Origin: Tangfeifania diversioriginum
GTDB lineage: Bacteria > Bacteroidota > Bacteroidia > Bacteroidales > Prolixibacteraceae
NCBI RefSeq assembly: GCF_900141875.1
Contig: NZ_FQZE01000008.1
Coordinates: forward strand, 62,001-126,000
Direction of reading: 5' to 3'
DNA length: 64,000 bases
In this document: piece by piece, positions 1-64,000 of the stretch
Layout of the letters: each line of letters opens with the position of its first letter
Position numbering within the stretch: position 1 is the stretch's first letter
Position numbers and translations under genes: made by a program
The notes under the pieces: model-generated
What the model was told of the DNA's origin: nothing
The model's database searches: none
What the model saw: the letters and a program-made list of their open reading frames with translations, nothing else

Positions 1-2158
1 AAATTACGCGGCCATCAAAATCCATCAATTTCAGTTTAAGTTGCGCATTAACATTTTCAAGCCGGTCATTCACGATTCCCACCTTCAGTTTTACCCCGTC
101 GATGTAAGGACTTACCAATACCTGCTCAAAACCTTTTTTCACGTAATACTGCAATGCTTTCCACTTCTGGTAATAGTCGGTTGAACTCCATGATGCTACC
201 GGCCACACATCATTCAACTGCCAGTAAAGGCTGCCCATGGTAAATGGCATGGCGCGGCGGTGACCTTCCAGTCCAAACTTAATTCCTTCGGCCTGCAACA
301 CATGATTTACATACAAAAACGACTCAAAATCCTTTGGTTGGTCGTACTCTTTCAGCATGTAATATTCAATGGTTTCATTTCCGATGGATGAACGCTGGTG
401 CGACTTCATCACTTCCGAATAGATATCGTAATCCTGCGGTTCGGCATATTTTTTCACCGTGCTCATTTCAGGGAACGACTGGAACCCGTACTCACTCATA
501 AACCGTGCGAGGTGTGTGGCGTAAGTTTCAAAGGGTTCTTTGCCCCACCAAACGCCCCAGTAATGTTCGTCGCCGTTCACCAAATCAGCCTGTACGCCCA
601 ACCCTGACGACGGGCTCGATCCCCAATAGCTGCGCTGCGGGTCGAATTCTTCCACCACTTCGGGCAGTGTTTCATGGAAAATATCGACGTAGGCCTGCCA
701 CACTTTTTCAGGAACATCTTCGCCCTGTTTTTCAGCAATTCCTTTCCAGCCCCAGGTATTCCAGGCGGTGAGGATTTCGTTATTGCCACACCACAATGCT
801 ATGCTCGGATGATTGTGCAATCTTTTCACATTGTCGATGGCCTCCTGCCGGATGTTCTCGAGGAACGGTTCGTCGTTGGGGAACATGGCACAGGCGAACA
901 TAAAATCCTGCCACACCAGGATGCCGTTTTCGTCGCACAATTCATAAAACAGATCATCTTCGTAAACACCGCCACCCCAAACACGCAACATGTTCATGTT
1001 CGATTTTTTGGCGGTTTCAATCATGGTGTGGTAATTTTGGTCGGTAACCCGCGGCAGAAACATATCGTTTGGAATGTTGTTGGCACCTTTCATAAATACA
1101 GGGTGCCCGTTCAGTTTGAAATAAAACGACGTGCCATGTTCGTCTTCTTCGCGAACCAGCTCGAGCGTGCGAATTCCGATGCGGGTATCTTCAGAAAATG
1201 TTTGCTGACCAATTTTCATTTTCCCGGTGATGTTATACAAATGCGCTTCGCCCAATCCGTTTGTCCACCACAATTCAGGGTTTTCAATTTCAAAATCCAC
1301 GGAGTATTTATTTACGCCTTCCTTTATCTGAACTTTATTGCTGGCAAGCGTTGTTCCGTCGTTCAAAACCGAAAGAGTGGCTTTCTCGTTTCCTTCGGCT
1401 TCCACTTCAAAAATAGCGGTGAATGTGGCTTTTTCGTCCGAAACTTCGTGCTGCACAATTTGCAGGTTTTCAATGCGGGCTTCGTCCCAGGCTTTTAAAA
1501 AAACCGGCCGCCATATTCCGCTGGTCACCAGTCGAGGGCCCCAGTCCCAGCCGTAATGATAACCTGCTTTCCGGGTGTAAATGCTCACACGTTTTCCATC
1601 TTCCACTTCGCCCCTTTCGGCCTGGTCGTTTTCGGCACCGGGGTAAACAAATTCATTGGCATCGTATTTTTCCAGACCAATTTTTATGGGTGATTTGAAT
1701 AGTATCCGCAGTTCGTTTTCGCCTTCTTTCAGAAATTCTTTTGCATCCACCTGCCACTCGCGAAACATGTTGTTGGCAGCCAAAATCTGCTCTCCGTTCA
1801 CAAAAACATCGGCATACGTGTCGAGTCCTTTAAAATCGAGTTCCACACGGTCGTGGCTGAGCATGTTTTCATGCACGGTAAAAGTGGTTTTGTATTCCCA
1901 GTCTTCTTTGTCAATCCACTGTATATTGAGCTCATTTAGCCGGTAATACGGGTCGTCGATTACGCCATTGTCCATTAAATCGGTGTGGACTGTTCCCGGA
2001 ACGGTGGCATCCATCCAATCCGCTTCACCTGCTTGGCGGAATTGCCAGTTTTCGTTAATTTCGTTTTGCACCATGAGGTTGGGATTTTTCTCTTTTGGCT
2101 GACAACCAAAGGCAAAGGCAATCACCATATTCAAAAACAGCACTTTTTTAATTGACAT
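1..2158 (-). CDS. Beta-mannosidase-like glycoside hydrolase family 2 lipoprotein (3' end cut by window)
   Basis: A reading frame starts at ATG 2156-2158 and stays open to the window edge, giving about 719 residues of a family that usually has 830-890. The N-terminus is a lipoprotein signal ending in the lipobox AFGC (Cys about 19), so the enzyme is probably anchored to an envelope membrane. A GH2 sugar-binding region follows (PGTVHTDLMDNG). The general acid/base motif WCGNNE puts Glu near residue 461, and the nucleophile motif SEYGF puts Glu near residue 556. Both catalytic residues are therefore present. The expected role is release of terminal beta-mannose from mannan or N-glycan fragments, but exact specificity is inferred. 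It lies downstream of a terminator and so probably has its own promoter, which I could not identify. Confidence 0.85.
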   Translation of the reverse strand, partial: MSIKKVLFLNMVIAFAFGCQPKEKNPNLMVQNEINENWQFRQAGEADWMDATVPGTVHTDLMDNGVIDDPYYRLNELNIQWIDKEDWEYKTTFTVHENMLSHDRVELDFKGLDTYADVFVNGEQILAANNMFREWQVDAKEFLKEGENELRILFKSPIKIGLEKYDANEFVYPGAENDQAERGEVEDGKRVSIYTRKAGYHYGWDWGPRLVTSGIWRPVFLKAWDEARIENLQIVQHEVSDEKATFTAIFEVEAEGNEKATLSVLNDGTTLASNKVQIKEGVNKYSVDFEIENPELWWTNGLGEAHLYNITGKMKIGQQTFSEDTRIGIRTLELVREEDEHGTSFYFKLNGHPVFMKGANNIPNDMFLPRVTDQNYHTMIETAKKSNMNMLRVWGGGVYEDDLFYELCDENGILVWQDFMFACAMFPNDEPFLENIRQEAIDNVKRLHNHPSIALWCGNNEILTAWNTWGWKGIAEKQGEDVPEKVWQAYVDIFHETLPEVVEEFDPQRSYWGSSPSSGLGVQADLVNGDEHYWGVWWGKEPFETYATHLARFMSEYGFQSFPEMSTVKKYAEPQDYDIYSEVMKSHQRSSIGNETIEYYMLKEYDQPKDFESFLYVNHVLQAEGIKFGLEGHRRAMPFTMGSLYWQLNDVWPVASWSSTDYYQKWKALQYYVKKGFEQVLVSPYIDGVKLKVGIVNDRLENVNAQLKLKLMDFDGRVI

Positions 2159-2221
2159 TTTTTGGATTTTTAGAGGGGCTAAATTTCGAAAAATAGCTGC
2201 ATTAATCAAATATTTCCACAA

Positions 2222-2256
2222 AAAAAGCGGCAGGGGTTCAGTCTCTGCCGCTTTCC
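2222..2256 (-). terminator. Intrinsic terminator after the DUF2892 gene
   Basis: Perfect 10-bp arms AAAGCGGCAG (2224-2233) and CTGCCGCTTT (2245-2254) flank an 11-nt loop and are bounded by an A-run that gives a U-tract on the minus strand. It ends the two-gene unit 2943-2273 before the GH2 gene. Confidence 0.75.
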
Positions 2257-2272
2257 TTCGTTTCATTGTAAA

Positions 2273-2461
2273 CTACTCTTCTTTTTTTGCGGTTGAAATA
2301 TTGAATGGCATGTACAGCAAACAACATTTAAACAAACCGGTTGCAATGAGTGGGATTCCAAGAAGCCCCCACCAGCTGTTAAATACTACTCCAACTATGG
2401 CAATTATTAAACCTAAAATAATTCTGATTAACCTGTCAACCGAACCTACATTACATTTCAT
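2273..2461 (-). CDS. DUF2892 small inner-membrane protein
   Basis: This 62-residue protein has the DUF2892 (YgaP C-terminal type) pattern: MKCNVGSVDRLIRIILG at the start, then two hydrophobic segments around residues 11-28 and 32-50 separated by a short NSWWGLLG turn, then a charged tail. Family members are small two-helix membrane proteins of unknown biochemical role, often near sulfur or redox genes. It lies 53 bp downstream of the C-GCAxxG-C-C gene on the same strand and is followed by a strong terminator, so the two are probably co-transcribed. Function is not assignable beyond the family. Confidence 0.8.
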   Translation of the reverse strand: MKCNVGSVDRLIRIILGLIIAIVGVVFNSWWGLLGIPLIATGLFKCCLLYMPFNISTAKKEE

Positions 2462-2514
2462 ATACTATTGATTTTTTGATTCTAATTTGTTGAACGTAAA
2501 TTTCCAGTATAGGT

Positions 2515-2943
2515 TTAGAATTCATCTTGCAAAATATCGCATGCTGTTTTGATGAATGCCGTGCATTTCGTTTGAAAAACCGCATCCTCATGAGCTGCTG
2601 AAGCTCCTTCAGGCGTTGAAATATCGTAGCCGGTGAGTTTTTTGCAGATGAGCGAACCATGTTCCTTTTTAAATTTTTCGTTGAATCGCTGAATGGCCTG
2701 TTTTGTACGGGCTTTTGCATCGGGGTGGCTGGAATCGTGCCCGTGTTTCATGCCAATTACCATGTAGGAACCGGTAACTGCCCCGCAGGTTTCGGCACAG
2801 GCCATGCCGCCGCCAAATCCACTGGCAATTTTCAGGGCTGTTTTTTTATCGAGCCCCACCTCTTCAGCAAACAGGCTGAAAACGGTTTGGGCACAGTTGT
2901 AACGAGAAAATTGTTGTTCGACAAGTACTAATTTTCGTGTCAT
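2515..2943 (-). CDS. C-GCAxxG-C-C family putative redox protein
   Basis: The 142-residue product carries the family's spaced cysteines and glycines: YNCAQTV near residue 15-21, then FGGGMACAETCGAVTG around residues 43-58, with a further Cys in the C-terminal half (LICKKLTG). These conserved cysteines suggest a redox or metal-binding role, but no reaction has been established for the family as far as I know. The start at 2943 is the first ATG and gives a typical length. The partner gene downstream encodes DUF2892. No membrane segment or signal peptide is visible, so it is probably cytoplasmic. Confidence 0.85.
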   Translation of the reverse strand: MTRKLVLVEQQFSRYNCAQTVFSLFAEEVGLDKKTALKIASGFGGGMACAETCGAVTGSYMVIGMKHGHDSSHPDAKARTKQAIQRFNEKFKKEHGSLICKKLTGYDISTPEGASAAHEDAVFQTKCTAFIKTACDILQDEF

Positions 2944-2984
2944 TTTTTTCTTTTAAAAGTACTTGATTTTTGGGAAAAAATAAA

Positions 2985-3008
2985 ACCCGGAATCCAAAAA
3001 CTCCGGGC
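2985..3008 (-). terminator. Intrinsic terminator downstream of pgk
   Basis: Arms CCCGGA (2986-2991) and TCCGGG (3002-3007) around a 10-nt loop are followed on the minus strand by TTTTATTTTTT. It lies about 60 bp past the pgk stop, beyond a short palindromic repeat. Confidence 0.7.
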
Positions 3009-3033
3009 TTCAATTATATTATGTCCTCTTTTC

Positions 3034-3070
3034 TTCAAGTCTCCCCCTTTGGGAAGATTTAGAGGGGCTT
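3034..3070. repeat. GCCCCTC/AAGGGGGAG palindromic repeat at the pgk stop codon
   Basis: Read on the minus strand, the pgk TAG is followed at once by AAGCCCCTCTAAATCTTCCC and then AAGGGGGAGACTTG. The inner CTTCCC/AAGGGGGAG part can fold. Close relatives follow trpB2 (8891-8926) and hemL (23146-23180), also starting at the base after the stop codon. Confidence 0.7.
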
Positions 3071-4267
3071 CTATTCTCCTCTCACCGCAGCCACACCCGG
3101 AAGCGTTCTTCCTTCGAGGTATTCGAGCAGTGCACCGCCGGCAGTTGAAATGTACGACATACCGTCGGCCATGTTGAATTTATTGACACATGCCACTGAG
3201 TCGCCACCGCCAACCAGCGAGAAAGCACCTTTTTCTGTGGCTTTTACAATAGCTTCGCCAACTGCTTTTGAGCCATCGGCAAATTTATCCATTTCAAACA
3301 CACCCACGGGACCATTCCAAAGGATGGTAGCCGAGTTTTCAATCACTTCTTTAAATTTGGCAATGCTGTTGGGTCCGGCATCCAGTCCCTGCCAGCCTTC
3401 GGGAATTTCGTTGGCCTGCATAATTTTAGTATTGGCATTTTCGTCGAAGGCATCGGCAGCAAGTACATCGGTAGCCATAATCAGGTTCACCCCTTTTTCT
3501 TTGGCCAGCTTTTCAATATTTTTTGCAGTTTCCAGGTAATCGTTTTCGCAAATTGAATCACCCACTTCGCCGCCGTTGGCTTTCACAAAAGTGTAGGTCA
3601 TTCCACCGCCCAAAATCAGGTTGTCCACTTTGCTGAGCAGGTTTTCAATAATGGTAATTTTTGACGATACTTTGGCACCGCCCATAATAGCTGTCAGCGG
3701 GCGTTTGGGTTCTTTTACCACTTTGTCGAGGCTTTTTACTTCGCTCTCGATGAGGTAGCCGAACATTTTATCGTTGGGGAAGAATTTTGCGATAACTGCT
3801 GTTGAAGCGTGCGCACGGTGAGCGGTTCCAAATGCATCGTTTATCCAGCAGTCCCCAAGTTCGGACAGTTTTTTGGCAAATTCTTCGTCGCCGCCTTTTT
3901 CTTCGTTATGAAAACGCAGGTTCTCGAGCAACAAAACTTCTCCCGGTTTCAATTCATCGGCTATTTTTTTCACTTCATCGCCAATGCAATCCGGTGCTAT
4001 TTTCACAGTGGCTCCATCTAACAGTTTCGAAAGATGATCAACCAAATGGCGCATTGAAAATTTATCTTCCGGCCCGTTTTTCGGACGTCCGAGGTGAGAC
4101 ATAACCAGCGGAGAGCCGCCGCCTTCAATCACTTTTCGGATTGTAGGAAGCGCTTTCTGCATGCGGGTATCGTCTGTGATTTCAAATTTATCATTTAAAG
4201 GCACGTTGAAATCGACGCGAATCAATGCCTTCTTTCCTGAAAAATCGTAGTTGTGAATTGTTTGCAT
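3071..4267 (-). CDS. pgk: Phosphoglycerate kinase
   Basis: At 398 residues this is full length for bacterial Pgk, which converts 1,3-bisphosphoglycerate and ADP to 3-phosphoglycerate and ATP in glycolysis. Visible signatures are RVDFNVPLN near residue 17, MSHLGRPK near 57, the Lys-bearing [10 protein letters not shown] near 195, and the nucleotide-side motifs NGPVGVFE and GGGDSVA in the C-terminal half. It is cytoplasmic and monocistronic here: its own -7 box lies 35-42 bp upstream of the ATG, and a terminator follows. The next gene (holB) is divergent. Confidence 0.97.
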
Positions 4268-4301
4268 AGTATTTTATTTTTTTGGTTTTCTAAAAAGTAA
4301 T

Positions 4302-4332
4302 CAAAGATAAAAAATTAATTCCGCAAGAAACA
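4302..4332 (-). promoter_or_regulatory. Candidate pgk promoter
   Basis: On the minus strand, TATCTTTG (4302-4309) matches the Bacteroidota -7 box TAnnTTTG exactly. The -33 region 19 bp upstream is only T-rich (TGTT), not a clean TTTG. The implied 5' untranslated region is about 30 nt. Confidence 0.45.
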
Positions 4333-4465
4333 GTCCCATTTTCAACCACCTGATAATTTAATGTTCGGGTAAAATAAAAACACACCAATTCATCATCAAA
4401 TTACAGTCCTGAATTTTTCGAATCGTAAATTCGATTATCAATTGCAGAAAGCTTATTTTTGGGGA

Positions 4466-5590
4466 ATGTTTTTCAACGATGTAATAGGCCAGGAGGAGAT
4501 CAAAAAGCGGTTGATCCGCTCGGTAAAAGAACAACGGATAAGCCATGCACAACTGTTTACCGGCCCCGCAGGAACCGGCAAGCTGGCTTTGGCGCTGGCA
4601 TTTGCACAGTATGTTTCGTGCCGTAACCGTGGCGAAACCGATTCGTGTGGGGAATGCCCCTCGTGCCGTAAATACCAAAAAATGGCGCACCCCGACCTGC
4701 ATTTTGTCTTCCCGGTTTTTCCCACCAAAGAATTCAAAAAACCTGTGAGCGATGATTTTTTGCCCCGCTGGCGCGAAATGGTTAAGAAGAATCCCTATTT
4801 CACCCTTAGCCAGTGGCTGGGTTTTATTGAAAATGAAAATGCGCAGGGATTGATTTACGAGCGGGAGAGCGATTCCATTATGCGCAAACTCAACCTGAAA
4901 TCATTCGAGTCGGAATACAAAGTTATGATTATCTGGCTGCCCGAAAAAATGCACCAGGCTTGTTCCAACAAGCTGCTCAAACTGATTGAAGAACCGCCCA
5001 ACAAAACACTTTTTCTGCTGGTTTCCGAAGATGAAGAGTCGATTATCACCACCATCCGCTCGCGGGCCCAGTTGTTAAAGGTTCCGTTTATCGATAAAAA
5101 CTCGATGAAAAGCGCGCTCGAAAAAATCGAGGGAATCGATAAAGAACAAATACCAGAAGCCGTGCACCTGGCCAGCGGAAATTACATCAAGGCGCTGGAA
5201 TACCTGAACCCGGACGAAGACACGCAGTTTTATTTCACTAAATTTCAGGAAATGATGCGTTTTGCTTATAAACGTGAGGTGAAAGAGCTGGTGGATTGGG
5301 CCGAGGAAATGGGCCGTATTGGCCGCGACCGCCAAAAATCGTTCTTCAGTTTTGCACTGCGGCTGGTGCGCGAATATTTTGTGATGAACATGAAAAAACC
5401 CAACCTCGTTTACCTGAACAACAAAGAACGAAATTGGGGAAAAAATTTCGCGCCTTTCATTAACGAACGAAACATCGTGCCGTTTGCCAAAGAGTTTGAG
5501 CGGGGCATCAAACACATTTCCATGAACGGAAATGCCCGCATTATTTTTCTCGATACCGCGCTGAGAATGGTGCGGTTAATAAAAAGATAA
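4466..5590 (+). CDS. holB: DNA polymerase III subunit delta' (clamp-loader)
   Basis: The start is placed at the ATG giving MFFNDVIGQEEIKKRL, because the eight residues upstream (from 4442) do not match the family, where proteins begin at the conserved F-x-D-V-I-G-Q. The AAA+ fold shows a Walker A-like GPAGTGK near residue 35, a zinc module with four cysteines (CRNRG...CGECPSC), and the sensor motif IRSRAQ. The product is part of the clamp-loader complex that places the beta clamp on DNA. It is about 374 residues, normal for Bacteroidota. The gene is divergent from pgk. Confidence 0.9.
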   Translation: MFFNDVIGQEEIKKRLIRSVKEQRISHAQLFTGPAGTGKLALALAFAQYVSCRNRGETDSCGECPSCRKYQKMAHPDLHFVFPVFPTKEFKKPVSDDFLPRWREMVKKNPYFTLSQWLGFIENENAQGLIYERESDSIMRKLNLKSFESEYKVMIIWLPEKMHQACSNKLLKLIEEPPNKTLFLLVSEDEESIITTIRSRAQLLKVPFIDKNSMKSALEKIEGIDKEQIPEAVHLASGNYIKALEYLNPDEDTQFYFTKFQEMMRFAYKREVKELVDWAEEMGRIGRDRQKSFFSFALRLVREYFVMNMKKPNLVYLNNKERNWGKNFAPFINERNIVPFAKEFERGIKHISMNGNARIIFLDTALRMVRLIKR

Positions 5591-5642
5591 TCAGCGCATC
5601 GTTTATTTTTAATAGACTACAAATCAATACTTCGTTAAATAA

Positions 5643-6419
5643 TTAAGCGGCAATAGTGCCATAATATATAAGTTCATTGACAAGGTTTCGATTTTTAGCA
5701 GAGTATGCATAATAACTTTCCCGGCATATTTACATGGTCGTCCCTTCTTCCCGGTTGAAGGCCAGGTATAAATACTTCAGGTCGGCATCATCGCGCAAAC
5801 GGCTTATCAGGTGCATGTCCATTTCTATGATTTGATCCACAAAAGGCTTTTTGGAAAACCAGGCATCGGCAACAAGGTATTTTGAAATGGAGCAAAGTGT
5901 TTCTTTGCGTTCTTTTATAATGTTTGCATACCAATCAGTCAGACTGGTTACCTTTATCTTCAAACAGGGTTTGAACAGCCTCAAGGTGGAACGCAGTGTG
6001 GTTGTCCAAATCGATGGCTGCAAGGCCGCCAATTTCAAGGCCCCATTTTGCCTGTCCTGCACAACCAGACCAATACCAACCCAGTCCTGGTGTTTTCTTC
6101 CCTGATTTATTGATGTAGCTCGAGTCAAATGCGATTACAAACCGGCTGCCACCATGCGAAAGGGCAAGTTCTATGTTAAAATCGAGCCAGGGAAAGGTTT
6201 TTTAAATTGTTGTCGGTATCTTTGTTCTTTGAAATTTCCATAGCGGCCAAGCTGTAAGAAGTTGACACGCCCTTTAATGGAAAGCAAAAGGATAACGACT
6301 TCGCAGAAAAAGTCTTTCCTGCATTTGTTAAAAACTGATATTCTATTTAATATTCTGATAATTAATAAATTGTAGTTATTATATCCCCTGATAGTCATTC
6401 TGTAACAGATTTGTGGCAA
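5643..6419 (-). pseudogene. Decayed IS4-type DDE transposase
   Basis: Pieces of one transposase appear in different frames in order along the minus strand: an N-terminal part with SIKGRVNFLQLGRYG (6171-6419), a middle part with HGGSRFVIAFDS and GLGWYWSGCAGQAKWG (about 5950-6190), a C-terminal part with YLVADAWFSKKPFVD and LISRLRDDADLKYL (from 5730), and an end part with GRPCKYAGK and NRNLVNELIYYGTIAA stopping at 5643. Each join needs a one-base shift, near 6189, 5946, 5755 and 5712, so the gene is dead. I did not find clear terminal inverted repeats. The assignment to the IS4-like group is from the sequence character of these blocks. Confidence 0.8.
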
Positions 6420-6552
6420 AATCCATTAAGATACTGATTGCCATGGGGTTTGTGCAAGCACTTTAATAGTTTCGAACTTGCAGTTCTGCAGCCTGTTTTC
6501 ATCGAAACCAAAATTAAAATATATGAATGCCTGCATATATACCTAAAAAGTA

Positions 6553-6650
6553 AATCTCCCGCTACTGCCAGACGCAGGCTGGGATTACACAGATTTTCAC
6601 AGAAATTTTATAAAAAATCAGCGTTTATTTGCGGAATCTGCGGGAATACA
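6553..6650. repeat. Degenerate intergenic repeat
   Basis: The block contains GGGATTACACAGATTTTCAC followed by ATTTGCGGAATCTGCGGG, with roughly complementary ends (CTCCCGC near 6556 and GCGGGA near 6640). Blocks of this character are common dispersed repeats in Bacteroidota genomes; copy number here cannot be checked. Confidence 0.45.
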
Positions 6651-6798
6651 ATATAATACTTGATACATACGGATAACCATTTTAAAATAAAACCTTACTG
6701 AGACCGGGAAGCTCCGAATATATGAGGAGATCACCCAGCCGAAGTTAAGTTTTGTGAAAATGGAGGTTGAAGATGAAAATCAGCCTCGAATTTTCTGC

Positions 6799-6848
6799 TT
6801 CGTCTTTGCTTCCCCGCCTGACCAGACGGGCAGGAAGGCAAAGATGAA
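6799..6848. repeat. Imperfect hairpin repeat
   Basis: TTCGTCTTTGCTTCC (6799-6813) pairs with GGAAGGCAAAGATGAA (6833-6848), with one bulge and one mismatch. The loop contains a second partial palindrome, CCTGACCAGACGGGCAGG. It is a possible transcript end or mobile repeat. Confidence 0.5.
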
Positions 6849-7011
6849 GGCTCCCGGCAGGGAAAAGCGAATCATTATTAAAATTCATGATTTCTTTTTT
6901 ACTCCACCTACTTTTTGAAGCCTTCCACAAAGGAGCGCAAAAAAAGAGTGGAGCCGAAATCGTGTCGAAAATCACACTCCACTCGTAAGTGTTTGGCTAT
7001 CAATAGCCTAG

Positions 7012-7083
7012 TAGCCCCACCAGGAATCGAACCTGGATCTACGGTTTAGGAAACCGCTATTCTATCCGTTGAACTATGGGGCC
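7012..7083 (-). tRNA. tRNA-Arg (anticodon CCT)
   Basis: The minus strand folds as a 72-nt cloverleaf: acceptor GGCCCCA/TGGGGCT (the first pair is a G-U wobble), D arm GTTC/GAAT, anticodon arm GCGGT-TTCCTAA-ACCGT with anticodon CCT, and T arm with GGTTCGAATCC. The discriminator is A, and CCA is not encoded. It reads AGG codons. Confidence 0.93.
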
Positions 7084-7295
7084 ATCCTTTTTTCAGGTCT
7101 GCAAAAATAGACAAAAACCTATTCTCCGACAAATCATTCAAAAAATTATCTCAACAACAGCAGGCTGCATTTTTAACGAGGTTAAAATAACGGTGGATTT
7201 TTTTCATTCAACTGCAACAAAATCCCTTCCTGCGATTCAAAAAACCAAAAAAACATTAAATTTTCATTCCCGTATTAATTTTAAAATTTGAACTG

Positions 7296-7326
7296 TTTGA
7301 TTCAAGAAAAAATAGTATTAGTTTTA
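7296..7326 (+). promoter_or_regulatory. Bacteroidota-type promoter for the trpB2 leader
   Basis: TTTG (7296-7299), a 19-bp spacer, and TAGTTTTA (7319-7326) match the TTTG-N19-TAnnTTTG consensus at all but the last base. Transcription would begin about 7330-7335, giving a leader of roughly 180 nt before trpB2. Confidence 0.65.
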
Positions 7327-7348
7327 CCACCCTGAAAAAAAGAAAGAT

Positions 7349-7438
7349 ATGTACACCATGCCATCATACGGAAAAGAGTGGAACTGGCGCAACGTGAAAA
7401 TGGAAGCGCGGGAAATAAATAATAGTAAACGGATATAA
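7349..7438 (+). CDS. Candidate tryptophan leader peptide (29 codons)
   Basis: An ATG at 7349 opens a 29-codon frame ending in TAA at 7436-7438. It contains KEWNWRN at residues 9-15, so two Trp codons sit at positions 11 and 13 in a very short peptide. The frame begins shortly after a consensus promoter and ends 5 nt before a terminator hairpin, directly upstream of a tryptophan synthase gene. This matches the layout of ribosome-mediated attenuation leaders. What is seen is the frame and its context; translation and control are inferred. Confidence 0.6.
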   Translation: MYTMPSYGKEWNWRNVKMEAREINNSKRI

Positions 7439-7443
7439 TACCG

Positions 7444-7481
7444 AAAAGGGATTTATTGTTAAAGCAGTAAATCCCTTTTTT
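7444..7481 (+). terminator. Attenuator-type intrinsic terminator before trpB2
   Basis: A perfect 12-bp stem, AAAAGGGATTTA (7444-7455) with TAAATCCCTTTT (7468-7479), closes a 12-nt loop and runs into a T-tract. No plus-strand gene other than the leader frame lies upstream, and trpB2 starts 33 bp later, so the hairpin can only act on the trpB2 transcript or the leader itself. Confidence 0.75.
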
Positions 7482-7513
7482 CGTATAAAATAAACTTCAA
7501 AAAAATAAAAATC

Positions 7514-8890
7514 ATGACTCATCAAAAGAAAATTTATCTCGAAGAATCGGAAATGCCCAAACAGTGGTACAACCTGGCACCCGACCTGCCCACTCCTATG
7601 AATCCGCCGCTGGGGCCCGACGGGAAACCTGTTACACCCGAAATGCTGGCACCGGTATTCCCCATGAACCTGATTGAACAGGAAGTAAGCCAGGAACGCT
7701 GGATCGACATCCCGGAACCCATCCGTGAAATTCTGGTGCAGTGGAGGCCAAGTCCGCTCGTCCGAGCTTACGAACTGGAAAAAGCACTGGATACACCGGC
7801 CAAAATTTATTACAAAAACGAAGGCGTTTCGCCGGCGGGAAGCCACAAACCAAACACGGCAGTTGCCCAGGCCTGGTACAACAAGGAGTTTGGAATTAAA
7901 AAATTAACCACTGAAACCGGTGCCGGGCAATGGGGCTCGGCCCTTTCGTTTGCCTGCGCACAATTGGGTGGCATTGAATGCAAGGTTTTTATGGTGAAAG
8001 TGAGTTTCGACCAAAAACCTTTCCGTAAAATGATGATGGAGACCTGGGGTGGCAAATGCATTTCCAGTCCAAGCAACGAAACTCAGGCAGGGCGTGATAT
8101 TCTGGCTAAATACCCCGATACTCCGGGAAGTCTGGGTATTGCCATTTCGGAAGCCATTGAAGAAGCTGTAACTGACCCAAAAAAAGAGACCCGTTATTCA
8201 CTGGGGTCGGTACTGAACCATGTGATGCTGCATCAAACCATCATCGGGCTGGAATCACAAAAGCAACTGGCAAAAGTGGGCATTAAAAATCCGGATGTGG
8301 TAATCGGATGTTGCGGCGGCGGCAGTAATTTTGCCGGTATTTCATTTCCGTACATGTATGAAAAAATTCATGGTGCCAACATACAAATTATTGGGGTGGA
8401 ACCTTTTAGCTGTCCAACCTTAACAAAAGCGCCATTTATTTACGACCACGGCGATGTGGCTAAAATGACACCTCTTCTGGCTATGAACAGCTTGGGACAC
8501 AATTTTGTGCCGGAACCTATTCACGCGGGCGGATTGCGTTACCACGGAATGTCGCCCCTGGTAAGTGCCGCGCTGAGAGACGGATTGATGGAGGCACAGG
8601 CCATCCACCAAAGCGAGTGTTTTGAAGCCGGATTGCTGTTTTCAAAAACCGAAGGAATTATTCCTGCCCCGGAAACCACTCATGCCATTGCATCAACCAT
8701 TAGGGAAGCTAAAAAGGCGAAAGAAGAAGGCAAGGAAAAAGTCATCTTATTTAACTTTAGCGGACACGGACTGATGGATTTGGTTGGATACAACAAATAC
8801 TTAAACGGCAATTTACACGATCATGAATATCCGGAATCGGAAATCGCGAAAAACCTGAAGGAACTGGAAGATTATCCGATGCCGAAATAA
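7514..8890 (+). CDS. trpB: Tryptophan synthase beta chain, TrpB2 type
   Basis: The 458-residue PLP enzyme is of the longer stand-alone TrpB2 class, with the N-terminal extension [14 protein letters not shown] that TrpB1 lacks. The PLP lysine lies in AGSHKPNTA (about residue 112), followed by [14 protein letters not shown] and the phosphate-binding CCGGGSNF near residue 263. It condenses indole and serine to tryptophan; TrpB2 proteins are thought to salvage free indole or work without the usual TrpA contact. No trpA or other trp gene is adjacent. The upstream leader and terminator suggest tryptophan-responsive expression. A terminator at 8941 ends the transcript. Confidence 0.92.
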
Positions 8891-8926
8891 GGGCCCCCTC
8901 CGGCTCCCCCAAGGGGGAGAGGTTGG
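8891..8926. repeat. GCCCCTC/AAGGGGGAG repeat at the trpB2 stop codon
   Basis: GGGCCCCCTCCGG, then CTCCCCCAAGGGGGAG (inner palindrome), then AGGTTGG begins at the first base after TAA. It is the same family as 3034-3070 and 23146-23180. Confidence 0.7.
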
Positions 8927-8940
8927 AAAATATAAAATTT

Positions 8941-8982
8941 ACCCGTGATATTACTCAGAGTGTTATCACGGGTATTTTTTTT
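8941..8982 (+). terminator. Intrinsic terminator after trpB2
   Basis: ACCCGTGATA (8941-8950) and TATCACGGGT (8964-8973) form a perfect 10-bp stem followed by ATTTTTTTT. Its end touches the stop codon of the convergent lplA gene. Confidence 0.85.
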
Positions 8983-9940
8983 AAAAGAAAGCAAATACCA
9001 ACTCATCCGGAACATCGGGTTGAACTTCATTCAGCATCTCTTTTATGTCTTCAAAACAGTGCCGTTTGCCGGAAATTTTTTGATTCAAAAAATCAGCTTT
9101 TTGTTCAGAAAAGAAATCGCCCGAAACAGCGGCTTCAGTAATCCGGCCCTTTTCGGCATTCAATGCTATTTTTATAGTTCTGTCTCCCAATTTAGCTTCA
9201 TTCTGAAACGCATATTTGGGTGAATATCCGAAATTCCACTCCCAGGTTTTAAACTTTTCATCGGCAAGTTTTTGAATTGCCAGGTTATCTACTTCGGTCA
9301 ATTCATACACTGAATTTTCTTCATTTTCGAGTTGAACACCAAGCAGAAACCTTCTGAATTCTTCAGTCGTAATTTTATTCTTCAGAAAAGGTTGAATGTT
9401 GGCAACAAAACTCCGGTTCGACTGCACAGCTTTGCCGGTGTACTTTCCGGGAGCCACTTTTATAGAATGCCCCAGACTGCTTAAGTCAGAATCAAAAAGT
9501 AGGGTTCCGTGGTGCAGCACCCTCTTTTTGAAAACGTGCTCGGCATTCCCCGAAATTTTTTTATCGTTCACCAGCAAATCGTTCCGCCCTGAATTTACAG
9601 CGGTTACACCGAGCTCTGCCAGCGCCTCAACTACAAATTTTGTAAATTTTTTGAAATTGATTTCAGCAGTGTCGTTTACATTTTTGATGTAAGCAAAATT
9701 TACATTCCCGGCATCGTGGAAAACAGTTCCGCCACCGGAAATACGACGGGCAACAGTAATATTATTCTCCCGTACAAATGGGTAATTGATTTCCGCCAGG
9801 GCATTTTGGTGCTTGCCCACAACCACTGTGTCGTAACTTTGCCAGAGCATAAAAATATCCTTACTGAAATTTTTCAGCAGGTACTCTTCGGCAGCCAGGC
9901 AAAAATACGGGTCGCTATTTTCAAGCTGAATACAAAGCAT
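8981..9940 (-). CDS. lplA: Lipoate-protein ligase A
   Basis: The 319-residue product has the biotin/lipoate ligase fold signatures: VVVGKHQNALAEIN near residue 40, the lipoyl-binding RRISGGGTVFHDAGNVNF around 64-82, and the later Lys-containing DKKISGNAEH. It activates free lipoate with ATP and attaches it to lysines of 2-oxoacid dehydrogenase E2 or GcvH proteins. The C-terminal accessory domain (about residues 240-319) is present, so the protein looks full length. It is convergent with trpB2 and shares that gene's terminator region; no operon partner is visible. Confidence 0.92.
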   Translation of the reverse strand: MLCIQLENSDPYFCLAAEEYLLKNFSKDIFMLWQSYDTVVVGKHQNALAEINYPFVRENNITVARRISGGGTVFHDAGNVNFAYIKNVNDTAEINFKKFTKFVVEALAELGVTAVNSGRNDLLVNDKKISGNAEHVFKKRVLHHGTLLFDSDLSSLGHSIKVAPGKYTGKAVQSNRSFVANIQPFLKNKITTEEFRRFLLGVQLENEENSVYELTEVDNLAIQKLADEKFKTWEWNFGYSPKYAFQNEAKLGDRTIKIALNAEKGRITEAAVSGDFFSEQKADFLNQKISGKRHCFEDIKEMLNEVQPDVPDELVFAFF

Positions 9941-10088
9941 TGTTCTGGTTCGTTTTTCAACGTGCGATTTACAAATTGTAATTCAAAAATTATCACAAAT
10001 CACCTAAATTTTTAGTGCCTCGTGCTTCTGAAATCACATCCTTTTAAAATTCACGGGTTTTCATTTACTTTAACTCAAAATACTTGTA

Positions 10089-10691
10089 ATGAACTGGCTC
10101 AAAATTTTTCCATTTCTCGGATTCATGATTCTCACTGCTTTAATTTCGGGAAAAATATTCCTGCTGCAAAAAAGAGGTGTAAAAGTTAGCTCCGGCAATG
10201 AAAATCCTCCCCGGTTTATGTTCATCCTTTACCCGGTCTTTTTTATTCTGCTGCTGGCCTGGGTTTTTGAGCTGGCAAAACCGGTGTTTCACTTTCAGTT
10301 TTCCATTTTGAACAGCCTTTTAACCACGCCGCTTGCCGATTATCTTTTTCTTGAAATTGCCGGCGCTTTGCTGATTTTTATTTCACTGATTTTCATGGGT
10401 CTAACACTGCATAATTTTAAAGCCTCGCTGCGTTTTGGACTGAATGAAAACAACCGCGGTGAATTGATTACCAACGGTATTTTTTCATTTTCGCGCAACC
10501 CGTTTTTTTTGTCCATCATGATTTATTTCCTGGGCACAGCGCTCGTTTTCCCCAGCTGGTTTTTCATCGGATTTGCCGTGTTAGCCATTTTCAGCATCCA
10601 TCTTTTCATTCTGAAAGAAGAGAAATTTATGGATGAACATTTTGGCGAAAGCTACCGTGAATACCGGAAAAAAGTAAGGCGGTATTTTTAA
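10089..10691 (+). CDS. ICMT/phospholipid-methyltransferase-like membrane protein
   Basis: This 200-residue membrane protein has five or so hydrophobic segments. It ends with the family hallmark: GELITNGIFSFSRNPFFLS around residues 121-140, then a C-terminal EEKFMDEHFGESYREYRKKVRRYF-type block. That R-N-P and E-x-x-Y-R-x-Y pattern is typical of isoprenylcysteine carboxyl methyltransferase-related and NnrU/PEMT-like proteins that bind S-adenosylmethionine within the membrane. The substrate is unknown, and bacterial members probably do not act on prenylated proteins. It stands alone between lplA and a repeat element. Confidence 0.78.
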   Translation: MNWLKIFPFLGFMILTALISGKIFLLQKRGVKVSSGNENPPRFMFILYPVFFILLLAWVFELAKPVFHFQFSILNSLLTTPLADYLFLEIAGALLIFISLIFMGLTLHNFKASLRFGLNENNRGELITNGIFSFSRNPFFLSIMIYFLGTALVFPSWFFIGFAVLAIFSIHLFILKEEKFMDEHFGESYREYRKKVRRYF

Positions 10692-10717
10692 TTTTAGTTC
10701 GACTAGTTTTGAAATTT

Positions 10718-10864
10718 AGCACCGTCCTTCAGGGCGGTGTTTTAAAATCATTTTACATCACGGGAATTTTTGTAAAATATTGTAATTTATTATTTTACAA
10801 TATTTTACAAAAATTCTTCATAAAATAAAGTCATCTACTTTTCACCGCCCTAAAGGACGGTGCT
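10718..10864. repeat. 147-bp nested inverted-repeat element (MITE/REP-doublet-like)
   Basis: The outer arms AGCACCGTCC...GGGCGGTG (10718-10739) and CACCGCCC...GGACGGTGCT (10843-10864) are reverse complements with one mismatch, and each arm is itself a hairpin. Inside are perfect 22-bp arms at 10764-10785 and 10795-10816 with a 9-bp loop. There is no coding capacity. It lies between convergent genes, so it could also end both transcripts. Confidence 0.8.
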
Positions 10865-10905
10865 GTTTTTAAATAAAAAAATTTGGTAAAGCAAAATTAC
10901 TCGAA

Positions 10906-12489
10906 CTATTTAATTCGCACCAGCCGTTTGCCTTCGTATGTAAACCAGTCGTCGGCCGATTTTATCTGAATATGATAAACACCCGGCTCAATGTTCTGAT
11001 TCACTTCGGCTTCCCAAATGTGCTGCGAATCGGCATCACCTCCCATTTTTCGCCAAGGTACTTCGCCCAGCTGGTTTTCCCGTTCTTTTTCGGTCAGTCG
11101 CACCGGATCTTTCTGAGGAACCCGTTTCATCTCCATCCACGAGCCGTCCTCCCCTATTTTCATTTTTACATCGGCATCGGGCAGGGCGTTGTAAATGTTG
11201 GCAATTACTTTAAAAGCGTCGTCTTCAGCAGAAACCACATCGGGTGCAGCAATGTGCATCTGCACATTTTCAGGCACGCCGGCGGTTTTCCATTTCAGGT
11301 TCCAGCTGTTTCCATCGATGTTTAAAAACGCATAACCGTTGGGGGTTCCGTCCGACATCATGGTGTGCGGAATTCCATATTCATCGGGAGCTCCAGTCCA
11401 CCAGGCTCCGCAAACGGTTCCCATACTTATCATGTGGTGCGGTTCATTTCCCGGAAATCCCTGTTCTTTATCTATAAAATGATGATAGTGCCGGTGCGTG
11501 TGCGCCGCCAGCGAAACGGTATTGGGATGGGTGGCAATCAATTCGTAAAACGCCTGTTTTTCGGCCTCGTCATACCAGGGCGTTGAACCTTCGTAAGGAA
11601 TATGCGCCATTAATACAAGCAGTTGGTTGTCATCCAGCCGTTCCATTTCATTTTTCAGAAATTCCATCTGTGCTTCACCAAGGCCGGTGCGGTAGTAGCG
11701 GTCGTCGTCTTCAACAATCCAGCGGATATTATCGAGCACCACAAAATGTGCCGGACCATGGGTAAAAGAGTAATAAGAAGGTCCGAACTTGTTAAACCAT
11801 GTACCGCGGGCTTCGGTGCTGTTGTTTCCTGTATAATCGTTATCGTGATTACCGGCCACGTACCACATTGGCGTTCCTACATTTGAAAGGCTTCCAATAA
11901 GATGGTCGTAGATACTTAAATCATCAAAGACCACATCGCCGAGGGTAACGCCAAAATCGGCATCCACACCAACCAGTTCGGAAATTACCTCCTCCGACAT
12001 GTAATAAATTTCCTTATCGTCGCGAGGCTGGGTGTCGCCAAACACAAGCACTTTCAGCTTATCCGGCTCCTCAGATGGGGAAAGCGAAAAATCAACTGAT
12101 TCGGGCAAAAGACCGGTGGCTTCCAGTCCTTCGTATTTTGTTCCCGAAATACCGGTTGCGCTAAACATTTTGTAAAACTGCGGAACATTTTCATCATCCA
12201 CCGGAACAGCCCAGTTGCGGGGCTTGATCACAAAAATGGCCGCATCGTTGCGCAGCGGAAGCTCATATTCGCCTTTGCGGTTGGTTACCGCCACTTCGCG
12301 GCCGTTGGACACGGCAACTCCTTCGAGTGGGTCGTCTTCTTTGGAATCATAAACGGCATTCCCGTTTTTATCGTGATATACAATGCCTTCAACCGTGGTG
12401 CGGGCCTGCGCTTTTACTTCTGAATAATTACTTAAAACGGGCAGCAGAAAAAATGCTGCTGCAAGCAAAACCGGTAATTTTATCTTCAT
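10906..12489 (-). CDS. Secreted calcineurin-like metallophosphoesterase
   Basis: The 527-residue protein begins with a Sec signal peptide (residues about 1-28, ending VKAQA). A Bacteroidota-type N-terminal carboxypeptidase-regulatory-like domain (about 32-125) comes next. The phosphoesterase core (about 145-390) carries the metal motifs GDTQPRD, GDVVFDD, GNHDND, HIPYEG and AAHTHRHY. A C-terminal beta domain (about 400-527) matches the architecture of the MetallophosN-Metallophos-MetallophosC family. It should hydrolyse a phosphoester in the periplasm or outside the cell; the substrate is not evident. Neighbours on the same strand are the two propeller lipoproteins, about 200 bp away, so co-transcription is uncertain. 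Confidence 0.88.
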   Translation of the reverse strand: MKIKLPVLLAAAFFLLPVLSNYSEVKAQARTTVEGIVYHDKNGNAVYDSKEDDPLEGVAVSNGREVAVTNRKGEYELPLRNDAAIFVIKPRNWAVPVDDENVPQFYKMFSATGISGTKYEGLEATGLLPESVDFSLSPSEEPDKLKVLVFGDTQPRDDKEIYYMSEEVISELVGVDADFGVTLGDVVFDDLSIYDHLIGSLSNVGTPMWYVAGNHDNDYTGNNSTEARGTWFNKFGPSYYSFTHGPAHFVVLDNIRWIVEDDDRYYRTGLGEAQMEFLKNEMERLDDNQLLVLMAHIPYEGSTPWYDEAEKQAFYELIATHPNTVSLAAHTHRHYHHFIDKEQGFPGNEPHHMISMGTVCGAWWTGAPDEYGIPHTMMSDGTPNGYAFLNIDGNSWNLKWKTAGVPENVQMHIAAPDVVSAEDDAFKVIANIYNALPDADVKMKIGEDGSWMEMKRVPQKDPVRLTEKERENQLGEVPWRKMGGDADSQHIWEAEVNQNIEPGVYHIQIKSADDWFTYEGKRLVRIK

Positions 12490-12551
12490 AATTCTTCTAT
12501 TTTATAACTGAAATTTTTCTGTATTTTCAAAAATATAAAATAAAATTCAGG

Positions 12552-12710
12552 CTAAAGGATATCTGCCATAAAATTAACTTCTGCAAACGGTTTGTCATCG
12601 AGATGTCCGGACTTGGTTTTGAGGATTAAAATTTTACCATAACCGCCGGAGTTTGTTTTTACCAGCCAGATTTGATTGGGTTTTACATTCACTGCCGTAA
12701 AATAAAGATT
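12552..12710 (-). pseudogene. C-terminal fragment of an unrecognised protein
   Basis: In a frame different from the propeller gene that it slightly overlaps, about 52 codons run to TAG at 12552-12554 and encode protein-like sequence (NQIWLVKTNSGGYGKI, then FAEVNFMADIL). No start codon precedes it. It looks like the tail of a gene whose front was lost, perhaps when the propeller gene moved in. The wording WLVKTNSGGYGKI is reminiscent of HmuY-like or other secreted beta proteins, but I cannot assign it. Confidence 0.4.
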
Positions 12711-13699
12711 CCCTCATCGGAGCAAAACCAGATGTTATTTTGATGGTCCACACTTACTCCTTTTATAAAGACTTCCGGGATTTGTCCTTCTGCAGAGCGG
12801 AGCCAATTCTGGCCGTCGTAAACAAAATAGCCGGGATAATCGCCCTCAACAGATCCATATCCGTAAACCCAGACATAATCACGTTTGTCGATAGACATTC
12901 GGGGTAATATTGAAAAATAAAAATCCGCTTCAATTTTTTCCCATTTCTTTCCATCGAAAAAAGCCAGATAATTTTCATAACCAGAGTAAGATGACAAAGA
13001 GTAATCTACAACCACAAACGCCTCACTCTCAGAGTTTACGACAAGACTTGAAATCCAGTAAAAACTCGCATCTCCCCCGAGTTGTTTCCATTTGTTTTGG
13101 TTGTCAATACTGTAAACTGCTGCATTTCCAACGGTGCTCAGGGTCACAAAATAAACCCGGCTGTCATGGTCAATTTTCAGGTTCTGAACGACATGCTGAT
13201 TCAGCATAGAGTTTTCTGGAGTATAAAGGCTGAATGTGCCGTTATCGTAACACATCAGTCCACCCAGATTGTGAGCGCAACTGCCAAACCAGACTTTTCC
13301 GTTGGGGGCAACTTCCACTTCATTTACATAATCCCTCGGCAGCCCGGCATTTTCAGATGTATAAAACGTGAATTCGCCTTTTGAAAAACGCGCCAGGCCT
13401 TTTTCTTTGGTTCCCAGCCACACTTTGCCGTCGGGCGCAACCGAAACATCCTGAATGACCGTACCGGCTGAATAGGATTGCGTATTCAAACCATCGTAAA
13501 AAATCAAATTGTTTCCCGAAGCAACCCAGGCATTGCCATCGCTGTCAAAATCAACGCAAGTAATATTTTCGCCCTTCAACACCCATTCCGAAACATCGAA
13601 ATTAATTTCCTCTGAAAAAGGATTTAGTGCAACTTCGTCGTCTTTGTTGCAGGAGAAAAGAAACAATAACGGGATAAAGAATATAGGTAGCGTTTTCAT
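12689..13699 (-). CDS. Beta-propeller lipoprotein (two-component-regulator-propeller type repeats)
   Basis: A 336-residue lipoprotein with signal MKTLPIFFIPLLFLFSC and lipobox Cys at about residue 17. The mature part is built from propeller blades with the recurrent pattern D-x-x-G-x-x-W-x-x-(S/G): DSDGNAWVASG, APDGKVWLGTKEKGLAR, APNGKVWFGSCA, HQNNIWFCSDEGI. These blades resemble the sensor propellers of hybrid two-component regulators, but no transmembrane or kinase part follows. It is a paralogue of the next gene upstream (13731-14726), 31 bp away, so the two form a tandem duplicate operon. The ligand is unknown. Confidence 0.8.
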   Translation of the reverse strand: MKTLPIFFIPLLFLFSCNKDDEVALNPFSEEINFDVSEWVLKGENITCVDFDSDGNAWVASGNNLIFYDGLNTQSYSAGTVIQDVSVAPDGKVWLGTKEKGLARFSKGEFTFYTSENAGLPRDYVNEVEVAPNGKVWFGSCAHNLGGLMCYDNGTFSLYTPENSMLNQHVVQNLKIDHDSRVYFVTLSTVGNAAVYSIDNQNKWKQLGGDASFYWISSLVVNSESEAFVVVDYSLSSYSGYENYLAFFDGKKWEKIEADFYFSILPRMSIDKRDYVWVYGYGSVEGDYPGYFVYDGQNWLRSAEGQIPEVFIKGVSVDHQNNIWFCSDEGIFILRQ

Positions 13700-13730
13700 G
13701 ATGAGTGATAAATATAACTTTGATTTTTAC

Positions 13731-14726
13731 TTATTGATTCAAAACATAAATACCGTTACTGGTTCCCAACCAAATGTTGTTATTTTCATCTACATCAATC
13801 CAGTTTGGTGGTCCAAACGCTAAATCAGTTTCAGGCTCGTGCCATTTTTCACCATCAAAAACTGATAAATTTCCACCTTCGCCAAGTCTTGGGAATTTAC
13901 ACATCCACATATAACCTCTTTTATCGGGTGTAAACTGGGTGTAAATATATTCTACTCCATCCGGTTCGGGTGTAATTGTCTTTGTTTCACCATTTTTGAA
14001 AAGAATCATTATTTCTGATGCAAAATGGCCGAAAAGCAAATATACATTCTCGTTTAAATCAACCCCAATATCATAAAAATAGCCTTCACTTATAATTTCT
14101 TCCCAGGTATAATTATTCCCAAATTCCTTTTCTATTTTAAAAACTTTATGTGTTGCCTCTGTTCCGCCTGTAACAATAAATATGGCTGAATTCCTGCAAC
14201 AAATTCCCCGGATTAAATCGTGATGCAAGGGAGAATTTTCTGTTGAAAAATGAATAAATTCATTCCCATTGAACCGATACAACCCACCAGCCCCATCATT
14301 TGATGAAGCTATCCACAAATTTCCATCGCTATCGATATCCATCTTTGCGATAACAAAACGTGGAAGCATTGAGTTATCGGGAGAAAAATAATTTATAGTG
14401 TTCCCCTTTAGTACACCCAGACCGGAGGATTTTGTCCCGATATACAGTTTTCGAAACCTTCGATCGTAAACCAAAGCTTTTACATCTGATTCTGTTTGTA
14501 TTGACATGGTATCGCCTGAAAAAGTGGAAAAGTAAATCCGTGGTTCTTCATAGCCGGAATAATAAAAACCGTTGGGCGTTAATTCAAAATTAAAAACCGG
14601 GATTTGTGTTTCAATAAATTGTGAAACTTCAAAACTAATTTCGGGAGAAAGTTCTTCCGGGATTTCATTACGGTCACACGAAACAAATGCGATAAACAGA
14701 AATACAAACGGGATTAGCGTTTTCAT
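13731..14726 (-). CDS. Beta-propeller lipoprotein, paralogue of the neighbouring gene
   Basis: A 331-residue lipoprotein with signal MKTLIPFVFLFIAFVSC and lipobox Cys near residue 17. Blades show the same W/G pattern as its neighbour (DSDGNLWIASSNDGAGGLYRF, DENNNIWLGTSNGIYVL) and the same phrases, including FSPDNSMLPR against YTPENSMLNQ. The C-terminal ends (NIWLGTSNGIYVLNQ and NIWFCSDEGIFILRQ) are closely alike, so the pair arose by duplication. It sits 42 bp downstream of the amidohydrolase gene on the same strand. Function is not known beyond a probable envelope-side binding role. Confidence 0.8.
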   Translation of the reverse strand: MKTLIPFVFLFIAFVSCDRNEIPEELSPEISFEVSQFIETQIPVFNFELTPNGFYYSGYEEPRIYFSTFSGDTMSIQTESDVKALVYDRRFRKLYIGTKSSGLGVLKGNTINYFSPDNSMLPRFVIAKMDIDSDGNLWIASSNDGAGGLYRFNGNEFIHFSTENSPLHHDLIRGICCRNSAIFIVTGGTEATHKVFKIEKEFGNNYTWEEIISEGYFYDIGVDLNENVYLLFGHFASEIMILFKNGETKTITPEPDGVEYIYTQFTPDKRGYMWMCKFPRLGEGGNLSVFDGEKWHEPETDLAFGPPNWIDVDENNNIWLGTSNGIYVLNQ

Positions 14727-14768
14727 TTTTTTTCTTTAAAGGTATTGAATCTCAATAAGAAAAAAAAA

Positions 14769-16403
14769 CTAGAAAACCTTCTCTCCCCCAACCCAGGTAC
14801 CTTCAATTTTTGCATCCAGCACTTCCTGTGGAGAGGCGGTCATCAAATCGGTATCGAGGATGACAAAATCCGCCCACTTGCCGGGCTCGAGGCTGCCTTT
14901 TTCATTTTCTTCGAACGAGGCTTTTGCCGGCCAGATAGTAATGGAACGCAGCGCCTGCTCGCGCGAAAGTGCTTCATCTGTCAGAAATCCACCTTCGGGC
15001 CAGCCGTCGTGGTCGGTGCGAAAAACCGAAGCGTAAAACGTAAACAGCGGTTCGATGTGTTCCACCGGAAAATCGGTGCCGTTGGGCAGCCAACCGTTTT
15101 GCTGCAGCAACGTTTGATAAGCGTACGAACCATTGCTGAGCCGTTTTTCGCCCAGCCGCTCATCGGCCCAGTACATATCGGAAGTAGCGTGGGTTGCCTG
15201 CACCGAGGGAACTACAGAATACCGGGCAAATTTTTCCATATCATCCGGATGAATAATCTGCGCATGTTCAATGCGCCAGCGCCGGTCGTTTTTACCTTTA
15301 AGAAATTTCCCGTAGGTATCCAAAATCAGCCGGTTGGCACCATCGCCAATGCAGTGGGTGGCCAGGGCAAAATTATTGTCGTACGCCAGCTGGCAAATGC
15401 TGTCGTAATACGCCTGGCTTTCAATCTGAATTCCTTTGTTGCCGGGGTCGTCTGAATAATTGTCAATCAGCAGCGCACCGCGTGATCCCAAAGCACCGTC
15501 GGCATAAACTTTTATGGTATTTATTGAAAGGCGACTGGTTTGAACCGGGCCCTTTTTGACAAAATAGTCAAAATTCTCTTCGGTGGGGTTCAGCACAGCG
15601 TTGATACGCATTTTCAGTTCATTTGCCTGTTGCATCTCTTCCATCAGCCCGATGGTATTTTTATTGAGACCGGCATCCGTTACTGAAGTGAGGCCCACGG
15701 CAAAACAGTTTTTCTGGGCTTCCAGTAACCCGAGATGTTGCTGCTCTTTTGTAATTTCAGGAATTAGTTGCGAAACCAGTTCCATGGTTTTATCGATTAA
15801 AATTCCTGTGGGTTCCCCGTTTTTCATCACCACCTGGCCGCCGGCAGTTTTCGTTTCAGCTGTAATTCCGGCCATTTCCAGAGCTTTTGAGTTGCACCAG
15901 CCCGCGTGCCCATCCACACGAACCAGGTAAACCGGTGTGTCCGGAAACATTTCGTCGAGCTTCGTCTTATCCGGAAATTCAGTCCCTTCCCAGTCGTTTT
16001 GATCCCAGCCGCGACCAAGTACCCAGTCGCCGCCAAATTTTTTATGGTGTTCTTCCAGAATGGCATAAATCTCATCTGGTCCCGATGTTCCGCGTAATTC
16101 GGCATATTGCATCAGGTTTTCTCCGTAGCCGTTAAAGTGCGCGTGGGCATCGTTAAATCCGGGATAAATAAATTTCCCTTCGGCATCCACACTATTTTCA
16201 GCCGAATATTTCGACCTGATTTCTTCACTGCTTCCGGTGGCCACAATTTTTCCATTGGTCACGGCCATACTCTCAGTTTCCGAAAAAGTGGTGTCAACAG
16301 TATATATTTTGGCGTTGGTTACAATTAAATCAACCGTTTCTTTTTTCATACATGAACTCATTATCAGGGAAAATAATAATACTAGAACTCCATTTATTTT
16401 CAT
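14769..16403 (-). CDS. Lipoprotein amidohydrolase, YtcJ-like (amidohydrolase 3 family)
   Basis: The start at 16403 is chosen because it yields a proper lipoprotein signal (MKINGVLVLLFSLIMSSC, Cys about 18); an in-frame ATG 36 bp upstream would disrupt it. The mature enzyme has the N-terminal beta domain (LIVTNAKIYTVD), the metal motif GFNDAHAHFNG near residue 85, WVLGRGWDQNDW, and the later metal ligands in ATHCIGDGANR and RIEHAQIIHPDD. The C-terminal GKWADFVILD closes the beta domain. Relatives hydrolyse N-acyl or N-formyl amide bonds; the substrate here is unknown. At 544 residues it is full length. Confidence 0.87.
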   Translation of the reverse strand: MKINGVLVLLFSLIMSSCMKKETVDLIVTNAKIYTVDTTFSETESMAVTNGKIVATGSSEEIRSKYSAENSVDAEGKFIYPGFNDAHAHFNGYGENLMQYAELRGTSGPDEIYAILEEHHKKFGGDWVLGRGWDQNDWEGTEFPDKTKLDEMFPDTPVYLVRVDGHAGWCNSKALEMAGITAETKTAGGQVVMKNGEPTGILIDKTMELVSQLIPEITKEQQHLGLLEAQKNCFAVGLTSVTDAGLNKNTIGLMEEMQQANELKMRINAVLNPTEENFDYFVKKGPVQTSRLSINTIKVYADGALGSRGALLIDNYSDDPGNKGIQIESQAYYDSICQLAYDNNFALATHCIGDGANRLILDTYGKFLKGKNDRRWRIEHAQIIHPDDMEKFARYSVVPSVQATHATSDMYWADERLGEKRLSNGSYAYQTLLQQNGWLPNGTDFPVEHIEPLFTFYASVFRTDHDGWPEGGFLTDEALSREQALRSITIWPAKASFEENEKGSLEPGKWADFVILDTDLMTASPQEVLDAKIEGTWVGGEKVF

Positions 16404-16444
16404 TGTAAGTAGTTTAAGTTTAGGAAAAAGTAAACCCAAAAAAA

Positions 16445-16801
16445 TTAAGCTGAAGCCCTGGGTGAAATGACAGAAGCTTCCAAGTGTTCGAGCATTTCGT
16501 TGATTGCCACAGTTTGAATAAATCCCTTCATGGAAAGATTTTCATTCAAATTTTCCCAGGAAATACCTACACCATTCCCAATCAGGTTCCATTTTTGGAG
16601 ATCCTTTTCTGTAGCATTTTTTAAACGCGGATAAAGAGAAATTTTTGTTTCCAGTATTTTCCCAGTATTTAAAATTATACCTATAAGGTCCAACTCTTCA
16701 TCAATAATTACATTTTTAATCCGCAACCCTTTTTCAAAAATTAATTTATCCAGAGGGTCATCTGATCCAATATCTGCTATTTTATTCTTCGAAGTATTCA
16801 T
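16445..16801 (-). CDS. DUF2442-type small protein
   Basis: The 118-residue product begins at the ATG in AAGCATGGGATGAATACTTC, which overlaps the last codons of the upstream DUF4160 frame. That overlap shows translational coupling and decides this start over one 33 bp upstream. Conserved DUF2442-like features are the TGKILETKISLYPRLKNAT block and the end GNGVGISWENLNENLSMKGFI. DUF2442 and DUF4160 genes often occur as a pair and have been suspected of being toxin-antitoxin-like. No biochemical function is known to me. This copy looks intact although its partner is broken. Confidence 0.75.
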   Translation of the reverse strand: MNTSKNKIADIGSDDPLDKLIFEKGLRIKNVIIDEELDLIGIILNTGKILETKISLYPRLKNATEKDLQKWNLIGNGVGISWENLNENLSMKGFIQTVAINEMLEHLEASVISPRASA

Positions 16802-17022
16802 CCCATGCTTTTTTGAGAAAATCCAAATTTTCAATTACAATCTCATTTACCTCTTTCTGCTCTTTTGTTATAAATCCATAAAAATACACCGTTTCAATCA
16901 AACGGTTCCAACCAAATTTTTCCATTCGCATCTGCTTTATTTACATGGATGTGTTTTGGTTCTCCACTTTCATTGCTAAAGAAATAAAACCGGTATCCTT
17001 TAATCCTTAACACAACTGGCAT
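16782..17022 (-). pseudogene. DUF4160 protein gene with a one-base frameshift
   Basis: From ATG 17020-17022 the frame gives the usual DUF4160 start MPVVLRIKGYRFYFFSNE, then GEPKHIHVNKADANGKIWLEP, before a premature TGA at 16894. Removing one T from the TTT near 16901-16903 restores the frame, which continues as LIETVYFYGFITKEQKEV to a TAA at 16782-16784, the expected family end. The total of 241 bp fits one extra base. It overlaps the start of the DUF2442 gene. Either the gene is inactive or this is a sequencing error; the homopolymer context fits both. Confidence 0.75.
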
Positions 17023-17244
17023 AACAAATTCAAAGTTAATGATAAAATTTTTATATTGTTTTGAACACAGCATATTCCTCCATAAATAAGCGACAATACA
17101 AACTGAACCCATTCCCCTGACGAAAATTGACATATCTCAATACACGGGTTGATGTTTAACTGCAATCTTGTTATAAATAAAAGCGTTAAACAATTATCAG
17201 TTATATTTTTTGTATTTTAGCGGTTTGAAAAGCAAATAATCGAG

Positions 17245-17586
17245 ATGTTTACAATAGGCATATTTTCCACACATATTCCCTACATAGCACTGGTAGCGTT
17301 CTATGCCTACTTTTTGCTTTTCGGAATGGAAAAAGCATCGAAAGGAGAAATTGTTGCAGAAAATGCAACTTCTTCCCTTTACGAGGTTCAGGTTGCTGAC
17401 CACTTCGATGCTAAAAATACATGTTGCTTTTATTACCAAACTACTGATTCATTTGCAGCGCAGGAAAAATTCGAAGAATTTATTTTTAAAAGAAAAATCA
17501 GCCGAAAGGCGTTGACAGATAATCTTTATTATCGGTTTCATTTCATTCCCGGCACATCAAACAGACCGCCACCAACTTTATGTTAA
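17245..17586 (+). CDS. Small membrane-anchored hypothetical protein upstream of hemA
   Basis: The 113-residue product has one hydrophobic segment at about residues 5-27 (IFSTHIPYIALVAFYAYFLLF) and a soluble remainder with no motif I recognise. It lies 149 bp upstream of hemA on the same strand and follows an A+T-rich likely promoter region. I cannot assign a function; a link to heme synthesis is suggested only by position. Confidence 0.55.
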   Translation: MFTIGIFSTHIPYIALVAFYAYFLLFGMEKASKGEIVAENATSSLYEVQVADHFDAKNTCCFYYQTTDSFAAQEKFEEFIFKRKISRKALTDNLYYRFHFIPGTSNRPPPTLC

Positions 17587-17735
17587 TATTCCTTTCTTCC
17601 GGAAGGAGTCTAATGCGAAGGACTTTTCGTTTTCTCATCTTTTTATTCAACAAAACAGAAATAACAGGTGTTGTGGATGCGAGGAGATAACCTTTAAGTT
17701 AAAAATCTCAGTTAACCAATTCGAAAAAAAAATTT

Positions 17736-18995
17736 ATGATAGGCTTGATTGGCATCAGCCATAAAACATCTCCCCTGGAAATAAGGGAAAAATTCGCAGT
17801 GGCACAGGATGAAATTGTTCCTTTTTCTGAAATGTTGCAGAAAGAAACTGACATTTCAGATATAGTTGTACTGTCAACCTGCAACCGCACCGAAATTTAT
17901 TTTTCGCAAAACAAGTACGATTTTCACCTGGCAGCAAAACTGGTTTACAAAACGCTGAAGCAATTTAAAGGAATTCAGGAAAAATACTGGCACACGTTTT
18001 ACAGTTACACCAAATCAGATGCAGTGCGACATTTATTTGAAGTGGCATCAGGTGTCGATTCCATGATTATTGGTGAGGATCAAATCATCGGGCAAATAAA
18101 AGATGCCTACGTTTTTTGCACCGAAGAAGCCCTGACTGACGCGGTGCTGATGCGACTATTTCAAAAATCATTCGAAACCAGCAAAAAAGTACGCAGCGAA
18201 ACGGAAATCAAAATGGGAAACGCTTCAATTAGCAGCGCTGCCGTGCAAAAATGCATCACACTTTTTGAGAAGCTGTCGGACAAGCGCGTGTTGCTGATAG
18301 GTGCCGGCGAAACCGGAAGCCTCGTTTTGCAAAACCTGCATAAAAACGGCGTTTACCGGATTGCTTTAACCAACCGTACACAGGAAAAAGCCGAAAAACT
18401 GGCAAAAAAACACAAATGCACTCCACTGCCATTTGAACACATGCCTTCCCATTTATACTTATATGATATTGTGATTGTTGCCACCGGTTCCAAAATTCCG
18501 CTGGTAACCACCGAAATGGCCCGCGAAGCAGCCGAAAGGAGGGAAGGCCGGAAACAGGTTTACATCGATATTTCAGTGCCGCACAACATTGAAACAGACA
18601 TTGGAAAATTGGGAAATGTCAATTTATACACCATCGATGATCTGGACAAAATTGTGAACACCACCATGAAAAAACGCAAAGGATGCATCGATTCAGCAAC
18701 CCAAATTATCGATGATATGGTGGCCGATTTTGATGAATGGATGGCCAGTCGTTCGCTGCGGCCTGCTATAAAAGCCATTACATACAACATGCAAAAAGTG
18801 ACCAAAGAAGAACTTTCGGGCTACAACAAAGTGAATTCAGAAGACATGCAACTGGCCATCCGCGATTTTTCGAAACACCTCACCCAAAAATATACCCGGA
18901 TGTTCATTAAAAACCTGAAAGAACTGACAGCCAACGGGAAAAACACCGAGGCGCTCGACATTGTAAACGAACTTTTTAATATCAGCGAAGAGTAA
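17736..18995 (+). CDS. hemA: Glutamyl-tRNA reductase
   Basis: The 419-residue enzyme reduces glutamyl-tRNA to glutamate-1-semialdehyde with NADPH, the first committed step of C5-pathway tetrapyrrole synthesis. The catalytic Cys is at residue 49 in LSTCNRTEIYF. Other signatures are GVDSMIIGEDQIIGQ near 107, the NADPH loop LLIGAGETG near 190, and a C-terminal dimerisation helix region. Family length is normal. It is the first clear gene of the heme cluster, 6 bp ahead of hemC. Confidence 0.97.
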   Translation: MIGLIGISHKTSPLEIREKFAVAQDEIVPFSEMLQKETDISDIVVLSTCNRTEIYFSQNKYDFHLAAKLVYKTLKQFKGIQEKYWHTFYSYTKSDAVRHLFEVASGVDSMIIGEDQIIGQIKDAYVFCTEEALTDAVLMRLFQKSFETSKKVRSETEIKMGNASISSAAVQKCITLFEKLSDKRVLLIGAGETGSLVLQNLHKNGVYRIALTNRTQEKAEKLAKKHKCTPLPFEHMPSHLYLYDIVIVATGSKIPLVTTEMAREAAERREGRKQVYIDISVPHNIETDIGKLGNVNLYTIDDLDKIVNTTMKKRKGCIDSATQIIDDMVADFDEWMASRSLRPAIKAITYNMQKVTKEELSGYNKVNSEDMQLAIRDFSKHLTQKYTRMFIKNLKELTANGKNTEALDIVNELFNISEE

Positions 18996-19001
18996 CAAGA
19001 C

Positions 19002-19928
19002 ATGGACAAAAACACCATCCGCATCGGCACACGGGGCAGCCAGCTGGCCTTGTATCAGGCCGAAAGAACTAAAAAAGAACTGTCTGAAAAATTCTCCAAC
19101 CTCTCAGTTGAAATTGAAATTATAAAAACCCGGGGCGATAAAATTCTTGATGTGGCGCTGTCAAAAATTGGCGACAAAGGATTGTTTACCAAAGAAATTG
19201 AAAATGCCCTGCTCGACGAAACTGTGGACATTGCCGTGCACAGTTTGAAAGACCTGCCCACCGTTTTGCCCGAAGGCTTAAAACTGGGAGCCGTTTTAGA
19301 AAGAGGTGAATATCGGGATGCACTGGTGAGCAAAGACGGACGCAAACTCAGCGAACTCACTCCCGGTGATACAATCGCCACCTCGAGCCTGCGGAGAAAA
19401 GCAGCTTTGCTCAAAATCAACAAAAATTTTAACATTGTGGATATCCGCGGAAATGTGAACACCCGCCTCCGCAAAATGGAAGAAGGCCACTGCGATGCCA
19501 TGATTATGGCCGCAGCGGGTTTGCAGCGCCTGGAACTCGACAATTACATCACCGAAATTCTGGATCCCGATGTGTTGATTCCGGCCACCAGCCAGGGAGT
19601 AATTGCCATAGAATCGCGCGAGAATGATACCCGGATAGATGAAATCCTAAAAAAAATAAACCACAATAAAACCTGGAATGCCATTGAAGCCGAACGCGCA
19701 TTTTTGCATACCATTGAGGGTGGCTGCCAGGTGCCGGTGGGGTGTTTTACCCGTTTTGAAAAAGAAAAATTTACCATTACCGGATTTGTGGCCTCGGTTG
19801 ACGGAACGCAATTCCTGATTGATGAAGAAATCGGAACAGTTGAGAATGCGCATGAAACAGGCAAAAGGCTGGCGCAGAAACTTCGTAAAAAAGGAGCCGC
19901 CGAAATTCTGGCAAACATCAGAAAGTAA
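19002..19928 (+). CDS. hemC: Porphobilinogen deaminase (hydroxymethylbilane synthase)
   Basis: The 308-residue protein polymerises four porphobilinogens into hydroxymethylbilane. The dipyrromethane-cofactor Cys is at residue 242 in EGGCQVPVG, the same number as in the E. coli enzyme. Other motifs are IRIGTRGSQLAL at the start, HSLKDLPT near 80, and ATSSLRRKA near 126. Spacing is 6 bp from hemA and 2 bp to hemD, so translation is probably coupled. Confidence 0.97.
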   Translation: MDKNTIRIGTRGSQLALYQAERTKKELSEKFSNLSVEIEIIKTRGDKILDVALSKIGDKGLFTKEIENALLDETVDIAVHSLKDLPTVLPEGLKLGAVLERGEYRDALVSKDGRKLSELTPGDTIATSSLRRKAALLKINKNFNIVDIRGNVNTRLRKMEEGHCDAMIMAAAGLQRLELDNYITEILDPDVLIPATSQGVIAIESRENDTRIDEILKKINHNKTWNAIEAERAFLHTIEGGCQVPVGCFTRFEKEKFTITGFVASVDGTQFLIDEEIGTVENAHETGKRLAQKLRKKGAAEILANIRK

Positions 19929-19930
19929 CC

Positions 19931-20701
19931 ATGGATCTTCCGCTGAAAAATAAGCTGTTTATTTCCACCCGTCCGGCAGGCCGCTCCGACGAGATGAAAA
20001 ACCTTTTTGAAAGTGCGGGAGCAGAATTACTGGAAATGCCGCTGATAAAAATTGAACCGCTTTCTATTTCAGCAGAAGAAAAAATGTTGGTGAAAAACAT
20101 TGAAATGTTTGATTGGCTGATTTTGACCAGCGCCAACGGAGTACACTACTTTTTTGAAACTTACAATAATATAACAGACAAACAAAAACTCCCCGGCCAT
20201 CTTAAAATTGCAGTCATCGGCAATAAAACCCAACAAAAGCTGGAAGAATACGGTTATTCGCCCGATTTTGTAAATCCCGGAAACACAGCCGAAGATTTTT
20301 CGGAAGCATTTTTAAAACACCTTCAAAAAGAAAAACAACACCCGGATATTTTGCTGGCGCTCGGAAAACTGGCGCGCACGGTTATTCAGGATGCGCTGAC
20401 AGACATCGCCAACTGTACCCGCATCGATTTTTACACCACGGTTATTCCTGAAAAAGTTGACCCAAATATTTTGAAACGAATTGAGGAAGACCGTTACGAA
20501 ATGCTTATTTTTACAAGTCCTTCAGGAATTAAAAACTTCCTGAAAATTAGCGGTACCCAACAACCGGAAAAACTGCGTGTGGCCTGTATCGGAGAAATTA
20601 CGGCCCGCACGGCAATAGAGAATAAAATTGAACCGTTTGTGGTTGCTGAAAAAGCAACGGCAAATGGTTTGGCAGATGCGATAATTAATTATTACAACTA
20701 A
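19931..20701 (+). CDS. hemD: Uroporphyrinogen-III synthase
   Basis: The 256-residue protein has the weakly conserved HemD two-domain pattern: LFISTRPAGRSDEMK at the start, LILTSANGVHYFFE near residue 57, and LIFTSPSGIKNFLK near residue 193. It closes and inverts ring D of hydroxymethylbilane to give uroporphyrinogen III. Position between hemC and hemB supports the call. The gap to hemB is 21 bp. Confidence 0.9.
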   Translation: MDLPLKNKLFISTRPAGRSDEMKNLFESAGAELLEMPLIKIEPLSISAEEKMLVKNIEMFDWLILTSANGVHYFFETYNNITDKQKLPGHLKIAVIGNKTQQKLEEYGYSPDFVNPGNTAEDFSEAFLKHLQKEKQHPDILLALGKLARTVIQDALTDIANCTRIDFYTTVIPEKVDPNILKRIEEDRYEMLIFTSPSGIKNFLKISGTQQPEKLRVACIGEITARTAIENKIEPFVVAEKATANGLADAIINYYN

Positions 20702-20722
20702 AAATCAAAAAAATATACAACT

Positions 20723-21691
20723 ATGCAATTTCCTGTTACACGACTTCGCAGATTACGCAAAAACGCCGCCATCCGCAACATGGTGCGCGAGACGATACTA
20801 ACCCGCAACGACCTAATTATGCCGCTGTTTGTTTGCCCGGGAGAAGGAGTTGAAAACAAAATCTCGTCCATGCCGGGAAATTCGCAGTTCTCGGTGGATT
20901 TGCTCGTGAAAAAATGCCGTGAATTGTACAACAAAGGAGTGCAGTCGGTTTTGCTTTTCGGGATTCCTGAAACAAAAGATGAAACCGGCGATGTGGCCTG
21001 TCAGCACAATGGAATTGTACAACAGGCCGTACGCGCACTGAAAAAGGAAGTGCCCGAGTTGTACCTGATTGCCGACGTTTGCAATTGCGAATACACCACG
21101 CACGGACATTGCGGAACCATTGTGGATGGCGATGTGGACAACGACCTGACACTCGATACGCTGGCCCGGCAGTCGGTTTCGCTCGCCGAAGCCGGTGTGG
21201 ACATGGTGGCGCCAAGTGATATGATGGACGGCCGCGTGGGAGCCATTCGCACTGCGCTCGACGAAAACGGGTTCAAAAACACCCCAATTATGGCTTATTC
21301 CGCAAAATATGCGTCCGCTTTTTACGGTCCGTTCCGCGAGGCTGCCGAAAGCGCTCCGCAATTTGGCGACCGCAAAACTTACCAGATGGACCCTGCCAAC
21401 GGCGACGAAGCGCTGCGTGAAGTGGAGCTCGACATCCAGGAAGGTGCCGACATCGTGATGGTAAAACCGGCACTCAACTACATGGATGTCATTCAAAGCG
21501 TGAAAGCCAACTTCAATGTTCCGGTGGCAGCTTACAACGTGAGCGGCGAATTTTCGATGGTAAAAGCCGCTGCCGAAAAAGGCTGGATCGATGAAAAACG
21601 AATCGTACTTGAACTACTCACCGGCCTGAAACGCGCCGGCGCGGATATAATTATCTCGTACCATACGCAAGATATTATTGAAGAATTGTAA
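20723..21691 (+). CDS. hemB: Delta-aminolevulinic acid dehydratase (porphobilinogen synthase)
   Basis: The 322-residue enzyme joins two 5-aminolevulinates into porphobilinogen. It carries the zinc-type cysteine motif [14 protein letters not shown] near residue 118, so it is a Zn-dependent form, and Schiff-base lysines in [15 protein letters not shown] near 193 and in [10 protein letters not shown] near 246. It is the last of the four tightly spaced genes; a palindromic repeat separates it from hemL. Confidence 0.97.
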
Positions 21692-21719
21692 ATAGCTCTA
21701 ATATCATTTTAAATATATA

Positions 21720-21802
21720 TTGTCATTTCGACGAAGAATGAGGAGAAATCTGTTTCAAAGTTCTGGATTTCTCACCCGGAATACCGGGATTCGAAATGAC
21801 AA
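21720..21802. repeat. TTGTCATTTCGA inverted-repeat element between hemB and hemL
   Basis: The ends TTGTCATTTCGA and TCGAAATGACAA are perfect 12-bp inverted repeats. Inside, GAGGAGAAATCTGTTT and GGATTTCTC give partial further pairing. The same element recurs at 23227-23288 and 24369-24494, all inside the heme cluster. Confidence 0.8.
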
Positions 21803-21852
21803 TTCACAATTGACTTACTTCATATTAAATTGACAAAAAAGACGATTGAGTT

Positions 21853-23145
21853 ATGAATTACGAAAAAAGTATAAAAGCATTTGCAGAAGCACAAAAACAC
21901 ATTCCGGGCGGGGTGAATTCGCCGGCACGTTCGTTTAAAAGCGTGGGCGGCGACCCGCTGTTTTTCGCCAGAGCCAAAGGCTCGAAAGTGAGAGACATCG
22001 ACGGCAATGAATTTATCGACTACGTAGGTTCGTGGGGCCCGATGATCCTGGGGCATTCACATCCGAAAGTGGTGGAAGCCATTCAAAAAACTGCCGAATC
22101 GGGAGCCAGTTTTGGCGCCCCCACGCTGGTAGAAACCGAAATGGCGGAACAGATCAAAAAAATGGTTCCTTCCATCGACACGGTGCGGATGGTGAATTCA
22201 GGAACCGAAGCCACCATGAGTGCCCTGCGCCTGGCACGTGGCTACACACAACGCGACCTGGTCATCAAATTTGAAGGCTGCTACCACGGCCACAACGATA
22301 GTTTCCTGATTGAAGCCGGCTCGGGCGCGCTGACACTCGGAGTGCCCAACACACCCGGAGTAACCAAAGGAACTGCCCGCGATACGCTCACTGCAAAATT
22401 CAATGATCTTTCTTCAGTAGAAAACCTTTTTAAACAGCATAAAAATGAGATTGCCGCCGTAATTGTGGAGCCGGTTACCGGAAACATGGGCGTTATTCAG
22501 CCTCAGAAAGCATTCATTGAAGGGCTGCGGAAACTTTGCGACGAGAACAAAACAGTACTGATTTTTGACGAAGTGATGACCGGTTTTCGACTGGCAAAAG
22601 GCGGCGCGCAGGAAATCCTGGGAATCACGCCCGATTTGACCACGTTCGGAAAAATAATCGGCGGCGGCCTGCCCGTGGGTGCTTACGGTGGAAAGCAGGA
22701 AATTATGGACATGCTGGCACCGGCCGGTCCGGTTTACCAGGCAGGAACACTTTCCGGAAATCCGCTGGCCATGGCTGCCGGGTTAACAACATTGCGTTTG
22801 CTCGATGAAACCGAAAACTTCTACGAAGAACTTGAAAAATCTTCGGCCTATTTGGAAGAGGGATTAAAAAACAACCTGAAAGAATTAAATCTCAACGGCG
22901 TAATTAACCGGGTTGGCTCCATGCTCACGCTGTTCTTTACTGACGCTGAAAAAGTGCAGTCGTTTGCCGATGTAAATACTTGCGATACTGGTTTGTTTGG
23001 CCGCTATTTTAAAACAGCACTCGATAAAGGCGTATATTTTGCACCCTCGCAGTTTGAAGCCTGTTTTGTTTCGGCAGCGCATTCCAAAGCCGATTTGGAA
23101 AAAACAGTTGAAGTAAGTTACCAGGCGTTGAAAGCGTTGAAATAG
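21853..23145 (+). CDS. hemL: Glutamate-1-semialdehyde 2,1-aminomutase
   Basis: The 430-residue class III PLP aminotransferase converts glutamate-1-semialdehyde to 5-aminolevulinate. Visible motifs: [18 protein letters not shown] at the start, [16 protein letters not shown] near residue 116, [13 protein letters not shown] near 139, [10 protein letters not shown] near 236, and the PLP lysine in [17 protein letters not shown] near 268. Length is standard. It belongs to the same pathway as its neighbours but is set apart from hemB by a 160-bp repeat-containing gap. Confidence 0.97.
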
Positions 23146-23180
23146 AGGCCCCTCCTAACCTCCCCAAGGGGAGGAAAAAG
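23146..23180. repeat. GCCCCTC/AAGGGGAGG repeat at the hemL stop codon
   Basis: AGGCCCCTCCTAACCTCCCC followed by AAGGGGAGG starts at the base after the TAG stop codon. It is the third copy of the family seen after pgk and trpB2. Confidence 0.7.
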
Positions 23181-23226
23181 GAGTGAATGCGCTAAAGCCA
23201 GTTCTATCATTGATAACCTTAGGCAA

Positions 23227-23288
23227 GAGGATGAGAAATCTGTTTTAAAAAATTGAGATTTCTCCTCCTACGTCGTCGAAATGACAAT
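23227..23288. repeat. Partial TGTCATTTCG-type element between hemL and hemE
   Basis: The inner pair GAGGATGAGAAATC / GATTTCTCCTCC and the right end CGTCGTCGAAATGACAA match the elements at 21720 and 24369. The left terminal arm is lost or diverged. Confidence 0.65.
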
Positions 23289-23321
23289 TAACATGAAATA
23301 AAAATTAATCAGGATAAAATA

Positions 23322-24353
23322 ATGCAGGAACCCATTTTATTAGAAACGTTGAGAGGAAAAGCCACCAGCCGGCCGCCGGTGTGGTTTATGCGGCAGGCGG
23401 GCCGGGTGTTGCCCAATTACCTGAAGCTGAAAGAAAATTACACGTTCTGGCAGATGATGCAGCAACCCAAAGTGGCAGCCGAAGTCACGCTGATGCCGGT
23501 TTACGATTTGGGCGTGGATGCGGCCATTCTGTTCAGCGACATCCTGGTAGTTCCTTACGCTATGGGAATGGGCCTCGATTTTACCGATAACGGCCCCGTG
23601 TTTGAAAAACCGCTGGCTTTTCGCGATAATCCGCTGGAAGGATTGAATCCTGATCCCTCCAAACTCAACTACATTTACGATGTGGTGGATGAAATCATCA
23701 AAACCCGGCCGGCTAACACACCGCTCATCGGATTCTGCGGTGCGCCGCTCACCGTGCTGCTTTTTATGCTGCAGGGGCTGGGCCGCAAAGGCGATTTCCC
23801 CGATGCCACCAAATTTATTTATCAGCACAAAAAAGAGGTGAAAGCCCTGGTAAATGAATTGACCGACCTTTCCATTATTTATGCTGAAGAACAAATTAAC
23901 CATGGCGTGGAAGTATTCCAGCTTTTCGATACCCATGCCGGGTTGCTGCCGTTCGATCTTTACAACGAACTGTTTCTGGAACCGGTGAAAAAAATGGCCG
24001 ATGCCGTCCGGGCGAAAAATGTGCCGTTTATTTTCTTTCCGAAAGGACTGGGAACCGGCATCAAAAATATTACACCGGAATACTGCGACTTCTTAAGCAT
24101 CGACTGGCAAACTTCGTTGCCCACTGCGCGTGAACTTGTTCACGACGATATTGGATTGCAGGGAAATATCGACCCGCGATTGCTGTATGCCCCGCAGGAA
24201 GAGATGGAAAGAGTGCTGGAAAAGTACATCGATTTTGGCAGCAAAAACACCAACTGGATTTTTAACCTCGGCCACGGCTTTTTGCCGGGACTACCTTACG
24301 AAAATGCAAAGTTTCTGGCCGACTGGGTGAAAAACACCGACTGGAAACGATGA
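23322..24353 (+). CDS. hemE: Uroporphyrinogen decarboxylase
   Basis: The 343-residue enzyme decarboxylates the four acetate side chains of uroporphyrinogen III. It shows the family signatures PVWFMRQAGRVLPNY near residue 19, FSDILVVPYAMGMGLDF near 69, GFCGAPLTVLLFML near 137, and the C-terminal FNLGHGFLPGLPYEN near 317. No cofactor is needed. It is preceded by two repeat elements and followed by another, so expression could come from readthrough of an upstream promoter or from its own. Confidence 0.97.
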   Translation: MQEPILLETLRGKATSRPPVWFMRQAGRVLPNYLKLKENYTFWQMMQQPKVAAEVTLMPVYDLGVDAAILFSDILVVPYAMGMGLDFTDNGPVFEKPLAFRDNPLEGLNPDPSKLNYIYDVVDEIIKTRPANTPLIGFCGAPLTVLLFMLQGLGRKGDFPDATKFIYQHKKEVKALVNELTDLSIIYAEEQINHGVEVFQLFDTHAGLLPFDLYNELFLEPVKKMADAVRAKNVPFIFFPKGLGTGIKNITPEYCDFLSIDWQTSLPTARELVHDDIGLQGNIDPRLLYAPQEEMERVLEKYIDFGSKNTNWIFNLGHGFLPGLPYENAKFLADWVKNTDWKR

Positions 24354-24368
24354 CAGATTAAATATTGC

Positions 24369-24494
24369 TGTCATTTCCCGCGAAGCCCACGAAGTGATGC
24401 CTATGGCAGATGCCTTTGGCAGAAGATGAGGTACGAAGATGAGAAATCTGTTATTAAAGGAAAAGATTTCTCCTCCTGCGTCGTCGAAATGACA
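24369..24494. repeat. TGTCATTTC inverted-repeat element between hemE and hemF
   Basis: The ends TGTCATTTC (24369-24377) and GAAATGACA (24486-24494) are perfect 9-bp inverted repeats. The inner GATGAGAAATC / GATTTCTCCTCCTGCG also pairs. This copy is longer than that at 21720 because of an insertion containing GCCTATGGCAGATGCC. Confidence 0.75.
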
Positions 24495-24558
24495 TTTCAT
24501 AGATGATGATATTTCAATAAATGATTAAATGGGGAAATAGCCAATTAAAAGGCAAAAA

Positions 24559-25470
24559 ATGGACAGAATCGAGCGAATAGCAGACACCTTCAGCAAGCTT
24601 CAGCAGGAAATTTGCCAACAGTTGGAAGAAGCTGACGGAAAAGGAAATTTCAATCACAACAGTTGGGAGAAAAACCTTGGCAACGGCGTAACTTCTGTAT
24701 TGGAAAACGGTGAGGTGATTGAAAAGGGGGCTGTTAATTTCTCATTTGTGAAGGGTGATTTTTCCGAGCGCATGGAACGGATTCTGGGCGAAAAAGGTAC
24801 AAAATATGCCGCCACCGGAATTTCTTCCATCCTGCATCCCGAAAACCCGTGGATGCCGATTATTCACATGAATGTGCGCTATTTCACGTTAGACAGTGGA
24901 GTTTCGTGGTTTGGCGGCGGTATTGATCTCACGCCTCATATCATTGTTCCACGTGAAGCCGCCAAATTTCACCAATCGTTAAAAGAAGCCTGCGACACTT
25001 TTGACAACCAGTTTTACCCGGATTTCAAACAGTGGGCCGACGATTACTTTTATTTGACCCATCGCAAAGAAACACGTGGTGTGGGCGGGATTTTCTTCGA
25101 CCGACAACGTCCCGGAAATCCGGAAGAACAGGAAAGGTTATTCGGTTTTTGCGTGGCACTGGCCAAAAAATACCCGGAAATCTATATTGAATTTATGAAC
25201 AAAAACGGTCGGAAAAAATACACTGAACGTGAAAAGAAATGGCAACAACTGCGTCGTGGCCGGTACGTGGAATTCAATTTAATTCACGACCGCGGAACCA
25301 AATTCGGTTTGGAATCGGGGGGAAATACCGAATCGATACTGGTGAGCATGCCGGCAAACGCTGGCTGGGCATACAATTACCAACCCGAAGCGGGCGGTTT
25401 TGAAGCAGAAACACTCAGCCTGCTCAAAAAAGGAATCGACTGGATAAATTTTAAAGCTGATTCCCAATGA
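24559..25470 (+). CDS. hemF: Oxygen-dependent coproporphyrinogen III oxidase
   Basis: The 303-residue protein converts coproporphyrinogen III to protoporphyrinogen IX using O2. Family motifs are HPENPWMPIIHMNVRYF near residue 92, WFGGGIDLTPH near 116, GVGGIFFD near 174, and RRGRYVEFNLIHDRGTKFGL near 235. An oxygen-dependent enzyme suggests that at least part of the life of this organism is oxic. Its stop overlaps the start of the next small membrane protein by 4 bp. Confidence 0.96.
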   Translation: MDRIERIADTFSKLQQEICQQLEEADGKGNFNHNSWEKNLGNGVTSVLENGEVIEKGAVNFSFVKGDFSERMERILGEKGTKYAATGISSILHPENPWMPIIHMNVRYFTLDSGVSWFGGGIDLTPHIIVPREAAKFHQSLKEACDTFDNQFYPDFKQWADDYFYLTHRKETRGVGGIFFDRQRPGNPEEQERLFGFCVALAKKYPEIYIEFMNKNGRKKYTEREKKWQQLRRGRYVEFNLIHDRGTKFGLESGGNTESILVSMPANAGWAYNYQPEAGGFEAETLSLLKKGIDWINFKADSQ

Positions 25471-25808
25471 TATTTTCATCGCACATACCGCTGTTTTTCA
25501 CCAACCTGCTCAGCTTAGAGTGGCGTATTTTTTACACCTGCCTGGCCACGATCATCATCAACCTGCCGTTTGGCTACCTGCGTGGCGCACTGCAAAAATT
25601 TTCGCCCTGCTGGTTTCTCGCCATTCATGCACCGGTGCCACTCGTTATTCTAATTCGCGATTTTCATGGGTTGGAATTAACCTGGTCGCTGGCCCCGTTT
25701 CTGCTGGGCAGTTTTTTCATCGGACAGCTTGCCGGCCGAAAAATCTGGGCAGCCTGGCCTTTGCGTGAGAAAAAATATTCGTGCGCGCTGAGCAGGTTTA
25801 AGGGTTGA
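25467..25808 (+). CDS. Hypothetical membrane protein coupled to hemF
   Basis: The 113-residue protein is hydrophobic, with likely membrane segments near residues 18-36, 48-63 and 73-90, and no domain I recognise. Its ATG overlaps the hemF TGA (ATGA arrangement), which means coupled translation and makes a role linked to the end of heme synthesis plausible. The last steps, protoporphyrinogen oxidase and ferrochelatase, are not encoded in this window, but this protein is too short and lacks motifs to claim either. Treat it as unknown. Confidence 0.65.
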   Translation: MIFSSHIPLFFTNLLSLEWRIFYTCLATIIINLPFGYLRGALQKFSPCWFLAIHAPVPLVILIRDFHGLELTWSLAPFLLGSFFIGQLAGRKIWAAWPLREKKYSCALSRFKG

Positions 25809-25862
25809 AGTTAATGGCTATTTACCAGCTGAACTTAGAGTCAGCAGGTGAATCTACACAAA

Positions 25863-25894
25863 TTGAGCAGGTGGACTTTAAGCCACCAGCTCAA
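25863..25894. repeat. Stem-loop between the hemF operon and the PLDc_N gene
   Basis: TTGAGCAGGTGG and CCACCAGCTCAA pair over 12 bp with one mismatch around an 8-nt loop. No T-tract follows, so a simple intrinsic terminator is unlikely; it may stabilise the upstream mRNA end. Confidence 0.5.
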
Positions 25895-25918
25895 TGGAAC
25901 CTGCATAAATTTCAAACT

Positions 25919-25948
25919 TTTGTTTTCAATAATAAATATTGTACCTTC
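25919..25948 (+). promoter_or_regulatory. Bacteroidota-type promoter for the small PLDc_N gene
   Basis: TTTG (25919-25922), a 19-bp spacer, and TACCTTC (25942-25948) fit TTTG-N19-TAnnTTTG. The ATG lies 30 bp further on. Confidence 0.6.
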
Positions 25949-25977
25949 AAAACATCAACTAAAAAAAAACAAATATT

Positions 25978-26148
25978 ATGGAAGCTATTGGTGGAATTAT
26001 TGCATTTGTAAGTGCTGTTTGGGTGATTTACCATGTGTGGACGGTAAACAAAGGATTGAGTACCGGCTCAAAAATAATCTGGACCATTTTTGCTGTGCTC
26101 TTCAGTATTATTACTGCTATTGTTTACCTGATAGTGAAGAAAAAGTAA
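25978..26148 (+). CDS. 56-residue two-helix membrane protein, PLDc_N-like
   Basis: An ATG at 25978 opens a 56-codon frame ending in TAA at 26146-26148. The protein has two hydrophobic helices (about residues 4-21 and 31-52) joined by VWTVNKGLSTGSKIIW and ends in KKK. This is the layout of the PLDc_N domain, found at the N-terminus of cardiolipin synthases and also as free-standing small proteins of unknown role. A consensus promoter immediately upstream supports it as a real, separately transcribed gene. Confidence 0.7.
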   Translation: MEAIGGIIAFVSAVWVIYHVWTVNKGLSTGSKIIWTIFAVLFSIITAIVYLIVKKK

Positions 26149-26261
26149 TTTCCGGGTAATTAGGGTAGCATCTTTGAAGTCATACTATCAATTTAAGCCC
26201 GTTTGAAATTCACAAGAATGTATTTGAATTATGCCGGGCAAATCCAAATGCCTGGCACAGT

Positions 26262-27626
26262 TTATTTCACTGCCACGGTTTTCACGTTCATAAATTCTTT
26301 GATACCGTGCGATGAAAGTTCGCGGCCAAACCCGCTCTCTTTAATTCCACCAAACGGGATGCGCGGATCGGATTTCACAAAATCGTTCACAAAACAGCAA
26401 CCGGCCTGTAATTGCGTTTCGGCAATTCTTTCTCCTTTTTTCAGGTCGCGGGTAAAAACAGCAGCTCCGAGCCCAAATACAGAGTCGTTGGCTACGCGAA
26501 TGGCTTCTGTTTCATTTTTCACCCGGATGACCGAAGCCACGGGACCGAACAGCTCCTCATCGTAGGCGGGCATGCCTGGGTTCACATTTTCAAGAATGGT
26601 TGGCGGGTAGAATGCCCCTTTCATGTTGGGTTTTTCGCCACCAATAATTACTTCGGCACCCATTTTCACTGAATCGGTAACCTGACGGTGAAGTTCGTCG
26701 CGTAAATCAATCCTTGCCAGCGGCCCCATTGTAATTTCGGGTTCGCACGGATCGCCATATTCTGCTTTCATCATTTCCTGGGTAAAATATTCCAGAAATT
26801 CGGGATAAACCGTTTCGGTTACAATAAACCGTTTAGCACCAATACAACTCTGTCCGGCATTTACCAGCCTTCCGGTGGCGCAGGTTTTTGCAGCCGAAAC
26901 CAAGTCGGCATCTTCCAGAATGAGGTACGGATCGCTGCCGCCCAGTTCGAGCACGCATTTTTTCATTACGCTTCCGGCAACCGAAGCCACACTTTTACCG
27001 GCAGGAGTGCTCCCGGTAAGGCTAACCGCTTTTATTGCATGATGTTTAATTACGGACTCCACCTGCTTGCTTCCAATCAACAGTGTACGGAACACATTTT
27101 CGGGGAAACCGGCTTCGCGAAACAGATCTTCAATGGCCAGGGCACAACCGGGTACGTTACTGGCGTGTTTTAACACCGCAGTGTTGCCGGCCATTACAGT
27201 TGGTGCCGCAAACCTGAAAACCTGCCAGAACGGAAAATTCCAGGGCATCACAGCGAGAATAGTCCCAATAGGCTGGTAACTCACATACGATGAAGAAAAA
27301 TCGGAATCGATGATTTCATTCTCAAGAAAACTTTCGGCATTTTCAGCATAATACTCGCACACCCAGGCGCACTTTTCAATTTCAGCTATTCCTTCGTGCA
27401 AAACCTTCCCCATTTCGTGGGCCATCAGGCGGGCCAATTCTTCTTTTTTACTTTTTAAAAGGCTGGCCAGGTTTTGCATCATCTGGCTGCGGTGAAAGAA
27501 CGATGTTTTGCGCCAGCTATGCCAGCTTTTATCCACCGAGTTAATTATTTTTTCAACTCCTTTTTCTGAAAAAATCTCGTAGTTCTGAAAAGATTCACCC
27601 GTAACGGGATTTACTGATTTCATCAT
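26262..27626 (-). CDS. NAD(P)-dependent aldehyde dehydrogenase, succinate-semialdehyde type
   Basis: The 454-residue enzyme has the full aldehyde dehydrogenase pattern: GTILAVMPWNFPFWQVFR near residue 120, the catalytic Glu in VLELGGSDPYLI near 226, the catalytic Cys in NAGQSCIGAKR near 260, and the C-terminal RIPFGGIKESGFGRELS. The sequence style (short N-terminus beginning VNPVTGE) is that of the Sad/YneI-like succinate-semialdehyde dehydrogenases, which feed GABA-derived carbon into the TCA cycle. The exact aldehyde is inferred. It is transcribed alone; pirin lies upstream on the same strand. Confidence 0.87.
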   Translation of the reverse strand: MMKSVNPVTGESFQNYEIFSEKGVEKIINSVDKSWHSWRKTSFFHRSQMMQNLASLLKSKKEELARLMAHEMGKVLHEGIAEIEKCAWVCEYYAENAESFLENEIIDSDFSSSYVSYQPIGTILAVMPWNFPFWQVFRFAAPTVMAGNTAVLKHASNVPGCALAIEDLFREAGFPENVFRTLLIGSKQVESVIKHHAIKAVSLTGSTPAGKSVASVAGSVMKKCVLELGGSDPYLILEDADLVSAAKTCATGRLVNAGQSCIGAKRFIVTETVYPEFLEYFTQEMMKAEYGDPCEPEITMGPLARIDLRDELHRQVTDSVKMGAEVIIGGEKPNMKGAFYPPTILENVNPGMPAYDEELFGPVASVIRVKNETEAIRVANDSVFGLGAAVFTRDLKKGERIAETQLQAGCCFVNDFVKSDPRIPFGGIKESGFGRELSSHGIKEFMNVKTVAVK

Positions 27627-27707
27627 ATTTTGGTAGTCATTTATTTGATAAACGAATTTATAAAAATTACTACGAAAAAAATGGAATCAGGTTTTTGAAA
27701 ATTTCAA

Positions 27708-28421
27708 TTAATGCATGGGAACTTCTATGGCGAGCAGCTTTGAGTTTTCACTCATTGCAATTTTAAGCGGTCCGTTGACTGGCCCGAAACCGGCGGCATC
27801 GCGCTTTTCGAGCTTGGTGCCTTCAATTTCTGCCTGTCCTTCAATCACCATGAAATAAACTCCGTTTTTTTCTGATTTCGGTTTATATTCGGTTACTCCT
27901 TCCCTTTTAAAATCGATTACCGATATAAAAGCATCCTGGTGAATCCACAGCGATTCGTTGCGACCATCGGGTGAAACCAGCAGCTGCCATTTCTTTTGGC
28001 GGCCTTCCGGGCTGAATTTTTTCTGATCGTAGCGCGGTTCATGGCCTTTTTCATCGGTGAAAATCCAGATTTGAAACAGGTTGACCGGCTCTGAGTCGGA
28101 GGCATTAAATTCGGAATGAAGTACTCCTGTGCCAGCCGACATTACCTGCACTTCGCCGGTGGTAATCACGCCTTCGTTTCCCATATTGTCGCTGTGTTTT
28201 AATGCCCCCGAAAGCGGAATGGTAATGATTTCCATGTCTTCGTGCGGGTGCATTCCAAATCCTTTGGAAGGGGCTACAATATCGTCGTTCAGCACTCTGA
28301 GTTTGCCGAAATGAATTTTTTCGGGATTGTAGTAATTGGCAAAACTGAAGGAATGGGCTGCTTTTAGCCATCCGTGGTCGGCAATTCCTCTGTCGGAAGC
28401 CTTATGAATTAATTTTTCCAT
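27708..28421 (-). CDS. Pirin family protein
   Basis: The start is placed at 28421, giving MEKLIHKASDRGIADHGWLKAAHSFSF, because the 20 residues encoded upstream overlap an intergenic repeat and do not fit the family. The N-terminal cupin shows the metal ligands in GFGMHPHEDMEIITIPL and the matching HSEFNASD; a second cupin follows. Bacterial pirins are iron-binding proteins, some with quercetinase activity; the role here is unknown. The length of 237 residues is normal. It lies upstream of the aldehyde dehydrogenase gene with an 80-bp gap. Confidence 0.9.
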   Translation of the reverse strand: MEKLIHKASDRGIADHGWLKAAHSFSFANYYNPEKIHFGKLRVLNDDIVAPSKGFGMHPHEDMEIITIPLSGALKHSDNMGNEGVITTGEVQVMSAGTGVLHSEFNASDSEPVNLFQIWIFTDEKGHEPRYDQKKFSPEGRQKKWQLLVSPDGRNESLWIHQDAFISVIDFKREGVTEYKPKSEKNGVYFMVIEGQAEIEGTKLEKRDAAGFGPVNGPLKIAMSENSKLLAIEVPMH

Positions 28422-28444
28422 TGTAAATAATTTTAAAAGAAAAA

Positions 28445-28533
28445 GGGTATCCAAAAAAGATTGAAATCTGCTAAATGCCATTGTCCTGAACTTGTTTCAG
28501 AATGACATCACAGATTACTTTTTTTGGACACCC
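28445..28533. repeat. GGGTGTCCAAAAAA-ended inverted repeat
   Basis: The ends GGGTATCCAAAAAA (28445-28458) and TTTTTTGGACACCC (28520-28533) are inverted repeats with one mismatch. The centre holds GTCCTGAACTTGTTTCAG, another motif that looks repeat-like. It lies between pirin and yceI. Confidence 0.65.
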
Positions 28534-28560
28534 TCCTTCAGGGTTATCAATTTTATTCCA

Positions 28561-29181
28561 TTACTTCGTTTCCAACATAGCGGTACCAGATGTTTCAGTA
28601 GCCACTACATTAAAATCGAGCGTAAAAGTGTCGTAAATCATGTTATCACCCAAATTATCGAAGAATTTACCAGAGCCATAACGAACATCGTACAAGGTGC
28701 GATCGACTTCAATTACTCCCCCTGACACCAACCTGTCGTTACCTATGGTTACTTCAGCAGTAAAACTAACGGGGTGGGTTACTCCTTTTATGGTTAAATC
28801 GCCGGTAAATGAATAATCATTCCCGCTTTTATGCTGAACCTTTTTCACCACCAGGGTAGAAACGGGATATTTATCCACCGAAAAGAAGTCATCGGATTTC
28901 AGGTGGCCCTCCAGTTTCTGCTTTGAAGATTCATCTTTTATATCTGCGTTCTCAATTGTAGTCATATCAATTTTGAAAGTACCTCCCTCTATTTTATTAT
29001 CTTTTACTTCGAGCGATCCGCTTTTAAAATCGATTGTACCGTTGTGTTGCCCGGTTACTTTTTTGCCGGTCCATTTCACTGTGCTTTTGCTATTGTCCAC
29101 CTCATAGTTTCCGGCAAATAACTGAACTCCCAAGAAGGTGCTTAATAAAATTGTTGCTAATAATTTCCCTGTTGTTTTCAT
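28561..29181 (-). CDS. YceI family periplasmic protein
   Basis: The 206-residue protein has a Sec signal peptide (about residues 1-23, ending LFAG) and a YceI-type lipocalin-like beta barrel: YEVDNSKSTVKWTGKKV at the mature start, GHLKSDDFFSVDKYPVST near residue 92, and DLTIKGVTHPVSF near 125. Family members bind long isoprenoid or amphiphilic ligands and are often stress-induced. A 26-bp perfect palindrome lies 53-78 bp upstream of its start, inside the likely promoter. Neighbouring OsmC on the same strand supports a stress context. Confidence 0.9.
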   Translation of the reverse strand: MKTTGKLLATILLSTFLGVQLFAGNYEVDNSKSTVKWTGKKVTGQHNGTIDFKSGSLEVKDNKIEGGTFKIDMTTIENADIKDESSKQKLEGHLKSDDFFSVDKYPVSTLVVKKVQHKSGNDYSFTGDLTIKGVTHPVSFTAEVTIGNDRLVSGGVIEVDRTLYDVRYGSGKFFDNLGDNMIYDTFTLDFNVVATETSGTAMLETK

Positions 29182-29233
29182 GTCTTTTTAATTTTTTATT
29201 CTACTTTTTTCTATCTGTAATTATATTTTCGAC

Positions 29234-29259
29234 AATTAAAGACAAATTTGTCTTTAATT
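29234..29259. promoter_or_regulatory. 26-bp perfect palindrome, candidate operator of yceI
   Basis: The half-site AATTAAAGACAAA is followed directly by its exact reverse complement TTTGTCTTTAATT. On the minus strand the TTTG at the centre is in place for a -33 box, with a weaker TAATTAC element 19 bp downstream, ahead of yceI. A dimeric repressor bound here would block that promoter; the protein is unknown. Confidence 0.6.
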
Positions 29260-29270
29260 TGTTCAAGGCC

Positions 29271-29298
29271 AAAAAAAAGCAACAAATTTTGTTGCTTT
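29271..29298 (-). terminator. Intrinsic terminator after osmC
   Basis: On the minus strand, AAAGCAAC and GTTGCTTT pair around an A/T-rich loop and are followed by a run of eight T. It lies 30 bp past the osmC stop codon. Confidence 0.8.
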
Positions 29299-29327
29299 AT
29301 CTATCAGTAAATAATAGAATTATCGAT

Positions 29328-29750
29328 TTACTCCACAATTCTGATTTCACTTTTTATATCCATCGCCTTTTCATAAACAGCGGTAACCCCGCAGTATTTT
29401 TCCTCGGAAAGTTTAACTGCTTTTTCGAGTTTCGCTTTGGGTAAATCTTTCCCTTTAAACTGGTAAATCACCTTCATTTTGTTGTAATGCTTTGGATGTT
29501 CGTCGGTCACATCGGCTTCCACAATTACATTAAATGCTTCGGGTTCCACTTTCATTTTTTTCAGGATCATAATCACATCAACGCCTGTACAGCCGGCAAG
29601 TGCGGTAAGCATTAATTTTTTGGGACGAGGGCCCAAATCGCTGCCACCTGCTTCTTTTGTGGCATCAATAACTACTTTGTGGCCATCCATATCCGTTTCA
29701 AACGCAACTTTGTCGGTCCACGATAAATCAACTACATGTTTCATATTCAT
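29328..29750 (-). CDS. OsmC/Ohr family protein
   Basis: The 140-residue protein has the OsmC-fold features: LTALAGCTGVDVIMILKKM near residue 47-65 with the first redox-active Cys, and the C-terminal SEEKYCGVTAVYEKAM with the second Cys near residue 119. Family enzymes reduce organic peroxides with these two cysteines. It is cytoplasmic and monocistronic, ended by its own terminator. Confidence 0.9.
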   Translation of the reverse strand: MNMKHVVDLSWTDKVAFETDMDGHKVVIDATKEAGGSDLGPRPKKLMLTALAGCTGVDVIMILKKMKVEPEAFNVIVEADVTDEHPKHYNKMKVIYQFKGKDLPKAKLEKAVKLSEEKYCGVTAVYEKAMDIKSEIRIVE

Positions 29751-29850
29751 TTCTTTTACTTGTGTTTCAATTCATTCCGCTGCAAATATACAACATCGAA
29801 ATATCTATATAAATAGTTTTTCAAATATTCATTGAAATTGTATCTTTAAC

Positions 29851-29858
29851 TATTTTTG
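29851..29858 (+). promoter_or_regulatory. Candidate -7 box of the Crp/Fnr gene
   Basis: TATTTTTG matches TAnnTTTG exactly and lies 42 bp ahead of the ATG at 29900. The -33 region is not a clear TTTG. Confidence 0.4.
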
Positions 29859-29899
29859 AACAAAGTTGTTATTTAAGGTAATTAACAGAGCAATAGGAA

Positions 29900-30601
29900 A
29901 TGAGAAGTGTTATAAAAAGACCCACGGAAGCGGAAACTGATTTAAGCGGATTTCATTTGTTTAAAAAGCTGGACGAGAACGAATTTAACCGGTTGAATTA
30001 TGAGAAAACCTGCTCGCTTTACAAAAAGGGAACCATTATTTACCGTGAAGGCAGCAGGCTGACGGGTTTCTTCTGTGTTACCCGCGGTATTGTAAAAGTA
30101 TTAAAAACCGGTATCGACGGGAAGGAACAGATTATACGCTTTGCCAAAAAGGGTGAAATAATTGCCTACCGCTCGCTTTTAAGCCAGGAACTGGCCTGCA
30201 CAACTGCAAAAGTAATAGACGAAGCCGTGTTGTGCCACGTTCCGTATCAAACATTACTTTTCCTGATTAAAAACAACTGGCAATTTTCGCACCACATGCT
30301 GCAGATAGTTTGCCGCGAGCTGCGCGAAGCCAACGATTACATTACCGATATTGCACAAAAAACAGTGCGCGAAAGACTGGCTGAAGTGCTGCTTCTTTTA
30401 AAAGAAAATTTTGAAGTGGACAACCAGAATACCCTGCAGATTTCGTTAACCCGCGAGGAGCTTGCCAACATGGTGGGAACTGCCACAGAATCGGTTATTC
30501 GCTTGCTCTCGGAATTTAAACAGGATGGGCTAATCGAATTGCAGGGAAGAAAGATTAAGTTTTTGGATATACCCAGTTTAAGGCGAGTGGCCAATATTTA
30601 A
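29900..30601 (+). CDS. Crp/Fnr family transcriptional regulator
   Basis: The 233-residue protein has an N-terminal cyclic-nucleotide-binding-type beta roll (about residues 20-140, with KKGTIIYREGSRLTGFFCVTRGIVKV) and a C-terminal winged helix (about 155-225, with LTREELANMVGTATESVIRLLSEFKQDGLIEL). The Fnr-type N-terminal cysteine cluster is absent, so it is not an oxygen-sensing [4Fe-4S] Fnr of the E. coli type; the ligand is unknown. It is followed 6 bp later by a methyltransferase gene, so the two are probably co-transcribed. Confidence 0.92.
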   Translation: MRSVIKRPTEAETDLSGFHLFKKLDENEFNRLNYEKTCSLYKKGTIIYREGSRLTGFFCVTRGIVKVLKTGIDGKEQIIRFAKKGEIIAYRSLLSQELACTTAKVIDEAVLCHVPYQTLLFLIKNNWQFSHHMLQIVCRELREANDYITDIAQKTVRERLAEVLLLLKENFEVDNQNTLQISLTREELANMVGTATESVIRLLSEFKQDGLIELQGRKIKFLDIPSLRRVANI

Positions 30602-30607
30602 AACCCG

Positions 30608-31390
30608 ATGCAGGAACGTCATAAAAACAAAAAACGCTACTTTTCTGAACAGGCAAACACTACCCGGAAATATGTAATCCCCTATATTTCGGACCAGGTA
30701 AAAATTGATCCGCAAACCACAGTTTTGGAAATTGGGTGTGCCGAGGCCGGCAATCTGAAACCATTTCTGGATTTGGGTTGTAAAGCCACCGGCATCGATA
30801 TTTCGTGCGGACGCATTGAGCTGGCAAGGGAATTTTATTCCAATCATCCCAAAAAGAACAACCTCACCCTGATTTGCGAAGACATTTACAACGTGAATTT
30901 AAAGGGAAAAACCTTCAATATTATCATCATGCGCGATGTGATTGAACACATTCCCGATCAGGAAAAATTTATGCATTACGTGAAAAAATTTCTTAACCCG
31001 GAAGGGAAATTTTTCCTGGCTTTTCCGCCCTGGCAAAACCCGTTTGGCGGACACCAGCAGGTTTGCCAAAATAAAATTCTGTCGAAATTGCCTTACTTTC
31101 ACCTGTTGCCCCGTTTTCTTTACCGGTTTATCCTGAATAGTGGTGAAAGCAACAAAAAGAGGATTGACGAACTGCTTTTCATTAAAGAAACCGGCATTTC
31201 CATTGAACGGTTTGAACGAATTCTGAAAAAGGAATTTTACAGCACCGATAAGCGAACCTTCTTTTTTATTAATCCGAACTATGAAACCAAATTCGGACTG
31301 AAACCCCGCAAACAATCTAAAATAATTGCTGGTATCCCGTGGTTGCGAAATTTCTTCACTACCGCGGCTTATTACGTCATTTCAAAATAG
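30608..31390 (+). CDS. Class I SAM-dependent methyltransferase
   Basis: The 260-residue protein has a Rossmann-type methyltransferase core: motif I VLEIGCAEAGNLKPFLDLG near residue 39, CKATGIDISCGRIELARE with the acidic residue after strand 2, and IIIMRDVIEHIPDQEKF near residue 105 as in the Methyltransf_11/23 group. The second half (about residues 150-260) is family specific. The substrate cannot be told; relatives methylate small molecules or lipid-linked glycans. Only 6 bp separate it from the regulator gene upstream. Confidence 0.85.
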   Translation: MQERHKNKKRYFSEQANTTRKYVIPYISDQVKIDPQTTVLEIGCAEAGNLKPFLDLGCKATGIDISCGRIELAREFYSNHPKKNNLTLICEDIYNVNLKGKTFNIIIMRDVIEHIPDQEKFMHYVKKFLNPEGKFFLAFPPWQNPFGGHQQVCQNKILSKLPYFHLLPRFLYRFILNSGESNKKRIDELLFIKETGISIERFERILKKEFYSTDKRTFFFINPNYETKFGLKPRKQSKIIAGIPWLRNFFTTAAYYVISK

Positions 31391-31399
31391 AAGTCTTTT

Positions 31400-32203
31400 T
31401 TAATTCACCCTGATTTGTTCGTATCTATCGGGGATTCGCAGCGTGAGTTCATCAATTTTATCGGTTGAAAACCCATTCATTCTAAGTTTCAAATTAATGC
31501 GTTCTCCGCGCGAAACCATGTTCATTTCAATGGTTCCGGGGTAATCTTTCTTCTTCACCTTTTCAAAATCTTCAAAAACCATTTCCAGTTCCCGGGCATT
31601 CAATTCATCGTTAACAATCAACTTTGTTAGCGCATAATTCAGCGGACTGAAATACATTTTTTGTTCTTCGCCTGACTCAAGTAAAAACAGGCCCTCTTCT
31701 ACCGATGAGTTGAAATGCGTGAAATTTGCTCTGCTCTCGTAATCGTGGTAAGAAAAAGCGTTATTTGAAATGATGGACTGAACGATTTCAAAATTGAGTT
31801 TTGTGTTTAAAAAGCGGCTCAAATAGGAGTAATCGTCCACAAAATAGTTGCGATCGATGTAATTCACATATTTCACACTGTCGGGTGTCAGCAGAACGCG
31901 GCCAACCGGTATATTTATTTTACTGATGGAAACCAGTATTTTTTCATCTTTTATGGCTTTCAGGTTGACACGAAAATTGGTATTATTTTGATTACCAGAA
32001 AACCGACAATTAATCCGTCTGATAGTAAGGAAATCATAATCGAAGGCATTTTGTTCCACCTTTTTTACCAGCCTCCGTGTGCTCAGTGGTTTTATGGAGT
32101 CGTCAGTCAAATTGCGGGTTGTCCGGCACGACGATATTCCCAAAGCCGCAATCAGAACAAGAAAAATAACTAACCTTTTTCGTCTCAACACATCTTCTTT
32201 CAT
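31400..32203 (-). CDS. DUF4292 lipoprotein
   Basis: A 267-residue lipoprotein with a charged N-terminus, a hydrophobic segment (LVIFLVLIAALGISSC, Cys about 26) and the DUF4292 body (CRFSGNQNNTNFRVNLKAIKD near residue 66, then VGRVLLTPDSVKYVNYIDR). The fold is expected to be LolA/LolB-like, suggesting lipid or lipoprotein handling at the envelope, but that is inference. The start abuts the stop of the TPR gene with no gap; together with dut they form one operon, an order common in Bacteroidota. Confidence 0.85.
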   Translation of the reverse strand: MKEDVLRRKRLVIFLVLIAALGISSCRTTRNLTDDSIKPLSTRRLVKKVEQNAFDYDFLTIRRINCRFSGNQNNTNFRVNLKAIKDEKILVSISKINIPVGRVLLTPDSVKYVNYIDRNYFVDDYSYLSRFLNTKLNFEIVQSIISNNAFSYHDYESRANFTHFNSSVEEGLFLLESGEEQKMYFSPLNYALTKLIVNDELNARELEMVFEDFEKVKKKDYPGTIEMNMVSRGERINLKLRMNGFSTDKIDELTLRIPDRYEQIRVN

Positions 32204-33970
32204 CTACTCTTCCAGGTATTGCTTTTCGTCAATTTTCCGCTGCAGCAGTTCGGATTCACCACCAAACTCAATGGCTTTTTCCCAGTATTTAAGCGCTTCG
32301 TCGGTTTCCTCCATTTTAATCAGAATATCGCCGTAATGCTCCAGCAGAGTTGGATTTTCTTCTCCTCCGTTATCAAGGGCCGATTTCATGTAGAATTTGG
32401 CCAGCGAATAGTCGCCTTTCTTAAACAGCACCCAGGCGTGTGTGTCGAGGTAAGTGGGATTTTCGGGGAACCGTTCAATTACTTTTCCGCTCATGCGTTC
32501 GGCCTTGTCAAGGTTCTTTCCGTCCAGCGAAAGGTAGTAGGCGAAATTATTCAGGGCGATATGGTTATCAGGATCTAAATCAACCGATTCGTCGAAAATT
32601 TCGAATGCCTCCTGCACATTTCCCATTTTATAAAGTGCTTCGCCTTTGAGCATCAAAAACTGGCCTTCCATTTGTTTGTTTTCAACCACATACATTAATC
32701 CTTCTTCGGAAACGGAGACTGCTTCTTCAAATTTTTCGAGCTGAACACATGCCACAGCATTTAAAAAATAGGTTTGTGGCTGGTTGGGAAATAAATCTGT
32801 TGCTTCGCGGCTGTGCTCGTACAATGCTTGCCAGTCTTGCAAATCGTTGTCGATAAAAAGCAACCGCTCCCAAAGCATATAATCGTTTTTTTCAATTTCA
32901 AGCGATTTCAGTAACTCTTCGCGGGCTTCTTCAATCCTGTTGTTTTTAAGCATTTTTTCAGCACGGATTGTGTAAACAAGATGTTCGTCAGGGTGCGTTT
33001 CGGCCAGTATTTCAGTTAGCTGATCTTCCTGTTCGGGTGTTAAGTTCGATTCTTCCGGATTGGAAGTAAGCATCATATAAAGCTGCAGTTTGGTCTGAAT
33101 ATCAACCTCTTCGCTTCTGAATCCTTTTTTGGTTTCTTCGAATGATTTTTCCGGCTTCCCGTTTTGCAGGTAATAGTTGGCGAGCGAAAAATGCACGAAT
33201 CCGTTTTCAGGGTCAATTTCTTTAATTTTCTGATAATATTTCATGGCACTCACCGAATCACCCTGGCTCTGGAATAAATCGGCCATCAACCCGTAATATT
33301 TAGGTTCGTCAGGATTGTGTTCAATCAGCTTTTCTATTTCGTTAAAAGCTTTTTCTATCTGCCCGGTTTCTTCGTAAAGCTGTTGTTTGGCCACCGAAAT
33401 TTGTTCGTTAATCCCGGCTTGTTCTTCCAGTTTGTCGTACGTTTCAATGGCTTGTTCAAATTCTCCCTCGTTCGACAATAAAAGGGCCTTCCGATAAAGA
33501 AAATCCAAATTTTCGGGTTCAGCTTCGAGCAGATCATTATAAACCTCTGCAGCTTTGCCATAGCGGCGGGTTTGCTGGTAAATCTGTGCCAGCAAGATTT
33601 TATACCACTTGTTTTCGGGATTCAGGCTAATGGCTTTTTCAAGTAAAAGCGATGCACTGGTAAAATCGTTATTGGCCGCATGAATACTGGCCAGCTCGTA
33701 CATTGCCGCCGAAGAATTAGGATCAAGATCCAAACAACCCGAAAAGAGCTGAATGGCTTTTTGCGGATTTCCAAGTGCTTTTTCCTTCAGGGCCTCCACA
33801 AACAAATATTCAAACTTTTTTTGATCTTCCTCGGCTAAATCAACTGTATCCTGAGCGGCACTGTTTGATTGATTTTCTTCCTGTTCTGCAACTTTTTTAA
33901 CTCCTGAACACGAAAAAATTATTCCGATCAGAAGCAAAAAAGTCAGCCATTTTATAGTAATATTCTTCAT
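32204..33970 (-). CDS. Tetratricopeptide-repeat lipoprotein
   Basis: The 588-residue protein starts with a lipoprotein signal (FLLLIGIIFSC, Cys about 21). About twelve TPR units follow, for example PQKAIQLFSGCLDLDPNSSAAMYELA, PENKWYKILLAQIYQQTRRYGKAAEVYNDLL and PDNHIALNNFAYYLSLDGKNLDKAE, in which the W/L/G/Y/A/P positions repeat every 34 residues. It is an envelope scaffold with no enzyme motif. It lies 3 bp downstream of dut and abuts the DUF4292 gene. Confidence 0.88.
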   Translation of the reverse strand: MKNITIKWLTFLLLIGIIFSCSGVKKVAEQEENQSNSAAQDTVDLAEEDQKKFEYLFVEALKEKALGNPQKAIQLFSGCLDLDPNSSAAMYELASIHAANNDFTSASLLLEKAISLNPENKWYKILLAQIYQQTRRYGKAAEVYNDLLEAEPENLDFLYRKALLLSNEGEFEQAIETYDKLEEQAGINEQISVAKQQLYEETGQIEKAFNEIEKLIEHNPDEPKYYGLMADLFQSQGDSVSAMKYYQKIKEIDPENGFVHFSLANYYLQNGKPEKSFEETKKGFRSEEVDIQTKLQLYMMLTSNPEESNLTPEQEDQLTEILAETHPDEHLVYTIRAEKMLKNNRIEEAREELLKSLEIEKNDYMLWERLLFIDNDLQDWQALYEHSREATDLFPNQPQTYFLNAVACVQLEKFEEAVSVSEEGLMYVVENKQMEGQFLMLKGEALYKMGNVQEAFEIFDESVDLDPDNHIALNNFAYYLSLDGKNLDKAERMSGKVIERFPENPTYLDTHAWVLFKKGDYSLAKFYMKSALDNGGEENPTLLEHYGDILIKMEETDEALKYWEKAIEFGGESELLQRKIDEKQYLEE

Positions 33971-33973
33971 TTT

Positions 33974-34408
33974 TCAATTATTTCCGGTATGTCCAAAACC
34001 TCCTGCGCCACGTTGTGTTTCGTTGAGTTGTTCTACCAAATTCCATTCCACTTGTTCGTGCGAGGCAATCACCATCTGGCAAATGCGTTCGCCGTTCTCA
34101 ATCACAAATTCCTCGTTGGAAAGATTAACAAGAATGACCCTTATTTCCCCCCTGTAATCGGCATCGATGGTTCCGGGTGTGTTTAAAACCGTAATTCCTT
34201 TTTTAATGGCCAGCCCGCTGCGTGGCCTAATTTGCGCCTCGTAGCCTTTGGGCAATTCAATGAACAATCCGGTGGGTATCAGTTTTCGTTCCAGTGGTTT
34301 CAACACAACCGGTTCATTCAAATAAGCGCGTAAATCTACTCCTGCCGACATTTCTGTGCTGTATTCCGGCAGCGGATGATTGGATTGATTAACTATTCTA
34401 ACCTGCAT
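33974..34408 (-). CDS. dut: dUTP diphosphatase
   Basis: The 144-residue enzyme has all five dUTPase motifs: [30 protein letters not shown] with the catalytic Asp, [10 protein letters not shown], and the C-terminal GAGGFGHTG. It hydrolyses dUTP to dUMP and pyrophosphate, keeping uracil out of DNA. It is the first gene of the dut-TPR-DUF4292 operon. Confidence 0.96.
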
Positions 34409-34517
34409 TTATTCCTGTTTTTTAAAAGACCGCTAAGATAAAGTTTTTCACAGAGACGGCACATGCGATTAACATTATTTATTAATTCGGCTGTTGATTC
34501 AACCATTTGGTTAACAA

Positions 34518-35645
34518 TCAAATAATCATCAGGTTCGCCATTATGTCATCTGAAACAAATAAACCTGCACGTGTTAGAGTGAAAATCCCGTTTTGCTCAG
34601 TTATCTTCTTGTTCTGAATGTATTTTTCAATTTCGCGGGTAAAAAAATCAGCCCTGCTTTTACCAAACCGCTCGCTGATAGTTTCCTGAGAAAGGCCCCA
34701 CTTAGTGCGAATATTTGTTAAAATATACTCGTTGAACTTGTCATTTTCTGATAACTGTTCTTCCTGAAAATACGACGTTTTATTTTCGATGGCATTGCAG
34801 TAAGCTTCAACATGAGCAACATTCCAGCGGCGTTTTTCACCATCAAACGAATGGGCCGACGGGCCCAGTCCGAGGTATTTACCACCCGTCCAGTAGGCTG
34901 TATTGTGTTTCGAGTATTTTTTATCCCGGGTAAAATTGGAGATTTCGTATTGCTCGAATCCTGCATCTAAACAACTGTCCAACAAAATATTAAACTGTTC
35001 AACACTTTTATCTTCCGAAAGTTCAGTCAGCGTACCTTTCTTCAGCCAGGTATAAAAAGGCGTTCCTTCGTGGTAGGTTAAATGGTAGGCCGAAAGGTGT
35101 TCTGCCGGAAGTTGAAATGCATCGTCAAGGTTTTGTTTCCATTGTTGGGAAGTGAGTCCGGGCAAGCCATAAATCAAATCAATGCTGATGTTATTGAAAC
35201 CTGCCTTCACTGCATTTCCAACGGAATTTACCGCCTGTTTTGCGGTATGCCGGCGATTCATTTTTTTCAGGTGTTCGTCATTAAACGACTGAATTCCAAT
35301 ACTGAGACGGTTTACTCCGGAACTAAAAAGTGAATTAAGGTAAGCCGGATTTAAATCATCGGGATTGGCTTCGAAAGTGATTTCGGCATCTGATGTAACT
35401 GTAAATTCTTTGTGCAACAGATTCAGAATTTCTACCAGTTCATTTTCTGTTAAAACCGAAGGAGTACCGCCACCAAAATAAATAGTTTCAACAGGTTCGC
35501 TGGACAAAAAATATTTTCCGGAAACAATTTCGTTGGCTAAAGCATTGAGAAATATAGACGTAAAGTTTTGATTTACAGTTTTATAAAAATTGCAATAGTA
35601 ACATTTTTGGCGGCAAAAGGGGATATGAATATAAATTCCTGCCAT
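34518..35645 (-). CDS. hemW: Radical SAM heme chaperone HemW
   Basis: The 375-residue protein starts MAGIYIHIPFCRQKCYYCNFYK, with the radical-SAM CxxxCxxC motif (Cys near residues 11, 15 and 18). Next come YFGGGTPSVLTENEL, EANPDDL and the HemN-like LSIGIQSFNDEHLKKMNRRH. HemW proteins resemble HemN but lack its fourth cysteine after the cluster motif; here the motif is followed by N-F, as in HemW. It inserts heme rather than oxidising coproporphyrinogen, in line with a true hemF in this window. It is divergent from vanZ. Confidence 0.88.
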   Translation of the reverse strand: MAGIYIHIPFCRQKCYYCNFYKTVNQNFTSIFLNALANEIVSGKYFLSSEPVETIYFGGGTPSVLTENELVEILNLLHKEFTVTSDAEITFEANPDDLNPAYLNSLFSSGVNRLSIGIQSFNDEHLKKMNRRHTAKQAVNSVGNAVKAGFNNISIDLIYGLPGLTSQQWKQNLDDAFQLPAEHLSAYHLTYHEGTPFYTWLKKGTLTELSEDKSVEQFNILLDSCLDAGFEQYEISNFTRDKKYSKHNTAYWTGGKYLGLGPSAHSFDGEKRRWNVAHVEAYCNAIENKTSYFQEEQLSENDKFNEYILTNIRTKWGLSQETISERFGKSRADFFTREIEKYIQNKKITEQNGIFTLTRAGLFVSDDIMANLMII

Positions 35646-35686
35646 ACTTTTTGTTACTTTGCTTCCGTTACAAATTCAGAAAATTA

Positions 35687-36064
35687 ATGAAAATAAAACT
35701 TTTTATAAAGCCTTTGGTCTGGCTTGCTCTCATTTGTTATGGTCTGTTTATTCCGGCCAGCGATCTGCCAACCAAACCATTTTTAAACATTCCGTATTTT
35801 GACAAAATCGTTCATTTTGGATTGTTTTTTGTATTTTGTCTCCTGCTCTTCAGACCTTTCCGCAGATTAAATGTTAACCCTTATATTTTTGCACCGGCCG
35901 TTTCAATTATTTTAGGTGCTTTGCTCGAAATTACACAACACATCCTGTCTTCAACACGAAGCAGCAATTTATACGACTTTATGGCAAATACCGCCGGAAT
36001 AGTAGCTTCCATCTTCTTTTTCCATTTTTTTGTTTCAGGAAAAAAATGGGAACCAATGTTTTAG
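35687..36064 (+). CDS. VanZ family membrane protein
   Basis: The start at 35687 gives MKIKLFIKPLVWLALICYGLF; an earlier in-frame start would overlap the hemW promoter region. The 125-residue protein has four hydrophobic segments and the VanZ-like signature FDKIVHFGLFFVFCLLLF followed by EITQHILSSTRSSNLYDFMANTAGI. VanZ relatives are linked to glycopeptide tolerance in some bacteria, but most are of unknown function. Confidence 0.85.
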   Translation: MKIKLFIKPLVWLALICYGLFIPASDLPTKPFLNIPYFDKIVHFGLFFVFCLLLFRPFRRLNVNPYIFAPAVSIILGALLEITQHILSSTRSSNLYDFMANTAGIVASIFFFHFFVSGKKWEPMF

Positions 36065-36087
36065 CGGACTGTTGAAGCTAATAGCTT

Positions 36088-36531
36088 CTAAAGCTTTATA
36101 AGATCGTCATATTTTTCGATATCCTTCCCAATTATTTCCAGCGATGTTTCCTTGTAAAATTTGGCAATTTCGGAACGCAGTTTATCGTATTGAGAATGAA
36201 CAGGGCACAACGGTTTTGAAGGATCGTGGGTACGGCAGGGTTCCAGCCTGATTAAGCAGTTGGTAAAAAACTCTTCACCATCAACTTTGGTTACAATATC
36301 CCAAAGCGAAATGTCCTGTGTTTTTTTGGCCAAAGCAAATCCTCCGTTTGGCCCTTTTGTTGAAACCAGCAGTTTTTGTTTCACCAGATTTTGCAAAATT
36401 TTACCCAAAAAAGGAGAAGACAAACCCAAATCTTCGGATATTTTTTTGATCCCAATCATTTGATCTTCCTTTGAAAATTTCGCGAGATAAATCAATGCCC
36501 TTAAAGCGTATTTACATGTATTAGACAGCAT
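36088..36531 (-). CDS. Rrf2 family transcriptional regulator
   Basis: The 147-residue protein has an N-terminal winged helix (MLSNTCKYALRALIYLA, then ISEDLGLSSPFLGKILQNLVKQKLL) and the Rrf2 cysteine region FTNCLIRLEPCRTHDPSKPLCPVH near residues 89-112. Three cysteines in that spacing are the usual ligands of an Fe-S cluster in IscR/NsrR/RsrR relatives, so it probably senses iron, oxygen or nitric oxide. The target genes are not evident; no Fe-S assembly genes are adjacent. Confidence 0.9.
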   Translation of the reverse strand: MLSNTCKYALRALIYLAKFSKEDQMIGIKKISEDLGLSSPFLGKILQNLVKQKLLVSTKGPNGGFALAKKTQDISLWDIVTKVDGEEFFTNCLIRLEPCRTHDPSKPLCPVHSQYDKLRSEIAKFYKETSLEIIGKDIEKYDDLIKL

Positions 36532-36572
36532 AATTCCTGTGTTTTAATTTAACTTCTTTTATTTCTTATATT

Positions 36573-37022
36573 CTATTTTAGCGGAATTTTTGCAATTCTC
36601 CGGGCATGGCGTCCGCCTTCAAATTCGGCATTTAAATAAGCCTCTGCAATATCGATAGCTTCCTGGTTTGTAACAAACCTGCCGGGAATAGAACAAATGT
36701 TAGCATCGTTGTGTTGTTTTGCCAAAGCTCCAATTTCGGCATTCCAACAAATAGCCGACCGGATATTCTGATGCTTATTGGCAGCTATACTAATTCCCTG
36801 GCCACTTCCGCAAAACGTTATCCCTTTTTCATACTCACCTTTTTCAATGGCCTCGGCTATTGCATGAGCAAAATCAGGATAATCGCAACTCTCAGGGGAA
36901 TAGCAACCAAAATCTTTGTAAGGAATTCCTTTCTCCTGAAAATATTTTATAATGACTTGTTTTTTTTCAAACCCCGCATGGTCGCTTGCAAGTGCTATTA
37001 CAGTATCATCTAACTTCTTCAT
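36573..37022 (-). CDS. rpiB: Ribose-5-phosphate isomerase B
   Basis: The 149-residue enzyme interconverts ribose-5-phosphate and ribulose-5-phosphate in the pentose phosphate pathway. Family marks are ALASDHAGFEKKQ at the start, the catalytic Cys at residue 71 in FCGSGQGISIAANK, and HNDANICSIPGRF near residue 105. It lies 41 bp upstream of the Rrf2 gene on the same strand, so joint transcription is possible. Confidence 0.94.
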   Translation of the reverse strand: MKKLDDTVIALASDHAGFEKKQVIIKYFQEKGIPYKDFGCYSPESCDYPDFAHAIAEAIEKGEYEKGITFCGSGQGISIAANKHQNIRSAICWNAEIGALAKQHNDANICSIPGRFVTNQEAIDIAEAYLNAEFEGGRHARRIAKIPLK

Positions 37023-37139
37023 ATCTGCAAAATTAATACTTTTTGATATTTATTTCATTTTTTCTTTTTGTTAATTTAAAACTGTGAGGAGAAAAAAATT
37101 AAATTCTTGATATTCAAATAATTAAAAATAAAAATACTT

Positions 37140-38621
37140 TTAATTCTTATTTCGTCTTAATAAATTTTTTAGGTCTCTTTTTTCAATTTTATATACAGTA
37201 AAAACAAAAATGGCCAAAAATAAAGTGTGAAACGGATATTTTACTGCCGGTTGCAAATTATTGGTAAACTGAGAACTACCAAAAAGCAGGACGGCAACCA
37301 AAAAATAAATTCCTATTCGTTTTAAATTGTAAGGAACAGGGTAATACTTCTGCCCCAGAAAATAGGAAATCACCATCATAATAAAAAAGCTGATTAACAA
37401 GGTTGCTGCCGAACCTTTGTAGCCATATAACGGAATCAAAATAAAATTGAGGGTGATGGTAATTACTGCCCCGGTTATTGAAATATAGGCTCCGTAGCGC
37501 GTCATATCGGTGAGTTTATACCACAACGAAAGCGTGAAATAAATACCGAAAAACAGGTTGGCCAGCATAATAACCGGAACAATTGAAAAACCTTCTTCGT
37601 AATCAATTGGAATGATAAGTTTTATGATATCGATATAGAACATCATTCCCAAAAAAATCAGCAAGCCGAAAATCACAAAATACTTCATGATGTCAGCATT
37701 AATTTTTTTATCGTTTTTGCTTTCGGCCTGCGAAAAAAAGAAGGGTTCAAAAGCATAACGGAAAGCCTGGATAAACATGTTCATTAAAACGGCAATTTTT
37801 ACTCCTGCCCCGTAAATTCCCAACTGCTCCATCGGATTTTGATCTTCCGGAATCAGAAAAGGAATCAGAATTTTATCGATTTGCTGAATTAAAATACCAG
37901 TCATTCCTACTACCAGAATGGGAAAAGAATAACTCAGCATTTTTTGAAGCAGTGCCCTGTCGAAAAAGAATGAAAATTTGAATATCTCGGGCAGCAACAG
38001 CAAAAGTGTTACAATGGATGCCAGCAGATTTGAAATAAAAACATAGCCCACGCCAATGTCTGCGGAATACACCAACTGCACAACCGAATCGGGATTGTTC
38101 TCCATCAACCTGGGACAAAGCAGCAGAAAAAACAGGTTAAACGCAATGTTAAAACCAATGTTAATCAATTTAATCACTGCAAATTTCACAGGCCGGTTGT
38201 TTAGCCGCAGCCGGGCAAATGGAATAGCGGTAAAAGCATCAATAGCCAGTATAAAACCGAACCATAAAATATACTCCGGGTGTTCAGGATATTGGATGAG
38301 CGCCGCCAGTTCGTTATTAAAAAGCAGGATTAAAACCAAAAACAGCGACGAGGAAAAAAACAGCGATATCAATGCGGTGGAATAAACCTTTTCGGATTCG
38401 GAATTTTTGGAGGCAAACCTGAAAAAACCCGTTTCCATTCCGTAGGTTAAAAACACCATTAAAAAAGCAACGTAGGCGTATAAATTGGTTACAATTCCGT
38501 ATTCACCGGGCACAAACAAATTGACATAGAGCGGCATCAGCCACCAGTTTAAAAACCGGCCGATTATACTGCTCATGCCATAAATTACTGTTTCGCCTGC
38601 TAATTTTTTAAATGGATTCAA
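37140..38621 (-). CDS. Polysaccharide flippase (MOP superfamily, Wzx-like)
   Basis: The 493-residue integral membrane protein starts with KLAGETVIYGMSSIIGRFLNWWLMPLYVN, the typical N-terminus of Wzx/RfbX-type flippases in this phylum, and has about 14 hydrophobic segments along its length. Family members move lipid-linked oligosaccharides across the inner membrane. No glycosyltransferases lie next to it, so it is either a lone envelope flippase or serves a cluster elsewhere. Confidence 0.87.
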   Translation of the reverse strand: MNPFKKLAGETVIYGMSSIIGRFLNWWLMPLYVNLFVPGEYGIVTNLYAYVAFLMVFLTYGMETGFFRFASKNSESEKVYSTALISLFFSSSLFLVLILLFNNELAALIQYPEHPEYILWFGFILAIDAFTAIPFARLRLNNRPVKFAVIKLINIGFNIAFNLFFLLLCPRLMENNPDSVVQLVYSADIGVGYVFISNLLASIVTLLLLLPEIFKFSFFFDRALLQKMLSYSFPILVVGMTGILIQQIDKILIPFLIPEDQNPMEQLGIYGAGVKIAVLMNMFIQAFRYAFEPFFFSQAESKNDKKINADIMKYFVIFGLLIFLGMMFYIDIIKLIIPIDYEEGFSIVPVIMLANLFFGIYFTLSLWYKLTDMTRYGAYISITGAVITITLNFILIPLYGYKGSAATLLISFFIMMVISYFLGQKYYPVPYNLKRIGIYFLVAVLLFGSSQFTNNLQPAVKYPFHTLFLAIFVFTVYKIEKRDLKNLLRRNKN

Positions 38622-38675
38622 TACTGATAAATTTTAAAACAAAGATAGTATTCATCTTTGAAATGATTTACTTTT

Positions 38676-38857
38676 AATGAGGTAATAAGGTTTTAAAGTT
38701 GATACGGTTTCTTATTGTTACTAAGGTTGTTAATTAAAATAAGGTTGATTTTTACCGGAATTTGTTATTTGCTTTTTAAACTCCCAAAACCTTATTTCTC
38801 TATACAACCTTAGTAACAAAACCAAACGTGAAACTTCTCGAACCTTATTACCTCATT
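38676..38857. repeat. 182-bp nested inverted-repeat element rich in AAGGTT
   Basis: Three nested perfect arm pairs are seen: 17 bp (38676-38692 with 38841-38857), 16 bp (38715-38730 with 38804-38819) and 10 bp (38737-38746 with 38788-38797). All arms contain AAGGTT or its complement. A transcript would form one long interrupted hairpin. The element separates the flippase gene from the foreign-looking gene that starts at 38950. Confidence 0.75.
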
Positions 38858-38949
38858 TATTTTGGATGAAAGCGTACTAGTAATTCTTGTATATTAATTT
38901 TCAATCATTTACTTTTATTGTGTAAAAAATCAATATAAACTTTAACCTC

Positions 38950-40962
38950 ATGGTTTTCAACATTTCCAAAATCCAATATCCTCATTTTATCACCTCATTT
39001 TTTATCATTGTGATTTTTTCGTTTCACGGATGCCAAAAAGAAAATGATAAACCGGAAACTATAAATAATCCCCCTGTGGCAACAATTTTGGCAAGTCCGT
39101 ATCAAGGAGAAGCGCCTTTAGAATCAAGAATTAAAGTTGATGGAACAGACAAGGATGGAAAATCAGATATTGCAAGGTATTCTCTAGAAATAAAAGAGTT
39201 AGGGATTGATTTTGATAAAAAGAATCCAATAGATACAACTTTTACTTTTTCAACTCCTGGAGAATATACTATTAAAGGGACTGTAAGAGATAAGGCAGGA
39301 GATAGTGATAATAAGAGTGTTGGAATGAACATTTCTTGAAAGCCTCAACATTCTGTTAACCAATCTGTTAGTTTAGAAGATAGTATTGATGTTTTATATA
39401 ATGTTAATTTTGAAAATATTGATGTTGTTCAACTTAATTTGGTTAAAGATGGGGAGAAGATTTTATCTGAAAATATCTCTAATTCAGGATATTCTAAAAC
39501 ATTTAGTTACAGCTCAAATGAGAAAATAACTAAAGGTAATTATGATTTTATTACAAAATTCAAGAATAAGGATGGAAAAGATACAAGCATAGTTTCAAGA
39601 ATAAAAATTCCCAATTATAACCCCACAGTTAATTGGGATAATTTGGATATGAATTTTGAAGAAGATTCTGAAATTAGTATCAATCTTCCTATTCCAAAAG
39701 ATAAAAACCCTGAAGATAATCCAGTTAATTATATTCCTGAGAGTTTTAGTTCTGATAAAGCAGATTTGGAGTTTGATTCAGAAGAGAATTCCTTAAAAAT
39801 TAAAGGGATTGAGGATATATTTGGAAATTACAATGTTAATGCAGAGTTTGGTTCTGGAGAAAGGGGAATTGGTTCTGTTTCTAAAGAAGGGATGATTTAT
39901 GAACTTGCAAAATTGTCTGGAGTTATAGAAAGTAATGAATCTCATGAAGGTATTAGATCTACTTTAATTCCATATGAAGTGATTGGAAATGATACAATTA
40001 GATTATTCTCTAAAACTGCTGATGAACAAGGTAGGAATTTAACTGATGCTTCGGGTTACTTTAATTTCAAACTAAATAAGAGACATGAGGAGTTAGAAGA
40101 TGTTTTGTTGATGGCTAGACAAGGAATTCCAGAAGATTATAAAGGATGGGTCAGGGTTCAGAATATTCCCAAAGAAAAGTTTAAAAATGTTTTAGTTAGG
40201 ATTGTTCCGTATGCTCCTTATGAGGATAGAAAAGATGAATTTAAGAAATATGCTGCCGAAACAACAATAATGCCTCCTCCTTTTCCTAATCCGGAATTTC
40301 CTTTCCTAAATACAAGATTTGATTTTGATGGAAGCATTCTAGAAGGATTGCCTGGTTTTGAAGATTATACTGGATTGAAAAGAATTAGAATATTAGATGA
40401 AGACCCTTATACTGGAGGAACATTTACAAGAGAAGAGCAAGAAGTGTTTAAACAGAAATTATTGGATAAAGAAAATATTAATGGGATAATTGGGAATTAT
40501 GAAATAAAACCTGAACAAATTGTTTTTGGAAATGATGAGACTTTTAAAGATTATGTTTGGAATGAAAACCACAAACCTGCAAGAGTTAATACTTCTGAAG
40601 GAATTATTGTGGTTATTCCAAGAAAAGATCTTTATGCAACTGGAGTTACTAATACTGGAGGTTTTGAACAGTTTAGTCCGATTATTTCACGTGGAACGGT
40701 TTATCTTAAAGCTGGAAGATATGGAATTACTACTTTTCCTCACGAGATGGGTCATTTGTTTATTAGCGCAAATCATCCTGAATCATTGTATGGAGAGACA
40801 ATGATGAGTTCTCCATTTCCCTCTGAATTTGGAGGTCCAGGATCTGCAGATAAAAAGTTAGGAAGTATTGTTTATGAAGATAGTTATTTGGTAAAGCCTG
40901 AAGATAAACTTTACAAAAGACCTGATTACTTAAAGAACATTCTTAGAGATGATTTTAAATAA
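38950..40962 (+). pseudogene. PKD/HExxH lipoprotein gene interrupted by one in-frame TGA
   Basis: One frame of about 670 codons runs from ATG 38950 to TAA 40962, broken only by TGA at 39337-39339; both parts share the same phase and the intervening codons are otherwise open. The N-terminus is a lipoprotein signal (FHGC). A PKD-like domain follows (about residues 40-128, with SPYQGEAPLESRIKVDGTD). The C-terminal part carries a zinc-protease-type motif, FPHEMGHLFISANHPE, near residue 598. The gene is clearly richer in A+T than its neighbours and prefers AGA for Arg, suggesting horizontal transfer. The downstream half (39439-40962, 507 residues) could be made separately from an internal ATG. I do not recognise the family. 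Confidence 0.7.
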
Positions 40963-41115
40963 GGGTTTTATTGATTAAAAAAACTTAACCTCATTTTCAC
41001 ACCCAAATATATTTCTCATTCAGTTTTTCAAGCATTAAATTTGTACAGTTTAAAAGCTTCTACTTGAAACTCAAACTGTAATAAATTTTATCTTTGAAAA
41101 GAAATTTTGTTGAAA

Positions 41116-42189
41116 ATGAATAGAACTTTTTTTCCGACAGTACTGATTATCTTTTTGTTCGTAACATTTATTTCCTGTTCGAACAAGCCCAAACGTTCGC
41201 GAAAACCGGTAAGCAGCATTACAATTGAACCAAACGCCCGCAATTATATTTACGGAAATTCAGTTGCAGTTGATGTAAAAACCAAACTGCGCAATGGCGA
41301 AATTGACAACATTAAACTCTATTATGAAGACGAACTGATAAAAGAGAGCAGCGACCTCGAATTCAGGGCCGAAAATGTGGTGCTTAAAAATGTTGGCCGA
41401 AATACTTTCAGGGCAGTGGCCATGAAAACGGACAGTGTGAGCAACACGCGTGTTATTTCGGTAAATGTGGTTTCCGAAATTGAACCGCAACAATTCACCT
41501 ACAAAACCATAAATAATTTCCCGCACAATAATAGTTTTTACACCCAGGGGCTCGAATTTCACCAGGGCTTTTTATACGAAGGAACAGGCGAAAACGGATC
41601 TTCAGGTTTATTTAAAATCGACCTGAAATCGGGAAATAGTTTACAGGAGTATCTTTTAGACGAAAAATATTTTGGTGAAGGAATTACCATTCTTAACGAT
41701 AAAATTTACCAACTCACCTACCGCGCCCAAAAAGGTTTTGTTTACAATTTAATCGATTTTGCGTTAATTGACTCTTTTGAGTATAAATCGCAACAAGGCT
41801 GGGGACTGACAAACGACGGACAAAACCTGATTATGAGCAACGGATCGCACGAAATTATTTGGCTCGACCCTGAAAATTATTCTGAAATAAAACGCATTCA
41901 GGTGGCCAATAACAAAGGAATAATCAACAATATAAATGAGTTGGAATATATTGACGGTAAACTTTTTGCCAATATATATACCACCGAAATGATTATTGAA
42001 ATTGACCCGGAAACCGGAAAAGTATTTTCCGAAATAAATATGAACGGCATTCTGAACCTGTATCAGAAACCAGGTGAAAAAATCGATTACATGAACGGAA
42101 TTGCCTGGGATGCTGAAAATGACCGGCTCTTTGTAACCGGTAAATGGTGGCCGCGTGTTTTTGAGATTGAGTTGGTCCCTTCAGAATAG
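41116..42189 (+). CDS. Glutaminyl-peptide cyclotransferase (beta-propeller type) lipoprotein
   Basis: The ATG at 41116 is chosen over an in-frame TTG at 41107; it gives [21 protein letters not shown], a lipoprotein signal. An N-terminal beta domain (about 30-125) precedes the bacterial/plant-type glutaminyl cyclase propeller, with [18 protein letters not shown] near residue 140, [16 protein letters not shown] near 187, and [16 protein letters not shown] near 275. It converts N-terminal glutamine of exported proteins to pyroglutamate. Its 3' end overlaps the convergent ruvB gene by 9 bp. Confidence 0.88.
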
Positions 42190-43203
42190 TGTGGGATTAT
42201 CGCCATATTTCACTCTTCCTAAATGTTTATATGCCAGTTCGGTAGCCTCTCTTCCGCGAGGTGTCCGTTTAATAAATCCTTCTTTTATCAGAAATGGTTC
42301 ATACACCTCTTCAATGGTTCCGCTGTCCTCTCCCACTGCAGTTGAAATGGTTGTAATTCCTACCGGTCCGCCTTTGAATTTATCGATAATGCAAAGTAAA
42401 ATCCGGTTGTCCATTTCATCCAGTCCATATTTATCGATATTCATTGCCTTCAAAGCCATTTTTGTAATATCGATATCAATTTTTCCGGTTCCCTTTACCT
42501 GGGCAAAATCGCGCACACGGCGCAGCAACGAGTTTACAATTCGCGGTGTTCCGCGGCTCCGTCCGGCAATTTCTTCAGCAGCATCTTCACTAATTTCTAC
42601 CTCAAGAATTTGTGCCGAACGTTTTACAATTCCTTTTAAAACGGTATTGTCGTAATATTCGAGGTGCGAATTAATGCCAAACCGGGCCCGCAGCGGCGAT
42701 GTCAGCAACCCGGAACGGGTAGTTGCCCCAATTAAAGTAAAAGGCTGTAATTCGAGCTGTACGGACCTTGCACTGGGTCCCTTGTCAATCATGATATCGA
42801 TACGGAAATCTTCCATGGCCGAATAAAGATATTCTTCCACAATGGGTGACAACCGGTGAATTTCGTCGATAAAAAGTACGTCCCTTTCTTCAAGGTTGGT
42901 AAGCAAACCAGCCAGGTCTCCGGGTTTATCTAAAACGGGGCCGGAAGTAATTTTAATGCCCACATTCATTTCGTTGGCAATTATATGCGACAAGGTGGTT
43001 TTTCCCAGCCCGGGCGGGCCGTGCAATAATACATGGTCGAGCGCTTCATTACGCAACGAAGCTGCTTTTACAAAAATTTTCAGGTTTTCAACAATCTGGT
43101 ATTGTCCGCTGAAATCATCGAACTGCAGCGGCCTGAGTTTCCGGTCGAGTTCCCGGTCACTTTCCGGATAATTTTCACCTCTGATATCAATTTCTTCACT
43201 CAT
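42181..43203 (-). CDS. ruvB: Holliday junction branch-migration helicase RuvB
   Basis: The start at 43203 ([19 protein letters not shown]) overlaps the response-regulator gene by 8 bp and fits the family; an in-frame ATG 24 bp upstream would overlap by 32 bp. The 340-residue AAA+ motor has Walker [13 protein letters not shown] near residue 60, Walker [10 protein letters not shown] near 107, the sensor GATTRSGLL near 155, and a C-terminal winged helix ending [16 protein letters not shown]. It drives branch migration with RuvA. Pairing with a receiver-domain gene is noted below. Confidence 0.95.
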
Positions 43204-43579
43204 TCCCTTTACCTGTAAGTTGTTCAATTACAGTGTATAATTCTTCTGCCGAAAATGGTTTTGGCAAATAATCGTTCATTCCTGCATTCAAACATTTCTC
43301 TTTGTCGTTATCAAGCGTATTGGCAGTCAGCGCCACTATCGGCACCCCTTCATTAATTCCTTTTTCTGCCTCCCACTTCCTGATTTCATCAGTAATTTCG
43401 AAACCATTTTTTTCGGGGAGCATAATGTCCATTAGAATTAAATCGAACGAATTACTTTTTACTTTTTCCAGGGCATCGCGCCAGTTGGTTACATTTAAAA
43501 CCTCATAATTTTTTTTCTTCAAATGAAAACCAACTACTTTTTGATTTAATAAATTGTCTTCTACTAAAAGTATTTTCAA
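43196..43579 (-). CDS. Single-domain response regulator (receiver only)
   Basis: The 127-residue protein is a complete CheY-like receiver: acidic pair in LLVEDN (residues 7-8), phospho-acceptor Asp 51 in [13 protein letters not shown], Thr in IVALTANT, and the conserved Lys in YLPKPF. The sequence style (NLLNQKVV, then [13 protein letters not shown]) is that of receivers cut from hybrid histidine kinases. No output domain is present. It overlaps ruvB by 8 bp, so the two are translationally coupled. Confidence 0.9.
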
Positions 43580-44008
43580 GGTTTCTATATTATATTAATT
43601 AAAACAAATGTAATAGATTAATACTAATAATTATAGTCTGTTCATAACTGTTAATTACTATTTCTAATAACTTTTAAATATACATTACACATAATACTTA
43701 ACAAATTATAAACACACTTTTTAGTAATAATTTGTTGTTTCATAAATAATTAATTATTTTTTTCACAACCTGTTAATACAAATCATACAATTTCAAAATA
43801 AGTTATGAGTGGTTTATTATTTGTGAAGAAATTGGCCGAAAAAATTAAAAAATATTGAACTGAATTTGCAGAATATTTTTACCGGGTAAAAAAGTTTACG
43901 AATGCAAATTTTATTATAAAAGATTAATTTTGTTTTTTCACCATGTGTTAAAACAATTGTTAATAGTGGCTGTTTTTTAAAATACTGGTGGTAAATAAAT
44001 TAGAATAA
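43580..44008. other. 429-bp A+T-rich intergenic region
   Basis: No gene is visible between the divergent response regulator and DUF4175 genes. It must hold the promoters of both units. One sequence, TTTTTCACA near 43757, fits a loose DnaA-box consensus, but no cluster of boxes was seen. Confidence 0.5.
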
Positions 44009-47000
44009 ATGACTGAAAATTTCAACATACTTGTTAATAAACTAAACTCCTTTCGGGTTAAATACTATTCGTATAAACTTATGAAGGGGGTTTTGCTTAC
44101 TTTATTTCTGCTATTGGTTTTATACACAGCCTTTTCACTTGTTGAATATTTTGTTTATCTGCCTGCTGGAATACGAAAAATACTTTTTTACGGTTTTGTG
44201 ATTTTTGGCGGTTTGCTCACATTGCAGTTTATAATAGTACCGGTTTTAAAGTTACTGCATGTTTTTAAGCCCATGGACATTAGAAAAAGTTCAGAGCTGG
44301 TTCAGAAACATTTTGGTGATATTAAAGATAGATTACTGAATATTATTGAGTTGTCAAGTATTTCAGATTCAAATTATTCCAACGAAATTGTGCTGGCCAG
44401 TATCGATCAGAAAATAGATGAGCTCCGTATTTTCAATTTTAACGACGCAGTTCAGTTTAAAAATCTGCGGCTGGTTCTATACTATTTTTTGTTTAGCCTG
44501 GTGGTCACTTTAACCATTTTTGTAGTTGACAGATCAATTTTTACCACCGCTACCAACCGGCTTGTGCATTTTAATACCGAATTTGTAAAACCTGCGCCTT
44601 TTTCGTTCAACCTGTTAACTACCGATTTAAAAGTGCAAAAAGGCAATGCGCATAAAATTAAGGTTGAATGCAGTGGAAATGAACTACCACAAGTAGTTTA
44701 CATTAATATTGAAGGAAATAATTACCTGATGAAAAACACTTCAACAGGAGTGTTTGAATATGAAATTGCTTCGGTTATTAATCCGGTTCAGTTTTATTTT
44801 ACTGATTTGAAATACCAATCGGATGTGCACCAGTTACAGTTGTTGCCAAAACCGGGAATTACAAATTTTAATGTTTCAGTTTTTCCACCAAAATATACCG
44901 GCCTGCCAAACCGGGAGCACCAAAACACAGGCGATTTACAAGTGCCCAACGGAACAAAAGTAGAATGGAACTTTCAGGGAATTGACATCGATACAGTTTA
45001 TTTATCGCTCAACGATTCAACAACCATTGGTGCCCAAAAAACGGATAATGGTTTCACGGTTGAAAAGCAGTTTTTCAATTCATCAAACTACAATGTGTAT
45101 ATAAAAAATGATGTGACAGAACCCGAGCTTGCACTTTCTTATGGAATTGACGTGGTTCCGGACCTTTTCCCGGAGATTCAAATTGTACGCATTCAGGATT
45201 CGCTGCAAATGACCCGTTTCTTTTTTAAAGGTGTTATTGGCGATGATTATGGGTTTTCTGATCTGAAATTTCATTACAATATTAATAATACTGATTCGGC
45301 AGTTTCAATACCAATAGTTAAAAAATTAACCGATCAGGATTTTTATTTCAGTTATAATTTTGCCAACCTCGCAGATGAATCGGGCACGGTATCGTACTAT
45401 TTTTCGGTTACCGACAATGATGTTATAAATAATTATAAAACAACGACTTCAGATAATTTTGTTTTTAAAATTCCGGAGAAGGAAGAATTATTAGCCAGCG
45501 AAAAAGAGCAGTTTGAAGACATTGAAAATAAGCTGCAGCAAAGCCAGGAACTGGCTAAAGAAATTCAGAACGATTTACAAAACCTGCGCGTTAAAAATAT
45601 GGACTCCAATATTTCGGAATGGGAAAAATCGCAGATGGTTAACGAAATGATGTCGAAACAAAATAAGCTGGAACAGTTGTACGATCAGATTAAAAAAGAT
45701 AATGAGGAGCTGAATAATTACCTCAATTCATTTAATAAACAAAACGATGATATTCGCGAAAAACAGCAGCAGATTGAAGAATTGCTGGAAGATGTTTTTA
45801 CGGATGAACTGAAAGAATTACTTGAAGAATTCAATAAACTGGCCGAGGAGTTCGACAGTAAAAAACTCAACCAGCTGTCGGACCAAATGGATTTGAGCTA
45901 CGAAGATTTGCAAAAACAACTTGACCGCAACCTTGAGATGTTGCGCAAAATGAAAGTGGAACAAAAACTTCAGAGTGTAATTGATGATACTAACGAGATG
46001 GCAGGTGAGGAGGAAAATCTTGCTGAAGAGGTTTCTGAAAATAGCAATTTTGAAGAGGTTAGTGAAAAAGTGAGCGAACATGAAGAGGATTTGAACAACC
46101 TCGAGCAGGAAATAAATGATGCCCTGCAAATGAACGAGGAACTCGAAAAACCAATGAATTTTGATGATTTTCAGGAAGAACTGGATGATATAAAAAACAG
46201 CATGCAGGAAAGCCAGGATCAGCTTCAGAAAAAGAACAAGAAAAAATCCGGTTCGAGTATTAAAAACACTTCTGAAAAATTAAAAAATGCGGCTTTTGCA
46301 ATGCAGCAAATGCTCAATTCAAACACCATGCAGCAAAACATGGAGAACATTGAAAACCTGCGGCAAATTTTAAGCAATTTGATGTACCTTTCTTTTACAC
46401 AAGAAGAAGTTTTGGATGGACTAACAAGCATAACCCCCAATGATCCGGTACTGAATGAATTGAACCAGCAACAACGAAAAATAAAAAATCAAAGTCAGAT
46501 TGTGAAAGATTCGTTGTATGCGCTGGCCAAACGAACTCCTGCCCTCGGCAGCATGGTTAATAACGAGTTGCTTTCAATGGAAATGAACCTGGATAAAGCA
46601 CGGGAACAATTAGATGAAGCGCAATTTCCAAATGCACGTGCAAGCCAGCAATATGTAATTACAGCTACCAACAATCTGGCGCTCATGTTAAACGAGGCAT
46701 TGCAAAATCTGGAAGAGCAAATGGCCAATGCACAACCGGGCGATCAGCAATGTGAAAATCCCGGGCAGGGCAAACCCGGAATGAATCTGCTTAAACAACA
46801 ATCGGAAAATATTAAACAACAGCTGCAGCAAATGATTGATCAGATGAAAAACGGCCAGGGAAAGCCAATGAACCAGCAAATGGGCCAGTCGCTGATGCAA
46901 CACGAAATGATGCAGCAAATGTTGCGGGAAATTATGAATAACGGAGAAGTAGGCAGCGGTGCACGAAAGGCGCTACAGCAAATTGACGATATTCTTGAAC

Positions 47001-47287
47001 AAAACCGCAAACAATTGATGAACAAGAATGTGAATGCGGATATGATTGCCCGCCAAAACCAGATTACAACACGTTTACTGGAGGCTGAAAAAGCAGAACT
47101 CGAACGTGAATTTGAGGACAAACGCGAAAGCCGGACAGCCGAAGATTTTTACAGTAACCCTGCTGAATTTTTCGAGTATAAGGAAGATGAAAACTTTTCA
47201 ATTGAGTATCTAAACAGGAATTCCCACAAACTGAATAATTTTTACAATAATAAGTACAAACAATATTTAAATAACATTGATAATTAA
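44009..47287 (+). CDS. DUF4175 family large membrane protein
   Basis: The 1092-residue protein has membrane segments near residues 27-46, 57-80 and 150-170. An extracytoplasmic beta-rich region follows (about 200-490, with repeated PKYTGLPNR and PEIQIVRIQDSLQMTRFFFKG-type phrases). A very long coiled-coil tail (about 500-1060), rich in Gln, Glu and Asn, completes it. This is the architecture of DUF4175 proteins of Bacteroidota. Function is unknown; position points to an envelope-linked housekeeping role. The 3' end overlaps the next gene. Confidence 0.88.
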   Translation: MTENFNILVNKLNSFRVKYYSYKLMKGVLLTLFLLLVLYTAFSLVEYFVYLPAGIRKILFYGFVIFGGLLTLQFIIVPVLKLLHVFKPMDIRKSSELVQKHFGDIKDRLLNIIELSSISDSNYSNEIVLASIDQKIDELRIFNFNDAVQFKNLRLVLYYFLFSLVVTLTIFVVDRSIFTTATNRLVHFNTEFVKPAPFSFNLLTTDLKVQKGNAHKIKVECSGNELPQVVYINIEGNNYLMKNTSTGVFEYEIASVINPVQFYFTDLKYQSDVHQLQLLPKPGITNFNVSVFPPKYTGLPNREHQNTGDLQVPNGTKVEWNFQGIDIDTVYLSLNDSTTIGAQKTDNGFTVEKQFFNSSNYNVYIKNDVTEPELALSYGIDVVPDLFPEIQIVRIQDSLQMTRFFFKGVIGDDYGFSDLKFHYNINNTDSAVSIPIVKKLTDQDFYFSYNFANLADESGTVSYYFSVTDNDVINNYKTTTSDNFVFKIPEKEELLASEKEQFEDIENKLQQSQELAKEIQNDLQNLRVKNMDSNISEWEKSQMVNEMMSKQNKLEQLYDQIKKDNEELNNYLNSFNKQNDDIREKQQQIEELLEDVFTDELKELLEEFNKLAEEFDSKKLNQLSDQMDLSYEDLQKQLDRNLEMLRKMKVEQKLQSVIDDTNEMAGEEENLAEEVSENSNFEEVSEKVSEHEEDLNNLEQEINDALQMNEELEKPMNFDDFQEELDDIKNSMQESQDQLQKKNKKKSGSSIKNTSEKLKNAAFAMQQMLNSNTMQQNMENIENLRQILSNLMYLSFTQEEVLDGLTSITPNDPVLNELNQQQRKIKNQSQIVKDSLYALAKRTPALGSMVNNELLSMEMNLDKAREQLDEAQFPNARASQQYVITATNNLALMLNEALQNLEEQMANAQPGDQQCENPGQGKPGMNLLKQQSENIKQQLQQMIDQMKNGQGKPMNQQMGQSLMQHEMMQQMLREIMNNGEVGSGARKALQQIDDILEQNRKQLMNKNVNADMIARQNQITTRLLEAEKAELEREFEDKRESRTAEDFYSNPAEFFEYKEDENFSIEYLNRNSHKLNNFYNNKYKQYLNNIDN

Positions 47288-47696
47288 ATTGACTGAAGCT
47301 CCTGAAATACTGGTTATTAAATCTGATTTAAGTGAATTAAAAAAGACTGAGGATTTTTTACTTTCATTTTTCAGAAAAAATAATTTATCGGATGAACATT
47401 TTAACCGTGTGTTTTTGTGTTTGTCAGAGGCTGTAGTTAATTCCATTCAGCACGGTAACGGAAACGACAGCAATAAACAGGTTTCCATTCAGGCTGATTG
47501 CAAAAAAGAGTTTATTACTATTAAGATCAGTGATGAAGGTGATGGATTTGATTACAATAATATTGAAAATCCGACATTAAAACAGAATATTAAGAAGGAG
47601 TCCGGAAGAGGAATTCACATCATTAAATCGTTGAGCAACGAACTTGAGTTTAAAAATAGAGGAAATTGTGTTCAGTTTAAAATTGCATGTAAGTGA
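47277..47696 (+). CDS. HATPase domain protein (anti-sigma-factor/RsbW-like)
   Basis: The 139-residue protein is a stand-alone GHKL ATPase domain: the N box LCLSEAVVNSIQHGN near residue 48-62, and the G1 box SDEGDGFDYNN near 88. It ends with the G2 region ESGRGIHIIKSL. Such proteins phosphorylate anti-anti-sigma factors or act in phosphorelay switches, but no partner lies nearby. The only start compatible with the overlap is TTG at 47277, inside the last codons of DUF4175; no ATG is available, so translation is probably coupled. Confidence 0.82.
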   Translation: MIIKLTEAPEILVIKSDLSELKKTEDFLLSFFRKNNLSDEHFNRVFLCLSEAVVNSIQHGNGNDSNKQVSIQADCKKEFITIKISDEGDGFDYNNIENPTLKQNIKKESGRGIHIIKSLSNELEFKNRGNCVQFKIACK

Positions 47697-48130
47697 GTGA
47701 TATAGCGTTTTTTTTTGAAGATATTACATCTTTTGAAACCAATCAGGATTTCATTAAAAATCAGTTACAACAGTTAATTATCGAAGAAGAAAAAGAGCCG
47801 GGAGATATTTCGGTAATTTTTTGTTCTGATGAATATTTGTTGGAAATGAACAAAAAACATCTTCAACATGATTATTATACAGATATAATTACCTTTAACT
47901 ATGTTGACGATTTATTAATATCGGGCGATTTATTTATTAGTGCTGACAGAATTAAAGATAATGCCGTTAAATTTGGCGTCGCCTTTTTAGAGGAGTTGTA
48001 CCGGGTGATTTTTCATGGTGTTTTACATTTGATTGGATATAATGATAAAACCGAAGCAGAACAAAAGGTGATGCGCCAAAAGGAAAATTATTACCTGGCG
48101 AAGGTAGATTTTAGGAGATTGGAAGAATGA
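47693..48130 (+). CDS. ybeY: rRNA maturation endoribonuclease YbeY
   Basis: The 145-residue protein starts at GTG 47693, overlapping the previous stop (GTGA). It has the YbeY metal region RVIFHGVLHLIGYNDKTEAEQ near residue 103-123. The first two histidines of the usual HGxLHLxGYDH are present, but the last His is replaced by Asp, as I recall for other Bacteroidota members. It trims the 3' end of 16S rRNA and acts in ribosome quality control. It overlaps mnmG by 4 bp. Confidence 0.92.
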   Translation: MSDIAFFFEDITSFETNQDFIKNQLQQLIIEEEKEPGDISVIFCSDEYLLEMNKKHLQHDYYTDIITFNYVDDLLISGDLFISADRIKDNAVKFGVAFLEELYRVIFHGVLHLIGYNDKTEAEQKVMRQKENYYLAKVDFRRLEE

Positions 48131-50007
48131 ATTTAAAATATGATGTTATAGTTGTTGGGGGTGGTCATTCCGGTTGCGAAGCAGCAGCGGCAGCCGCCAA
48201 TCTGGGATCGAAAACATTACTGATTACCATGGACATGACAAAGTACGCTCAGATGTCCTGTAATCCGGCAATGGGTGGCATTGCCAAAGGTCAGATTGTT
48301 CGCGAAATTGATGCGCTGGGTGGGTACTCCGGTATTGTTGCAGATAAAAGTACCATTCAGTTTCGCATGTTAAATTTATCCAAGGGACCGGCAATGTGGA
48401 GCCCGCGTTCACAAAACGACCGTTTCAGGTTTACTGAATTTTGGAGAGACACCCTCGAAAATATTCCAAACCTCGATTTGTGGCAGGATGCGGTTACCTC
48501 ATTGCTGTTAAAAGATAATAAAGTAACGGGAGTGCGTACTAAAATTGGCGTTGAATTTCAATCCAATACAGTAATTCTTACCAATGGTACATTTCTGAAT
48601 GGGCTGATTCATGTGGGGTCATCGCAAATGAAAGGGGGGCGAATTGGTGAAGCCGCTTCGTATGATATTTCTGAACAATTACTGGGAGTTGGCTTTAAAA
48701 CCGGCAGGTTAAAAACCGGAACCCCGGTCCGAATCGATGGACGTACAATTGATTTTTCAGAATTAATTGAACAGAAAGGTGATGAGGACAACTTTAAATT
48801 TTCTTATTTGCCGGGTACGCAGTCGAAATTAAAGCAACGTTCCTGCTGGATTACCTACACCAACCCGGTTGTACATAAAGAGCTTGAAACCGGATTCGAG
48901 GTTTCACCTATGTTTGATGGAACGATTCAAAGCACCGGGCCCCGATATTGTCCAAGTATTGAATCGAAATTGGTAACTTTTGCTGAAAAAGAGAAACACC
49001 AGTTGTTTTTGGAGCCCGAGGGTGAAAATACAGTGGAATATTATCTGAATGGTTTCTCCTCTTCCCTGCCCTGGGATGTGCAGTATAAAGCCATGCAAAA
49101 AGTTCCCGGGCTGGAAAATGCCAAAATTTTCCGACCGGGTTATGCCATTGAGTACGATTATTTTGAACCTACTCAACTTCATCACACGCTCGAAACAAAA
49201 CTTATCAGCAATTTATATTTTGCCGGACAAATTAATGGTACAACCGGTTATGAAGAAGCTGGTGCCCAGGGAATTGTTGCGGGAATAAATGCACACTTGA
49301 GGTGTCATGATTCCGGCAATGATTTTATTCTGAAACGCGATGAAGCATACATTGGGGTTTTAATTGACGATCTGGTTACAAAAGGTGTTGATGAACCTTA
49401 TCGTATGTTTACCAGCCGGGCCGAATTTAGAATTTTGCTCCGTCAGGACAATGCCGATATTCGTTTAACCGAAAAATCCTATAAATTGGGTCTTGCTTCT
49501 CCAGAACGCTTGAAATTATTGAAGCAAAAAACCGAACTAATTGCACAAATTATTGACTTTACTAAAAATTTTAGTGTTAAGCCAATGTTTGTTAATCAGT
49601 TACTTACAGAAAAAGGAACATCAGAATTAAAACAAGGCGTTAAACTTCACGATATAATTTTACGCCCTCAGATTTCCATATTTGATTTGGCAAATACCCT
49701 CTCCCCGTTCCAGGAGTTTCTGGAAAGGGTTCCGGTGGAGCGAAAACAGGAAATTATTGAGGGAGCTGAGATTTCAATAAAATATGAAGGGTACATTAAC
49801 CGCGAAAAATTACTGGCCGAAAAGTTAGACAAATTCGAAAATATTTATATTGAGAATAAGTTTAATTATGGTGAATTAAATTCTTTATCAACCGAGGCAC
49901 GCCAAAAATTAGAAAAAAATAATCCGAAAACCATTGGTCAAGCCAAACGAATTTCAGGTGTTTCTCCTTCCGATATAAATGTTTTATTAATTTTGCTGGG
50001 CAGATAA
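48127..50007 (+). CDS. mnmG: tRNA uridine-5-carboxymethylaminomethyl synthesis enzyme MnmG (GidA)
   Basis: The 626-residue FAD protein starts YDVIVVGGGHSGCEAAAAAANLG, a dinucleotide-binding fingerprint. The family blocks CNPAMGGIAKGQIVREIDALGG near residue 46, the FAD-site GRLKTGTPVRIDG near 199, and the C-terminal EARQKLEKNNPKTIGQAKRISGVSP are all present. With MnmE it modifies U34 of several tRNAs. mnmG lies near the replication origin in many bacteria, in keeping with the parS-like site just downstream. A tRNA-thiolation gene, mnmA, acts on the same base and lies in the same run. Confidence 0.97.
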   Translation: MNLKYDVIVVGGGHSGCEAAAAAANLGSKTLLITMDMTKYAQMSCNPAMGGIAKGQIVREIDALGGYSGIVADKSTIQFRMLNLSKGPAMWSPRSQNDRFRFTEFWRDTLENIPNLDLWQDAVTSLLLKDNKVTGVRTKIGVEFQSNTVILTNGTFLNGLIHVGSSQMKGGRIGEAASYDISEQLLGVGFKTGRLKTGTPVRIDGRTIDFSELIEQKGDEDNFKFSYLPGTQSKLKQRSCWITYTNPVVHKELETGFEVSPMFDGTIQSTGPRYCPSIESKLVTFAEKEKHQLFLEPEGENTVEYYLNGFSSSLPWDVQYKAMQKVPGLENAKIFRPGYAIEYDYFEPTQLHHTLETKLISNLYFAGQINGTTGYEEAGAQGIVAGINAHLRCHDSGNDFILKRDEAYIGVLIDDLVTKGVDEPYRMFTSRAEFRILLRQDNADIRLTEKSYKLGLASPERLKLLKQKTELIAQIIDFTKNFSVKPMFVNQLLTEKGTSELKQGVKLHDIILRPQISIFDLANTLSPFQEFLERVPVERKQEIIEGAEISIKYEGYINREKLLAEKLDKFENIYIENKFNYGELNSLSTEARQKLEKNNPKTIGQAKRISGVSPSDINVLLILLGR

Positions 50008-50012
50008 ATTAA

Positions 50013-50028
50013 TGTTTCACGTGGAACA
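50013..50028. promoter_or_regulatory. parS-like ParB-binding site
   Basis: TGTTTCACGTGGAACA fits the parS consensus TGTTNCACGTGNAACA; only the two N positions are not self-complementary. It lies between mnmG and apt and forms the start of an in-frame extension of apt (MFHVEQ). Confidence 0.75.
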
Positions 50029-50044
50029 AAAAACCAAATCAATT

Positions 50045-50563
50045 ATGGATTTAAAAAGTAAAATCAGGGAGATTCCTGATTTTCCAACTAAAGGAATAAG
50101 TTTTAAAGATATTACTACGCTTTTAAAAGACAAGCAGGCTTTTCGGTTTGTTACTGATGAGATAGTAACAGAATTTAAGGATAAACACATATCAAAGGTT
50201 TTGGGAATTGAATCACGTGGATTTATTTTTGGCGGTGCATTAGCCCTCGAATTAGATGCAGGTTTTGTTCCAGTTAGAAAGAAAGGGAAATTACCCGCTG
50301 AAGTAATATCTGAAATCTACGAACTGGAGTATGGAACTGATACTATTGAAATGCATAGCGACGCCATTTCCAAAGAAGATGTAGTTCTTATTCACGACGA
50401 TTTGCTGGCCACCGGTGGCACAGCCAATGCAGTATATAATATATTGAAAAGAATTGGTGTGAAGAATATTTATTTCAGTTTTGTTTGTGATCTTGAATTT
50501 ATTCTAACACCACAAAAAGAAGTAATCCAAAAATTCAATCCGCATATTTTGGTAAAATATTAG
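50045..50563 (+). CDS. apt: Adenine phosphoribosyltransferase
   Basis: The start at 50045 gives MDLKSKIREIPDFPTKGISFKDITTLLKD, the usual family N-terminus; the in-frame ATG at 50012 would translate through a parS-like site. The 172-residue enzyme has VLGIESRGFIFGGALA near residue 54, the flexible RKKGKLPAEV loop, and the PRPP motif VVLIHDDLLATGGTANAV near 115. It salvages adenine to AMP. It lies in the plus-strand housekeeping run, 6 bp ahead of uvrC. Confidence 0.94.
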   Translation: MDLKSKIREIPDFPTKGISFKDITTLLKDKQAFRFVTDEIVTEFKDKHISKVLGIESRGFIFGGALALELDAGFVPVRKKGKLPAEVISEIYELEYGTDTIEMHSDAISKEDVVLIHDDLLATGGTANAVYNILKRIGVKNIYFSFVCDLEFILTPQKEVIQKFNPHILVKY

Positions 50564-50569
50564 GCTTTT

Positions 50570-52396
50570 GTGAAATACCAGTCAAAAAATGGAGATATTG
50601 ATTATTTAAAGAACCTGATTTCCGTGCTGCCCGGAAAACCGGGGATCTACCAGTTTTTTGACAATACTGGTAAAATTATTTATATCGGTAAGGCCAAAAA
50701 CCTCAAAAAGCGTGTTTCCAGCTATTTTTCAAAACAGCACGATAACCGAAAAACAGCACTGTTGGTACGTAATATAGCAGATATTAAACACCTGGTTGTG
50801 GAAACCGAACAGGATGCCCTGCTGCTTGAGAATAACCTTATAAAAAAGTATCAACCGCGCTATAATATTCGACTAAAGGACGACAAAAGTTATCCATGGA
50901 TTTGTATTAAAAATGAGCCATTTCCAAGGGTGTTTAAAACCCGAAATTTGATTAAAGACGGCTCAAAATATTTTGGTCCCTACACCTCTATCTATACGGT
51001 ACGCACGCTTCTGGAACTGTTTAAATCAGAGTATAAATTGCGTACCTGCAACTATCAGCTAACTAACGAAAATATCCAATCCGGCAAATATAAAGTTTGC
51101 CTTGAATATCACATCGGTAATTGCAAAGGGCCCTGCGAAGGGCTTGTTTCGGCTGAAAAGTATAACGAGGGAATTGAGGATATTACCAATATTTTAAAAG
51201 GAAATATTTCCGGGGTTATTAAGCATTTGGAGCAACGTATGGATGAAATGGCTTCTGAAATGAATTTTGAGGAAGCACATGAGATTAAAGAAAAATATGA
51301 ATCCCTTAAACGTTATCAAAGTAAATCAACTGTTGTTTCTCCAACTATTTCTGATGTTGATGTTTTTACTATCGATCAGGATGACAAGTTTGCGTATATT
51401 AACTATTTGAAGGTTATAAAGGGGGCTATTATTCAAACATTTACACTGGAAATTAAAAAGAGCCTTGATGAATCGTCCGAAGAGCTATTGCTTGCCGGAA
51501 TTGTAGATATTCGGCAGAAAATATTCAGTAATGCCAATGAAATTTTAGTACCATTTTTACCTGATCAACAATTGAAAGATGTTGTGTTCAAAGTTCCCCA
51601 GCGTGGTGATAAAAAGAAATTACTGGATTTGTCCTACCGGAATGCCAGGTATTTCAGGCTTGAAAAAGATAAACAACTGGTACAAAAGAACCCAAAAATC
51701 AGGGAAGAGCGTATTTTAAATACAATAAAAACTGACCTTCATTTGGCTGAACTTCCACGGAGAATTGAATGCTTTGATAACAGTAACTTGCAGGGTTCCA
51801 ATCCCGTGGCCGCATGTGTGGTTTTTAAGAATGCCAAACCACGTAAAAAGGAATACCGTCATTACAACATTAAAACAGTAACAGGTCCAAATGATTATGC
51901 TTCAATGGAGGAGGTTGTTTATCGTCGCTATAAACGTCTGTTAAATGAAAATCAACCACTTCCTCAACTTGTTGTTATAGATGGCGGAAAAGGTCAGTTG
52001 TCGTCTGCTGTAAAAGCATTGGAAAAGCTTAATTTAAAAGGAGTTATTTCAATTATAGGTATCGCAAAACGGTTAGAGGAAATTTATTTTCCCGGCGATT
52101 CTGTTCCGTTGTATATCAATAAAAATTCAGAAACATTAAAAATAATTCAACAGCTTCGTGACGAAGCGCACAGATTTGGTATTACTTTTCACCGGCAAAA
52201 GCGGTCCAAAAGTATGACTGATTCTGAATTGTTGCATATTCCCGGAATTGGAGAAAAGACAGCACAGAAATTATTGCGCGATTTTAAATCGGTAAAGAAT
52301 ATTAAAGACGCTCCACAAGAATCTCTTATTAAGTCAGTTGGAAATCAAAAAGCAACTATTTTATTTCAATATTTTCATCCTGAGAAACAGAAATGA
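50570..52396 (+). CDS. uvrC: Excinuclease ABC subunit C
   Basis: The 608-residue nuclease starts with GTG 50570. Its N-terminal GIY-YIG domain (about 18-95) shows GKPGIYQFFDNTGKIIYIGKAKNLKKRV. A UVR motif near residue 205-235 (FEEAHEIKEKYESLKRYQ) and the RNase-H-like C-terminal nuclease core (ECFDNSNLQGSNPVAACVVF, then VVIDGGKGQLSSA) follow. Last is the helix-hairpin-helix pair (LLHIPGIGEKTAQKLL). It cuts on both sides of a lesion in nucleotide-excision repair. It overlaps mnmA by 4 bp. Confidence 0.97.
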   Translation: MKYQSKNGDIDYLKNLISVLPGKPGIYQFFDNTGKIIYIGKAKNLKKRVSSYFSKQHDNRKTALLVRNIADIKHLVVETEQDALLLENNLIKKYQPRYNIRLKDDKSYPWICIKNEPFPRVFKTRNLIKDGSKYFGPYTSIYTVRTLLELFKSEYKLRTCNYQLTNENIQSGKYKVCLEYHIGNCKGPCEGLVSAEKYNEGIEDITNILKGNISGVIKHLEQRMDEMASEMNFEEAHEIKEKYESLKRYQSKSTVVSPTISDVDVFTIDQDDKFAYINYLKVIKGAIIQTFTLEIKKSLDESSEELLLAGIVDIRQKIFSNANEILVPFLPDQQLKDVVFKVPQRGDKKKLLDLSYRNARYFRLEKDKQLVQKNPKIREERILNTIKTDLHLAELPRRIECFDNSNLQGSNPVAACVVFKNAKPRKKEYRHYNIKTVTGPNDYASMEEVVYRRYKRLLNENQPLPQLVVIDGGKGQLSSAVKALEKLNLKGVISIIGIAKRLEEIYFPGDSVPLYINKNSETLKIIQQLRDEAHRFGITFHRQKRSKSMTDSELLHIPGIGEKTAQKLLRDFKSVKNIKDAPQESLIKSVGNQKATILFQYFHPEKQK

Positions 52397-53445
52397 ACAA
52401 AAAAGTTTTACTTGGAATGAGCGGGGGAATCGACAGTTCTGTTGCTGCAATGATTCTCCAGGAGAAAGGATTTGTTGTCATTGGAATAACATTTCTGTTT
52501 TCAGGGAACAGCGCTATTGAACATCATCCCACATCCATAAAAGCGAAACGTTTAGCTCAAAAATTAGGAATTGACCATCATACAATTGATTTAAGAAATG
52601 AGTTTAAGGAGTTGATTATCAGTTATTTTATTGATAGTTATAAGCACGGAAACACTCCTTTTCCCTGTGCAGTCTGCAATCCGCAAGTCAAGTTTCATAA
52701 TTTGAAAAAGTATGCTGATGAATTCTCCTGTGATTATATTTCTACCGGACATTATGTAAATATTGTGGAAAATATGGGTGGAAAATATATTTCAGTCGGT
52801 AAGGATAATGAAAAGGATCAATCATTTTTTCTGTGGGGCCTGTCAGAAAATATAATTCAGCGCCTGGTTTTTCCTTTAGGAAATATGTTAAAGGATGATG
52901 TTCGTATATTCGCTGAAAATAAAGGATTTAACTCTCTTTCGGGACAAAGTGAGAGTATGGGCATCTGTTTTATTGAAGGGAATGATTATCGCAAATACCT
53001 CACTGAATTGGGGGTAAAATCTGAACCTGGTAATTTCATTAACAAAAATGGAGAAGTAGTAGGAAAACACAAAGGCATTTTTCATTACACCATAGGACAG
53101 CGCAGAGGACTGGGAATTCATCTGAATAAACCAGTTTTTGTTCGGGAACTTAGACCCAAAACCAATGAAGTGGTGTTAGCTGATTTTGATGAATTGTATC
53201 GTTCTGAATTGTACCTGCAAAACACTCATTTTGTTAATGTTGAAGCATTAAATATTGGTAAACTTTATACGGTAAAAATCAGGTATCGATTACAGGAAAC
53301 ACCTTGCCGGATTCGTATTTTACCACAGCAAAAAGCTGTGGTTGAATTGAAGGAGCCAGTTGCTATGGTAGCCAATGGGCAAACAGCAGTAATTTACGAC
53401 GATGAACGAGTGATTGGCGGAGGATTTATTTATGGTTCAGCTTGA
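52393..53445 (+). CDS. mnmA: tRNA-specific 2-thiouridylase MnmA
   Basis: The 350-residue enzyme begins KVLLGMSGGIDSSVAAMIL, the PP-loop for ATP. The catalytic cysteines lie in TPFPCAVCNPQVKF near residue 95 and in ESMGICFIEG near 191, and YTIGQRRGLGIH is near 236. It adds sulfur to C2 of U34 in Lys, Glu and Gln tRNAs, the same nucleotide handled by MnmG. It starts within the uvrC stop (ATGA) and ends exactly where the convergent rsgA gene ends. Confidence 0.94.
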   Translation: MNKKVLLGMSGGIDSSVAAMILQEKGFVVIGITFLFSGNSAIEHHPTSIKAKRLAQKLGIDHHTIDLRNEFKELIISYFIDSYKHGNTPFPCAVCNPQVKFHNLKKYADEFSCDYISTGHYVNIVENMGGKYISVGKDNEKDQSFFLWGLSENIIQRLVFPLGNMLKDDVRIFAENKGFNSLSGQSESMGICFIEGNDYRKYLTELGVKSEPGNFINKNGEVVGKHKGIFHYTIGQRRGLGIHLNKPVFVRELRPKTNEVVLADFDELYRSELYLQNTHFVNVEALNIGKLYTVKIRYRLQETPCRIRILPQQKAVVELKEPVAMVANGQTAVIYDDERVIGGGFIYGSA

Positions 53446-54396
53446 CTAATAAGGTTTTCGGTATTTGTCATCTCCCTCCAGTAATCCCAAATAACTTATA
53501 AACCGGCTTTGGGCCACTTCTCCATTTTCTACCGCATCTTTAACTGCACAGCCCGGTTCATGCGTATGTGAGCAGTTATTGTACTGGCAATTTTTTGAAA
53601 TTCTGAAAATCTCAGGAAAATAGTGGGAAATTTCCCAGGCTTCCATATGAAGCATCCCGAAACCTTTAATTCCCGGCGTGTCGATTATATATCCACCAAA
53701 CGATAATTTATAAAGGGCCGTAAAAGCAGTGGTATGTTTCCCTGTTTTGTGCGTGTCTGAAATTTTAGATGTTTTCAGATTGAGGCCGGGCTGCAGTAAA
53801 TTTATAAGGGTTGACTTCCCTACCCCGCTGTGTCCGTTAATTACATTGGTCTTATCCTTCAGGTTTTCTTTCAAATCATCCCATCCTGTTTTCTTTTCTG
53901 CAGACGTTTTCAGGCATTTATAACCAATTTTGGAATAAATGGCTATCAGTTCGTTCATTTTTTCTGTTTGGTCTGAACTGTATCTGTCCGTTTTATTGAA
54001 AACAAGCAGTACTGGAATTCGGTAAGCTTCGGCTGAAGCAAGAAACCGGTCGATAAAAGTGGTGGTTGTTACAGGCCAGGCAATGGTGGCAATTAGCACT
54101 GCCTGGTCGATATTTGCTGCAATAACATGCGATTGTTTTGAAAGGTTGGGCGACCGGCGAACAATGTAATTTTTACGGTCTTCAATTGCAGTGATCCAGC
54201 CCCGGTTTTTATCAAAATGGCTTTCCGGATCATCCTGAATAATAAAATCCACCTTGTCGCCCACAGCAACCGGATTGGTGCTTTTTATTCCTTTCATCCG
54301 AAAATTGCCTTTTACTTTGCAATCGAAAACCTCTCCGTTTTCATCCTCAACTGCAAACCAGCTACCTGTCGATTTTATTACTAATCCTTTTTTCAA
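53446..54396 (-). CDS. rsgA: Ribosome small-subunit-dependent GTPase A
   Basis: The 316-residue protein has an N-terminal OB fold (about 1-90), then a circularly permuted GTPase domain in which NKTDRY (G4) precedes the Walker A motif GHSGVGKSTLINLL near residue 195 and DTPGIKGFGM (G3). A C-terminal zinc knuckle has CQYNNCSHTHEPGC near residue 273. It helps finish the 30S subunit. It is tail to tail with mnmA with no base between them. Confidence 0.95.
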   Translation of the reverse strand: MKKGLVIKSTGSWFAVEDENGEVFDCKVKGNFRMKGIKSTNPVAVGDKVDFIIQDDPESHFDKNRGWITAIEDRKNYIVRRSPNLSKQSHVIAANIDQAVLIATIAWPVTTTTFIDRFLASAEAYRIPVLLVFNKTDRYSSDQTEKMNELIAIYSKIGYKCLKTSAEKKTGWDDLKENLKDKTNVINGHSGVGKSTLINLLQPGLNLKTSKISDTHKTGKHTTAFTALYKLSFGGYIIDTPGIKGFGMLHMEAWEISHYFPEIFRISKNCQYNNCSHTHEPGCAVKDAVENGEVAQSRFISYLGLLEGDDKYRKPY

Positions 54397-54429
54397 AATA
54401 AGTTTTTAATTCACGTTTTAAACAAAGTT

Positions 54430-54445
54430 GTTTTCACGTGGAACA
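54430..54445. promoter_or_regulatory. Second parS-like site, upstream of rsgA
   Basis: GTTTTCACGTGGAACA has a perfect right half (CACGTGGAACA) and two mismatches at the left end compared with TGTTNCACGTGNAACA. It lies in the 63-bp gap between rsgA and tdh. Confidence 0.5.
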
Positions 54446-54459
54446 TGTGTGTAATTTTC

Positions 54460-55488
54460 TTAATCCCAGTTTAATATGATTTTGCCACAATTTCCTTCTT
54501 CCATAATTTCGAAAGCCTTTTGGTAATCATCGGCCGGAAAACGATGGGTGATTACCGGCGTAATATCCAGTCCCGAAGTGAGCATCATTTCCATGTGGTA
54601 CCAGGTTTCATACATTTCACGGCCATAAATCCCTTTTAATGTTAATCCCTTGAAAATGACGTTGTTCCAGTTAATTTGGGTTTTCTGTGGAAGAATCCCC
54701 AGTAAGCTGATTTTTCCGCCGTTGTACATGTGATTTACCATGTCGTTAAAAGCTGCAGGCGAGCCTGAACACTCCAGTCCGATATCGAAACCGGCCACCA
54801 TGTTGTGCCGTTCCATAGCTTCTTTTATGCTCTCTTTGGTGGGGTCGATTACGCGTGTAGCACCCATTTTACGGGCCAAAGCACGGCGGAAAGGACTTAA
54901 ATCGGTTCCGATTACATTGCGTGCTCCTGCAAAGCGGCAAATGGCAGCAGCCATTGCGCCAATTGGGCCGCCTATTCCTGAAATTAAAACATCTTCACCT
55001 AAAAGCGGAAATGAAAGCGCTGTGTGTGTGGCGTTTCCGAGTGGATCCATGATGGACATAATTTCGTCGGGGATGCTTACATCTATGTGCAAAACATTTT
55101 TGGCGGGTACTGAAATGTATTCGGCAAAACCACCATCGCGCTGAACACCAATGCCAATTGTATTGTCGCAAATGTGCTGCCTCCCGCGCCGGCAGTTGCG
55201 GCAAAATCCGCAGGAGATGTGGCCTTCAACAGTAACCCGCTCCCCTACTTGCACACGGTCAACTTCTGAACCCACTTCAACAACAGTTCCCATATATTCG
55301 TGCCCGATAGTTACCGGGGGTTTAATGGTTTGCTGTGCCCACTCGTCCCATTTGTAAATATGAAGATCGGTACCGCAAATAGCGGCTTTTTTTATTTTGA
55401 TTAGTACATCGTTGGGGCCAACTTTAGGCATTGGAACATCTTCCATCCAAATACCTTTTTCTGCTTTGCTTTTTACCAGTGCTTTCAC
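54460..55488 (-). CDS. tdh: L-threonine 3-dehydrogenase
   Basis: The 342-residue zinc-dependent medium-chain dehydrogenase has the catalytic zinc ligands in AAICGTDLHIYKWDEWAQ near residue 37 and GHEYMGTVVEVGSEV near 62, and the structural zinc motif CGFCRNCRRGRQHIC near 95-109. Its NAD fold lies near 165 (VLISGIGGPIGAMAAAI). The combination with WDEWAQ is typical of Tdh rather than generic alcohol dehydrogenase. It oxidises threonine to 2-amino-3-ketobutyrate. The usual partner kbl is not adjacent. Confidence 0.92.
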   Translation of the reverse strand: MKALVKSKAEKGIWMEDVPMPKVGPNDVLIKIKKAAICGTDLHIYKWDEWAQQTIKPPVTIGHEYMGTVVEVGSEVDRVQVGERVTVEGHISCGFCRNCRRGRQHICDNTIGIGVQRDGGFAEYISVPAKNVLHIDVSIPDEIMSIMDPLGNATHTALSFPLLGEDVLISGIGGPIGAMAAAICRFAGARNVIGTDLSPFRRALARKMGATRVIDPTKESIKEAMERHNMVAGFDIGLECSGSPAAFNDMVNHMYNGGKISLLGILPQKTQINWNNVIFKGLTLKGIYGREMYETWYHMEMMLTSGLDITPVITHRFPADDYQKAFEIMEEGNCGKIILNWD

Positions 55489-55621
55489 GTTTTATCGTTT
55501 TAAAATGTTTCGTATGATTCAGTTTGCAAAATAAAATAATTTTGAGGTTAAAAGAAGAAGGAAAATCAGCATTACAAAATATCTTTCAAATTGAATTTTT
55601 AATAACCTGGAAAATAGTTTT

Positions 55622-56848
55622 TTAGTTGCTTTCGCTTAGCAGATAGCGTTGCGAAATAAATCTGACCGGATACCATGATGCGATAAATCCGATAAAAAAT
55701 ACAATTCCCAAAATTATCAGGATATCTGAAAATATAATTTTTACAGGATAGGCCGAAATGATGAATGACCCTGCCCCGGGCAACCCTATTAGTTCGAACT
55801 CAATTTGTGCCCAGCAGATTAAAATGCCAAGTATGGCGCCAATTATTGCCCCGAAAAATGAAATCATCCATCCTTCAAAAAGAAAAATTCGTCGGATTAG
55901 TGTGGAGTTGGCTCCCATGCTGCGCAGTATGAACAGGTCTTCTTTTTTGTCGATTATGAGCATTGAAAGGCTTCCCAGCATGTTAAACGAGGCAACCACC
56001 AAAATAAAAACTAAAATGAGGTAAGCCGCCCATTTTTCCGATTCCATGGTTTTGTAAATCAAATCGTGCTGCTGGTATTTGTTTTTCACGTGAAACGATT
56101 CACCCAAAATCGATTCAATTTCTTTTTGTACTTTTTTGGCGTTTGCATCGGGGTTTAGTCCCAATTCAATAGCCGAAATGTGGTTGTTGCTTTCAAAAAG
56201 TTCAGCCGCAAAATTAAAGGGAACAATAATGTATTTGGAGTCAATTTCTTCCAGAACAGAAAAAACGCCCGATGGATAAATATAGTCGTAGTTGAGCGCG
56301 CGGGCCGGATTGACTGCAGTTGGCCTTCCTTTTTGGGGTACAAACAGCCTGATTGGGTCAACAAACGTAAGCCCGAGGCCCAAATTATAGGCCACTCCCT
56401 GCCCTACTACCGCGTAACTAATTCCATTGTCATTGAGTAAAAAATCACCGTCAACAATGAGAGTATCAATATTTGTATATCGGGCAAAATTGTCCGGAAC
56501 GCCTTTTACAACAGCAACATACTGCTGCTGGTTGTATTTCAGCAAAGCCACCTCTTCAATTACTTCGGCATAGTGAATTACATCGGGCAGTTGTTTTAGT
56601 TTCTCGAACCGCTCATCATCGGTTGAAAACATTTTTCCTCGCTCCGAGGTAATTTTTATATCCGGATCGAAGTTGCTGAAAAAGGTTTCTATCAGGCTGT
56701 TAAAACCATTGAAAACCGACAGGACAATTACCAGCGCCATGGTGCCAACAATAATCCCGGCAACCGAAATACCCGAAATTATATTAATAACATTTTGTTT
56801 CTTTTTAGAAACCAGGTATCGTTTTGCTATAAATAGTGGTAGATTCAA
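55622..56848 (-). CDS. FtsX-like ABC transporter permease, LolC/LolE type
   Basis: The 408-residue protein has the LolC/E layout: an N-terminal membrane segment within NVINIISGISVAGIIVGTMALVIVLSVFNG (about residues 20-48), a large periplasmic domain (about 50-270), and three C-terminal membrane segments. The SMGANSTLIRRIFLFEGWMIS block before the last pair marks the FtsX family. It probably extracts lipoproteins from the inner membrane with a LolD ATPase encoded elsewhere; a non-Lol role is possible. It lies 44 bp downstream of rbfA, an order common in Bacteroidota. Confidence 0.85.
   Translation of the reverse strand: MNLPLFIAKRYLVSKKKQNVINIISGISVAGIIVGTMALVIVLSVFNGFNSLIETFFSNFDPDIKITSERGKMFSTDDERFEKLKQLPDVIHYAEVIEEVALLKYNQQQYVAVVKGVPDNFARYTNIDTLIVDGDFLLNDNGISYAVVGQGVAYNLGLGLTFVDPIRLFVPQKGRPTAVNPARALNYDYIYPSGVFSVLEEIDSKYIIVPFNFAAELFESNNHISAIELGLNPDANAKKVQKEIESILGESFHVKNKYQQHDLIYKTMESEKWAAYLILVFILVVASFNMLGSLSMLIIDKKEDLFILRSMGANSTLIRRIFLFEGWMISFFGAIIGAILGILICWAQIEFELIGLPGAGSFIISAYPVKIIFSDILIILGIVFFIGFIASWYPVRFISQRYLLSESN
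56082..56097. promoter_or_regulatory. Third parS-like site, inside the permease gene
   Basis: TTTTTCACGTGAAACG contains a perfect 12-bp palindromic core (TTTCACGTGAAA) and differs from TGTTNCACGTGNAACA near both ends. It lies within coding sequence, so chance is harder to exclude. Confidence 0.45.
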
Positions 56849-56892
56849 CTTTCTTTTTGGTGTGAAACGATAAATTTTGCCAATTATTTGAT

Positions 56893-57237
56893 CTATTTTC
56901 CGAGCAAATCGTCAATGTGTTCAATGTAATCGAGGCTGTCGTCGATATAAAATTCCAATTCGGGAATTATTCGTACGCTTTTTCCGATACGGTGGCCAAG
57001 ATCTCCCCTTATTGCTTTGGTATTCAGTTTAATTTCACTTAATATTTCCGCTGAATATTCCGACGGGAAAATACTCAGGTAAATACGTGCAATGCTCATG
57101 TCTTTGGTTACACGCACAATAGAAACGCTAATGAGTTTTCCCTGGTATTTCGATTTATTTAGCTGAAGCAGAATATCTGCCATTTCGCGCTGTACGAGCC
57201 GGGAGATTTTATTTTGTCTGGTGCTGAATTGTTCCAT
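56893..57237 (-). CDS. rbfA: 30S ribosome-binding factor A
   Basis: The 114-residue protein has the RbfA KH-fold pattern: RQNKISRLVQREMADIL at the start, ISVSIVRVTKDMSIARIYLSIFP near residue 37, and the end IPELEFYIDDSLDYIEHIDDLL. It helps mature the 16S 5' end. It forms a small operon with the LolC/E-like permease gene and, with rsgA and ybeY nearby, makes this part of the window rich in ribosome-assembly genes. Confidence 0.93.
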   Translation of the reverse strand: MEQFSTRQNKISRLVQREMADILLQLNKSKYQGKLISVSIVRVTKDMSIARIYLSIFPSEYSAEILSEIKLNTKAIRGDLGHRIGKSVRIIPELEFYIDDSLDYIEHIDDLLGK

Positions 57238-57382
57238 AAGAGTTTTGTCCCTTTATTATTTTTAGGCAAAATTAACGAAAATAGTTCAAAGCGAAGGTGT
57301 GAAACCATCAGGATGAAAAGAGTTACCAAAAATTGTCCTGAAAAACGGTTTAACCAGAAAAATATTGATTTTTAAAGGGTTG

Positions 57383-58912
57383 TTAGTTTGTTTCTGAAAT
57401 GAGCTTTGGAATGGCATTTCGAAGGTCCTCATCGGGTTTAATTATGTTGTAGTTTTCCCAGAACCCGGGATCGTAATCGTTTATCATTTCCACAAAAACA
57501 TCGCGTTGCGTGAGCGATTCTTTTCGCGGAAAACGTTTTAATTCAGTAGGTTGAAGGTCGGTAACCAGCAGTTCGGAAACGCTGTGAAACTCGGAGTTGA
57601 TGTTGTCTTTCCGGCTGCGGATTTTAAACTTTGTGGAAGCCCTTGCATTTGAGAGGTGCCATTTTCCCTGGTACTGCCTGTAGTTTACTTCATACTCCAC
57701 AAACGATGGCCGTGCTTTTACCCCGATTGGTTTTCGTTTTATCAAAATACTGGTAGCTTTTCGCAGTCCGCGCCTGTCGAGTCCAAAGCGGGCATGCACC
57801 ACGGCAAATGTTTCACGGTGAACATACAATTCGCCCACGTAACCATGAAAATTGGTGCCGCTAACAGGCTTAAAATCAAGCACAAAAACCGGGTGGTTGT
57901 TGTAGCGGATGACATTGCTGATTTGGTAATCGTAAAAATGACGGGTTTCTTCATCGATAAAACTTTCAACCGTTTTAATCACATCGAGCTGGGTTATGGT
58001 GAAGGGGCCGCCCTGCAATTTAAAATTTATCCATTTAAAAGGCTGAACATCCGGACTTTGGCGTGCTTTTACCAGCCTTACCAAATCGGCGCGATAGGTG
58101 TTCACATATGGCGCTTTCAGAATTTCCATAACGGCCTCTGAAACATTTATGTAGCCGTCGTCTTGTTTCACGGTTTCGCGGTAAAATGCCGACATCAGTT
58201 TGGGGTAGGCACTGTAGTTTTTTTCAATGTTTTCGCTGATATTATCGAGCAGTTTTTCAGGGTCGGTGGAAACTACCTTCACTTCGCGAATGCGAATGGA
58301 AACGGGCTCCAGAAGAAAAATATCCTCGTCGAGAAACTGATAGGCCGGTTTTAAAATTTGTTTGTATCCCATGCTCGAAATCACCAGCGTGTCCTGGATA
58401 TAATCCGGGTGCAGTTTTAGCAGAAAATCGCCATCGGCATTGGTGATTGTGCCCACGGGTTCATTTAAAACTGAAACTGATGCATAGGCTACCGGGACCT
58501 CTTTTTTCTGTTCGAGCACTCTTCCCGTCAGAAAAAAATATTTTACAGGAATGCTGTCGTTTACAACACTCAGTACCGAATCTTTCGGACTGTTATTCTT
58601 TGTTATAATTATTTGGTTTTCAAGTTCATGCAGTATAAATTCCTGTGGATTGAAAAGTTCAGTGAGAACAGAATAGAGCGATTTTTCAATGGCCTGGATT
58701 GTGTATTTTTGACTGGCATTTATTTGCGTAGCATCGTAGGAGAAGTACACCCTGACCTGCCAGCTGATTTGGTCGAGAATATTGCTTAACGGCTGCTTTT
58801 CGGCGTTAATTGAAACGCGTCGTTCAAAAACAGATCCATCCTGTTGCTGTGCTTTCAAACTGAAAGAAAACAACAGGATGGAGAGTGCTATGCAAATTCG
58901 TTTAATCGACAT
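57383..58912 (-). CDS. Secreted STN and carboxypeptidase-regulatory domain protein
   Basis: The 509-residue protein has a signal peptide (about residues 1-21, ending SLKAQ). An STN domain follows (about 35-105, with QPLSNILDQISWQVRVYFSYD), then a carboxypeptidase-regulatory-like beta sandwich (about 125-200, with TGRVLEQKKEVPVAYASVSVLNEPVGTIT). The large C-terminal region (about 210-509) looks like the mixed alpha-beta part of DUF5686-type proteins but lacks a TonB-receptor barrel. Its start overlaps the stop of the retropepsin gene by 1 bp. It is the last gene of the sigma-FecR operon. A role as a surface or periplasmic effector is inferred. Confidence 0.8.
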   Translation of the reverse strand: MSIKRICIALSILLFSFSLKAQQQDGSVFERRVSINAEKQPLSNILDQISWQVRVYFSYDATQINASQKYTIQAIEKSLYSVLTELFNPQEFILHELENQIIITKNNSPKDSVLSVVNDSIPVKYFFLTGRVLEQKKEVPVAYASVSVLNEPVGTITNADGDFLLKLHPDYIQDTLVISSMGYKQILKPAYQFLDEDIFLLEPVSIRIREVKVVSTDPEKLLDNISENIEKNYSAYPKLMSAFYRETVKQDDGYINVSEAVMEILKAPYVNTYRADLVRLVKARQSPDVQPFKWINFKLQGGPFTITQLDVIKTVESFIDEETRHFYDYQISNVIRYNNHPVFVLDFKPVSGTNFHGYVGELYVHRETFAVVHARFGLDRRGLRKATSILIKRKPIGVKARPSFVEYEVNYRQYQGKWHLSNARASTKFKIRSRKDNINSEFHSVSELLVTDLQPTELKRFPRKESLTQRDVFVEMINDYDPGFWENYNIIKPDEDLRNAIPKLISETN

Positions 58913-60477
58913 TAAAATAGTTTTTTCAGCTCGAATGAAGTTTTAAATTCTTCCCCTTCGCGTAAAACTTTCACCCTTATTTTTTTGTTTTCGCGGCTTT
59001 GAAGCAACAAGTTTATATCATTTAATTCCATCGATTTATGGTTGCTCCAGTTCAGCGACAAAATCTGGTCGTTTTCTTTGAGCCCTGCAAAATAGGCCGG
59101 TGAATTTTCGCGGATATCTGTAATGGTAAAAATGGGTAATCCGGGAACCGGATTGATAACTTCCATGCCGCTCATATTGTAGTTGAAATCTTCTTTCACG
59201 CGGCTTGTAGGGCGCAGCGTTAAGCGGCTGTTCCGGTAATCGATCGTTACAATAAACCGGCGCAGTATTTCTGCTCCAAGCGTTCCGTTGCGGTCGTTGG
59301 ATGAAATTAATTGCTTAATAAGATCTGAATTTGGAAATGCCACAATTGGCTTGGAAAGAATCAGCGGGCCAACCCAGATTCCGTCTATCCTTCCTTTGGT
59401 TCCATATACATTTCCGTTTAATCCTCTACCCAGAAAGGTGTCGATATTTTTATCCGGTAAATCAATGCGTTCGTCCGATTTTTCAGAAAGCCATATAGCA
59501 TCGCTGGCACCGGTGTCAACAAGCAGTTTTACAGGAACTTCCTGGAGGTCGTCGGTTATAATACTGGTGCGTACAAATGGTTTGTTATTTTCCAGGTGCA
59601 GCGGCATAATTATGTCTTTCCGGCGATCGCGGTATTTGTAATATTCCGGCTTGAACAACGTAATTTTTTCGCTCGGATAATCGACTTTTACGATGTAATC
59701 TTTGAAAAGGTTAAAACCGATAAGTCCGTGAACCGGAATTCCCAGCATGTGCGAAATCTGGAAATTTTCATCGATAATCATTTGCACTTCCTGGTTTCGG
59801 GCGGTTAACCCGTTTAATTTCATTGTATTATTGCCTGAGCGATAAGCCGTAAGTTCATGCCCTTCGCCTAATCCTTTTACCTGGACAGGCATTAAATAGT
59901 TCAGATTCAATTTATTAACAAACGGCAACTCGGTAATAATGGGGAATCGAACTCCGGTATCGAGAATAAAATTCAGGGTATCTGATTCGTTAATGGTTAC
60001 CGGAATAATAATCAGGTTGCTGGCCGTTTTGAAATCGAGTGTAATTGATTTGTCGGAGGGATCATCAAACAGAAAGCCACGGTTTGCCGAATGATATTGC
60101 CGGGAGTCGCGGTCGAATTCAATGCTTTCGTCCAGCGGAACGTAATCCCTCACAACCAGAATGTTATCTTCAATTTCAAACAGAAGATAAAAATCCTGCA
60201 TCAGTTTTTCCAGCACAAATTTTATGGGTTTATTCGAAACGTTCAGGTTTACCTTTTTGTCTGCTACAAGCGTTGAATTATAGGAATAATCTATGTTTAA
60301 GTAGTTACATATTTTTTCGATGATATCAGACAAAGGTTCATCTTCGGCATAAATACTTATGTTTTGATCGAGAACCTGTTCGTTGTGTTCCTGAGCAACC
60401 GAAGTATTGGGCATAAACACAGCAAGAGCCAGCAAAAGGGCCATTGCAAATCCGATTTTTGTTTTCATTGTTTTCAT
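58912..60477 (-). CDS. Secreted STN-retropepsin-PDZ protein
   Basis: The 521-residue protein has a signal peptide (ending NTSVAQ, about residue 29) and an STN domain (about 38-112, with EPLSDIIEKICNYLNIDYSYN). Two aspartic-protease half motifs follow, FILDTGVRFPII near residue 168 and LLVDTGASDAIWL near 322, as in a single-chain retropepsin. A C-terminal PDZ domain (about 430-515, with ENSPAYFAGLKENDQILSLN) completes it. Both Asp-Thr-Gly triads are intact, so activity is likely. It sits 12 bp downstream of fecR and directly upstream of the second STN protein. Confidence 0.85.
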   Translation of the reverse strand: MKTMKTKIGFAMALLLALAVFMPNTSVAQEHNEQVLDQNISIYAEDEPLSDIIEKICNYLNIDYSYNSTLVADKKVNLNVSNKPIKFVLEKLMQDFYLLFEIEDNILVVRDYVPLDESIEFDRDSRQYHSANRGFLFDDPSDKSITLDFKTASNLIIIPVTINESDTLNFILDTGVRFPIITELPFVNKLNLNYLMPVQVKGLGEGHELTAYRSGNNTMKLNGLTARNQEVQMIIDENFQISHMLGIPVHGLIGFNLFKDYIVKVDYPSEKITLFKPEYYKYRDRRKDIIMPLHLENNKPFVRTSIITDDLQEVPVKLLVDTGASDAIWLSEKSDERIDLPDKNIDTFLGRGLNGNVYGTKGRIDGIWVGPLILSKPIVAFPNSDLIKQLISSNDRNGTLGAEILRRFIVTIDYRNSRLTLRPTSRVKEDFNYNMSGMEVINPVPGLPIFTITDIRENSPAYFAGLKENDQILSLNWSNHKSMELNDINLLLQSRENKKIRVKVLREGEEFKTSFELKKLF

Positions 60478-60489
60478 CTCCTTGAAGCT

Positions 60490-61530
60490 TTAATTGTTAA
60501 CAATTTCCTGTTTCGACAAAATATATTGTCCGTTTTCCTCGCTGAGGTCTAAATCAAATGTCAGTTGTATTACATTCAGAATAAAATCTATTGGTTTTTC
60601 ATTGAATTCAGCAGTTAAAACCAGGTGGTTTAATTCTTTGTCTGTGATCTGAATATCAATACGATAAACTTTTTTTAGATGGCTGATTACCTGGTGGAGT
60701 GGTGTTTTTTCAAAAACCAGGTTGTGGGTTTTCCATGCGAGGTAATTGCGGTCGGCATTCACATTTTTTTCCAGTTTATTGTTTTTTTCTGAAAACGTTC
60801 CCTTTTCTCCCGGTGTCAGTAAAAGGCTGTCGGTTTCTTTTGTTGATGTGTTGGTTTTCCTGGTTACCTGTACTTTTCCGGTTTCCACAATTACTTCCAC
60901 TTTTTCCTGCTCCGGGTATGCCGAAACGTTGAATGATGTTCCCAGCACTTTTACCTGCGTTTCTCCGGCGTTAATTACAAAGGGTTTTTCGGGATTGGGC
61001 TCCACATCAAAAAAGACTTCTCCTGTGATGGTAACTTCCCTTACATTGCCTTTAAACCGTTTCGGGAAGCTGATTTTTGAATTGCTGTTTAACGTAACAA
61101 CCGAACCATCGGGTAAAGTATGTTCCTGCAATTCGAGCGTTTCGGGAGGTAAAATTTCAGTATAAATTTCATTCACCGGGTTTTGGTTGGCAATGTAATA
61201 CCCTCCCACTCCAAGTAAAATTGCAACCAGAATAACAGCGGCGTAACGGTAAATTTTCGTAACAATTTCCTTCCTGAAATTCATTTGCCGAACCGGCACT
61301 GTTTGTGCAGCAACTTTTTGCCACGCTGCAGCTGAATCGTACTGTTTCAGCTTGTAAACCAAATCGGCATTTTCCAGCATTTGCCTTGCCTTTTCAAGTT
61401 CTTCGCGGTTTTTAACCGACTGGTTTGCCCATTTTTCCACTCGTTCTTTTTCGGCGGGAGTGGCTTCACCAGTGAGGTATTTGCCTATTAAATCCCAATC
61501 GGGCTTTTCAGATGTAACTTTATTTTTCAT
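60490..61530 (-). CDS. FecR-type anti-sigma factor
   Basis: The 346-residue protein has a cytoplasmic N-terminal part (about 1-90, with WDLIGKYLTGEATPAEKERVEKW), one membrane segment (about 95-113), a FecR beta domain (about 128-225, with HTLPDGSVVTLNSNSKISFP and GEVFFDVE), and a C-terminal DUF4974 domain (about 272-340). Family members hold an ECF sigma factor at the membrane and release it after a periplasmic signal from a TonB-receptor STN domain. Here the sigma gene lies 126 bp upstream, while no receptor gene follows. Confidence 0.93.
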   Translation of the reverse strand: MKNKVTSEKPDWDLIGKYLTGEATPAEKERVEKWANQSVKNREELEKARQMLENADLVYKLKQYDSAAAWQKVAAQTVPVRQMNFRKEIVTKIYRYAAVILVAILLGVGGYYIANQNPVNEIYTEILPPETLELQEHTLPDGSVVTLNSNSKISFPKRFKGNVREVTITGEVFFDVEPNPEKPFVINAGETQVKVLGTSFNVSAYPEQEKVEVIVETGKVQVTRKTNTSTKETDSLLLTPGEKGTFSEKNNKLEKNVNADRNYLAWKTHNLVFEKTPLHQVISHLKKVYRIDIQITDKELNHLVLTAEFNEKPIDFILNVIQLTFDLDLSEENGQYILSKQEIVNN

Positions 61531-61656
61531 TCTTTATTTGGTATGAAATCATGTAAAAGAATCTTGCTAAATAGTTTTGTGAAATGCGCACACATTCGCC
61601 TTTCTATTTTTAAAGACAGGCTGAAATGAATTTACCCTTAAATGAGTTGAAAAAAT

Positions 61657-62220
61657 TTAGATGAAAAACAAGAGAATGCCTGAGTAGTGTTTCAGCTTTT
61701 CGCGTAAGGTTTTAATAGACAGGCCCATTTGTGTTTCAACAGTTTTTACCGAGATATTGAGTTTTTCAGCAATTTCGCGGTATTTTAAACCTTGCTGGCG
61801 GCTTAACCTGAAAATTTCCTGCCGTTTTTCCGGTAGCGAGTTAATAGATTCTTCAATTTTGTGGAGCAGCCCAATTTTCGGGTAGTTACTTTCGTCGGTT
61901 TTCACGGCTTCTGTTTCGTGAATAACCTTTTGGGCATATTGATTTTTTATTTGGTTGTGTTGAATGTAGTTCAGGCATTGGTTTTTAACTGCCCTGAAAA
62001 GGTAATTTTTCAGCGAAGTGTCAATTTGAATTTTTTCCCGTTTTTCCCAAAGCCGCACAAACAGTTCCTGGGCGATTTCCTCGGCTTCTGCTTCATTTTT
62101 TATAAGATGGGTTGCATAATGACATAAAATACCGTAGTGCCGATGAAAAAGGGTTTCAAAGGCTTTTTTGTCGTCCTGTTTTATTTTTTCGAAAAGTATG
62201 TAATCTTCTTGCAGGTACAT
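61657..62220 (-). CDS. ECF RNA polymerase sigma factor (Bacteroidota family)
   Basis: The 187-residue protein has region 2 (AFETLFHRHYGILCHYATHLI and EAEEIAQELFVRLWEKRE, residues about 20-62), region 4 (SLPEKRQEIFRLSRQQGLKYREIAEKLNISVKTVETQM, about 128-165), and no region 3. This is the typical sigma-70 family ECF type paired with FecR in this phylum. It should direct RNA polymerase to its own operon and possibly other envelope genes. It is the first gene of the four-gene unit that ends at 57383. Confidence 0.95.
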   Translation of the reverse strand: MYLQEDYILFEKIKQDDKKAFETLFHRHYGILCHYATHLIKNEAEAEEIAQELFVRLWEKREKIQIDTSLKNYLFRAVKNQCLNYIQHNQIKNQYAQKVIHETEAVKTDESNYPKIGLLHKIEESINSLPEKRQEIFRLSRQQGLKYREIAEKLNISVKTVETQMGLSIKTLREKLKHYSGILLFFI

Positions 62221-62288
62221 TGTAATTGTTCCATCCTAATGAGTGTCCAAGGTAATAAAACAGGTTGATTTTTTGAGCGAATTTTGTT

Positions 62289-62678
62289 TCAATTAAATGA
62301 TATGCTGGTTAATAAATCAATAACAAGAATTATACCCCCGATTAATATGGCGAGTGTAAGTATAGTTGAAACCGGAGAGGAAGATTTATAGGTTTGCCGG
62401 TTGATTTGTTTCTCCACCTTTTTGTACTGAAAAAATGCAAAAATTGTCAGGACAACACCCAAAGCCACCATAACAACACCAATAACGGCCGAAGATCTTT
62501 CTGAAATGGCAAAACTGGAATTGTCCATCATTAATGTAATTTCCTTAAGAAAGAGCGCAAATTTTACAATTACAAATCCCAGCCCCATTAACGCAACGGA
62601 AGTGCGTATCCAAGCCAGGTATGTGCGTTCGTTTGCGAGGTGTTCGCGTAGTTTTGTATCCCTGTTTTCTTTACTCAT
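62289..62678 (-). CDS. DUF202 (YidH-like) membrane protein
   Basis: The start at 62678 gives MSKENRDTKLREHLANERTYLAWIRTSVALMGLGFVIVKF, the typical N-terminus of DUF202. A longer reading frame to 62867 is rejected because its extra part is the antisense of tRNA-Leu. The 129-residue protein has three membrane helices (about residues 28-46, 66-84 and 104-124). Function is unknown. Confidence 0.88.
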   Translation of the reverse strand: MSKENRDTKLREHLANERTYLAWIRTSVALMGLGFVIVKFALFLKEITLMMDNSSFAISERSSAVIGVVMVALGVVLTIFAFFQYKKVEKQINRQTYKSSSPVSTILTLAILIGGIILVIDLLTSISFN

Positions 62679-62791
62679 TTTTTGAGGTGATTTGTTAATG
62701 CAACAACCGCAAAACAAATATAAGAAAATAGATTTTGTCAATTTGGGTGAAATAATTAGCTTTGCACACCATTTTTCCACAACAGGAAAAA

Positions 62792-62875
62792 GCCCGGATG
62801 GCGGAATTGGTAGACGCGCTGGATTCAAAATCCAGTTCCAGCAATGGAGTGTGGGTTCGATTCCCACTCCGGGTA
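62792..62875 (+). tRNA. tRNA-Leu (anticodon CAA)
   Basis: An 84-nt type II tRNA: acceptor GCCCGGA/TCCGGGT (first pair G-U), D arm GGCGGAATTGGTAGACGC, anticodon arm GGATT-CAA-AATCC, a variable arm (TTCCAGCAATGGAG region), and T arm GTGGGTTCGATTCCCAC. The discriminator is A; CCA is not encoded. It reads TTG codons. Its 3' end is a common attachment site for integrative elements. Confidence 0.93.
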
Positions 62876-62877
62876 CG

Positions 62878-62913
62878 AAAAAGGCTTAATTATCAATTAG
62901 TTAGGCCTTTTTT
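62878..62913 (+). terminator. Intrinsic terminator after tRNA-Leu
   Basis: AAAAAGGC (62878-62885) and GCCTTTTT (62905-62912) pair, with further TTA/TAA pairing inside, and end in a T-tract. It starts two bases after the tRNA. Confidence 0.8.
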
Positions 62914-63221
62914 AGTACCGTTTTTGTTACCATTTTTGGGAAATGGGATTGATTTTTTCACAAAAAACCCACCCGAAACACACGGTCCCGAGCGGGTTTA
63001 AAATGCAACAATGAAAAAATAATTACGGTTTTTACCGGTTCTTATTAAGAATAATTCTAAATAGATAACGCTATTGTCACCAAAAAAATGAATTTATGCT
63101 GAAAATCAGCGTTTTGGCCTTTAAGAAGGTTTGATTTTCTGTCATTGTAACCTAATGTACCCCGCACCGCCCTGAATCAAAAACGTAATTACGATTATAA
63201 AAAAAATGCGCTATATGCCAG
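62914..63221. other. Non-coding stretch between tRNA-Leu and the last gene
   Basis: No gene is visible in these 308 bp apart from the minus-strand terminator at 62965-62999. The sequence GTACCGTTTTTGTTACC at its left edge is a near-palindrome. If an element integrated at tRNA-Leu, its end would lie in this stretch. Confidence 0.45.
62965..62999 (-). terminator. Candidate terminator of the 63222 gene
   Basis: On the minus strand, AAACCCGCTCGGGA pairs with TTTCGGGTGGGTTT using several G-U pairs, then runs into a six-T tract. It lies about 220 bp beyond the stop at 63222. Confidence 0.5.
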
Positions 63222-64000
63222 TTAATCAATTACTAATGGGAAAAACCGTTCGGCTCCTGTCATATCAATAGTTTCATCCACCCATATAACATCATTCACA
63301 TCCCAGGCATCCTCGAGGGAATAAACCCGTGGTGAATAGTTCATTTTATAGCCTTTGATTTCGGTTGCGCCTATCTGGTTGGTTCCAAATTCTGTGGTAA
63401 TTTCTTCAATGATGAATTCTCCTTCCCTGGACTTGAATTTTCGATAAATGTTGTTCAGTACATGATCCAAGACACCCAGAGGGAAATGCGCCTTGCAGGA
63501 AACGGGCTGCCTGGTTGCCCAAAACCGGCTCCAATACCGCCACCTCTTTTCTAACAAACCGGTGGTTTCTTGCTCAAAATCGAGGCTTAAATTACTGGTT
63601 TGGTAGGCTCCGGTATTATTGCCATTATAGAATAACAACCGTGGTGTAAAGGAACTGTATTCAAACTGTTCGCTTCGCATATTTCCCATTTGCCGGGTTT
63701 CGGCACTCTCCTCTCCAACCAGGGTGCTGAATTCTGTTTTTATTTCTTCGGTTTCATCTTTACCGTGGTTGTAAAAAGCGTGCTGAAAACCTATTGAAAG
63801 GTGCCGCCAACCAATGTATTTTTCCTGCGTATTTTCCCCGGTTTCTTCGTCTGTATTTTCAAGCAGCCACAATTTATATTGAACGTAGGTGTTTGTTTCC
63901 CTTACAAATCGGATTTCATCCATTTCCGGGTTATCGATTTGTTCGAGCTCGTCCCAGGTATCAACCGGTTCCTTTTCGTTTAACCGGTAATCGGTTAAAT
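63222..64000 (-). CDS. Unrecognised protein, possibly of a prophage or integrative element (5' end beyond window)
   Basis: The frame is open from the right window edge to a stop at 63222, giving at least 259 residues. An internal ATG at 63923 is not the likely start, because the upstream codons (YRLNEKEPVDTWDELEQ) are protein-like. There is no signal peptide or membrane segment in the visible part. Notable patches are WRYWSRFWATRQPVSCKAHFPL and EFIIEEITTEFGTNQIGATEIKGYKM. The style recalls phage structural or tail-related proteins of Bacteroidota phages, and the position next to a tRNA gene fits an integrated element, but I cannot name the family. Confidence 0.6.
   Translation of the reverse strand, partial: LTDYRLNEKEPVDTWDELEQIDNPEMDEIRFVRETNTYVQYKLWLLENTDEETGENTQEKYIGWRHLSIGFQHAFYNHGKDETEEIKTEFSTLVGEESAETRQMGNMRSEQFEYSSFTPRLLFYNGNNTGAYQTSNLSLDFEQETTGLLEKRWRYWSRFWATRQPVSCKAHFPLGVLDHVLNNIYRKFKSREGEFIIEEITTEFGTNQIGATEIKGYKMNYSPRVYSLEDAWDVNDVIWVDETIDMTGAERFFPLVID

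Follow-up and report, generated by a model that had tools for sequence, protein, structure and literature searches.

The locus examined here raises the question of whether a stand-alone trpB2 gene in a member of the Bacteroidota is controlled by ribosomes that stall on Trp codons in a short leader. Tryptophan attenuators of the Escherichia coli trpL type, with relatives in Proteobacteria, consist of a leader open reading frame (ORF) carrying Trp codons, an antiterminator and a terminator. Classical attenuation requires a ribosome that moves closely behind RNA polymerase. Bacteroidota have unusual promoters and mostly lack Shine–Dalgarno sequences, and the role of TrpB2 in indole salvage is itself a hypothesis. 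The gene lies in a 64,000-nucleotide stretch of Tangfeifania diversioriginum DNA, the whole of which is called the window below. A promoter, a leader ORF with Trp codons, a terminator and trpB2 are conserved together, and on sequence grounds a ribosome-mediated tryptophan attenuator very probably controls trpB2. The tiny Trp-rich frame and its stop signal would most likely turn the gene on only when tryptophan is short, in many Bacteroidales. The features of the leader are as follows.

7296–7299, + strand: promoter element of the −33 type, TTTG (from the sequence)
7319–7326, + strand: promoter element of the −7 type (TAnnTTT[AG]), TAGTTTTA (from the sequence)
7349–7438, + strand: leader ORF of 29 codons, MYTMPSYGKEWNWRNVKMEAREINNSKRI followed by the stop codon (ORF translation)
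7379–7387, + strand: putative regulatory codons Trp-Asn-Trp, TGG AAC TGG (Trp codon conservation)
7387–7409, + strand: hairpin 1:2, GCGC at 7387–7390 with GCGC at 7406–7409 (fold, −8.1 kcal/mol)
7420–7461, + strand: candidate antiterminator 2:3, UAAUAGUAAA at 7420–7429 with UUUAUUGUUA at 7452–7461 (best fold)
7430–7443, + strand: small hairpin CGG...CCG of 3 bp with the leader stop codon inside its loop (by eye and single folds)
7444–7479, + strand: intrinsic terminator hairpin 3:4, 16 bp with a loop of 4 nt (−18.7 kcal/mol)
7514–8890, + strand: trpB2, 458 amino acids, a TrpB-like PLP enzyme (NF009057, TIGR01415, PF00291)

The original prediction, made from the letters of the window, described most of this arrangement correctly. 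The Bacteroidota promoter that it claimed is present: TTTG and TAGTTTTA are spaced by 19 nt, and the latter differs by one letter from TAnnTTTG, the −7 promoter consensus of Bacteroidota. The 29-codon frame with Trp-Asn-Trp at codons 11–13 was likewise found as described, with Trp11 at 7379–7381 and Trp13 at 7385–7387. A terminator hairpin with a T-tract does begin 5 nt past the leader stop codon, its stem folding as 16 bp rather than the 12 bp proposed and its T run (7476–7481) lying partly within the stem. trpB2 follows, starting 34 nt after the end of the hairpin and not 33. The RNA of 7330–7513 folds more stably than 200 of 200 dinucleotide shuffles (z = −3.75), and the stop-codon hairpin, 3 bp in the window, is longer in several relatives, on visual inspection and in individual folds. 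Upstream, a tRNA gene occupies 7012–7083 on the minus strand. Farther away, a 132-amino-acid ORF (window positions 5730–6128, minus strand) gives a weak, below-cut-off match to a transposase DDE domain (PF01609, E = 0.0022) and is possibly a transposase remnant.

These elements would work in the classical manner. When Trp-tRNA is ample, the ribosome would read on, and segment 2 would be covered or refolded into hairpin 1:2; with segment 2 unavailable, the terminator would form and transcription would end short of trpB2. A shortage of charged Trp-tRNA would instead make the ribosome wait at Trp11/Trp13 and cover the 5′ strand of 1:2, and the freed segment 2 would capture segment 3 (the terminator 5′ arm and loop), so that no terminator would form and trpB2 would be transcribed. 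In the clade of the window, the ORF is predicted to run through segment 2, usually stopping near the small hairpin that the antiterminator would enclose.

The identity of the downstream gene is secure, its product exceeding the curated cut-offs of both models: 715.9 bits against NF009057 (cut-off 366) and 625.7 bits against TIGR01415, trpB_rel (cut-off 518.85). At a search threshold of E ≤ 1e-100, TrpB2 was present in 95 of the 140 genomes of the window's family, 105 of 295 in the order and 29 of 395 in the class. The named carriers of the closest TrpB2 are mostly Prolixibacteraceae (Draconibacterium, Mariniphaga, Maribellus and Sunxiuqinia). For comparison of leaders, the family set comprised the window and 92 further trpB2 upstream regions, drawn from the 95 TrpB2 genomes with G419 and G423 left out. 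The order set comprised 86 of 105; the other 19 were four window or family members already counted, six without a convincing leader and nine that were left out. The leader peptides belong to unrelated-looking types, YGKEWxWRN[VI]KMExRE in the window's clade, GNWWWRS/GNWWWWHN, NCWRWxWW and others, and by eye the Trp cluster is the sole feature that they share. The DNA motif of the clade ORF occurs once each in 57 of the 140 family genomes (reversed-pattern control, 0); in all 57 it has the same orientation as trpB2 and precedes it by 136–311 nt. Pooling the named contigs with the other genomes gave 122 distinct leaders, 58 from the clade and 64 others (161 before the removal of identical ones), including a probable chance match from outside the Bacteroidota (L049) that was kept in; where 56 rather than 58 distinct clade leaders are counted, a different extraction rule was used.

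Hairpin 1:2 has a 4-bp stem, GCGY:RCGC, that starts at the last base of Trp13. Pairs 7387:7409 and 7389:7407 are intact in 58 of 58 distinct clade leaders, while 7388:7408 is broken in 11 of them (13 of 56 in the other leader set). Pair 7390:7406 is C–G in 24, T–A in 33 and C–A in one of the 58. Because the 5′ change is silent (Arg14, CGC/CGT) while the 3′ change alters an amino acid (Ala20/Thr), the exchange at 7390:7406 suggests that the RNA itself is under selection at this site. The leaders being related, these counts do not represent separate events.

For the antiterminator, we folded the stretch of RNA that stays accessible while a ribosome sits at the cluster's final Trp codon, with the 3′ terminator arm not yet made, and compared the energy added by pairing of the spacer with the terminator 5′ arm against that of shuffled spacers. 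The original prediction had suggested a search for compensatory changes and an alternative fold; the search showed pairing above chance across relatives, with stabilization at p ≤ 0.05 in 43 of 122 leaders (18/58 in the clade, 25/64 in the others) against 10 of 122 (5/58 and 5/64) in a mismatched control in which spacers were joined to terminators of the other group. A simpler duplex test reached p < 0.05 in 10/58 and 33/64, respectively. The pairing is built from differing sequences, such as TAAACAACATG/CATGTTGTTTA in L056, GTAATAAAC/GTTTATTAC in L244 and GATAAACAATGG/CTATTGTTTATC in L268, with differently built versions also in L172, L255 and L269; in L008, an 11-bp helix of AAACGCGGGAA with UUUUCUGCGUUU encloses the stop-codon hairpin. 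A helix competing with the terminator was thus found for the leader group, the result of a stricter spacer swap being much weaker: when spacers from the whole leader set were exchanged, the native one ranked in the best 5% in 2/58 clade and 12/64 other leaders (14/122), with medians of 0.445 and 0.159. Within the clade, no covariation was detected in a fixed 2:3 register (7.84 of 11 pairs with a leader's own spacer versus 7.88 with swapped ones; 1681 of 2000 permutations were at least as good), and RNAalifold gave no consensus antiterminator on the truncated clade alignment. Since covariation is absent within the clade and swapped spacers perform nearly as well in most leaders, support for the antiterminator rests on the shuffle-based energy tests and the mismatched control. 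These support it for the leader group, and for the window itself we infer it.

The window's own candidate, UAAUAGUAAA with UUUAUUGUUA, forms 10 AU-rich pairs and is no better than shuffles by energy (p = 0.22) or as a duplex (p = 0.37), so the earlier remark that the window holds no convincing anti-terminator still stands, and this weakness is the main gap in the attenuator reading. It would agree with an attenuator that has decayed in this species, its antiterminator being too weak and trpB2 transcription mostly ending at the terminator or else passing it at a constant rate, as would the energies of the two folds (−6.1 kcal/mol for the alternative against −18.7 for the terminator). Yet the window retains its Trp codons, 1:2 stem, terminator and promoter in intact form, and antitermination, as is generally known from E. 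coli trp, is kinetic and does not require the more stable fold. We regard decay as improbable.

The leader peptide bears on a second alternative. Trp11 and Trp13 are each retained in 54 of 56 distinct clade leaders, the conservation among relatives that the original prediction had proposed to look for; the codon between them varies (H, N, A or S). The neighbouring codons are also constrained, pN/pS for codons 7–10, 12 and 14–18 being 0.19 (bootstrap over codons, 0.06–0.36; 56 distinct sequences), as a pairwise and not a tree-based estimate; a looser clade rule (9/16 matches with no residue demanded) returned the identical 56 sequences and the same value. Plain attenuation does not require conserved leader amino acids, and the purifying selection seen here suggests that amino-acid identity next to the Trp codons is important.

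Such a pattern might be expected of a TnaC-like arrest peptide, in which stalling would come from the nascent chain, on sensing Trp or another ligand, in place of slow Trp decoding, and would decide whether the terminator forms. The non-Trp residues are under purifying selection at codons 7–10 (pN/pS 0.11) and 14–18 (0.13), and at four of the 92 family loci (L185, L204, L205 and L206), where by eye one Trp codon is left, YGKE/RNVKME is mostly kept. These four carry Gln or His at codon 11, or Gln at codon 13, in place of Trp, and the terminator and most of the peptide persist. Against an arrest peptide, codons 19–23 are looser (pN/pS 0.62), the C-terminal part and stop position vary, the ORF enters the terminator in L004 and L023, and by eye little beyond the Trp cluster is shared outside the clade. 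The conserved C-terminal residues and fixed stop position of the TnaC type were not found in these leaders, in which the C-terminal codons and ORF length vary. We consider arrest a rather remote prospect and a Trp-codon attenuator the better account. It is a tentative and somewhat doubtful further idea that the clade peptide does more than count Trp codons, with YGKE ahead of the Trp codons and RNVKME behind them selected as amino acids. Stalling might be modulated by the nascent chain, or the 29-mer might have a trans function once released; in that event, the trpB2 attenuator would have a functional product besides the enzyme.

The arrangement was also compared over a wider range of genomes. 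An ATG-started ORF with at least two Trp within six codons lies no more than 420 nt upstream of 119 of 179 trpB2 genes (window included), against a mean of 9.45 (maximum 20) in 20 dinucleotide shuffles and three on the reverse strand; for at least three Trp per six codons, the counts are 42 of 179, 0.25 in shuffles and 0 on the reverse strand. Terminators in relatives were called by fold-based scans, and a strict rule demanded both the cluster of at least two Trp within six codons and a terminator at the right place. It was passed by 76 of 92 family genes (ten shuffles, mean 0.3, maximum 1; reverse strand, 0) and by 37 of 86 order genes (shuffles, mean 0.6, maximum 2; reverse strand, 0), counts that are not independent, as the compared sequences are kin, and that in the order may include a few chance matches. 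The 37 order loci are spread over 23 of the 48 families examined; a cluster of three or more Trp per six codons occurs in 29 of the 37, from 19 families. The rule failed for 16 of the 92 family genes and for more than half of the order genes (49/86). In the family, 79 of 92 genes have an ATG-started ORF with at least two clustered Trp, three leaders start by eye with GTG or TTG instead (L203, L221 and L224) and six genes show no leader by eye (L219, L220, L223, L225, L229 and L230).

In the 50 nt that precede the leader ORF, a −7 promoter element is present in 57/57 clade leaders (6.8 expected from shuffles) and 42/63 others (7.4 expected), and the full TTTG-N17–23-TAnnTTT[AG] arrangement in 13/57 (0.2 expected) and 22/63 (0.8 expected); one leader per group was dropped here, its upstream DNA being too short. 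Short leader ORFs with clustered, conserved Trp codons and an intrinsic terminator between ORF and trpB2 thus recur among relatives, and the prediction withstood a comparison in which the Trp frame and terminator might have been missing or the Trp codons might have drifted. A chance ORF before an ordinary terminator is hardly credible: short ORFs are common and a tRNA gene lies nearby, but that gene is transcribed away from the leader, and chance is excluded for the group because shuffles and the reverse strand, at 0.3 and 0 against 76/92 in the family under the strict rule, fall far below the observed counts. The proposal that trpB2 is regulated by stalling at Trp codons is thereby supported, with the Trp cluster, the terminator and, in a significant share, a fitting antiterminator kept across divergent leaders; the readthrough response is what we infer from them. 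We presume that classical Trp attenuation of trpB2 extends across a large part of the sampled Bacteroidales families.

Searches of the window and 20 relatives with Rfam 15, which presumably includes the Trp leader and T-box families, led us to reject a T-box or any other riboswitch of a known kind. Over the whole window, two tRNAs alone reached the gathering score; positions 7200–7560 at E ≤ 10 gave 11 matches, all far below the cut-off and from unrelated families; and the leaders of 20 relatives gave no match. If trpB2 and trpE attenuators are widespread in Bacteroidales, annotators could recognize a leader family that has no Rfam match where tested.

Among the 28 class-wide loci besides the window, the upstream region looks like a Trp leader by eye only in L093 and in L106–L110 of the family f50, and a few others have scattered Trp codons in some ORF. 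The distant f50 loci carry a GWGWVWR-type Trp-rich stretch upstream of TrpB2, with an ATG start not always present, and this is possibly a separately built leader. In a Spirochaetes metagenome-assembled genome (MAG; L053), a TrpR-family gene lies just upstream of TrpB2 (1498–1932; PF01371, 2.6e-18), and six further non-Bacteroidota MAGs (L048, L050, L054, L063, L068 and L080) have, by eye, a TrpR-like gene directly 5′ of TrpB2. Such loci would have a TrpR-like gene in place of the attenuator, as judged by profile in L053 and by eye in the others.

Control by Trp attenuation is already known as a kind, and it is the controlled gene, trpB2, and the lineage, Bacteroidales, that appear to be new. 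One study predicts trp attenuators in Actinobacteria (PMC1262725); these and E. coli trpL resemble the trpB2 leader in having a clustered-Trp ORF, an antiterminator and a terminator before a Trp-synthesis gene. Unlike the E. coli trpL type, the present leader precedes a stand-alone trpB2, occurs in Bacteroidota and has no Rfam match (window and 20 relatives); leaders of the window's clade also have a conserved peptide and an ORF that extends across segment 2. In the same phylum, a transcriptome map of Flavobacterium psychrophilum suggests leader-peptide attenuation for amino-acid operons (PMC9723704), the same proposed mechanism; its main text does not mention trpB, trpE or tryptophan. The Sinorhizobium meliloti peptide peTrpL, likewise from a Trp attenuator, has a reported trans function of its own (PMC7298713), whereas the trpB2 leader peptide, which is not known to act in trans, shows conservation at the amino-acid level only. 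Small ORFs resembling attenuator leaders are mentioned for Bacteroides thetaiotaomicron (PMC7366714), and trpB2 is noted in the group Bacteroides (PMC1854888). Among the matches listed from open-licence PMC full text, none described attenuation of trpB2 in Bacteroidota.

If the attenuator reading is true, the spare stand-alone TrpB2 would belong to the tryptophan-starvation response, a placement that fits the hypothesized indole salvage. The principal tryptophan genes appear to be controlled similarly. The genome of the window contains an apparent trpEGDCFBA operon (gene names assigned by inspecting the ORFs; a chorismate-binding domain was found) with one further small ORF inside the cluster. 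Of 57 trpE loci detected across 60 genomes, 30 were examined for a leader, and these 30 family loci all have a leader ORF with at least three clustered Trp; in a control over a slightly different span, such ORFs were found in 29/30 real sequences, 0/30 on the reverse strand and none of the mononucleotide shuffles. Two separate Trp ORFs lie within 420 nt in 19 of the 30, and trpE is apparently preceded by two tandem Trp attenuators in this genome (L114) and many others of the family. If attenuation of trpB2 and trpE is common in Bacteroidales, transcription–translation coupling would be predicted there, because the ribosome must trail RNA polymerase closely, and their Trp leaders could provide a simple reporter for testing it.

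The first trpE leader encodes IWLPWWGLL in near-invariant DNA (TGGCTTCCGTGGTGGGGTCT) and the second is of the NWWW type (L114 reverse strand; L294–L323). In the genome of the window, each of the two leaders has a terminator; an alternative helix is clear for leader 1, and no convincing one was seen for leader 2. The leader 1 DNA motif occurs in 73 of the 140 family genomes (three matches in the reversed-pattern control). In the 24 genomes compared, it shares a strand with trpE and precedes that gene by 211–1000 nt, with 1000 nt in this genome versus 211–526 nt in the 23 others. Between leaders 1 and 2, this genome carries a nucleotidyltransferase gene (PF18765/PF01909) paired with one for a HepT-like RNase (PF01934), at 1534–2158 on the reverse strand of L114 (+ coordinates 9844–10468), in a toxin–antitoxin-like arrangement.
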